In this document: positions 1 through 35,672 of the stretch, piece after piece
Position numbering within the stretch: position 1 is the first letter of the stretch
Layout: every line of letters begins with the position of its first letter
Assembly (NCBI GenBank): GCA_903848965.1
Contig: CAINHV010000108.1
Span: forward strand, 1 to 35,672
Reading direction: 5' to 3'
Length of the DNA: 35,672 nucleotides
Source: an uncultured Opitutia bacterium
Lineage (GTDB): Bacteria > Verrucomicrobiota > Verrucomicrobiia > Opitutales > Opitutaceae
The notes under the pieces: generated by a model
What the model was told of the DNA's origin: nothing
Database searches by the model: none
Seen by the model: only the letters and a program-made list of their open reading frames with translations
Translations under genes and position numbers: made by a program

Positions 1-23
1 AGGTTTAGGCGGAGCCTAAACCT
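1..23 (-). terminator. Hairpin overlapping the stop codon of the oxidoreductase gene
   Basis: Positions 1-10 and 14-23 are perfect reverse complements separated by a 3-nt loop, giving a 10-bp stem. The stop codon of the minus-strand oxidoreductase (16-18) lies inside the stem. This is a plausible transcription terminator or mRNA 3'-end stabiliser. A T-tract cannot be checked because the window ends there. Confidence 0.5.
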
Positions 24-1173
24 TGGGAAACTTCACCCACTTCGCTCCGAGCCGGGAGCTCTTCACGGCGGTTTCGATGAAGGCCATGCCGTCGATGCCG
101 TCGTCGATCGTGGGGAAGTCGAGATCCTTGGGCAGCGGCTGGCCTTCGACCTCGGCGGCGATGGCGCGGAAGGCTTCGCGGTAGATGTTGCCAAAAGCCT
201 CGAGGTAACCCTCGGGATGGCCGGAGGGAATGCGGGTGAAGCTGCCGGCGCGGGCGCCGATGTAGCCATTGCCACGACGCCAGATTTGGCGGGGCTGGTC
301 CGGGAACTTCACCGTCAGCTCGTTGGGATGCTCCTGGCTCCACGCGAGCCCGGCCTTGGTGCCATAGACCCGGATGTTGAGATCGTTTTCATCGCCGACG
401 CAGATCTGCGAGGCATGGAGGATGCCCTTGGCGCCGCCCTTGAAGCGGAGGAGAATACTGCCGTCGTCGTCGAGCTTCCGGCCCTTCACGAAGGTCGTGA
501 GGTCGGCGCAGAGCTCGCTGATTTCGAGCCCCGTGATGTACCGCGCCAGGTTTTCCGCGTGCGTGCCGATGTCGCCGATGCTTCCCGCCGCGCCGCTGCG
601 TTTCGGGTCGGTGCGCCAGGCGGCCTGCTTCTGGCCGCTGCCTTCGAGGAAGGTCGAAAGCCAGCCCTGCGGGTACTCGACCACGACCTTGCGAATCTCG
701 CCGAGCTCGCCGGCGCGCACCAGGTCGCGGGCCTGCTTCACCATGACGTTGCCCGTGTAATTGTGCGTGAGGACGAAGACCTTCTTCGACTTCGCGACAA
801 TCTTCTTGAGCGCGCGCGCCTCGGCCAGGTTGAAGGTGACGGGCTTGTCGCACACGACGTTGAAGCCGGCCTCGAGAAACAGCTTCGCCGGCGGGAAGTG
901 CTGGTGATTCGGAGTGACGATGACGATGAAATCGAGCCGCTCCGACGCGGGCCTGGCCGCCTCGGCTTTCGCCATCTCGACATAGCTGCCGTAGGTGCGC
1001 GCCGGATCGAGGAAGAGATCTTCGCCGGACGCTTTCGAACGGGCAGGGTCGGACGAAAACGCGCCAGCCACCAGCTCGGCGCGGCCGTCCATCGCCGCGG
1101 CGATCCGATGCACGCCGCCAATGAAGGCACCACGCCCGCCGCCGATCATCCCAAAACGAAGCTTTCTGTTCAT
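16..1173 (-). CDS. Gfo/Idh/MocA family NAD(P)-dependent oxidoreductase
   Basis: A 385-residue protein of the glucose-fructose oxidoreductase / inositol dehydrogenase family, which oxidises or reduces a sugar hydroxyl with a bound nicotinamide cofactor. The N-terminal Rossmann fold is visible as [14 protein letters not shown] (residues 10-23). The family's EKP motif appears as DKP at 109-111. The second domain has GDIGTHAEN, with candidate catalytic Asp201 and His205. I chose the ATG at 1173 because it begins directly before the first beta strand; a longer frame would add 21 residues read from the repeat upstream. No signal peptide is seen, so it should be cytoplasmic. It lies 86 bp downstream of a sugar isomerase on the same strand, which suggests a shared sugar pathway. 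The substrate cannot be read from the sequence. Confidence 0.9.
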
Positions 1174-1177
1174 AAAA

Positions 1178-1254
1178 GTAGTGAGTAGCGGGCAGCGGGT
1201 AGCGAGTAGGCAAAGGCTCGTGGCTGCGATGCTCACGACCCGCTACCCGCTACT
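1178..1254. repeat. Heptamer-based inverted repeat (GTAGCGG units)
   Basis: Five consecutive 7-mers related to GTAGCGG run from 1178 to 1212. The same unit returns in inverted orientation at about 1233-1254 (ending CCGCTACCCGCTAC). The result is a small tandem array folded into an imperfect inverted repeat in the space between the isomerase and the oxidoreductase. Function is unknown. Confidence 0.6.
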
Positions 1255-1259
1255 TCCGG

Positions 1260-2303
1260 TCACTGATTCTTCTTGTCGAAGGCCGCGTCGAACGCGAGGG
1301 CGCTGGACGGAAAGTCGAGCTTTCGCACGAAGGCCGCGGCCTCGGTGGCGCCATGGATCCGATCCATCCGGATGTCCTCCCACTCAACACTGAGCGGGCC
1401 ACGATAACCGGTGTCGTTCAGCGCGACGATGATGTCCTCGAACTTGATGTCACCGTGCCCGAGCGATCGGAAATCCCAATAGCGGCCCGGATGACCGAAG
1501 TTCGTGTGTCCGCCGAAGACGCCCGCGGAGCCGTCGCCGTGACCCCACCAGACATCCTTCATGTGGGTGTGGAAGATCCGACCGGCAAACTGGCGGAGGA
1601 ACTTCACGTAATCCACTCCCTGGTACCCGAGGTGCGAGGGATCGTAGTTGAAGCCAAAACGCTTGTGCCCCTTCACGGCGGCGATGGCCCGCTCGGCGCT
1701 CGAGATGTCGAAGGCGATCTCGGTCGGATGGACCTCGAGGCCAAAGTTCACATTCGCCTTGTCGAAGGCCTCGAGAATCGGGCCGAAACGTTTCCCAAAA
1801 TCGGCGTAGCCGGCATCCCAATACGCCTGCGACGTGGGCGGGAAGGCATAAAGCGAATGCCAGATGCTCGAACCGGTGAACCCGTTGACGACGACCGGAA
1901 AATCATCCCGCTGCCGGCGGCCGGGCTTCGCGTCGAAGAACGCCCGCGCGGCCTTGGCGGACAGGATCATCTTCCGGGCGGCGCGCTGGCGGACGCCTTC
2001 GGGTTCGCCGTTGCCCCAGACATCCGGCGGGACAATCGCCTGGTGGCGTTCGTCGATCCGGTCGCAGATGGCCTGGCCGACGAGGTGGTTGGAAATGGCA
2101 TGGCATTCCAGCCCATGGTCCTTCAGCAGCGCCCACTTCGCCGCGACGTACTTCTTGCTCGAGGCCGCGGCATCGACGTCGAAATGGTCGCCCCAACAGG
2201 CCAGTTCGACGCCATCGTAGCCCATCTGGCGAACCAGGGGGGCGAGTTTCTCGAGGGGAAGGTCGGCCCACTGGCCGGTGAAGAGGGTGACGGGTCTTGG
2301 CAT
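1260..2303 (-). CDS. Sugar phosphate isomerase/epimerase family protein (xylose isomerase-like TIM barrel)
   Basis: A 347-residue protein of the AP endonuclease 2 / xylose isomerase-like TIM-barrel superfamily, whose members isomerise or epimerise sugars and keto-sugars with a divalent metal. The likely metal ligands are Glu190 (GLEVHPTE), Asp221 and His224 (NYDPSH), His247 (FHTHMKD) and Glu307 (SVEWED). These sit at the expected strand ends. The ATG at 2303 is chosen because it precedes the first barrel strand; an upstream TTG at 2327 adds only eight proline-rich residues. No export signal is seen. It probably forms an operon with the downstream Gfo/Idh/MocA oxidoreductase, a pairing common in Verrucomicrobiota and Planctomycetota sugar loci. 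The exact substrate is not determinable. Confidence 0.9.
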
Positions 2304-2491
2304 AGGGGGGAGCAAGAACAGGGGCAAACCGCAGACGCGGCACGTGATAATTTTGCCGCGGCTCCCCGTGTCGCAAGCAGAATGTCACGGCGGCGCCCGC
2401 TCCGCTCCAGCTTTCGCGCGTCACAGGACCGTGGGCACGTTTTCCTTGCCGGTCCCGGCGCGGTCGGTCCTCATCGGCGACCCTTTTGCCC

Positions 2492-3463
2492 ATGAGTCTC
2501 ACCATTTGGAGTAATGCGAAGTTCACCGATCCCGTCACCGAGATGCTCATCGCGGGCACGCGGGGTCACACGCTGGTTTTTTCCGGGCACGCCTCGGCGT
2601 CGGTCCTCGTCCCGGGGCAGGCGGACCCGGCGCTGGCTTCCGCCGACATCGCCTTCGGCCAGCCCGATCCGGCCCAGTGCCTGGCCTCGGGGAAACTCCG
2701 CTGGGCGGAGGTGACGACGGCGGGCTACACCCGTTATGACACGCCGGCGTTCCGCGAAGGCTTCCGGGCCCGCGGGTCCGCGTTCTCGAACGTCTCGCAG
2801 GTCTTTGCCGATCCCTGTGCGCAACACCTCCTCGCGCAGATGCTCGCGTTCGGGCGGCGGCTGCTGCCGTCCTACCAGGATCAACTCACGACCCGCGGCT
2901 GGGAGTACACGCGCCGGCGGTACGATTCGCGGCTGCTCACAGGCCAGACGGTTTTGCTCCTGGGCTTCGGGGCGATCGGCCGCCGGCTGGCCGACCTGCT
3001 CGCGCCGTTCGGCATGAAGATCAGCGCAGTGCGCCGGCAGACACGCAGCGAGCAGAACGTGCGGATTATTTCCGAGGAAAGTGTCAGCAGCGCGCTGGCG
3101 GAGGCCGATCACGTGGTGAACATTCTCCCCGACAACGACAGCACGCGACAGTACGTGAACGCGCGCCGGCTCTCCTGCTGCAAGCCCGGGGCCCGGTTCT
3201 ACAACGTGGGCCGCGGCACGACCGTGGACGAACCCGCGCTGCTCGAGGCCCTGCGTTCCGGCCGGATCGCCGAGGCGTATCTCGATGTGTTCGAGACCGA
3301 GCCGCTACCGGCGGACAGCCCGTTCTGGACCGCGCCGAACTGCTACCTCACGCCGCACAGCGGCGGCGGGCGGCACGATCAGGACGAGGCGATTGTCGCC
3401 CATTTCCTGGGTAATCTCGACGCGTTCATTCACGGGAAACCGATGGTGGACCGGATCGTGTAG
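2492..3463 (+). CDS. D-isomer-specific 2-hydroxyacid dehydrogenase
   Basis: A 323-residue NAD-dependent dehydrogenase of the D-2-hydroxyacid family (phosphoglycerate, glyoxylate and hydroxypyruvate reductase type). The nucleotide-binding domain has GFGAIGRRLADLL at 158-170. The catalytic residues expected for the family are present: Arg241 in NVGRGTTVDE, Glu270 in DVFETEPLP and His289 in TPHSGGG. The N-terminal substrate domain (1-110) is more divergent. Start is the ATG at 2492, directly after a CCC and with no Shine-Dalgarno; a TTG six bases upstream is the alternative. It is divergent from the sugar isomerase, with 188 bp between the starts. The substrate is not resolved; reduction of a 2-keto acid from sugar breakdown fits the neighbours. 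Confidence 0.88.
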   Translation: MSLTIWSNAKFTDPVTEMLIAGTRGHTLVFSGHASASVLVPGQADPALASADIAFGQPDPAQCLASGKLRWAEVTTAGYTRYDTPAFREGFRARGSAFSNVSQVFADPCAQHLLAQMLAFGRRLLPSYQDQLTTRGWEYTRRRYDSRLLTGQTVLLLGFGAIGRRLADLLAPFGMKISAVRRQTRSEQNVRIISEESVSSALAEADHVVNILPDNDSTRQYVNARRLSCCKPGARFYNVGRGTTVDEPALLEALRSGRIAEAYLDVFETEPLPADSPFWTAPNCYLTPHSGGGRHDQDEAIVAHFLGNLDAFIHGKPMVDRIV

Positions 3464-3469
3464 GACGGG

Positions 3470-3500
3470 GAACGGCCTCGGCGGAGCTCGGCCCTCCAGG
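3470..3500. repeat. GGCC-bounded palindromic intergenic element
   Basis: The sequence between the convergent dehydrogenase and RDD genes contains GGCCTCGGCGGAGCTCGGCC, which can fold on itself through its GGCC ends and the central GAGCTC. It may act as a terminator for either gene, but there is no T-tract. The boundaries are approximate. Confidence 0.35.
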
Positions 3501-3524
3501 TATCCTACCAGCCCTGTCCAAACG

Positions 3525-4223
3525 CTAGATCTTCACGACCTTCGTCGTGGCGATGTAGTCGTGCAGGCAGCGGCGTTCGGCGCCGAAGATGAAGCTGACA
3601 TCGATCAGCCAGAAAAGTCCGCCCAGAAAGGGGATCTGCTCGATCACCAACGGGATCGTGCCCCGCAGCACAAAGGCATGCAGAAACCCGGCCTGGTGGT
3701 TGTTCGCGAGCCGGACGATGCGCAGGCCGAGCAGGGCCTTGCCAATCGACTGCCCCCGCCGGCTAAGCAGGAGGCATTGCACGACCGCAAGCACCGCGAG
3801 GAAAGGGAGGGACTTGGACAGCACGCCTTCCATCGCGACCATGAGCTCGGCGGTCGAGGGTTGTTCGCCTGACCGAATCTGATCGCCCAGCACCGCCCAG
3901 AGCGCGCTCGCGGTGGGAAGCCAGCAGAGCATTTTCAGGACTCCGTCGATCAGGGCCGCGCCGAAGCGCTGCCCAAGACTCGCGAGGGCGAGGTCCGTCT
4001 CCCCTGCCGCGACCGGCTGGCCCGTCAGCGGTGGCTCCATCACCGGCGGCAGCGATCCCGGAGGGGCGAATTCCGCATAGTCGGCGAGGCGGCGCCACTC
4101 CTCGGACCCGAGGACTTTGGCCTGGGTGTCGAGATTAGCCCGGCCCGAATTGATCCAGTTCCGGATCTGATCCGCGCTCACCGGCCCGTACTCGCGGCCG
4201 TCGCCCCCGATGATGGTGAACAT
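3525..4223 (-). CDS. GYF_2 domain plus RDD family membrane protein
   Basis: A 232-residue protein. Residues 1-55 (GGDGREYGPVSADQIRNWI) match the GYF_2 module, a small peptide-binding domain often placed before membrane domains. Residues 83 to the end form an RDD domain: GQRFGAALIDG supplies the early Arg86 and Asp93, hydrophobic helices lie at about 88-112, 138-155 and 190-213, and it ends in RRCLHDYIATTKVV, the usual RDD C-terminus. I chose ATG 4223 because the GYF domain begins there. It sits alone between a convergent dehydrogenase and a divergent spacer. RDD proteins are mostly of unknown role, with some implicated in transport, so I assign no function. Confidence 0.88.
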   Translation of the reverse strand: MFTIIGGDGREYGPVSADQIRNWINSGRANLDTQAKVLGSEEWRRLADYAEFAPPGSLPPVMEPPLTGQPVAAGETDLALASLGQRFGAALIDGVLKMLCWLPTASALWAVLGDQIRSGEQPSTAELMVAMEGVLSKSLPFLAVLAVVQCLLLSRRGQSIGKALLGLRIVRLANNHQAGFLHAFVLRGTIPLVIEQIPFLGGLFWLIDVSFIFGAERRCLHDYIATTKVVKI

Positions 4224-4651
4224 CGCGCTAACGAACACCGGGCCTGCGAACGCGTCAACGTCCGCGGCGAGACGTGACATGGGTCACGCGACCCATGCGA
4301 CGCAAGCGATGGCCGCCCGGACGGGCGGCCTGGATTTCGAAAACGAAAGGAACGCGCGTCAGCGACGCACGTCGGGGCCAACCGCCGCGAGCGATGTCAG
4401 GGAAAGGACAATCTCGTTCATATTCGGGAGAGGGTTGGCGGTTGAGGCGGGCCTCTCGCGAGGCGGGGAAAAGCAGCGAGTCGCGGTGCGGGCCGGTGTC
4501 AATTCCGGGCTGCCGGCTCTGGCCTGAGTGGCACGGGTCTCCCGACCCGTGAAGACCGTGGGTCCATCGGATCCCAACGCATGGGTCGGGAGACCCATGC
4601 CGCTCCGCCCGCGCACTGGACAGCACGCGCCAACGCAATTAGATCCCGTCC
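4224..4651. other. 428-bp spacer without a supported gene
   Basis: This stretch between the RDD gene and the DUF1080 gene holds several hairpins. These are an 8-bp stem (4278-4285 with 4290-4297), a 9-bp GC-rich stem with a 2-nt loop (4311-4319 with 4322-4330) and a full family A element (4528-4603). Open frames crossing it read through the palindromes and resemble nothing I know. Promoters for the two divergent genes should lie here, but I cannot pick out convincing boxes. Confidence 0.6.
4528..4603. repeat. Family A palindromic element, copy 1
   Basis: The left arm (4528-4551) is GTGGCACGGGTCTCCCGACC followed by CGTG. The right arm (4580-4603) is its inverted, slightly altered copy. Each arm also holds its own small hairpin (GGGTC-TCCC-GACCC). 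The same design recurs at 8812, 9977 and 14078. Confidence 0.85.
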
Positions 4652-5293
4652 ATGAAATTCATCTTGGGTATGGCCCTGGCGTTCCTGGCGGGTGGTGGAG
4701 TCGGTCAGGCGGCGGAGGGTTGGATCCCGATGTTCAATGGCCGCGACCTCGCGGGCTGGAAGTCGAACGAGGAAACGCCCGGCGTGTTTACGGTCGAGAA
4801 CGACGTGCTGAAGGTGAGCGGCGGCCGCGCGCATCTTTTCTATGTCGGCGCGGACGGGAAGGCGACCTTCCGGAATTTCGAGTTCCGGGCGAAGGTGATG
4901 ACGACGCCGGGTTCGAACTCCGGGCTCTACATTCACACCGAGTACCAGGCGTCGGGCTGGCCGATCAAGGGCTACGAGTGCCAGGTCAACACCAGCCACT
5001 CCGACGCCAAGAAGACCGGTGGACTCTATGCGGTGGCGGATGTGATGCATAACGCCCCGAGCAAGGACAACGTGTGGTGCGACTACTCCATCAAGGTCGA
5101 GGGCCGGCGGATCGTCATTCAAATCGATGGGCGGACCACGGCAGATTGGACGGAGCCGATGGACTGGGATCCGGCGAAGACACTGACCAACATGCCGGGC
5201 CGGAAGCTCGGCACGGGGACCATCGCGATCCAAGGGCACGATCCCAAGAGCACCACGCACTTCAAGGAACTCGCGATTCGTCCGCTGCCTTGA
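4652..5293 (+). CDS. Exported DUF1080 protein (3-keto-disaccharide hydrolase family)
   Basis: A 213-residue secreted protein. Residues 1-20 form a signal peptide ending at GQAAEG. The rest is one DUF1080 domain, a concanavalin-like beta sandwich now annotated as the 3-keto-disaccharide hydrolase family. Typical family motifs are GWIPMFNGRDLAGWK (22-37), FRAKVMTTPGSNSGLYIHTE and a C-terminal GTIAIQGHDPKSTTHFKELAIRPLP. Some family members cleave glycosides after oxidation at C3; others may only bind polysaccharide. The gene lies near a Gfo/Idh/MocA oxidoreductase and a sugar isomerase, the other enzyme types of that pathway, though not in one operon. ATG 4652 gives the signal peptide. Catalysis is inferred from the family only. 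Confidence 0.88.
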   Translation: MKFILGMALAFLAGGGVGQAAEGWIPMFNGRDLAGWKSNEETPGVFTVENDVLKVSGGRAHLFYVGADGKATFRNFEFRAKVMTTPGSNSGLYIHTEYQASGWPIKGYECQVNTSHSDAKKTGGLYAVADVMHNAPSKDNVWCDYSIKVEGRRIVIQIDGRTTADWTEPMDWDPAKTLTNMPGRKLGTGTIAIQGHDPKSTTHFKELAIRPLP

Positions 5294-5300
5294 GCGGATT

Positions 5301-5352
5301 AGTGGTTCCGCCTGCGGGCGGTCCTGGCGTTCCACTCGCTGGCGCTCGTGGC
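5301..5352. repeat. Paired GC-rich hairpins downstream of the DUF1080 gene
   Basis: Just after the DUF1080 stop codon there is CCGCC-TGCG-GGCGG followed by CACTCGCTGGCGCTCGTG. Together they look like a decayed two-hairpin element. A run of six T follows at about 5368. The element may terminate the DUF1080 transcript; the boundaries are approximate. Confidence 0.35.
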
Positions 5353-5374
5353 TACGGGAAACGGGCCTTTTTTC

Positions 5375-5683
5375 TTAAGGCAGCGCGACGCGCCTCTCCT
5401 TCGGATCTGGATTCTGCCGGTAGAAGAGAGCGGTGTTGCCGATCGCACCGACCAGCACGCACCGGCCTTCATCGGCAATCTGTTCGCCGAGTTTCTCCCG
5501 CTCGTCGCGATCCGCGCCGAGGAAGCGCAGCTTGACCAACTCCTGGCTGCGGAGAAGTCGCTGCAGTTCGTTGAAGAAGGCCGGCGTCAGCCCGCTGCGC
5601 CCAATCTTCAACACCGGCTCGAGCGTCTGGCCCTGGCTGCGCAGAAACGAACGCTGGGCGCCGGTAAGTGGAAATTCGTACAT
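5375..5683 (-). CDS. yhbY: YhbY-type (CRM domain) RNA-binding protein
   Basis: A 102-residue protein that is a single CRM domain, the fold of bacterial YhbY, which associates with the pre-50S ribosomal subunit. Visible family signatures are the opening LTGAQRSFLRSQGQTLEPVL, the GxxG loop in KIGRSGLT, the helix VKLRFLG, and the strand VLVGAIGNTALFYR. Length agrees with the family (about 97-105). The ATG at 5683 is chosen because homology starts at the next residues; a longer frame would add 57 low-complexity residues read from the spacer. The next gene upstream on the same strand, 134 bp away, is rsuA, another ribosome-related gene. Confidence 0.92.
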   Translation of the reverse strand: MYEFPLTGAQRSFLRSQGQTLEPVLKIGRSGLTPAFFNELQRLLRSQELVKLRFLGADRDEREKLGEQIADEGRCVLVGAIGNTALFYRQNPDPKERRVALP

Positions 5684-5817
5684 GGATCGCGAATGCCGGC
5701 CTTTGCGTCCGATGGGAAGAAGCAAAATGGCGGACGGACGATGGACTACAGACGACGGGCTGCGGACGGCGGGCGATGGACTCCCCGATTTGCCACTCGG
5801 AATTCGGCCCTCGGCAT

Positions 5818-6513
5818 TCACACCCCGAAGGCATCCAAAGGCAGTTCCCGCCACTGGCCGGACGGCACCTCGGCGAGATCGAGGTGGCCGAAGCGCGCGC
5901 GGTGCAGCGTCAGCACCGTGGCGCCGACCGCGGAGAACATCCGTCGGACCTGGTGATACCGGCCCTCGGTGAGGGTTAACTCCGCTTCGCGGGGCCCAAT
6001 CAGCGTGAGGCTCGCCGGGGCACAGGGTTCGGTTTCGCCTGCGAGCAGGAGCGTGCCGCTCGCAAATTGCGCCACGAGGTCGGGGGAGAGATCGGCATCG
6101 ACCGTGGCCCGGTAGACTTTCGGAACCTTGTGCTTCGGCGAGGTGAGTTGGTGGACCAGCGGTGATTGATCCGTGAGGAGCAGCAGGCCGCTGGTGTCCT
6201 TGTCGAGCCGGCCGACGCTGGTGATGGTCGGGTTCCGGCGCTGCCAGCGCGGTGGGAGCACGGAATACACATTCAGGCCCTCGCGTGCGTCATGCGAGCA
6301 GACGAGTCCGACGGGCTTGTGGAAGAGCAGGAGCAACCCGTCTGGATGATCGAGGGGTTCCCCATCCACGCGGACATCCGGGGCGGCGGCCTTGGTGCCG
6401 GAGTCGTCGATCGCCCCGCCGCCCACCGTCACGCGTCCGTCCTCGACCCAGCCGCGCGCCTCGCGCCGGCTGCAGTAGCCGAGGTTGGCGAGAAACTGAT
6501 CGATCCGGCGCAT
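5818..6513 (-). CDS. rsuA: 16S rRNA pseudouridine synthase, RsuA family
   Basis: A 231-residue protein, the same length as Escherichia coli RsuA, which makes pseudouridine 516 in 16S rRNA. Residues 1-60 form an S4 RNA-binding domain (MRRIDQFLANLGYCSRREAR). The catalytic domain has the family motif SVGRLDKDTSGLLLLT, in which the Asp of GRLDKDTSG is the catalytic residue. Other conserved segments are FHKPVGLVCS, KVYRATVD and EGRYHQVRRMF. No export signal is seen. The related RluB/RluE enzymes share the fold, but the overall layout and length favour RsuA. It is on the same strand as yhbY, 134 bp upstream of it. Confidence 0.88.
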   Translation of the reverse strand: MRRIDQFLANLGYCSRREARGWVEDGRVTVGGGAIDDSGTKAAAPDVRVDGEPLDHPDGLLLLFHKPVGLVCSHDAREGLNVYSVLPPRWQRRNPTITSVGRLDKDTSGLLLLTDQSPLVHQLTSPKHKVPKVYRATVDADLSPDLVAQFASGTLLLAGETEPCAPASLTLIGPREAELTLTEGRYHQVRRMFSAVGATVLTLHRARFGHLDLAEVPSGQWRELPLDAFGV

Positions 6514-6870
6514 CCGGAAATGAATGAGCGCGGGGACATCGCCTCCGCAACGCCGTTTGTGCCCGCGTGTCGTGGAGATTCCTGGCGTTCTGGCTTCAGG
6601 CTCAAACCACCAACCTCGGACTTAACCACAAAGGCACAAAGAGCGCGGGTTTTCCCTCGGTGCCTCGGTGTCTCAGTGGTTCAAATGGTCTGTGTCCGAT
6701 TCAGTGTTCACCCGAAGCCGCGAAGGGCGCGAAGAACAATCCCCGGAGTTTCAGAATGAACCGCCGCCACGAAGATTCGAAACTCCCGGGTGCCGATGGT
6801 TCAACGGGCTTGGGCTCGAAGCCAAAACACCGCTCGCCGCCCGCGGGCGCATTCGACCATACCTGAGCCG
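6514..6870. other. 357-bp spacer with a family D repeat
   Basis: This divergent spacer separates rsuA from the alpha/beta hydrolase. It contains a family D element (6622-6684) and a nearby GAAGCCGCGAAGGGCGCGAAG string (about 6714-6735) of the kind that often goes with it. A longer frame upstream of the hydrolase start is only low-complexity translation. I see no supported gene or clear promoter box. Confidence 0.55.
6622..6684. repeat. Family D imperfect inverted repeat, copy 1
   Basis: It starts TTAACCACAAAGGCACAAAG and ends TCGGTGTCTCAGTGGTTCAA, so the ends are imperfect reverse complements. Elements of this type (AACCACAAAG/ACACGAAG strings) are widespread in Verrucomicrobiota and Planctomycetota intergenic DNA. 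Further copies are at 25305 and, in a GC-rich variant, at about 25975. Confidence 0.65.
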
Positions 6871-8004
6871 ATGCTGCGTTGGTCTCTTCTCTCGTTCGCC
6901 CTGCTCGTGCTGGCCATGGGGCTGTTGACCGTGGTCCGGTCGCCGGACTGGTCGCAATGGCGCCTGGCCGTGCTCGCGGGAGAATATGGTTATGCCCTCG
7001 CGTTCGTCCCGCTCGGACTCGCAGCGCTCGCCTGGTCGACGCGCGGTTCGAACCCGCTGCCGGCGATTGCGACGCTGCTGATCTCCGCCATCGCCTTGGG
7101 CCTCTTCTTGAAACCCGTGATCGAGGCGACGCGGATTGCGAGGGATCTGCCGGATCGACTCGCCGCCGCCTTCGATCGCGTGGAGGTCGGTCGGCCGGCG
7201 TTTGCGTTGACGGGGCTCGTGGGCGGTTCAGTGCCGCGTGCGGCGGTCGAGACGCGGACCTTCGCGGAGGGGCTGATGCTCGATTACTATCGTCCGGCCG
7301 GAGCGGGATCGCGCCCGGCGCCCTGTGTCGTGGTTGTCCATGGCGGCGGTTGGGACAGCGGCGATCGGAAGCAGCTCGCGGGATTCAATCACTGGCTGGC
7401 CTCGCGGGGTTATGCGGTCGCGGCGATCTCGTATCGCCTCGCGCCGGCGTTTCAATGGCCGGCCCCGCGCGATGACACGCTGGCCGCGATCGTCTACCTC
7501 AAGGCGCACGCCGGCGAACTCGGGCTCGATCCCGGCCGGCTCGTGCTCCTGGGGCGATCCGCCGGTGGGCAGATTGCCGAGGTCGTGGCCTACACGGCGC
7601 GCGATCCCGCAATTCGCGGACTGGTCGGATTGTATGCGCCGTCGGATTTAAATTTCGGCTACGCGCATGCCTGGGAGGACGACGCGATCAAGTCGCCGAC
7701 GCTGATGCGCCAATACCTCGGTGGTCCGCCGGAAAAGGCGCAGGCCAACTACGATGGGGCGAGCGCTCTGCAACAAGTGACGGCCGGCGCGCCTCCGACG
7801 CTGCTGGTGCATGGCCAGCTCGACGGCCTCGTCTGGCACCGGCATAGCGAGCGGCTGGCCGCGCGGCTCACGGAGCGCGGCGTCCGGCATGTCTTCGTGT
7901 CGCTGCCGTGGGCGACGCATGCCTTCGAGGTCAATCGGCACGGGCCCGGCGGCCAGTTGACGACCTATGCGATCGAATGGTTTCTCGCCGCGGTGACGCG
8001 GTGA
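6871..8004 (+). CDS. Membrane-anchored alpha/beta hydrolase (esterase/lipase HGGG family)
   Basis: A 377-residue protein. The first about 85 residues contain three hydrophobic helices (approx. 4-22, 38-56, 63-83), placing the enzyme at the cytoplasmic membrane. The catalytic domain follows: oxyanion-hole motif HGGGW at 157-161, nucleophile Ser230 in GRSAGG, Asp318 in HGQLDGLVW, and His350 in WATHAFE. This is the triad of the hormone-sensitive-lipase/BD-FAE type esterases. The ATG at 6871 starts the first helix; in-frame residues upstream are low complexity. It stands alone between rsuA and msrQ. It may be a carboxylesterase acting on acetylated or feruloylated sugar chains, but the substrate is not visible. 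Confidence 0.9.
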   Translation: MLRWSLLSFALLVLAMGLLTVVRSPDWSQWRLAVLAGEYGYALAFVPLGLAALAWSTRGSNPLPAIATLLISAIALGLFLKPVIEATRIARDLPDRLAAAFDRVEVGRPAFALTGLVGGSVPRAAVETRTFAEGLMLDYYRPAGAGSRPAPCVVVVHGGGWDSGDRKQLAGFNHWLASRGYAVAAISYRLAPAFQWPAPRDDTLAAIVYLKAHAGELGLDPGRLVLLGRSAGGQIAEVVAYTARDPAIRGLVGLYAPSDLNFGYAHAWEDDAIKSPTLMRQYLGGPPEKAQANYDGASALQQVTAGAPPTLLVHGQLDGLVWHRHSERLAARLTERGVRHVFVSLPWATHAFEVNRHGPGGQLTTYAIEWFLAAVTR

Positions 8005-8021
8005 GGCCCCTGTAGCCACCC

Positions 8022-8110
8022 GGGCGTGGACGAGCCACGCCCCTACACGTAGCGCAGGTGGCCGAGCTCCCCTTCACGCATTTCGTATGGGGCGCGCCTC
8101 GTGCGCGCCC
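8022..8110. repeat. Family C palindromic element, copy 1
   Basis: The left arm GGGCGTGGACGAGCCACGCC continues to CCTAC (8022-8046). It is answered by an inverted right arm ending TGCGCGCCC at 8110. The arms are less well matched than in copy 2 (23620-23678), and the loop is longer. It lies between the stop codons of the hydrolase and msrQ, which converge, so it could serve as a bidirectional terminator. Confidence 0.75.
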
Positions 8111-8148
8111 ACGACGTCTAGTCAGGCGACACTTCAACTTTGAAGGCT

Positions 8149-8790
8149 CTACGGCGCGGGCCGGACCGCCGTCCGGAGACCGGCGCTGTTTCTCCGCTGC
8201 TTCACGATCCGGGCGATCTCGAGCAGCAGGAGGGGCACGAAGATCCAGAGGACCTGGAGCGGAAATATTTTGCGGGCGATGGCCTGGTGGTAGGCGACGA
8301 GTCCGGCGGCGACATAGGCGAGCCGGTGCAGGTTCTTCCACCGTTTCCCGCCGAGCCAGCGGATGGCCGCGGGCAGGCTGGTGATCGCGAGCACCAGCAG
8401 AATAGCGAGCGCCGCGAGCCCGGTGAGTTGAAACGGCTTCTGCAGCTCGCTGCGCAAGGTCGCGAAGGCGCCATCATAGACGTAGAGGATGTGCGTCGTG
8501 AAATGCAGTGTGGCGTAGGCGAACGCGCTCACGCCCACGAGCCGGCGGTGCCGGTTCAAAGCGAGGGCCACACCGGAGCGCGGAAACAAGATCCGCAGCG
8601 GGGTGAAGGTCAGGACGATCGCGAGCAGCAGGCACGCGACAAAGCCGAGATGGTGCAGGATGTACTTCAGCGGATCCGCGAGAACGGTGAAGTCCTGGCG
8701 AAAGATCGGCCACGCGGGCCAGAGCCCGGGGAGGACGATCAGGATCCAGATGACGACCTTGGACCGGAGAAGCTTTTCGAGGAGGGGCAC
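8149..8790 (-). CDS. msrQ: MsrQ, haem-binding membrane subunit of the MsrPQ methionine sulfoxide reductase
   Basis: A 213-residue integral membrane protein with about six hydrophobic helices. MsrQ passes electrons from the inner membrane to periplasmic MsrP. Candidate haem ligands are His96 and His100 (YATLHFTTHILY), His155 (NLHRLAYV) and His168 (AYHQAI), in the ferric-reductase-like arrangement of the family. I propose a GTG start at 8790, which gives a length close to the 211 residues of the E. coli protein; a longer frame would translate the palindromic repeat upstream. msrP lies just upstream on the same strand, but 106 bp away rather than nearly overlapping, because a family A element occupies the gap. 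Confidence 0.9.
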   Translation of the reverse strand: MPLLEKLLRSKVVIWILIVLPGLWPAWPIFRQDFTVLADPLKYILHHLGFVACLLLAIVLTFTPLRILFPRSGVALALNRHRRLVGVSAFAYATLHFTTHILYVYDGAFATLRSELQKPFQLTGLAALAILLVLAITSLPAAIRWLGGKRWKNLHRLAYVAAGLVAYHQAIARKIFPLQVLWIFVPLLLLEIARIVKQRRNSAGLRTAVRPAP

Positions 8791-8811
8791 GCGGGGGGCG
8801 TCGTGTCTGGG

Positions 8812-8880
8812 GTGGCATGGGTCTCCAGACCCATGAACGGATTTCGAAACATCGCACACGGGCCGGGAGACCCAACCCGC
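8812..8880. repeat. Family A palindromic element, copy 2, inside the msrPQ operon
   Basis: The arms at 8812-8835 (GTGGCATGGGTCTCCAGACC...) and 8857-8880 are inverted copies of each other. The element fills most of the space between the msrP stop and the msrQ start and could lower or tune msrQ expression by folding in the mRNA. Confidence 0.8.
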
Positions 8881-8896
8881 GCGGGCGGTCGCTGGC

Positions 8897-9865
8897 TCAA
8901 TAAAACTTCCGCAGGTCGACGCCCTGGTAGAGCGCGGCCACCTGCTTCTCATAGCCGTTAAACATGAGGGTCTTTTGCCGCGCACCGAAGGCGCCGCCGG
9001 CGCCGATAATACGCTCGCTGGCCTGGGACCAGCGGGGATGATCGACGTTTGGGTTCACGTTCGCCAGGAAGCCGTACTCGCTCGCCTGCATCTGACGCCA
9101 GGTGTTCATCGGCTGCTTGGCGACAAACTCGATCTTCACGATCGATTTCACGCCCTTGAAGCCGTACTTCCACGGCACGACGAGGCGCAGCGGCGCGCCG
9201 TTCTGGTTCGGAATCGGCTTGCCGTAAATGCCGGTGGCGATGAACGCCAGTTCGTGGTTTGCCTCGTCGAGGCGCAGGCCCTCGACATAGGGCCAGTCGA
9301 GCGACCGCTGGCGCTGGCCGGGCATGTTCTTCGGATCGAGGAGGGTCGTCAGCTTGACGAACTTCGCCTCGGGCAACGGATCGGCGAGGGCGACGAGCTT
9401 CGAGAGTTGAAAGCCATCCCACGGAATGACCATCGACCACGCCTCGACGCAGCGCATCCGATAGACGCGCTGTTCGAGTCCGCCGACCTGCTTGATCAAA
9501 TCGTTGACGTCGATCTTGGCCGGATTCCGGATCAACCCGGCGAGTTCGACGGTCCACGGCTCGGGCTGCCACTTGCCGGCGGCGACCCTGGGCTCGGCCT
9601 TGTCGGTGCCGAACTCGTAGAAATTATTGTAGCCCGTGATGTACTCGTACGCCGTCGGCTTGAGCGCACTCGCGGGGTAGTCGGGATTTTCCTTGGACGG
9701 AAACCCACCGGTCGCGCCGAGCAGATCGCGTCCGCCCAGGGCGGCGCCCGCGAGTCCGAGACCGATCGTCTTGAGGAAGTCGCGGCGGGGACGGAGTTCG
9801 TAGGCGCTCTCGGGGGTGACAACGGATTCGGGCAGTTCCCAGTCTTTCGGTGTGCGGATGAGCAT
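8897..9865 (-). CDS. msrP: MsrP, periplasmic protein-methionine-sulfoxide reductase (molybdoenzyme)
   Basis: A 322-residue molybdopterin enzyme of the sulfite-oxidase fold that reduces oxidised methionine in envelope proteins. A Tat signal is visible as RPRRDFLKTIGLGLAGAALGG (25-45), consistent with export after cofactor loading. The molybdenum-ligand Cys139 lies in YRMRCVEAWSMVIPW. Other family stretches are TGYNNFYEFGTDK (77-89), PLRLVVPWKYGFKGVKSI and MPGQRQRSLDWPYVEGLR. The start at 9865 is supported by an AAGGAG eight bases upstream, the clearest Shine-Dalgarno in the window. It forms a pair with msrQ downstream. Confidence 0.95.
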   Translation of the reverse strand: MLIRTPKDWELPESVVTPESAYELRPRRDFLKTIGLGLAGAALGGRDLLGATGGFPSKENPDYPASALKPTAYEYITGYNNFYEFGTDKAEPRVAAGKWQPEPWTVELAGLIRNPAKIDVNDLIKQVGGLEQRVYRMRCVEAWSMVIPWDGFQLSKLVALADPLPEAKFVKLTTLLDPKNMPGQRQRSLDWPYVEGLRLDEANHELAFIATGIYGKPIPNQNGAPLRLVVPWKYGFKGVKSIVKIEFVAKQPMNTWRQMQASEYGFLANVNPNVDHPRWSQASERIIGAGGAFGARQKTLMFNGYEKQVAALYQGVDLRKFY

Positions 9866-9873
9866 GATGGATT

Positions 9874-9879
9874 CTCCTT
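9874..9879 (-). promoter_or_regulatory. Shine-Dalgarno sequence of msrP
   Basis: AAGGAG on the minus strand, eight bases before the msrP ATG. It is noted because most other starts in this window lack such a motif. Confidence 0.7.
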
Positions 9880-9976
9880 GGCCGTTGGAGGGCCGTTAGC
9901 GGGGTCAGTTCCCGGAATGTGAGGTCAGAGCGGCGGACCGCCGAGTTTATTCCGAAAGGGGAGAGCGGTGGGCCGG

Positions 9977-10045
9977 GTGGCACAGATCTCCCGACCCGTG
10001 CAGTGCTTCCGAGCTGCCCGACACGGGTCGGGAGGCCCGCGCCAC
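9977..10045. repeat. Family A palindromic element, copy 3
   Basis: The arms at 9977-10000 (GTGGCACAGATCTCCCGACC...) and 10022-10045 are inverted copies. The element lies between the TonB receptor stop at 10060 and msrP, so it is upstream of msrP on the same strand and downstream of the receptor. It may end receptor transcription. Confidence 0.8.
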
Positions 10046-10059
10046 GGGACCAAGCCGCG

Positions 10060-12183
10060 TTACCAACTGCCGCGCAACCCGGCGAGGGCGAGCCGTGGGG
10101 TGCCGGTGTTGACGAGACCGTCGGCCGTGCGGCCGGTTTCAATCCGGGCATCGCCGAAATTCTCGATGTTCACGAAAAGATCCACGTGTTCCGTCAGCCG
10201 CTTCGACACCCCAAGATCGAGCACGGTGACCTCGCCCAGGGTGAGTTGGTTCTCGTCGTCCTCGAACTGCCGCCCGATCCAGCGCACCCGGGGCGTGAAC
10301 GTGATCCCGGCCGGCCCGCGCCAGGAGGCACCCAGCGAGGCACTGGCGCGCGGCACCTGCGCGACCCGGTTGCCGACGATCGCGGGAGCGGACAACGCGC
10401 GCCGGACCCGGGCATCGTTGAAGATATAGTCCGCGGTGACGCTGAGGGATTTCGCGACCTGCCACATGGCGGAAAGCTCGACGCCCTGGACGCGGATCTT
10501 CTCGAGGTTCTGGCGCTGGCGACCCACGCCGCCGGCGGCGACAAAGCCGACGATCGGGAAAACACCAGGACCGCGGGCGATGGTCACGTTGCCCACGGCG
10601 TCGCGCAGATCGTTGGTGAACCCCGTGGCTCCAAGTTGCAGTGTCGGCGCCGTGCCCGTGGGCGCGCCGGGCCGGAACCACGACCACTCGATACCGGCCT
10701 CGCCGCTGGTGACGCGCTCGGTGCGGAGATTCGCGTTGGCCTCGGTGACGTTGGGTCCGACGCGGAACGGACGGTGGAGTTCGTTCAGGGTGGGACGGCG
10801 GAATGCCTGCTGGGCATTGGCACGGACCCGCCAGGTGCGGCCGGAGGTCCAGACGAGCCCGGCGGTCGGGCTGAACTCGGTGTCGTCGAGATCGGCGAAA
10901 ACATCGTTGCGCGACGCGACACCGGTGGCGCGATCGCTCTCGCGGCGATGACCATCAGTGTCCTTCCACCCGTCGACCCGGGCTCCGATCGTGCCGCGGA
11001 GGGCGCCGGCAATGGGCTGCTCGTGGAGGGCGAACACGCCGCCGACGGCCTGCTGGCCGCCCGCAACGCGGAGCCGCGCGAAGTTACCCGCCGTGAAGGT
11101 GAAGTGTTCGCGCGTTTCACCACGAACCGTGCGCCAGTCGGCACCGGCGTTGGTGCGGGCGCCATTGCCATGCTGCCACGATCCGGTCCACGCCACGCCG
11201 CCCGCCTTCGCGGGCACGGCGAACTGGTCGCTGGCCGGGGTTTCGGCGGTGCGCGTCGCGTTGACGGCGCTGAAGGTGGCCGCGAACGACTGATCCTGGA
11301 CGTAGCCGACGGCGTTCCAACTGAAGCTGCCGCCCGGCTGACCACCGAGGCCGATCGAGGCGAATTTCTCGCGGGACGAGTTGTTCTGGAAAGGCGTGCC
11401 ATTGCCTCGCTCCTCCTCGAATGCCCGCCCGGTCACGCTGAGTTCGAGATTCGCGCCGAGCGGCTGCCGGGCGCGGAGGGCGATCCAATTGTGGCGGCTC
11501 GAGGCGGCGATGTCGATCGGGCCGCGGCGTTCCCGGCCGAGGAGTCGGAATCCATTGGTGGCAAACATCCGACCGAGCAACTGGACCGAGCCGCGGCCCG
11601 CCGCCTGCGTGGTCGCGATCTCGAAGCTCCGGGTCGTATAGTCGCCGCCCAGCAGCGTGGCCTGCGTGGAGGAGCCGGAAACGGGCTCGGTGATCAGTTG
11701 CACGACGCCGCCGAGGGCAGCATTGCCCCAGGCCGTCGCCCCGCCGCCGGGGACGAGCTCCGCGCGGGAGAGTCCGGCCCGCGGGATCTTGGTCCAGGCC
11801 ACCCAGCCGCCAAAGGGATCGTTGAGCGGCACGCCATCGAGCACGATCAGCGATCGGCTCGCTCCGCTCGGCCCGAGCCCGCGGAGCGAAACGCCCTGAG
11901 TCGTCGGCTGGGCCGTCAGGCTGTCACTACGGCGAAAGAGACTAAAGCCGGGTACCGAGCGCAGGGCGCCGTCCAGGGTGATCGCGGGGATGTCACGCAG
12001 GGTCCCGGCGTCGAGTGCCTTGACCGAGTAGGCCACCTGGTCGATGGGCTGCGGCGCCCGGGCGGCGGTCACCACGAGGGTGTCCAGTTTCTCCGGTGCG
12101 ACGGCGGGCTGGCCAAAGGCCGGTAGGAGCGCTCCGGCGAGCAGCCAGCCGGTGAGAATGGGAAGGGTGACGGAGAGTTTCAT
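10060..12183 (-). CDS. TonB-dependent outer-membrane receptor (BtuB-like)
   Basis: A 707-residue receptor. Residues 1-24 form a signal peptide (MKLSVTLPILTGWLLAGALL). A TonB-box-like DTLVVTAAR precedes the plug domain, whose motifs include GVSLRGLGPSGASRSLIVLD, GVPLNDPFGGW and ATAWGNAALGGVVQL. The rest is a beta barrel ending in the aromatic-terminal AGLRGSW. The compact size resembles vitamin or siderophore receptors of the BtuB/FepA type more than the large sugar receptors. The ATG at 12183 gives the signal peptide; the longer frame adds 32 unlikely residues. No transport partner genes are adjacent, and I found no riboswitch in sense orientation upstream, so the ligand is unknown. Confidence 0.9.
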   Translation of the reverse strand: MKLSVTLPILTGWLLAGALLPAFGQPAVAPEKLDTLVVTAARAPQPIDQVAYSVKALDAGTLRDIPAITLDGALRSVPGFSLFRRSDSLTAQPTTQGVSLRGLGPSGASRSLIVLDGVPLNDPFGGWVAWTKIPRAGLSRAELVPGGGATAWGNAALGGVVQLITEPVSGSSTQATLLGGDYTTRSFEIATTQAAGRGSVQLLGRMFATNGFRLLGRERRGPIDIAASSRHNWIALRARQPLGANLELSVTGRAFEEERGNGTPFQNNSSREKFASIGLGGQPGGSFSWNAVGYVQDQSFAATFSAVNATRTAETPASDQFAVPAKAGGVAWTGSWQHGNGARTNAGADWRTVRGETREHFTFTAGNFARLRVAGGQQAVGGVFALHEQPIAGALRGTIGARVDGWKDTDGHRRESDRATGVASRNDVFADLDDTEFSPTAGLVWTSGRTWRVRANAQQAFRRPTLNELHRPFRVGPNVTEANANLRTERVTSGEAGIEWSWFRPGAPTGTAPTLQLGATGFTNDLRDAVGNVTIARGPGVFPIVGFVAAGGVGRQRQNLEKIRVQGVELSAMWQVAKSLSVTADYIFNDARVRRALSAPAIVGNRVAQVPRASASLGASWRGPAGITFTPRVRWIGRQFEDDENQLTLGEVTVLDLGVSKRLTEHVDLFVNIENFGDARIETGRTADGLVNTGTPRLALAGLRGSW

Positions 12184-12365
12184 GGAAAAGGAGAAGGCCG
12201 AATGCCAGCTAGGGAAGGGACTGATATGACTCGGGAAATGACGCCTGGGCCGCCGTCCCGCCGTGGGATCAGCCGGCATGTCGGTGAGGAGCCTGCGCGA
12301 TTTGGCTGGGCAAGTGCACCGGCATTTGGGATGGCTTTCCGGTTCAGCGCAAAAACGAAATCAAC

Positions 12366-14030
12366 ATGTCCGTCTGGGAATACAAGGTCATCAGCAGCGG
12401 CAAGGGAGGATTCGCCTCACCGGCGTTGCTCGAAAAATTTCTCGGCGACCTGGGCCGTGATGAATGGGAGATCATTCATTACCAGACCCTGCCGGACAAC
12501 GCTCTGGCTTTTTCAGGCCTCGCCCGCCGCTCCACGCAGCGGGACTGGACCCTCGAGGGTGCGGCCAGCGCGGCGGCCAAGGCCGAGGCGGACAAGCTGC
12601 GCGCCGAGTTCGAGGCCAAGTTCAAGGAAGTCGCCGCCCGCACGGGTACTGGCGAAGAGCCGCCGGCGAGTTTCATCGATGAGAAGGTCGCCCCGGAGGA
12701 TGGCCTGCGCAGTCTCGTCGACACGTCGCGTGACGCGGACGCCGATGCGGACGAGGATGAGGCGAAGGTCGATGATTGGGACAAGCTGACGGCCGCCGAG
12801 GAGGATGAACTCCCGACCTTTTTCGAGGCGATGCGTCCGCACATGCGCCGCAATCAACGCGGTCCGGGCATGTCCGTGGGCGCGGATTATCTGGCGCGTA
12901 AATGGGACCAGTCGGAGGACGACATCAAGGGCGCGCTGATCGAGTGCGGCTTCGTTATTCCCGAGAGCGAGGACGACAAGCCGGTGCATCTCGAGTACGA
13001 CGGCGATCTTTATTGGCTGAACGAGAACCGCCGCGGCGAGCTTTGGATCAACACCAAGGAAAAGCCCCGTCCTGTTTTCCGTTCGGTGAAAGCCGAGCGG
13101 GTCACCGTCGAAGAGGAGCCGAAGCCCGAGCGTCCGCGCCCGGAAGAGCGTGAACCGCGTGCCGAGCGCGCGCCCCGGTCCGAGGGCGGCGAACGCCAGC
13201 CGGATTCCGCGCCCTCCCTGGAGGTCTCCGCGGGCCGTACGTCCGAAGCGGCGCCACGCGCGCCGGGCGCGCCGCTGCCGGATGGTTCGGCCTTTTTGGA
13301 AAAAATCCGGCCGCTGATGCGCCGGAATCGACGCGGTCCCGGCGGTTCAGGCAGCGGCAGTTTCCTTTCGCGGGCGCTGAAGTGCAGCGAAGGCGACTTG
13401 AAGACGGCTTTTGCCGGCCTCGGCCTCGTGATGCCGGTCGGTCCGGCTGACAAGCCCGTGTACGTCGAAATCGAGAATCAACTTTGGTGGCTGAATCTCG
13501 ACTCGCGCGGTGGACTCTGGATCAACGGGCGCGACAAGGAACCCGGGGAGACCGTTGCCAGTGCGAACGAAGCCTCGGTCGCCCCCGAACTCGGTGGTGA
13601 GTCGTCTATTTCGGTTGAAAGCGCCGAGCAGCCTCCCGCCACCGCGGCCGCGATCGAAACCAAGCCGGCCGGCGATAACATCTTTGCCGTCGTACGTTCT
13701 TTGTTGAAGCCGACCCGGACCGACGCCCTCGCGGCGAAGGTCGAGGGAATCGCCGAGGAACGCGGAACCGCGCTCGACGAACTCGTCCATCATCTCGTGG
13801 CGGCCGGCTTGAAGCTGCCGGAGAAGCCGCGCGAGAAACCGGTGACGGTGGAGTACGCGGGTGACGTTTTCTGGCTGGCGCGCAACGCCAAGGGCGAGCT
13901 CTGGCTCAACGCCAAGCCCGCGCCCGCAGGCGAAGCGAAGTCCCGGAGTAGCGCGGGCGAAGGCGAGACCGACGGGAAGAGTGGCGACAAGAAGCCAAGC
14001 CGCTCCCGCGGTCGCCGGAAGTCCGAGTAA
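12366..14030 (+). CDS. Uncharacterised three-repeat protein with N-terminal WEYKVI domain
   Basis: A 554-residue soluble protein that I do not recognise as a named family. Residues 1-62 (MSVWEYKVISSGKGGF...LGRDEWEIIHY) resemble the small DUF4177 fold. An Ala/Glu/Lys-rich helical stretch (66-92) and an acidic linker (123-140) follow. Then come three copies of an about 80-residue unit at 146-231, 307-390 and 437-517. Each has a helical first half and ends in a strand motif of the type KPVxxEYxGDxxWLxxNxxG followed by ELWIN. The linkers between units are charged and low complexity. The C-terminus is a basic SRSRGRRKSE tail. A helical unit followed by a beta hairpin suggests winged-helix-like domains and, with the basic tail, possible nucleic-acid or ribosome binding. 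That is inference. No export signal is present. Confidence 0.8.
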   Translation: MSVWEYKVISSGKGGFASPALLEKFLGDLGRDEWEIIHYQTLPDNALAFSGLARRSTQRDWTLEGAASAAAKAEADKLRAEFEAKFKEVAARTGTGEEPPASFIDEKVAPEDGLRSLVDTSRDADADADEDEAKVDDWDKLTAAEEDELPTFFEAMRPHMRRNQRGPGMSVGADYLARKWDQSEDDIKGALIECGFVIPESEDDKPVHLEYDGDLYWLNENRRGELWINTKEKPRPVFRSVKAERVTVEEEPKPERPRPEEREPRAERAPRSEGGERQPDSAPSLEVSAGRTSEAAPRAPGAPLPDGSAFLEKIRPLMRRNRRGPGGSGSGSFLSRALKCSEGDLKTAFAGLGLVMPVGPADKPVYVEIENQLWWLNLDSRGGLWINGRDKEPGETVASANEASVAPELGGESSISVESAEQPPATAAAIETKPAGDNIFAVVRSLLKPTRTDALAAKVEGIAEERGTALDELVHHLVAAGLKLPEKPREKPVTVEYAGDVFWLARNAKGELWLNAKPAPAGEAKSRSSAGEGETDGKSGDKKPSRSRGRRKSE

Positions 14031-14044
14031 CTCGCGGACCGGGG

Positions 14045-14210
14045 AGTGGCGCGGTCTCCGACCGGTGCGCATTCCCCGTGGCACGGGTCTCCCGACCCGT
14101 GGAATGACTTTCGCCCCGCTGATCATGGGTCGGGAGACTCATGCCACTCGGGCCCGACTGGTGTCGAACGGAGGGGAGCTGAGCTTCACTGGTCGGAGAC
14201 CGGGGCAACT
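14045..14210. repeat. Family B palindromic element with a family A element nested in it
   Basis: The outer arms (about 14046-14067, GTGGCGCGGTCTCCGACCGGTG, and about 14188-14210) are inverted copies containing GGTCTCCGACC / GGTCGGAGACC. Between them lies a complete family A element (14078-14147). The spacer between the three-repeat gene and the cupin gene consists almost wholly of this nested structure. Confidence 0.75.
14078..14147. repeat. Family A palindromic element, copy 4 (inner)
   Basis: The left arm (14078-14101, GTGGCACGGGTCTCCCGACC...) and right arm (14124-14147) match as inverted repeats with three differences in 24 positions by eye. Confidence 0.85.
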
Positions 14211-14263
14211 CACGCGGTCGATCTTTTTGACACCGGTGGCGGCCGGCCGTTAGTTCCGGGCCC

Positions 14264-14656
14264 ATGACAACGTCCTCCGCGCCCGCGCCGACCCCGGCGG
14301 CGGCCCAGATCAAGGGCCCAAACTTCATGATCGCGCAGCTCGACGAGGTCCCGCCGACGCGTTGTCCGTGTGGCATTGCCCGGCGCGCGTTCGCGACGCC
14401 GGACAATGCGGTCGCGACCCTGCACCTGGTGGACATCCAGGAGGACGCGCAGGTGCACTATCACAGGAAGATGACGGAAATGTACGTCGTCCTCGAGGGC
14501 ACCGGCTTCATCGAACTCGACGGAGTGCGGCACCCTGTGAAGCCGATGACCTCGATCTTCATCAAGCCCGGCTGCCGGCATCGCGCGATCGGTAAGCTGA
14601 AGATTCTCAATGTGCCGGTGCCGGCGTTCGACCCGGCGGACGAGTGGTTCGACTGA
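14264..14656 (+). CDS. Small cupin-domain protein
   Basis: A 130-residue single-domain cupin. The first cupin motif supplies His65, His67 and Glu72 (VHYHRKMTEMYVVLEGTG), and the second supplies His106 in KPGCRHRA; together these are the usual metal-binding set. The N-terminus (1-18) is Ala/Pro/Thr-rich and probably disordered. RCPCGIARRAF (33-43) contains two nearby cysteines of unknown role. Proteins of this size are sugar isomerases, dioxygenases or binding proteins, and no activity can be chosen from the sequence. Start ATG 14264 follows GGGCCC with no Shine-Dalgarno. It is flanked by the nested repeat upstream and the decayed island downstream. Confidence 0.85.
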   Translation: MTTSSAPAPTPAAAQIKGPNFMIAQLDEVPPTRCPCGIARRAFATPDNAVATLHLVDIQEDAQVHYHRKMTEMYVVLEGTGFIELDGVRHPVKPMTSIFIKPGCRHRAIGKLKILNVPVPAFDPADEWFD

Positions 14657-14691
14657 GTGGATTAAGAAGTGCCGCAGCCATCCGGGACACA

Positions 14692-15144
14692 CTAAGGGGA
14701 CACGTCTTGACTCTTGACAACGCCCGCCCGCCCTTTGGCTCGTCGTTCCCGTCGGTCAGCCGGAATCGGGGCCTGCCCCCACCCCCACCCCGGTTCGGTT
14801 AGCCACCGATTGCGCTGCCCGGGCGCGACCAGTAACGCGACCCGGCGTTCACTCGGACTCAGCGACTGCGGCCACACCGCGGTCTCTGATCGCTGGCTGA
14901 CACCGGCGGTATGAAGTTTGAGCCGCGGGTGGGCGGCCAGATACGGTCGCGCAATGCTGAGGCTGTTGAGCGGGCGGTTGTCCTGCTCCTTGTTCACGGC
15001 GACGTGGTGCCGGCTTGCCAACGGCTGGTAGTCCACAATGCCCAACATCAAGCTGCACGAATGATGCGGCATCGCGCTCGCGAGCAGCCGCTTGGTGGCC
15101 CGCCAGAATTCGTCCAGCTCGACCGCGGACTGCAGGTCGAGCAT
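14692..15144 (-). pseudogene. Remnant of a LuxR-type regulator
   Basis: The minus-strand frame reads LDLQSAVELDEFWRATKRLL, then SIARPYLAAHPRLKLHTA, then LSPSERRVALLVAPG. The first two segments look like the N-terminal region of large Opitutaceae LuxR-like regulators; the last looks like the start of a LuxR helix-turn-helix. The roughly 100-200 residues normally between them are missing, and the helix-turn-helix is cut short. The frame stays open up to 15246, but the residues before about 15144 are not convincing. I infer a gene that lost its middle and both ends. No expression signal is seen. Confidence 0.45.
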
Positions 15145-15237
15145 CGGCAGTTCCGCCCTTCGATGGGATGGACGTTGCAGGGGCGGGGGCAAGGCTCGGA
15201 CACTACCCGCTCCGCCGCTTTTGTGAGGCCCCGTGTT

Positions 15238-15816
15238 GCGGCGCACCGCAAGCGATGTATCCTAAGCGATGCGTTCGAAACGGCACGCGGCGGGCCTAAG
15301 AAGCACCTCGCGTCGGCGACCAAGTCGAACGGTATCACGATGCCTTTCTGGGATGAACGCTTCCACGCCATGGCGCCGTAGTATCACGACGTCCGCACCG
15401 GTCAGTACCACATCGACATCCTCACCGCTCACTTCGGGCGGAATCCGCACTGGTTCGACGTCGTCGTGGAATCGAATCTCTTCGGCGACATCCTCTCCGA
15501 TCTCGGGCCCGCTGTCACCGGGACGATCGGCATCGCGCCTTCGGCCAACATTAATCCCAAGCGCGAGTTTCCCTCGATGTTAGAGCCCGTCCACGGCTCC
15601 GCTCCGGACATCGCGGGCCAGGGCATCGCCAACCCAATCGGCCAGGTATGGTCCGGAGCGATGATGCTCGAACCCCTCGGACAGGCGGCGACGACGGTCC
15701 TGCACGCGATCGAGACCGTCGTTCAGAACGGCCCGTGCACCTGCGACGTGGGTCACGGCCACACGGCCTCGACCGCTGCAGTCGGAGACGCCCTCGCCGC
15801 CGTCGGGTCGGCCTAG
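15238..15816 (+). pseudogene. 5'-truncated tartrate dehydrogenase/decarboxylase with in-frame TAG
   Basis: The plus-strand frame encodes the C-terminal about half of an isocitrate/isopropylmalate dehydrogenase-family protein most like tartrate dehydrogenase. It reads KKHLASATKSNGITMPFWDE, then HIDILTAHFGRNPHWFDVVV, SNLFGDILSDLGPAVTGTIG, IAPSANINPKREFPSMLEP and VHGSAPDIAGQGIANPIGQ. A TAG at 15379-15381 interrupts it where homologs would be expected to have an amino acid, possibly Gln (CAG), so a single C-to-T change could explain it. The N-terminal cofactor and substrate half is absent; sequence to the left belongs to the LuxR-like remnant on the other strand. The ATG at 15466 could still start a 116-residue fragment, but it would lack most of the active site. 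Confidence 0.85.
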
Positions 15817-15857
15817 AATCCGCCTTTCACTCCCTCCCAACGAAGAAGCCCATCCCC

Positions 15858-18800
15858 ATGCACCTCCAACTCCTCCGCGCTTTTCTGTTCGTCGTCTTCT
15901 GTTCGCTCGCCGTCGCGCAGTCGGCGCCAACCCCCTCTGCCGCCGCCAAGGCCGAGACCGTCGTGCTGGAGGCCTTCACCGTCACGGGATCGAACATCAA
16001 GCGCATCGAAGTGGAGCGGACGCTGCCGGTGACAACGATCAAGGCCGAGCAACTTGAGATCTACGATCCCGGCCAGCCGTCGGACATGCTCGCCGCGCTG
16101 CCGATGGCCGCTGGCCTGCCCGGCAACGAGGCGGCGCTAGCGACCCAGAATGCGCGCGGCGACAATGCCAACATTTCATTCCGCGGGCTCGCCTCCAGCA
16201 ACACCCTGATCCTCCTCAACGGCCGCCGCATCGCCCCGCATCCGATCAGCTGGAACGAAAACGGCATTCCGACCTTGTCCGTGAACGTGAACGCACTGCC
16301 GAATCGCGGCATCGAGCGCGTGGACGTTCTGCGTGACGGCGCCTCCTCAATCTACGGCGCCGATGCGGTGGCGGGCGTGGTAAACTACGTGATGCACCGT
16401 CGCTTCCGGGGCACGGAACTGTCGCTGCGTTGGGGCACAACCGAATACGGCGACGGCACGGAATATCGCGCCTCACTTACCCACGGGCTCGATTTCGCGA
16501 ATCGGAAAGGCCGGCTGATCTTCACGGCCGACTGGTATGACCGGGAAGGCACGTTTCTCCGGGATCGGCCGCTTTCTGCCGAGGGCGACAACGTCGCCCG
16601 TGCCCCCGCGCCGTGGAACGTTTACACCGACACGACATTCAACCGGCGCGCCGCCACGAGCGCCTACGGCCAGTTCAATACCGTCGTGAGCACCGGTCTC
16701 AACCAGTATGGCGCGTACCTGGTTACGAACCGCAGGCCCACGGGCATTCCGACGACTTTCTTCACAACGACGGGCCGGTTCTTCCTCCTGCCGGCTGCGG
16801 GCATCGGTCAGCCAGGGATCGCGTCGGCGGCTCCGCCGCGCGCCGCCACCGGGCCGGGCAAGGAATATTATTGGAACCTCAACGATGCCCGCTCGCTGCA
16901 GCCGCAGACCACCCGGAAAAATGTTTTCGTCGGCGGCGAATACGACCTGAGCCCGCGCCTGACCGCCTTCGCCGACTTCAACTACTACGGCGCCCGTTCG
17001 ATCATTGATCGCGACCCTGACATCTACCAGAGCAGCGTGAACGGCCCACTGTTCATTCCGACGACCAATCCCTACAACCCGTTTGGCGACCGCTTCTGGA
17101 GTCCAACCGGTGCGCCCAACTCCGACGGCACGGCGCGCTTGGTCGGCACGCCTTCGGCGGTCAACGTGGAGAACCACCGCTTCTGGGACTTCGGTTCGCG
17201 CGAGGATACCGTGTCCAATTACGCCTACCGCGGCTTGCTGGGCCTGCGCGGAAAGATCGGCCAGACCTGGTCGTGGGAAGGTGCGGTCATGCAGGCCGAG
17301 GGCCGCGCGAGCGAATACGAACCGATTCAACGCATCAGCCTCACGCAAGCGGCTGCCTTGCTGACTGACCCCGCCCGGGCGCTCAACGTCTTCGGCCGCA
17401 GCTATGCCGTCCAGAACGGGGCGCTCGTGGACTCCGGCTCGTTCCGCAATTCCGCCGCCGTGAAACAGTCCACCTACGGCGCCTTCGAGCGCGACGGCAT
17501 GACGCGGTTGCGCAGCCTCGACTTCAACGCCAGCGGCGAGGTCATGTCGCTCTGGGGTGGCAACAAGATCAGCCTGGCGCTGGGCGGCGAATTCCGGCGC
17601 GAGGACTTCTCCGACGTGCGCGCGCCATTTTCCGGACTCAATCCGGCCGACTCCGGCCTCGATCCCACGCGTTCGGACATCGTCAGCGCGTCTTCCATTC
17701 CCAACACCTTTGCCGACCGTGACGCCTATTCCGGCTACGCGGAGGTCCTCCTGCCGCTCGCGGGACGCAACTTCCGACTGCCGCTCGTGCAGTCGTTCGA
17801 ACTGAGCGCCGCCGCGCGCACCGAGCACTACAGCGATTTCGGCAGCACGGTGAGCCCGAAGTTCGGGCTCACCTGGAAGCCGGTCGACTGGATCATGGTG
17901 CGGGCCTCTCGCAGCCAGGGCTTCCGACCGCCGTCGCTGCCGTCACTCTATCGTGGCAGCTTCGTTGCCACCGTGCTCAACAGCCAGGATGTCTACCGTT
18001 CCACTGTCACGCAGCTGCTGAGCGACCAGGGTTCGAATCGCATCAACCGCACCGCCGGCAACCCGGACCTTCAGCCCGAGAAGTCCAAGGGCATTTCGGC
18101 CGGCATCGTGATTGATGTGCCGGGCGTGCGCGGTCTCTCGCTCACCGTCGACTACTACGAAATTCGGCACCAAGATATCTTGGGCTCCAGCGGCACCATC
18201 AACGACGACCGCGACGCGCTCATCGCCGCCAGCCAGGCCGCGCTCGCGGCCGGCCAGAATATCAACTCGATCGACCTGGGCTTCGGCACCACGGGTTACC
18301 GGGGGGACGGCGCGGTCGTGCGTCTGCCCGTCACCCAGGAGGACCGCAATTTCTTCACGGCCTATAACGCCGCCCGCGCCCCGAGCGCCCAGCGCGCCGC
18401 GGTCGGCGCGATCGATTACCTGCGCACGACCTACTTCAACAAGGCCGAGCAATTCGTAAACGGCTTTGACTTCGGCCTGAGTTACCGACTCCGCCCGCTG
18501 GCGCTCGGCAACTTCACGCTCGATGCCAACTGGACGAAGTTGAACTCGTTCTACATCTACACCACCCGCGGCGCGGCGCGCACGGAACTCATGGAGACCA
18601 ACCTCGAGGCCACCTCCGGCGCCTCGCCCAAGTGGCGCGGCAACGTGCAGCTCAACTGGCGGCGCGACAATTGGAGCGGCGGGCTCGGTATGTTCTACGT
18701 CGGCAACTTCACCCTGGCTGGCGTCAACACCGATCGGGCGACCTACGAGTCGCTCGGCTCGCCCTCTTACATCCAACCCGTGTTCACCAACGGCAGCACC

Positions 18801-19034
18801 GTCTATCGCATGGTTCATCGCGACACGCAGACTTACAACGCATTCCTCTCCTACCGCCTCGACCGTGGCGAGGCCCGCCGTTGGCTGCGCGACACCAGCG
18901 TCCGCGTCGGGGTGAACAACCTCTTCAACACCGAGCCCCCGCTCTCCAACGACAACAACACCTACGAGCCCGCCCTCTACAACACGATGGCCAAGGGCCG
19001 GCTGTACTCCCTGACCGTCACCCGCAAATTCTGA
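15858..19034 (+). CDS. Large TonB-dependent outer-membrane receptor
   Basis: A 1058-residue receptor. Residues 1-20 form a signal peptide ending AVAQSA. The segment VVLEAFTVTGSNIKRIEVER (about 35-54) serves as the TonB-box region. The plug domain then shows NISFRGLASSNTLILLNGRR and RVDVLRDGASSIYGADAVAG. The barrel has the usual late motifs (GFRPPSLPSLYRGSF, AGNPDLQPEKSKGISAGI, RVGVNNLFNTEPPLSND) and ends in TVTRKF with a terminal Phe. The size and style match the large receptors of Opitutaceae thought to import oligosaccharides or other polymers. The ATG at 15858 follows CATCCCC and begins the signal peptide; a longer frame upstream overlaps the tartrate dehydrogenase remnant and is not real. 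It is followed by an exported SGNH-like hydrolase on the same strand. Confidence 0.93.
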   Translation: MHLQLLRAFLFVVFCSLAVAQSAPTPSAAAKAETVVLEAFTVTGSNIKRIEVERTLPVTTIKAEQLEIYDPGQPSDMLAALPMAAGLPGNEAALATQNARGDNANISFRGLASSNTLILLNGRRIAPHPISWNENGIPTLSVNVNALPNRGIERVDVLRDGASSIYGADAVAGVVNYVMHRRFRGTELSLRWGTTEYGDGTEYRASLTHGLDFANRKGRLIFTADWYDREGTFLRDRPLSAEGDNVARAPAPWNVYTDTTFNRRAATSAYGQFNTVVSTGLNQYGAYLVTNRRPTGIPTTFFTTTGRFFLLPAAGIGQPGIASAAPPRAATGPGKEYYWNLNDARSLQPQTTRKNVFVGGEYDLSPRLTAFADFNYYGARSIIDRDPDIYQSSVNGPLFIPTTNPYNPFGDRFWSPTGAPNSDGTARLVGTPSAVNVENHRFWDFGSREDTVSNYAYRGLLGLRGKIGQTWSWEGAVMQAEGRASEYEPIQRISLTQAAALLTDPARALNVFGRSYAVQNGALVDSGSFRNSAAVKQSTYGAFERDGMTRLRSLDFNASGEVMSLWGGNKISLALGGEFRREDFSDVRAPFSGLNPADSGLDPTRSDIVSASSIPNTFADRDAYSGYAEVLLPLAGRNFRLPLVQSFELSAAARTEHYSDFGSTVSPKFGLTWKPVDWIMVRASRSQGFRPPSLPSLYRGSFVATVLNSQDVYRSTVTQLLSDQGSNRINRTAGNPDLQPEKSKGISAGIVIDVPGVRGLSLTVDYYEIRHQDILGSSGTINDDRDALIAASQAALAAGQNINSIDLGFGTTGYRGDGAVVRLPVTQEDRNFFTAYNAARAPSAQRAAVGAIDYLRTTYFNKAEQFVNGFDFGLSYRLRPLALGNFTLDANWTKLNSFYIYTTRGAARTELMETNLEATSGASPKWRGNVQLNWRRDNWSGGLGMFYVGNFTLAGVNTDRATYESLGSPSYIQPVFTNGSTVYRMVHRDTQTYNAFLSYRLDRGEARRWLRDTSVRVGVNNLFNTEPPLSNDNNTYEPALYNTMAKGRLYSLTVTRKF

Positions 19035-19060
19035 CATGCCCTCGGTCTCCCATCCCGCCC

Positions 19061-19079
19061 GCCGGTCCAAAAAACCGGC
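19061..19079 (+). terminator. Weak hairpin after the large TonB receptor
   Basis: GCCGGT (19061-19066) and ACCGGC (19074-19079) form a 6-bp stem with an A-rich loop, 26 bp after the receptor stop codon. No T-tract follows, so termination is doubtful. The rest of the 245-bp spacer to the SGNH gene shows no supported feature. Confidence 0.25.
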
Positions 19080-19279
19080 CTCGCGGTCGGACTCGGGCTG
19101 GCGCTGCTCGTCGCCGCGGCGATGGAGCGATGCGGGCTGCACCGGCGGGGCGCGATCGCGGTCCGACTCCTGCTGAGGCCCGCGATTTTCGACCTCGATT
19201 CCGGCAAATTTCCGGCTTGGGCCGCCCGGCCCCAGGCGTTGAATTCCACGATTCCATCCCTCCGTCTCGCTCCGTCCCC

Positions 19280-20221
19280 ATGAAACTTCCCCGCCGTTCT
19301 TTCGCCCTCTCGCTGTTGCTCGCACTCGCGGCGCTCTGCAGCCTCGGCCGCGCCCAGGAGCAGGCTCCGCGCCCGTCGGCGTCGAGCGTACTCTTCATCG
19401 GTAACAGTTTTCTTTTCGGCTCGGGCTCGCCGTTGCGCTATTACCGGGCGGACACCGTCACCGACCTGAACGGCACCGGCTTTGGCGGTGTGCCGGCCGT
19501 GTTCAAGCTGTTCGCCACGCAGGCGGGCCTGGATTTCGCCGTCAGCCAGGAGACGGTTTCCGGCCAGGGGCTCGACCACCACATCGCCAAAAAAGCCGGC
19601 GTGATCGGACGGCCTTGGGATCACGTGGTGATGCTGGGCTTCAGCCTGCTCAATCGCAACCAACCCGGAGATCCGGCGCTGTTGATTCAGTCGGCGCAGC
19701 AGGTCGCCGATTTGCTGCACAGCAAGAATCCGCAGGTGGACATCCGGCTGATCGCGACCTGGGCGCGCGCCGACCATGTTTACCCGGCCAAGGGACACTG
19801 GCACGGCAAGTCGGTGGAGCAAATGACACGGGATATCCGGTCGGCCTACGACCAAGCCGCGGCCGCCAGCCCCTACATCCGCGGAGTCATTCCCGTCGGT
19901 GAGGCGTGGCACCGCGCGATGAAAACCGGCATCGCGGATGCCAATCCCTACGATGGGATCGAGTTTGGCAAGGTGGGCCTCTGGACTTACGACCACTATC
20001 ACGCCAGCACCTTCGGATACTACCTCGAAGCCCTGATGATCTTCGGTGATCTCACCGGTCTTGATCCTCGTTCGTTCGGCAAGGTAGAACGCGCCGCCTT
20101 TGAACTCGGCTTGTCCGGCGACCAGGCCGTCGCCCTGCAACGCGTCGCCTACGACGAGTTGATGGCGATGAAGGGCCGAACCGGCCTGGTAAATTTTACG
20201 CCCATTAGCGGAGCCCGATAG
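19280..20221 (+). CDS. Exported SGNH/GDSL-like hydrolase
   Basis: A 313-residue secreted protein. Residues 1-23 form a signal peptide (MKLPRRSFALSLLLALAALC). The first conserved block is VLFIGNSFLFG, with GNS in place of GDS, as in DUF4886-like members of the SGNH superfamily; its Ser is the expected nucleophile. The last block, YDHYHAS, supplies the Asp-x-x-His pair. The middle has IRLIATWARADHVYP and GVIPVGEAWHRAM. Likely activities are carbohydrate esterase (deacetylation), but the substrate is unknown. ATG 19280 follows CGTCCCC without a Shine-Dalgarno. Its position behind a large TonB receptor suggests a joint role in uptake of an acylated polymer. A weak 7-bp hairpin at 20316-20335 lies downstream. 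Confidence 0.85.
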   Translation: MKLPRRSFALSLLLALAALCSLGRAQEQAPRPSASSVLFIGNSFLFGSGSPLRYYRADTVTDLNGTGFGGVPAVFKLFATQAGLDFAVSQETVSGQGLDHHIAKKAGVIGRPWDHVVMLGFSLLNRNQPGDPALLIQSAQQVADLLHSKNPQVDIRLIATWARADHVYPAKGHWHGKSVEQMTRDIRSAYDQAAAASPYIRGVIPVGEAWHRAMKTGIADANPYDGIEFGKVGLWTYDHYHASTFGYYLEALMIFGDLTGLDPRSFGKVERAAFELGLSGDQAVALQRVAYDELMAMKGRTGLVNFTPISGAR

Positions 20222-20315
20222 AAGCGCTCGCCGCCGATCGCTTCGATCATCCGGCCCGGGGCCTTGATCCGCGAGCTCCGCGCCATCCGCGGTCACCTGC
20301 CTGGGAGCCGGTCGC

Positions 20316-20335
20316 AGGGGTCATGTTGGACCCCT
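20316..20335 (+). terminator. Candidate terminator after the SGNH gene
   Basis: AGGGGTC (20316-20322) and GACCCCT (20329-20335) form a perfect 7-bp stem with a 6-nt loop, followed by only a short TT. It lies 95 bp after the stop codon. The remaining spacer up to 20516 has no gene that I can support. Confidence 0.3.
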
Positions 20336-20516
20336 TTCGGGCGTCCCCAGGCCCAAACCTTCGACAGGATTCACCGGAGAAGAACCGGGATGAACAGGAG
20401 AGATCCGAGGGAGTCAGCCAAGTCACCGTCACCCGGCGTTGATCAGGCGGGCACTTCAGGAGTCCGGCTCGAAAAGAATTTTTGCCTGCGTCGCGGTCAG
20501 GGCTTTGGCTGACCGG

Positions 20517-22136
20517 ATGCGCCTTCGCCGATTAGTCATGATGCTCCCGGTGCTCGGGGCCTTGCTGGCCGGAAGCGGCTGCGGCCGGCGGGAAACGGCG
20601 GTCGCCGAGGGCCTGCGCACCCGCACGCTGCACCTCGGCAACCAGAACGAACCGGCCACGGTCGATCCGCACATCATGGACGCGGCGACCGACATGAACG
20701 TCGTGGTCGCGCTCTTCGAAGGGCTCACCTGCTACGATGAGAAAACCGGCGAGGGCGTTCCGGGCGTGGCGTCGCGGTGGGAGGTTTCGGCCGACGGCTT
20801 GGGGTACACCTTTCACCTGCGGCCCGATGCCAAGTGGTCCAACGGCGATCGCGTCACGGCCGGCGACTTCGCCTATTCGTTTCAACGCATCCTCACCCCG
20901 GCGCTGGGCTCGACCTATGCGTACATGCTCTGGCCCATTCGCAACGCCGAGGCCTTCAACACCGGGAAGATCACCCGCTTCGACGAGGTCGGGGTCACCG
21001 CGGTGGACGACGCGACCCTCCAACTCACCCTCGCCCGCCCCACTCCCTATCTGCCGATGCTGGCCGCGCACAGCACCTGGATGCCCGTGCACCGCGCCAC
21101 GGTGGAAAAATTTGGCCGCGCCGAGGACCGCGCGTCCGCCTGGACCCGACCCGGCAACCTCGTCGGCAATGGCGCCTTTGTCCTTTCCGAGTGGCAGCCG
21201 AACGCCCGGCTCACCGTGACGCGCAATCCTCACTACTGGGGCGCGGCGCAGAACCAGATCGAACGGGTTGTGTTTTACCCGATCGAGAAAGCCGAGGTCG
21301 AGGAGCTCAACTTCCGCGCCGGCCAGTTGCACGTGACGTTCGGCCTCCCGGCTTCGAAGATCACAAGCTATCGAAGCGCGTCCGACGAACGGCTGCGGAT
21401 CGATCCTTTGCTCGCGATCGAATACCTGAACTTCAACACGACGAAGCCGCCGCTGAACGACATCCGCGTCCGCCGGGCGCTCGCGCTCGCCATCGACCGG
21501 GCCGCGATTGCCCGGAATGTTTATGCCGGCAGCCGGTTGCCGGCCGGGACGATCGTGCCGCCCAATTGCGGCGGCTATACGGGTCCCGCGGGTCTGGAAC
21601 TTGATTTCGCCGCGGCCCGGCGGCTGCTCAACGAGGCGGGCTTTCCCGCGGGCAAGAATTTTCCGGCGATGGCGCTCCAGGTTCGCAACGACGAATCCCA
21701 GTCGCGGATGGCCGAAGCCATCCAGGCGATGTGGCAGCGCGAGCTCGGGGTCAGCATCACCATCGAACCCTACGAACAGAAGACCTGGTTGCAGAACCAG
21801 CAAACACTCAGCCACACGCTGGGCGTGCTGGGCTGGACGGCGGATTTTCCCGATGCGATCACGTTCCTCGACGTGTTCCGGACCGGCAACGGCAACAATT
21901 GGACCGGCTGGGGCAGCCCAGAATACGATCGCCTCCTCGACGCGGGCGCCGTGACCGCCAATGCCGCCGCCCGGTTGAAGTTACTCCAGCAGGCCGAGTC
22001 GGTCCTGCTCGCCGAGGCTCCGGCAGCGCCGGTCAATTTCCGCGCCCGCAGCTATCTGCTCCATCCAACGGTAAAGAACTGGATTCCCTCGCCGCTCGGA
22101 ATCCATCGCTACCAGCTCCTTCGTCTGGCCAACTGA
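20517..22136 (+). CDS. Oligopeptide ABC transporter substrate-binding lipoprotein (OppA-like, SBP_bac_5)
   Basis: A 539-residue extracytoplasmic binding protein. The signal peptide MRLRRLVMMLPVLGALLAGS ends at Cys22, a probable lipidation site, although the lipobox (AGSGC) is not ideal. The mature part begins LRTRTLHLGNQNEPATVDPH and carries typical family-5 solute-binding motifs: YTFHLRPDAKWSNGDRVTA, DFAYSFQRILTP, NGAFVLSEWQPNARLTVTRN, YLNFNTTKPPLNDIRVRRAL and ALAIDRAAI. It most resembles oligopeptide-binding OppA. No permease or ATPase genes follow, so it must work with components encoded elsewhere. The ATG at 20517 gives the lipoprotein signal. The next gene starts 9 bp after its stop codon. 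Confidence 0.93.
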   Translation: MRLRRLVMMLPVLGALLAGSGCGRRETAVAEGLRTRTLHLGNQNEPATVDPHIMDAATDMNVVVALFEGLTCYDEKTGEGVPGVASRWEVSADGLGYTFHLRPDAKWSNGDRVTAGDFAYSFQRILTPALGSTYAYMLWPIRNAEAFNTGKITRFDEVGVTAVDDATLQLTLARPTPYLPMLAAHSTWMPVHRATVEKFGRAEDRASAWTRPGNLVGNGAFVLSEWQPNARLTVTRNPHYWGAAQNQIERVVFYPIEKAEVEELNFRAGQLHVTFGLPASKITSYRSASDERLRIDPLLAIEYLNFNTTKPPLNDIRVRRALALAIDRAAIARNVYAGSRLPAGTIVPPNCGGYTGPAGLELDFAAARRLLNEAGFPAGKNFPAMALQVRNDESQSRMAEAIQAMWQRELGVSITIEPYEQKTWLQNQQTLSHTLGVLGWTADFPDAITFLDVFRTGNGNNWTGWGSPEYDRLLDAGAVTANAAARLKLLQQAESVLLAEAPAAPVNFRARSYLLHPTVKNWIPSPLGIHRYQLLRLAN

Positions 22137-22145
22137 CCTGTGACC

Positions 22146-22622
22146 ATGCGCCCCTTCCTCGCCGGACTCTTCCTGCTGCTCTTCGCCCCCACCCTGCCGG
22201 CCGCCGGGGTGGAACTGATCCGCGTCTGGCCCACGTGGCACAACGAGGAGGACTTCGAGCGCATCAGCGACTACTTCGGCCGCTCGCCGGAAAATGGTCC
22301 GGGTCGGGAGATCGTCCTGCGCACGCATCCCGATTCCCGCGCCGGTTACTATTTCCTCGTTCGCCTGAAGAACACGACCGAGTCCGCCGGGATCAAATTC
22401 GAGCTGAGTGTCATCCGGCCCGATGCGCTTCGCGCGACAGTCTTCACCTTCCCCGCCGCGCTGCGCGCTCGCGAATCCATCTACCAACTCGGTCTCACCG
22501 GAGCGGACTGGCCCAGCGGCCGTAAGGTTCACCCGGTGGCGTGGAAACTCACGGTGCTCGCCGCGGACGGACGCGTGCTCGCGGAACAGAAAAGCTTCCT
22601 CTGGGAAAAGCCGGCGAAGTGA
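22146..22622 (+). CDS. Exported protein of unknown function
   Basis: A 158-residue protein that I do not recognise. Residues 1-20 form a signal peptide (MRPFLAGLFLLLFAPTLPAA). The mature part contains VELIRVWPTWHNEEDFERIS, then DYFGRSPENGPGREIVLRTH and YYFLVRLKNTTESAGIKFEL. The alternating pattern suggests a small beta-sandwich domain in the periplasm. It starts 9 bp after the OppA-like stop (ATG 22146, or GTG 22140) and its stop overlaps a possible GTG start of the DNA glycosylase, so all three are probably cotranscribed. Its function may relate to the binding protein or the envelope, but nothing in the sequence shows it. Confidence 0.8.
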   Translation: MRPFLAGLFLLLFAPTLPAAGVELIRVWPTWHNEEDFERISDYFGRSPENGPGREIVLRTHPDSRAGYYFLVRLKNTTESAGIKFELSVIRPDALRATVFTFPAALRARESIYQLGLTGADWPSGRKVHPVAWKLTVLAADGRVLAEQKSFLWEKPAK

Positions 22623-22654
22623 GCGCACCGGCCCGCGCCCCGACCCGTCAACCC

Positions 22655-23566
22655 ATGCCTTCCCTGCGGTGGAGCAATTGGACCTCGCTCGCCGGCCTGC
22701 CGCCGCTGAGCCGCGACGTGCTCGCCGAGACGCTCGATGGCGGCCAGGCCTTCCGCTGGATCCGCAGCGGAGCGGAAAGAAGCCCGGAGGAAACCTGGAC
22801 TGGGATTTGGGCGGATCACGCCTGCCGCCTGCGGGTGGGAGACAACGAACGCGTGGAGTGGTCCGCACCGGAATCGCTCGCTGCGCCCCTCGCGGCGGCG
22901 CTGCCCCGTTACCTCGGACTCGCTCGCGACTTTGCCGGCCTCGCCGACACGCTGCCCTGGCGCAGCGATCCGCACCTCGCCCGCTGCCTGAGCCAGTTTC
23001 AGGGTCTGCATCTCCTCCGTCAGCCTTTCGGCGAGACCCTGCTCTGCTTCCTGTGCAGCGCGACGAAGCAGATCGTCCAAATCAAACAGATGGTCTCGCT
23101 CCTCGCGACCCGGCACGGCGCGGAGATTGCCCCGGGGATTCACCGGCTGCCGTCCTGGACCGAAATTGCACGAGTGCCGGAACTGGAACTGCGTTCCTGC
23201 CTGCTGGGTTTTCGCGCCCGTTACATCGCCGAAACCGCCCGCTTTCTCGCCGCCTCGCCGGGCTGGCTCGAGGAGACGGAGGCGATGCCTTATGCCGCCG
23301 CCAAGGAGCGACTGACGTCACTTCCCGGCGTCGGAGCCAAGGTCGCCGACTGCGTGCTGCTCTTCGGCGCCGGCCAGCTCGAGGCCTTTCCAGTCGATGT
23401 GTGGATCCTGAAGACCCTCGCCCGTCGCTACGGCTTGGAGGGCTGGAAGCCGGCCCAGCTCACCCAGTTTGGACGCGCCCACTTCGGCCCCCTCGCCGGA
23501 CTCGCCCAGCAGTTCCTCTTCGCGTGGGAACGTCGCGAGGCCCGGGAAGCGCGGGCCAGGGCCTGA
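22655..23566 (+). CDS. OGG1-type 8-oxoguanine DNA glycosylase (HhH-GPD family)
   Basis: A 303-residue DNA repair enzyme that should remove 8-oxoguanine and nick the strand. The N-terminal domain has the OGG1-like DGGQAFRW (28-35). The helix-hairpin-helix LPGVGAKVADC (223-233) supplies catalytic Lys229, and PVDVWI supplies Asp248, both at the positions seen in eukaryotic OGG1. The central stretch FGETLLCFLCSATKQIVQIK corresponds to the OGG1 CSSNNNI region, with the Asn residues replaced. I used ATG 22655, after CAACCC. A GTG at 22619 overlaps the previous stop (GTGA) and would add 12 residues with translational coupling. AlkA-like enzymes share the fold, but the Lys/Asp pair favours OGG1. Confidence 0.9.
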   Translation: MPSLRWSNWTSLAGLPPLSRDVLAETLDGGQAFRWIRSGAERSPEETWTGIWADHACRLRVGDNERVEWSAPESLAAPLAAALPRYLGLARDFAGLADTLPWRSDPHLARCLSQFQGLHLLRQPFGETLLCFLCSATKQIVQIKQMVSLLATRHGAEIAPGIHRLPSWTEIARVPELELRSCLLGFRARYIAETARFLAASPGWLEETEAMPYAAAKERLTSLPGVGAKVADCVLLFGAGQLEAFPVDVWILKTLARRYGLEGWKPAQLTQFGRAHFGPLAGLAQQFLFAWERREAREARARA

Positions 23567-23579
23567 GCCGACGCAGCAT

Positions 23580-23606
23580 GGGATTCGAGCGGAACGCTCG
23601 AATCCC
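23580..23606. terminator. Perfect 12-bp hairpin after the glycosylase gene
   Basis: Positions 23580-23591 (GGGATTCGAGCG) and 23595-23606 are perfect reverse complements around a GAA loop, 14 bp after the glycosylase stop. No T-tract follows. It may protect or end this transcript. Confidence 0.5.
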
Positions 23607-23619
23607 TCCGTGGCCGTTC

Positions 23620-23678
23620 GGGCGTGGACGAGGCACGCCCCTACCCCCATTTCGTAGGGGCGTGCCTCGTGCACGCCC
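23620..23678. repeat. Family C palindromic element, copy 2
   Basis: The arms 23620-23644 (GGGCGTGGACGAGGCACGCC followed by CCTAC) and 23654-23678 match as inverted repeats at 24 of 25 positions with a 9-nt loop. It lies between the convergent glycosylase and glyoxalase-fold genes, as copy 1 does between two other convergent genes. Confidence 0.9.
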
Positions 23679-23693
23679 GCTCGCCGCCGCGGC

Positions 23694-24077
23694 TTACTTC
23701 TTCGCCGGCTCGATCAGCTCCACCTCGTAGCCCTCGGGGGCGTCGATGAAGGCGATCAGCGATCCGCTGCTGGTCGGGGTCGGGCCGTCGCTGAGCTTGA
23801 AGCCCTTCTTTTCAAGCTTCGCGGTAAATTCCGCGAGGTTCTCCACCTCGAAGGCGAGGTGCATCAGGTCGGGCTGCACCTGCACGCTCGGGCTGTTGGG
23901 CAACTGGCAAATCTCGATCTCCTCGTCGCTGTTGGGCGTCGCGAGGAACACGATCTGGGCGCCCCGCGGCGAGACGCTCCGCCGGGCGACCTTCAGTTCC
24001 AGCGCCTGCTCGTAGAACTTCACGGTGCGCTCGATATCGTTCACCCGCATCCGGGTGTGGAGGAGTTTTTTGACCAT
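23694..24077 (-). CDS. VOC-family protein, lactoylglutathione lyase (glyoxalase I)-like
   Basis: A 127-residue protein of the vicinal oxygen chelate fold. The four metal ligands expected for glyoxalase I are in place: His7 (LLHTRMRV), Glu55 (EEIEICQLP), His73 (LMHLAFEV) and Glu120 (GYEVELIEP). The N-terminal MRVNDIERTVKFYEQALELK is typical of GloA. Glyoxalase I converts the hemithioacetal of methylglyoxal to a thioester, but VOC proteins also include epimerases and dioxygenases. The ATG at 24077 starts directly at the domain; a longer frame would add 34 residues antisense to the neighbour. It is divergent from the threonine/serine dehydratase, with only 46 bp between starts. Confidence 0.85.
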   Translation of the reverse strand: MVKKLLHTRMRVNDIERTVKFYEQALELKVARRSVSPRGAQIVFLATPNSDEEIEICQLPNSPSVQVQPDLMHLAFEVENLAEFTAKLEKKGFKLSDGPTPTSSGSLIAFIDAPEGYEVELIEPAKK

Positions 24078-24123
24078 GAACCCGAGTTTGCAGGGCGTCC
24101 CGCCACGGCGCAAGCTGCGGGCG

Positions 24124-25077
24124 ATGTCCCTCGATCTTCCCCGCATTCTGGCCGCGCACGATCGCATCCGTCCCCACATTCATCGCACGCCGGTCCTGAC
24201 CAGCGAGCGTCTGAACCAGGCCTGCGGCGGCGAGCTGTTCTTCAAGTGCGAGAATTTCCAGAAGGTCGGCGCCTTCAAGGCCCGCGGGGCCGTCAATGCC
24301 GTGTTCTCGCTCGATGACGCCACGGCCCGGCGCGGCGTGGCGACCCATTCGTCCGGCAACCACGCGGCCGCCCTCGCCCGCGCGGCCCGGTTGCGCGGCA
24401 TCGCCGCCCACATCGTCATGCCGTCCAATTCGCCGAAGATTAAGGCCCGCGCCGTCGAGGGCTACGGCGGGCAAATTACGTTCTGCGAACCCAACCAGGC
24501 CGCGCGCGAGGCCGCTTGTGCCAAGATCATCGCGGCCACGGGCGCCACGCTCATCCATCCCTTCGAGAACGAGGATGTGATGGCCGGCCAGGGCACGGCC
24601 GCCGTCGAGCTGTTGCAGGACGTCGCCGATCTCGATCTCGTCCTCTGCCCCGTGGGCGGCGGCGGACTGCTCGCCGGTACGGCCGTGGCGACGAAGGGCC
24701 TGCGTCCCTCCGCCATCATTATCGCCACCGAACCCGCCCAGGCCGGCGACGCCGCCGACTCGTTCCGCGCCGGTCATGTGGTGCCGCTCACGAAGGCCGA
24801 CACGATCGCCGACGGATTGCGGACCAACATCGGCGCGCCGAATTTCGCCATTGTGCAGCGCCATGTCAGCGACGTCGTGACCGTGCGCGAGGACAGCATC
24901 GTAGCCGCGATGCGCGCGATTTGGGAGGCGATGAAAATCGTCATCGAGCCCTCGGCCGCGGTTCCCTATGCCGCGATTCTCGAGGGTCGGGTCAACGTCG
25001 CCGGCCGGCGCGTCGGGATCATCCTATCCGGTGGCAACGTCGATCTGGATGCGCTGCCTTGGATGCCGCGGGCGTAG
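24124..25077 (+). CDS. Threonine/serine dehydratase (PLP-dependent fold type II)
   Basis: A 317-residue pyridoxal-phosphate enzyme that should deaminate threonine or serine to the 2-keto acid, or racemise serine. The Schiff-base Lys52 lies in VGAFKARGAVNA. The substrate loop is HSSGNHAAALA (75-85), the phosphate-binding glycine loop is PVGGGGLLAG (176-185), and the cofactor-ring Ser is in LSGGNVD (301-307). There is no C-terminal regulatory ACT domain, so it is closer to catabolic TdcB and serine racemase than to biosynthetic IlvA. I chose ATG 24124; an in-frame ATG at 24076 would overlap the start codon of the divergent VOC gene head to head. Confidence 0.92.
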   Translation: MSLDLPRILAAHDRIRPHIHRTPVLTSERLNQACGGELFFKCENFQKVGAFKARGAVNAVFSLDDATARRGVATHSSGNHAAALARAARLRGIAAHIVMPSNSPKIKARAVEGYGGQITFCEPNQAAREAACAKIIAATGATLIHPFENEDVMAGQGTAAVELLQDVADLDLVLCPVGGGGLLAGTAVATKGLRPSAIIIATEPAQAGDAADSFRAGHVVPLTKADTIADGLRTNIGAPNFAIVQRHVSDVVTVREDSIVAAMRAIWEAMKIVIEPSAAVPYAAILEGRVNVAGRRVGIILSGGNVDLDALPWMPRA

Positions 25078-25078
25078 G

Positions 25079-25220
25079 CCGGATATTTCACGATGCCCAC
25101 AACAGGATCCAACATGCTGTCGCAGTCGCTGGGAGTGGCGCCGGTCTCCGACCGGCGTCCCGCCAGTCGGAGAATGGCGCTACGGGCTGCAATCGCATGC
25201 GGGGGCTGTGAAATATCCGG
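25079..25220. mobile_element. MITE-like 142-bp element with 13-bp terminal inverted repeats
   Basis: The sequence begins CCGGATATTTCAC (25079-25091) and ends GTGAAATATCCGG (25208-25220), a perfect inverted pair. The interior contains a family B palindrome (25134-25183). It has no coding capacity, so mobility would need a transposase in trans. I see no clear target duplication, and no second copy is in the window. Confidence 0.5.
25134..25183. repeat. Family B palindromic element, copy 2
   Basis: AGTGGCGCCGGTCTCCGACC (from 25134) and CGCCAGTCGGAGAATGGCGC (from 25161) are imperfect inverted copies. They share the GGTCTCCGACC core with the element at 14045. Confidence 0.65.
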
Positions 25221-25304
25221 GTTGGGCGGTTCTCGGTGGCGACGAGCGACCGCGAGTCGAACCCCTGACAATCGGATCCTCGATCGAAATTCCCACCAAT
25301 CCGT

Positions 25305-25370
25305 TTGAACCACAGAGACACCGAGACACGGAGAAACCCGGACCTTTGTGTCTTCGTGGCTTCTTGGTGA
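25305..25370. repeat. Family D imperfect inverted repeat, copy 2
   Basis: It begins TTGAACCACAGAGACACCGA and ends with TTTGTGTCTTCGTGGCTTCT, so the ends pair imperfectly. It is related to the element at 6622. Confidence 0.6.
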
Positions 25371-25426
25371 ATTTGCCGGATGTTTTGAGCCTGAAACCAG
25401 GAAGCCAGAAAAAATCCGCGGCCTTC

Positions 25427-25741
25427 TCAGTCGAGGTGGAAAACCTCTTTCAAGGGGGTCGCGATCGGCCGGTTGGTGGCATCGGCCGGCATGAGCTCGC
25501 GCATGTGTTTCCACCAGCGCTGGCAGACTTCGGTCGAGGCGATCTCCGCCCAGCGGGCCTCGCTCTCGATCTCGGCGTAGGCGAACAGCTGCCGCGTCTC
25601 CGGATGGAGGAAGATTGAGTAGTTGTGCACGCCGTGGGCGGTGAGGGCCGCGGCCAGTTCCTCCCAAATCGGCTGATGGCGGCGGGCATACTCGGCCTCG
25701 CTGCCGGCGTGGACGCTCATGACAAAAGATTTTCGGATCAT
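25427..25741 (-). CDS. rhaM: L-rhamnose mutarotase
   Basis: A 104-residue protein, exactly the length of E. coli RhaM, which interconverts the anomers of L-rhamnose. The family sequence is clear: [30 protein letters not shown] with His22, [20 protein letters not shown], and the tail [18 protein letters not shown] followed by PLKEVFHLD. No other rhamnose genes are nearby, so the rest of the pathway must be encoded elsewhere, or this gene serves another deoxy-sugar. The convergent dehydratase lies beyond a repeat-filled spacer. There is no Shine-Dalgarno before ATG 25741. Confidence 0.93.
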
Positions 25742-25800
25742 CGGAAATAGGGGCTGGCCCGAGCCTCGCTACCGGCTGGCGGCACCGCAATCCCAGGCCG

Positions 25801-25853
25801 GGAAGATCGGGGAGAGGTCCCATCCACCGGCTTCCCGAACTCCCCGATCTTCC
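25801..25853. repeat. 14-bp perfect inverted repeat
   Basis: GGAAGATCGGGGAG (25801-25814) and CTCCCCGATCTTCC (25840-25853) are perfect reverse complements with a 25-nt loop, in the 299-bp spacer between the SUMF1-like gene and rhaM. It lies upstream of rhaM on its strand and could form a transcript hairpin or a regulator site. Confidence 0.55.
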
Positions 25854-25974
25854 TGTTCAAATTCCTCCTGGAAATGAGCGTTTCGAGACTACAGCAGTGC
25901 GAAGATCAGCGACCGGCCCCGTTCCGTCTCGAGGACCGGGACGCGGTCCATCGATCGGTGACTGGAAAAAGTAA

Positions 25975-26035
25975 GGCGCGGAGCGCTCTTTCTCTTCGCG
26001 CAACTTCGCGCTCTTCGCGGTTCAACTTAATTGCT
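25975..26035. repeat. GC-rich variant of family D
   Basis: This stretch just after the SUMF1-like stop codon contains CTCTTCGCGCAACTTCGCGC and TCTTCGCGGTTCAACTT. Read on the minus strand it is AACCGCGAAGAGCGCGAAG, the variant commonly seen with AACCACAAAG-type repeats. It may mark the operon end. Confidence 0.4.
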
Positions 26036-26040
26036 CCGAC

Positions 26041-26919
26041 TCAGGATGCGGGCACCAGAGCCACCCGCAGTCCGATGCTGTTGCCGCGCTGCACCGCCTT
26101 GAACGCCACGCGAAAGGCTGAACGACAATCGGTCGCATTGTCGCCCCAGCCGCCACCGCGCGCGACGCGGATGCTGCCCTCGGCCGGACCCTTGGGATCG
26201 GTGACCTTACCTCCCGAATATTTTCCGTACCAGTCAGCGCACCATTCCCAGACATTGCCGTGCATGTCGTAGAGGCCCCAGGCATTCGGTTCCTTTTGCT
26301 TCACGGTCTTCGTCGTCAGCCCTTCGGTGTTCTTGAAGTACCACGCCATGTCAGCGAGCTTGCCCGCGTACTCACCCGTGGTTCCGGCGCGGCAGGCATA
26401 CTCCCACTGCGCCTCGGTCGGGAGGGCATAAACATAGCCGTCTGGGAGACGGCCGGCGGCCCGCTCCCGCTCCGTCAGCTTCTGGCAAAAATCCACCGCT
26501 TCCTGCCAGGACACTTTTTCCACCGGGTTCTGGTCGTCCTTAAACTGGCTCGGGTTGTCCGACATCACCGCCTGCCACTGCTTCTGCGTCACCTCCGTGG
26601 CACCCAGCCAGAATGGCTTCGAAAGCGTGGTCTGCATCTGCGGCCCCTCGCCGGGATCGCGTCCGCGCTCGGTGGCGGGGCTTCCCTGTTGGAAGCTCCC
26701 GGCCGGCAGTGCGACGAGGGTGAGATCCAGGTCCGAAATCACGTGCTTCTCCCCTGCTGGTGCGGCGCCTTGAAGCGGCACCCAGGCGGCGCCCGCGATG
26801 ATCAGCGCGGCGAACCAGCGGGCGGAACTCCGGTTCCCAGACCGCGAACGGTCCGGCAGCGCAGTGGAAGTCGACTCCGCGCGGCAACCGCGACGAGGAA
26901 GGGAGGAAGCAGGGCCCAT
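26041..26919 (-). CDS. Formylglycine-generating-enzyme (SUMF1/EgtB)-like protein, membrane-anchored
   Basis: A 292-residue protein. Residues 35-51 (WFAALIIAGAAWVPLQG) form a signal peptide or anchor after an unusually long polar N-terminus. The domain from about 65 onward is SUMF1-like: LPAGSFQQGSP, PFWLGATEVTQKQWQAVM, NPVEKVSWQEAVDFCQKL, LPTEAQWEYACRAGT, GLYDMHGNVWEWCADWY and RVARGGGWGDNATDCRSAFR. Genuine formylglycine-generating enzymes have two active-site cysteines in the last motif. Here only Cys265 is kept and the first position is not Cys, so sulfatase activation is doubtful. It starts 35 bp after DUF1592 cytochrome no. 1 and is the last gene of that operon, implying a role with the cytochromes. 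ATG 26919 is used. Confidence 0.85.
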   Translation of the reverse strand: MGPASSLPRRGCRAESTSTALPDRSRSGNRSSARWFAALIIAGAAWVPLQGAAPAGEKHVISDLDLTLVALPAGSFQQGSPATERGRDPGEGPQMQTTLSKPFWLGATEVTQKQWQAVMSDNPSQFKDDQNPVEKVSWQEAVDFCQKLTERERAAGRLPDGYVYALPTEAQWEYACRAGTTGEYAGKLADMAWYFKNTEGLTTKTVKQKEPNAWGLYDMHGNVWEWCADWYGKYSGGKVTDPKGPAEGSIRVARGGGWGDNATDCRSAFRVAFKAVQRGNSIGLRVALVPAS

Positions 26920-26954
26920 GAGAAATCGGGAGGAAGGTGAAGGAAGCGAGAAGC

Positions 26955-29714
26955 CTATTTGCTGCGGAAGAGATCGCTCTGGACAATCTCGTGCACGAGC
27001 GACCGAACGCCGAATTCGTGGGGACGGGCCGCGGCGATGATGCGCTCGACCGCCGCTCGATCGCCAAACCGGACGGGCGCCGCCGTCGCGTAGATGACCA
27101 TCTGACGCGCGAGATTGCGCGCGATGGCAGGTTCGTCCTGGAGCAGCAGCCGCTTGAAGTCGCGGATATCCTTGAAGGTTCGTCCGTCCGGGAGTTCGCC
27201 ATTCGCTTCCACTGGCAGCGCATAGTGGAACATGAAGGGCCAGCCGTTGATGCCGAAGCCGGGCTCGGGTTCGACGTCCGGCGACTCGGCGCGATAACGA
27301 TCCCGCCAGCCGCCCATGACATCGAAGCTCTCGAGTGCGAAGCCCGGTCCGTCGATTTTGCGATGACACGCCGCGCAGCTCTCGTCGGCCCGGTGCTTTT
27401 CCAGCTGCTGACGAATCGTGACCGCGCCGCGAATATCCGGATCGACTGCCGGAACCGATGCGGGCGGCAGCGGCACCGGCTGGCCGAGGATGCGTTCCAC
27501 GATCCAGACGCCGCGCAGAACCGGCGACGTGGTCGTGCCGTTGGCCGTGACTTTCAGGACGCTCGCCTGTGTCATCACGCCGCCGCGCGGACTGTCCGAC
27601 GGCAGGCTCACGCGCCGCATCACCGCTCCTTTGACGCCGGGCACGCCGTAATGCATGGCCAGCCGCTCGTTCAGGAAGGTGAAGTCCGAATGGATGACAT
27701 TGCGCGCCGGGAGATCGCCCCGCAGTAATTCCGCGAAGAACAACCGGGTCTCCTCCAAGGCCGCATCCTTCAGGGGATCGTCGAGCTCGTAATCATTATA
27801 CAATGTGCTCGAGGGCGAGGTGTCGTCCATCTTGCGGACGTCGATCCAGTAATCGAGGAAGGCGTCGACGAAGCGTTGGGATCTGGGATCCGACAGCAGC
27901 CGCTCGGTCTGCGCCCGGAGGATCCCGGGCCGGCTCAGTTCTCCGCGGGCCGCGAGTTCGCGCAGCGTGAGATCGGGCTCCGAGTTCCAGAGGAAAAACG
28001 CGAGTCGGGTCGCGAGCGCAAAGTCGTCCAACCGGCCGGGCTGCTCGTCGATAAAGACAAATCCGGGCGAGGCCAGCACTGCGGTGTAACCCGCCACCAT
28101 GGACTGCGCAAAATTGTGGCCGGTCTTCATCTCCTGCTGAATCACACCAAGGAAGCGTTGGACGTCGCGCTCCACCACCGGGCGACGGTAGGCGCGCCGC
28201 ATGAACGAACGCAGCAGGCGGTCGGCATCCTTGGCGGGATCGGCCGACCCGACGTCGACGGAAACTTGCGCCAAGGGCGGACCTCCGCGGCCTCCGCCGC
28301 CGGGACCACCCCGGCCGCCCCGCGCGGGGGCCGGCGCAACGTAGTCGAGTTCCAGTCCATCCTGGCCGGCGGGGAGCTTCTTGAGCGGAAGATCGCCGAA
28401 CAGCTCCCGGTAGCCCGCCCCGGTTGATTCGTCGTAGATGGGGCCGTCGACCTCGATCCATTGGACCGCCACGCCGGGCATGCCATCGATTTGGGCGAGC
28501 GGATTGCGGACGCCGTAGAGCTCGCCGGTCGTGCGGCTGCGGTAGAGGCGATTCGGATCCGTCTGGATCACTTCATTCGGCATCAACATCACCTCGAGTT
28601 CGCTGACGCTTGGTTCGGGCGTAAAATCGAAGGCCCCGATCCGCCGCTTCTGGCCCCCGGTCTGGCCGTAAACGCCAATGGGCTCATCGCGGCGGCCGAC
28701 AGTGACGTCGTCGGTATTGGGGCGGAACCATTGGAAGGGAAGGTCCACCGGCCCCTTGGCCGCGCCCGTCCCTTTCCACATCGTGCGGGCAGCGCCGCTG
28801 CCCACCCAGATGGTGTAACCGCTGAAACGAATCTTGTAACGCGCCGCCACCGGCGCGCGGAACTGCGTCCAACTGTATCCGCCGAAGTCGGCGAACGTGC
28901 TGGCCACTTTGCCGATGGCTTCCTGGTTGCGGATCTCCGGCTCGGCCTCGCCGACCGTCAAGGGTGCCCGCCCAGCGCGGACATCGGGCTGGCCGCGGCT
29001 GTGCAGGACCGGAAAATTGGTGCGCTCCGGCGAGGTGTTGAATTCCTGGAGCTGAAAGTTGCGACCGAGCGCAGGTTCGTCGCGGGCGTAATAGCGCTTC
29101 GTGGCGCGCGCCGGACGATCGAGCTGCGCGCTCATAGCCTGCCGCATGGCGTAGTCCGCGGCGCTCATGTAGCGCGCCATGTGCACATGCGACACATCGA
29201 GCGCGCGGCTGACCTTGTTGTACCGAAACGCCTCACCGTCCTCGGGCAACTGCGACTTGATTTGGAGCCAAGGCGCCTGCAGGAGGTCGCGCAGGGCGTT
29301 CTCGTACTCGTAGCGATTGAGCCGCCGCTGCGTGGCCCGCCCCGTGATGGCGGTTTTTTCCCGTTCGAACGCGGTGAGGGAATCAGCCAGCCCCGCCACA
29401 AAGGGCGTCAGCTCGGCGGCAGCCGGACGGCGTTTCTCCTTCGGCGGCATATCGCCAGCCTGGATGCGGTCGTGCACCTTCACCCAGGTCAGGAAATTGG
29501 CCGGATCGTTCGGGGCGAACGTCAGGTTCGTGAGATCAAGCCCGGCCTCCTTGTCGACGTCGTTGTGGCACGAGGAACAGTGACGATCCGTGAAGGCGGT
29601 GCGCTCGGCGTCCGTCGCCGCCACGACCGCCACCGGCCCAAGGGCCACGACCCAAGTGGCCACGCTCAGGGCCAGGCTGGTCACGGAAAGATTCGGGAAG
29701 GAAAGTGATTTCAT
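26955..29714 (-). CDS. DUF1592/DUF1588/DUF1585 exported c-type cytochrome, paralog 1
   Basis: A 919-residue secreted protein of the planctomycete/verrucomicrobial DUF1592 group. Residues 1-33 are a signal peptide. [12 protein letters not shown] holds the first haem motif (Cys46, Cys49, His50). Then follow DUF1587 ([16 protein letters not shown]), a beta-rich middle region (GYSWTQFRAPVAARYKIRFS), a Gly/Arg-rich linker (about 464-480), DUF1595 (about 500-555, [16 protein letters not shown]), DUF1592 (about 562-690), DUF1588 containing a second haem motif CAACH (780-784), and C-terminal DUF1585. The biochemical role of this family is not known to me. Two covalently bound haems imply periplasmic electron transfer. 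It lies between the DUF1552 gene (91 bp upstream) and the SUMF1-like gene, and it is a close paralog of the gene at 31223. Confidence 0.93.
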   Translation of the reverse strand: MKSLSFPNLSVTSLALSVATWVVALGPVAVVAATDAERTAFTDRHCSSCHNDVDKEAGLDLTNLTFAPNDPANFLTWVKVHDRIQAGDMPPKEKRRPAAAELTPFVAGLADSLTAFEREKTAITGRATQRRLNRYEYENALRDLLQAPWLQIKSQLPEDGEAFRYNKVSRALDVSHVHMARYMSAADYAMRQAMSAQLDRPARATKRYYARDEPALGRNFQLQEFNTSPERTNFPVLHSRGQPDVRAGRAPLTVGEAEPEIRNQEAIGKVASTFADFGGYSWTQFRAPVAARYKIRFSGYTIWVGSGAARTMWKGTGAAKGPVDLPFQWFRPNTDDVTVGRRDEPIGVYGQTGGQKRRIGAFDFTPEPSVSELEVMLMPNEVIQTDPNRLYRSRTTGELYGVRNPLAQIDGMPGVAVQWIEVDGPIYDESTGAGYRELFGDLPLKKLPAGQDGLELDYVAPAPARGGRGGPGGGGRGGPPLAQVSVDVGSADPAKDADRLLRSFMRRAYRRPVVERDVQRFLGVIQQEMKTGHNFAQSMVAGYTAVLASPGFVFIDEQPGRLDDFALATRLAFFLWNSEPDLTLRELAARGELSRPGILRAQTERLLSDPRSQRFVDAFLDYWIDVRKMDDTSPSSTLYNDYELDDPLKDAALEETRLFFAELLRGDLPARNVIHSDFTFLNERLAMHYGVPGVKGAVMRRVSLPSDSPRGGVMTQASVLKVTANGTTTSPVLRGVWIVERILGQPVPLPPASVPAVDPDIRGAVTIRQQLEKHRADESCAACHRKIDGPGFALESFDVMGGWRDRYRAESPDVEPEPGFGINGWPFMFHYALPVEANGELPDGRTFKDIRDFKRLLLQDEPAIARNLARQMVIYATAAPVRFGDRAAVERIIAAARPHEFGVRSLVHEIVQSDLFRSK

Positions 29715-29805
29715 GGGGAAACGAGTCCGCCGCAGCAGAGGGAAAAAACGGCCGGTGTCCGCACCCGCGAAGTCTTCGATCCGGTTCGCCTGGGGCAGCC
29801 GGAGC

Positions 29806-31155
29806 TCAGGTCATTTCCAAGCCGCGCATCGTGCCGGTGGACGAGGCGAACTTGTCCGCCTCGATCCCCATCCGGTGAAGCATCGACACGAAGAGATTGG
29901 GCAGCGGGTAATTGTAGGTCGTGTCGAAGACCAGATGCTGGCCGTGCTTGAAGCCGCCGCCGGCAAAGATCATCGGCATGTTGGTCGTCACGTGCTTGTT
30001 CGCGTCGCCGAAATTCGAGCCATAGAGCACCATCGTGCGATCGAGCAGGCTTTCCTCACCCTCGCGCACGCCCTTCAGATCCTTGAAGAGATCGGCCAGC
30101 AATTTCATGTGCAGGAGATCGATCGCCTTCAACTGGGTCAGCTTGTCGTCCGCTTTGCCGTGGTGGGAGAGGTTATGATAACCCTCGTTGATCGGCACAT
30201 TGGGGATCTCGAGCACCGGCGTGGCCACGCTGTCCAGCATGAGCGTGATGGCCCGCGTGGAGTCAGTCTCGAAGGAAAGCCGGGCGAGATCGTACATGAC
30301 CTTGACCTTGCCCATGTACTGCGCAGGGCTCGCCGGATCGACGGGCGCCGGCGCGGTTACCACCGGCTTCGGCTTCTGCTCCCAACCTCGCGACGCCTGG
30401 AGACGATGCTCAAGATCGCGGACACTCGTGAAATATTGATCGAGCCGATCGCGATCCTCGGCGCCGAGGTCGGCCTGCAGGTCCTTCGCCTGACCAGCGA
30501 CGGCATCGAGGATGCTGCGACCGGTATCCAGCTTGCGAATCTGCTTCTCCACCTGCGCCGGAGTGCCCTGCAGGAAAAGCTGCTTGAAAACCTCGGCGGC
30601 TTTTTCCTCCGGCGGAATGGCCACACCGGTGCCGGTGCACGAGAGACTCCGCGCCCGGGTGTTCACCGCCAGAGTCAGGGACGGGAAGCGCGTCAGGATG
30701 CCGATTCGTTCGCCGATGAATTGATCGAGCGAGATCGTGTTGCGGAACGAACTGCTCGCGGGATGCGGCGCCGCGGTGAGAAAGGCGACGTCAGCCGGGT
30801 GGCCGCCATCGACGTTCGGATGCGACACGCCGCTGAACACCGTGAAATCGCTCCGATACTCCATCAACGGCTCGAGATACGGCGACGGCTTGTAGTCGCG
30901 GCCACTGCCTTCCGGAAAGAAATTCCAGGACAGCAGACCGAGATTGTTGCAGATGCCGAGCACGCGCCGGGGTCGGGCGGCCGGGGCGAGGGGCGAGGAT
31001 GTCTCCGCCGCCCGGGCAAACGTCGGCAGCATCGTGTTGAGAAAGGGAAGCGAGAGGGCGACGCCGGCGCCCTGCAGGAACCGACGGCGATCCAGCGGAC
31101 GGCGCGTGGCGATGAAGGGACCGTAGGATGAGGAAACGGAAGGTGTTTTTTTCAT
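29806..31155 (-). CDS. Tat-exported DUF1552 protein
   Basis: A 449-residue protein of the DUF1552 family, nearly always encoded beside DUF1592 cytochromes. The Tat signal is [20 protein letters not shown] (21-40), implying folding, perhaps with a cofactor, before export. Family stretches include [81 protein letters not shown] and [18 protein letters not shown]. The fold looks related to DUF1501/sulfatase-like proteins, but no catalytic residue can be assigned with safety. Conserved His/Asp clusters ([14 protein letters not shown]) could bind metal. It starts 67 bp after DUF1592 paralog 2 and ends 91 bp before paralog 1, so it is the single partner for two cytochromes. The ATG at 31155 follows CATCCC. 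Confidence 0.92.
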
Positions 31156-31222
31156 GGGATGTTCCGCCGGGCGGAGGTGGGGGCTGCGGGCCCGGGATGA
31201 TAATCGAGGCGCGGGACGCCGG

Positions 31223-33994
31223 CTACTTGTTCAGGAAAAGATCACTTTGGACGATCTGGTGCACTAACGTCCGCACGCCGTAGCCGCTCGCGCGGCTGCC
31301 CTCGAGAATCTTCTCCAGGGCCGCCCGATCCCCGAAGCGAACCGCGGCGGCGGTGGCGTACGTGGTCAGTTGCCGGGCGAGATTCCGTGCGATCTGGGTC
31401 TCATCCTCCAGCAGCAGCCGCTTGAAGCTGCGAATGTCCGAGAAGCTGCGACCATCCGCCAGCTGGCTGCCGGCCTCCACCGGGAGGGCATAGTGGTAGG
31501 CATAGGCCCAGCCATTGATGCCGAAGCCCTTTTCGGGATCGGCGTCCGGCGACTCGGCGCGGTACCGATCGCGCCAGCCCCCCATCACGTCGAAATTCTC
31601 CAGCGCGAAACCCGGCGGATCAATTTTTCGGTGGCAGGCCGCGCAGCTTTCGTCCGCGCGATGCTTCTCGAGCTGCTGGCGAATCGTGACGGCGCCCCGA
31701 ATATCGGGTTCGACCGCGGGCACAGACGCCGGCGGCAGCGGGGCCGGCTGGCCCAGGATGCGCTCGGAAATCCATACGCCACGCAACACTGGCGAGGTCG
31801 TCGTACCATTGGCGGTGACCTTCAGCACGCTGGCCTGCGTCATGAGGCCGCCCCGCGGGCTGTTCGCCGGCAGCGTCACCTTGCGCATCTTGACGCCCGT
31901 CACGCCGGGCACGTCGTAGTGCTGGGCGAGCCGCTCGTTCAGGAAGGTGAAATTGGAATCGACGACCGTCCGGGCCGGATGGTCGGCCCGCAGGAGTTCG
32001 GCGAAGTAGAGCCGGGTTTCGTCCAGCGCGGCATCCTTCAGCGGATCGTCGAGCTCGTAGTCATTGTACAACGTGCTCGACGGCGAGGAGTCGTCCATTT
32101 TGCGGATATCGAGCCAGTAATCGATGAACGCATCGACGAACCGGTCTGACTTCGGATCATTCAGCAGCCGCTCGGTCTCGGCCCGCAACACCTCGGGCCG
32201 GCGCAGCTGGCCCTTGGCGGCGAGTTCGCGCAGGGCGGGATCCGGTTCGGAATTCCACAGGAAGAACGCCAGGCGCGCCGCCAGGGCATAGTCATCGAGC
32301 CGTCCGGGCTTTTCCTCGATAAAGACAAAACCCGGCGAGGCCAGCACTGCGGTATAGCCCGCGATCATCGACTCGGCGAAACTGTGCCCGGTCTTGAACT
32401 GCTCGTTGATGACCCCGAGGAAACGCTGCACATCCCGTTCGACCACCGGACGCCGATACGCGCGCTGCATGAAGGTCCGGAGCAGCCGCTCCGAGTCCAC
32501 TTGAGGATTGGTGGAGACAACGTCGACCGCCACCTGCGTCATCGGAGGCGCACCGCGACCGCCGCCACCACCGGGACCCGCGGCCGGGCGCGGCAGCGAC
32601 GCCACGACGTCGATCTCGAGGCCGTCCTTGCCGCGCTCGAGGCGCTGCAAGGGAAGATCGCCGAACAGGAGCCGGTAACCGGCCGTGCTGGATTCGTCCT
32701 GGATCGGACCGTCCACTTCCATCCATTGCATCGCGAAGCCCGGCATCCCGTCGACCTGCGCCAGCGGGTTCCGGCTGCCGAAAAGCTCGCCGGTCACCCG
32801 CAGGCGGATGAACCGCGCGGCATCGGCCTGGATGACTTCGTTGGCATTGAGGACGACCTCGAGCTCGCCGATCGTGGGCTCGGGTTGGATATCGAACATG
32901 CCGATCCGACGTTTGACCCCGCCAAGCTGGGCGTAGACGCCAATCGGTTCACCGCGCCGACCTTGGGAAACGTCATCCACGTCAGGCCGGAACCACTGCA
33001 GCGCGAGGTCCACGGGCGCCTTCGCCGCGCCAGTCCCCCGCCATTGCGTGCGGTTGGAACCGGGGCCGACCCAGATCGAATAACCGCTGAAGCGAATCTG
33101 GTATCGCCCGGCGACCGGCGTGCGGAACTGACTCCAGCTATAGCCGCCGGCGTCACTGAAGATGCTCGCCACCTTGCCCAGGGCCTCGCGATTCCGCGTC
33201 TCGGGATCGGCTTCACCGACCGTGAGCGGCTCCTGGCCAAGCCGGACAGCGACCTGGGCCTTCGAGTCGAGCACCGGGAACGTGAGCCGATCCGGATAGG
33301 AGTTGAACTCGTGCAGTTGGAAGTTCCGCAGGATGCCGGGAATGTCACGGCTGTAGTAGCGCTTCGTCGTGCGCGGAATCCGCTGCAGTTGAACGCTGAT
33401 GGCCTGCCGCATCGCATAGTCAGCGGCGCTCATGTAACGGGCCATGTGCACATGGGACACATCGAGGGCCCGGCCAAGCTTGTTGAAGCGGAAGGCCTCG
33501 CCGTCCTCCGGCAGCTGGTTCTTCACCTGAAGCCACGGCGCATGGAAAAGATCACGCAGGGCATTCTCGTACTCGTAGCGATTCAGCCTCCGCTCGGTGG
33601 CTCGTCCGTCCTTGGCCGATTTGGCCAGATCGTGGGCGGTGAGCCCGGTCGCGAGGCCGGCGAGAAATGGCGTCACCTCCGCCGGCGTGGGCCGCTTCTT
33701 CTCCTTCGGCGGCATCTCCCCGGCCTGCACGCGATCATGAACCTTCACCCACGTCAGAAAATTCGCCGGATCGGCCGGGTCCAAGGTCAGGGTCGTGAGA
33801 TCGAGCCCACCCTCCTTGTCGACGTCGTTGTGACACGACGAACAGTGGCGATCGGTGAAGTCCGCCGCCGACTCCACCGGGGTGGCGGCGTAGCCCGAAA
33901 CCACCCCAGCCAACAGCCCAGTCACCAGCCGAAGCCCGGGGGTGCGGCTTGGCACGGAGGAAAAGGCCGGGAGCGACATGAGCAGGCGGGGCAT
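31223..33994 (-). CDS. DUF1592/DUF1588/DUF1585 exported c-type cytochrome, paralog 2
   Basis: A 923-residue protein collinear with the paralog at 26955 along its whole length. A signal segment ([19 protein letters not shown]) precedes haem motif one, [12 protein letters not shown] (Cys51, Cys54, His55). DUF1587, the beta-rich middle, a Gly-rich linker ([12 protein letters not shown]), DUF1595, DUF1592, DUF1588 with haem motif two, CAACH (784-788), and DUF1585 follow. Differences cluster in the N-terminus, the linker and the residues just before DUF1585 ([14 protein letters not shown] versus GINGWPFMFHYALP), so substrate or partner may differ. The start is uncertain: ATG 33994 is used, while ATG 33979 and a GTG at 34027 are possible. 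It is the first gene of the four-gene cluster and follows a TonB receptor by 178 bp. Confidence 0.92.
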
Positions 33995-34172
33995 GGCAAG
34001 GGAGGACAGGGACCGAGGGGGACGCACCGAGCGTTAGCTTAAGCGGTCCACTCCGGGGCGCAACCCGCGGATGCTGGGGGCGGAAGCGCGGCGTTGGTTC
34101 ATGACGAAGGCGAATCGGTCTCGGCCGGTAAGGCGCCCGCCCCACCGACCGACGCCGAAGATTCAGCAAGGC

Positions 34173-35672
34173 TTAGAAGGTCAGTTTCGCCGACAGCATG
34201 TAATTCCGCGGCATGATGACCGAGGGATTTCCCGGCACCGTCTTGTTCGCGGGCGTGGTCCAATCGCCGTTGAGCGGCACCTGCTTCGTGGGACCCGTCG
34301 CGGCGGAAGTGCCGAGGTTGCCGTAGATCGGCTTCTGCCAGTCGAAGAGGTTGTCGATCTGGAGATCGATCTGCACCGTCTTCGGTGTCATCTTGCGATG
34401 CTCCCGCAGCGTGAAGGTGTAGGACATGGTTCCAACCGCCTTGTAGAAGTCATTGCCGTACACCGGGGTGTACTGGTTCACCTCGGGGTTATCGATGGCG
34501 AGGTTCGGATTGTTCGGGTCGGGAATCGTGTCACTGCCGCGGAAGCCAACGACCTGGCCGGAGCGGTAGTTTAGCGCGAAGCCGACGCGCAGCCCCTTCA
34601 GCTTGCCATTGCGGAAACGATAGTCGCTCGCGACGTTGCCAACCCATTCGGCTTGGCCGGTCTGGAGCTGCGGCAGGGTGCCGAGGACATTCGGCATGAC
34701 CGTTTGCTGCAGGGTATTCCACGCGTTCGCGGCCGCCGTGACGCGCGTCTGGTTGATCTTCGCCGGGTCGTTCAGTGCCGGATTGATGAACGCGACGTTG
34801 TCGGCTCCGATGATCACACCGGCATCGGCGAGGATCTGGCGGATCACGGACTCGGTGTCCTTGTAGTATTGGATCATTTCCGGATACCGGTCCGTGATAA
34901 TCGGAGTCGTCTTGGCGAGGTTGAACGTCGTGCGCCAATTGGGCGTAAAATTCGCGGTCAGCTCGGATTCGTAGCCCTTGGTGTTCGACGTGACGGTGGA
35001 CTGCACCGCGAACGTGAACGTCTTGAGGCCGCGGATGTTCGAGCCGTTTTCGCTCAAGTCGCCGATGATGGGGGCGTTGGCGATGCTGCTGTAAGCACCG
35101 GTGAAGCCGCCAACGGCCGTGACGCGCGCACCGACCTGGCTGGCATCGTAGGCTCCGAAGCTGAACGACATCTTGCCGTTCGGCAGGGTGACGCGGACAC
35201 CATAGTCCTGACCGTCAGACGTTGTCACCTTGCCGAGCGTACCGTCGATCAGCGGGGTGGTGCCTTCGGACAAGTCGTAGGTCTGGCTCTTGTTTCCATA
35301 GACCCCGAGCCAGGGCAGCACGTTGATCACCGCACCGGTGGTGTAGGTGTTCACGTTGTTATAGACGATGGGAACACTGAAGTCGTCGCGAAAGCGGTCG
35401 TTGGCGTACTGCGCGAGCGGAGTGGGCACTCCGCCGACGACAGACGTCGGCCGGACAAACGCACCGTCTTCCGGTCCAATGACAGCGCCGCTCGCGTTTT
35501 TGGGAAAATAGCGCAGGCCCCAGTAATCCTGGGGCGGCAACGGCCGGTAGGTCAGATAGGAGCCATCCCAGCCAGCCGGCATGCGTCCGGCCTGGAGGAA
35601 GCGGAGCTGCTGGTACTGCGTGAGATCCCGACGGAAGGCGCCGATCAGGACCAGGCGATTCTTGAAGAGATC
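34173..35672 (-). CDS. TonB-dependent receptor, C-terminal part (cut by the window edge)
   Basis: The frame is open to the right edge, giving the last 499 residues of an outer-membrane receptor; signal peptide and plug lie outside. Barrel features include LFKNRLVLIGAFRRDLTQYQ, GYESELTANFTPNWRTTFNL, LKGLRVGFALNYRSGQVVGF, VQIDLQIDNLFDWQKPIYGN and the terminal MPRNYMLSAKLTF with a final Phe. An internal ATG at 35582 is not the true start. The sequence style (NLFDWQKP...PRNYMLSAKLTF) is that of large Opitutaceae/Verrucomicrobiota receptors for complex substrates. It precedes the DUF1592-DUF1552 cluster on the same strand, which suggests it imports, or was recruited for, the substrate or product of that system. 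The link is positional only. Confidence 0.9.
   Translation of the reverse strand, partial: DLFKNRLVLIGAFRRDLTQYQQLRFLQAGRMPAGWDGSYLTYRPLPPQDYWGLRYFPKNASGAVIGPEDGAFVRPTSVVGGVPTPLAQYANDRFRDDFSVPIVYNNVNTYTTGAVINVLPWLGVYGNKSQTYDLSEGTTPLIDGTLGKVTTSDGQDYGVRVTLPNGKMSFSFGAYDASQVGARVTAVGGFTGAYSSIANAPIIGDLSENGSNIRGLKTFTFAVQSTVTSNTKGYESELTANFTPNWRTTFNLAKTTPIITDRYPEMIQYYKDTESVIRQILADAGVIIGADNVAFINPALNDPAKINQTRVTAAANAWNTLQQTVMPNVLGTLPQLQTGQAEWVGNVASDYRFRNGKLKGLRVGFALNYRSGQVVGFRGSDTIPDPNNPNLAIDNPEVNQYTPVYGNDFYKAVGTMSYTFTLREHRKMTPKTVQIDLQIDNLFDWQKPIYGNLGTSAATGPTKQVPLNGDWTTPANKTVPGNPSVIMPRNYMLSAKLTF

Follow-up and report, generated by a model that had tools for sequence, protein, structure and literature searches.

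The window, a 35,672-nucleotide stretch of DNA from an uncultured Opitutia bacterium of the family Opitutaceae, contains an open reading frame whose product the original prediction had called an unrecognised protein with three diverged copies of an ~80-residue unit. This raises the question of whether the frame is a real gene, what its repeats are and what the protein may bind. The frame runs exactly from 12366 to 14030 on the + strand, with an ATG start and a TAA stop, and encodes 554 aa (Table 1). Compared with four homologues, dN was 0.15-0.29 and dS 1.0-1.4, giving dN/dS of ~0.14-0.24, and third codon positions held most of the differences; the frame is therefore a genuine coding gene under purifying selection. 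A wrong frame or strand can be discarded, since the directly complementary frame contains stops and purifying selection is seen in the + frame.

The encoded protein consists of a DUF4177 domain, three winged helices, acidic disordered linkers and a disordered tail rich in RG, RS and K. It belongs to a lineage-restricted family without characterisation that is assembled from known folds. The architecture is multivalent, as had been proposed, with three predicted folded domains on disordered tethers in the AlphaFold model, and neither the family nor this arrangement is described in the open papers searched.

Table 1. Features of the gene and its product (positions in the window; residues of the 554-aa protein)
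Feature	Position	Strand	Description
Whole gene	12366..14030	+	554 aa; DUF4177 domain, three winged helices and basic tail; single copy
DUF4177-type beta-alpha-beta-beta domain	12366..12536	+	residues 1-57, WEYKVI...; predicted E4-10 H19-31 E35-42 E45-56
Long charged helix after N-terminal domain	12546..12638	+	residues 61-91; modest confidence, pLDDT ~50-70
Acidic, mostly disordered segment	12645..12809	+	residues 94-148; conserved SFxEEKxAPxDGxRxxVDTSRD and DDWDKL
Unit 1, predicted winged helix	12810..13070	+	residues 149-235; acidic, pI 4.9; unit model pLDDT 93.9, pTM 0.84
RRNQRGPG loop of unit 1	12846..12869	+	residues 161-168, between H1 and S1; 80-100% conserved per position
Linker 1-2	13059..13292	+	residues 232-309; mostly disordered; conserved EKPRxVFR at start
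Unit 2, predicted winged helix	13293..13532	+	residues 310-389; basic, pI 10.2
RRNRRGPG loop of unit 2	13320..13343	+	residues 319-326; 83-100% conserved per position
Linker 2-3	13533..13679	+	residues 390-438; acidic, mostly disordered
Unit 3, predicted winged helix	13680..13916	+	residues 439-517; pI 8.3; RRNxRGPG loop not conserved
R/S/G/K-rich tail	13917..14027	+	residues 518-554; disordered; recurrent KKPxRxxRGRxK(S)E-type ending in homologues

The units had been placed at residues 146-231, 307-390 and 437-517, and a unit HMM recovers them at 152-231 (E 1e-37), 310-389 (E 8e-34) and 439-517 (E 3e-26), E-values that express consistency rather than an independent test because the HMM was trained on the family itself. 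The independent test of homology is given by the pairwise Smith-Waterman scores (198, 134 and 88), none of which was reached in 2000 shuffles each, and a chance repeat is thereby ruled out. BLASTP between units (49% identity and E 6e-26 for units 1 and 2; 34% and E 1e-16 for units 1 and 3; E 2e-10 for units 2 and 3) and profile-profile comparison among the three unit families (probability 99.6-99.9%) agree, and the proposed homology stands. Three recognisable units occur in 55 of 66 distinct homologues, two in nine and one in two short homologues; unit 3 is absent, or escapes recognition, in roughly one homologue in seven. A tree of 87 units places the unit-1s, unit-2s and unit-3s in three distinct groups (supports 97/99, 98/91 and 99/97), and under midpoint rooting the closest pair is that of units 1 and 2. 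Since the units cluster by position, the triplication predates the sampled family; it was kept, and is neither a recent nor a homogenised repeat. Two duplications before the radiation of the sampled family would account for the three winged helices.

An AlphaFold model of the unit based on 81 unit sequences reached a pLDDT of 93.9 and a pTM of 0.84, with elements in the order H1-S1-H2-H3-S2-wing-S3. In unit 1 these are H4-11, E21-24, H25-31, H36-45, E66-72 and E78-84, and units 2 and 3 follow the same order. The full-length model holds identical elements in all three units, with pLDDT mostly 90-97, and such confident models contradict any disorder of the units. Foldseek returned only non-significant matches for the unit (CorC-associated domain, PUR-alpha). 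Once re-aligned, its candidates were overwhelmingly winged-helix proteins, with ~58-81 residues aligned, rmsd mostly 2.5-4 and Z of ~4-6, modest values that can reflect merely a common arrangement. Such matches were obtained both for the unit model and for unit 3 within the full-length model. They include RctB, MarR, ArsR, Z-alpha, eS25 and TFE, many of which bind DNA or RNA, and also ScpB and ESCRT-II chains. LOTUS/OST-HTH, a further fold considered, is absent among them, an absence that excludes nothing. From topology and structural matches, a predicted winged helix is the clear reading of each unit. Binding of DNA, RNA or other proteins is the usual task of this very common fold.

The units were thus rightly called unrecognised at the level of sequence, as they have no convincing Pfam, NCBIfam or PDB profile match, no match to regulator-family profiles of the MarR/ArsR type and no profile hit to a characterised domain, but their fold is well known. 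Similarly, the helix and hairpin described earlier are present, but the unit is a complete three-helix winged helix. Over ~80 aa, its predicted topology is that of MarR/ArsR, Z-alpha, the RctB domain and eS25, whereas no sequence relationship to Pfam or PDB winged helices is detectable. The units also differ from known winged helices in their conserved RRNxRGPG loop, in an H3 that is not basic and in their three copies on long disordered tethers.

Among the motifs that had been thought common to the units, the WLNxNxRGELWIN hairpin is present in all three, and the wing signature (W, N, R/K-G, W, N) is kept throughout, with W69 of the unit model 100% and N71 and N81 72-100% conserved. KPVxxEYxG is exact in units 1 and 3, but unit 2 reads KPVYVEIEN. 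MRRNxRGPG is confined to units 1 and 2, as first noticed; the RRNxRGPG loop between H1 and S1 is nearly invariant in these two and lost in unit 3. Charge varies between the units (Table 1): unit 2 carries a net positive charge in 55 of 55 three-unit homologues, and the whole protein is acidic (pI 5.05, net charge -21). Helix 3 is the usual recognition helix of winged helices. Here, H3 (model positions 36-45) has no strongly conserved K/R in any unit, the best being K40 at 60% in unit 1, and is acidic in unit 1, so that classical major-groove reading is unlikely. Contact with nucleic acid through loop and tail, or docking on proteins, would fit these sequences better.

The N-terminal WEYKVI domain is no orphan but DUF4177 (PF13783), a known domain of undefined function. 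The window protein itself matches at E 0.14 and 12.8 bits, below the Pfam cut-off of 25 bits, and membership rests on orthologues: the match is found in 44 of 49 homologues (best E 4e-5), and in genome searches many orthologues exceed the gathering score. The likeness to DUF4177 proteins such as Bacillus subtilis YjzH lies in the sequence match and in the beta-alpha-beta-beta layout, while alignment scores between this domain and the units are ordinary against shuffles, in keeping with the earlier view that it is unrelated to the repeats. Outside the family, DUF4177 occurs mostly in short ORFs, whereas here it heads a protein of several domains and ~430-700 aa among homologues, a context that offers a test of its role. 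YjzH has been recovered in an RNA-bound (OOPS) proteome (PMC12456014), and another DUF4177 protein was reported as bacteriocin-like (PMC11322243); neither report settles the function of the window protein. Beyond this domain, pLDDT falls below 50 across most of the linkers and the tail in the full-length model. Composition bears out the charged linkers, which are acidic (pI ~4-5.6), and the Arg/Ser/Lys-rich tail, which is basic and whose RG/RS/K-rich pattern recurs among homologues.

What, then, might the protein bind? We infer that it is most likely a multivalent nucleic-acid-binding (nucleoprotein) factor, with a probability of roughly one half, and that RNA is a somewhat likelier ligand than DNA. 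In this scheme the RRNxRGPG loop of units 1 and 2, not a basic recognition helix of the classical kind, would contact nucleic acid; unit 3 and the tail would strengthen the binding, and a further RNA or protein contact would come from the DUF4177 domain. The three homologous units, their confident winged-helix models, the DNA- and RNA-binding structural matches, the RRNxRGPG loop, the positive unit 2 and the recurrent tail all favour this reading. So do the DUF4177 domain, with its RNA-recovered YjzH, and a likeness of H2-H3 to the N-terminal domain of IF2; however, the OOPS result concerns a single distant DUF4177 protein and is weak evidence, and a resemblance over ~28 columns is not conclusive. 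The acidity of the whole protein, of unit 1 and of the linkers speaks against it, as do an H3 lacking strongly conserved K/R, the modest structural Z and the want of an operon partner pointing to nucleic-acid work. Binding to nucleic acid or ribosomes, as the original prediction had it, is therefore plausible: the basic unit 2 and tail agree with it, but the acidic unit 1 and whole protein and the lack of conserved basic residues in H3 do not.

Much of the same evidence makes a protein scaffold the main and a serious rival, although we rate it as clearly less probable. The winged helices would then be protein-protein interaction modules, with linker motifs as further docking sites. Acidic winged helices do dock on partner proteins, for example those of ScpB, ESCRT-II and the RPA32 C-terminal domain, and chains of the first two appear among the structural matches. 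An acidic protein with an acidic unit 1, no basic recognition helix and conserved short motifs within low-confidence segments would suit such a role; however, most homologues have a basic unit 2 and a basic tail, and among residues that look exposed the most conserved (RRNxRGPG and wing R75) are cationic. A more far-reaching version of nucleic-acid binding, which we regard as rather unlikely, is that the protein represents a new ribonucleoprotein- or nucleoid-organising family, widespread in Opitutaceae, in which an undescribed winged-helix class binds via the RRNxRGPG loop and three copies plus an RG/RS tail form a multivalent, perhaps condensate-forming, assembly. If the units do bind RNA or DNA through this loop, the mode would be unusual for a very common fold.

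The likeness to IF2 concerns a LAxxLxxxxxDLxxxLxxxGL helix pair that the IF2 N-terminal domain (PF04760) and H2-H3 of the unit have in common, with weak mutual profile matches. The IF2_N profile matches 14 of 49 homologues (best E 0.0022), and the first IF2 stretch aligns with the unit at hhalign probabilities of 3-84%, depending on profile pair and settings; the second IF2 stretch gave no hhalign match to the unit. The alignments cover ~28-35 columns, leave the wing hairpin uncovered and score far below those between units. Opitutaceae IF2 itself (G000:C337:11881-12798 and other genomes) carries two IF2_N-type stretches, each of which scores lower with the Pfam profile than the top-scoring stretch of the order's other families.

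Contigs that carry homologues bear, for the most part, the names Opitutaceae, Opitutae or Opitutus, in line with the placement of the window in Opitutaceae. Among 37 sampled genomes of this family, the window's own being one of them, 33 encode the protein, and 20 genomes from other families within the order yielded none. A broader sample of the order gave 28 positive genomes out of 35 from the family, and two N-domain matches (E ~1e-3) were all that appeared outside it. A phylum-wide draw of 388 genomes, searched with the unit profile for lineage restriction, gave matches in 30 of 37 same-family genomes and only three weak ones elsewhere (E >1e-4). Two of these, in two genomes, fall on one stretch of an unrelated 213-aa hydrolase-like ORF and are due to chance; the third, in one genome, is the IF2 N-terminus. 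A full-length profile also found no match in ten same-family genomes that lacked an earlier one. The window's genome has no second unit-bearing protein, the one extra stretch having E 0.95 and a stop. The protein thus occurs in about four fifths of the Opitutaceae genomes sampled, once per genome, with no convincing match elsewhere in the phylum sampled or among 72,556 plasmid and 50,697 phage records, and has so far been found in one family. A mobile, phage or plasmid gene is rejected on the lack of plasmid and phage matches and the single copy. This conserved, single-copy, family-level protein adds an unannotated winged-helix class to a phylum that has received little study.

In the window the gene is solitary: on one side lies a divergent TonB receptor gene, with an msrP/msrQ-like pair farther out, and on the other a cupin gene. 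Across 45 loci, the divergent TonB receptor gene directly upstream is the commonest neighbour (16 loci), the cupin gene is adjacent downstream in seven, genes for an RsuA-type pseudouridine synthase and for a YhbY-type protein are seen repeatedly at greater distance, and no conserved operon partner was found. Because the recurrent upstream TonB, msrPQ, RsuA and YhbY genes lie on the opposite strand, they are not functional evidence. A DNA-binding transcription regulator or nucleoid protein, in which three tethered winged helices would read or bridge DNA while DUF4177 senses or oligomerises, would agree with the divergent TonB arrangement and with the fold and its matches to MarR/ArsR regulators, but we think it improbable given the absence of a basic recognition helix, of neighbours conserved across the family and of any regulator-family profile match.

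Just 3' of the frame lies a REP-like palindromic interspersed element (window 14077-14150, within 14031-14263), nested in a larger hairpin with an RNA MFE of -128.8 kcal/mol (z -4.3). It has ~40 matching places in the genome (40 of 243 candidates scored). Y1 transposase-type genes, which are expected with REP/RAYT systems, are present in the genome. Elsewhere in the window, 15466-15816 encodes part of a protein of the isocitrate/isopropylmalate dehydrogenase family, its C-terminal third (Pfam positions 239-347 of 348); no N-terminal part is called upstream, and it looks like a truncated gene. At 3525-4280 on the - strand, a GYF_2-type domain, just below the cut-off, is joined to an RDD membrane domain.
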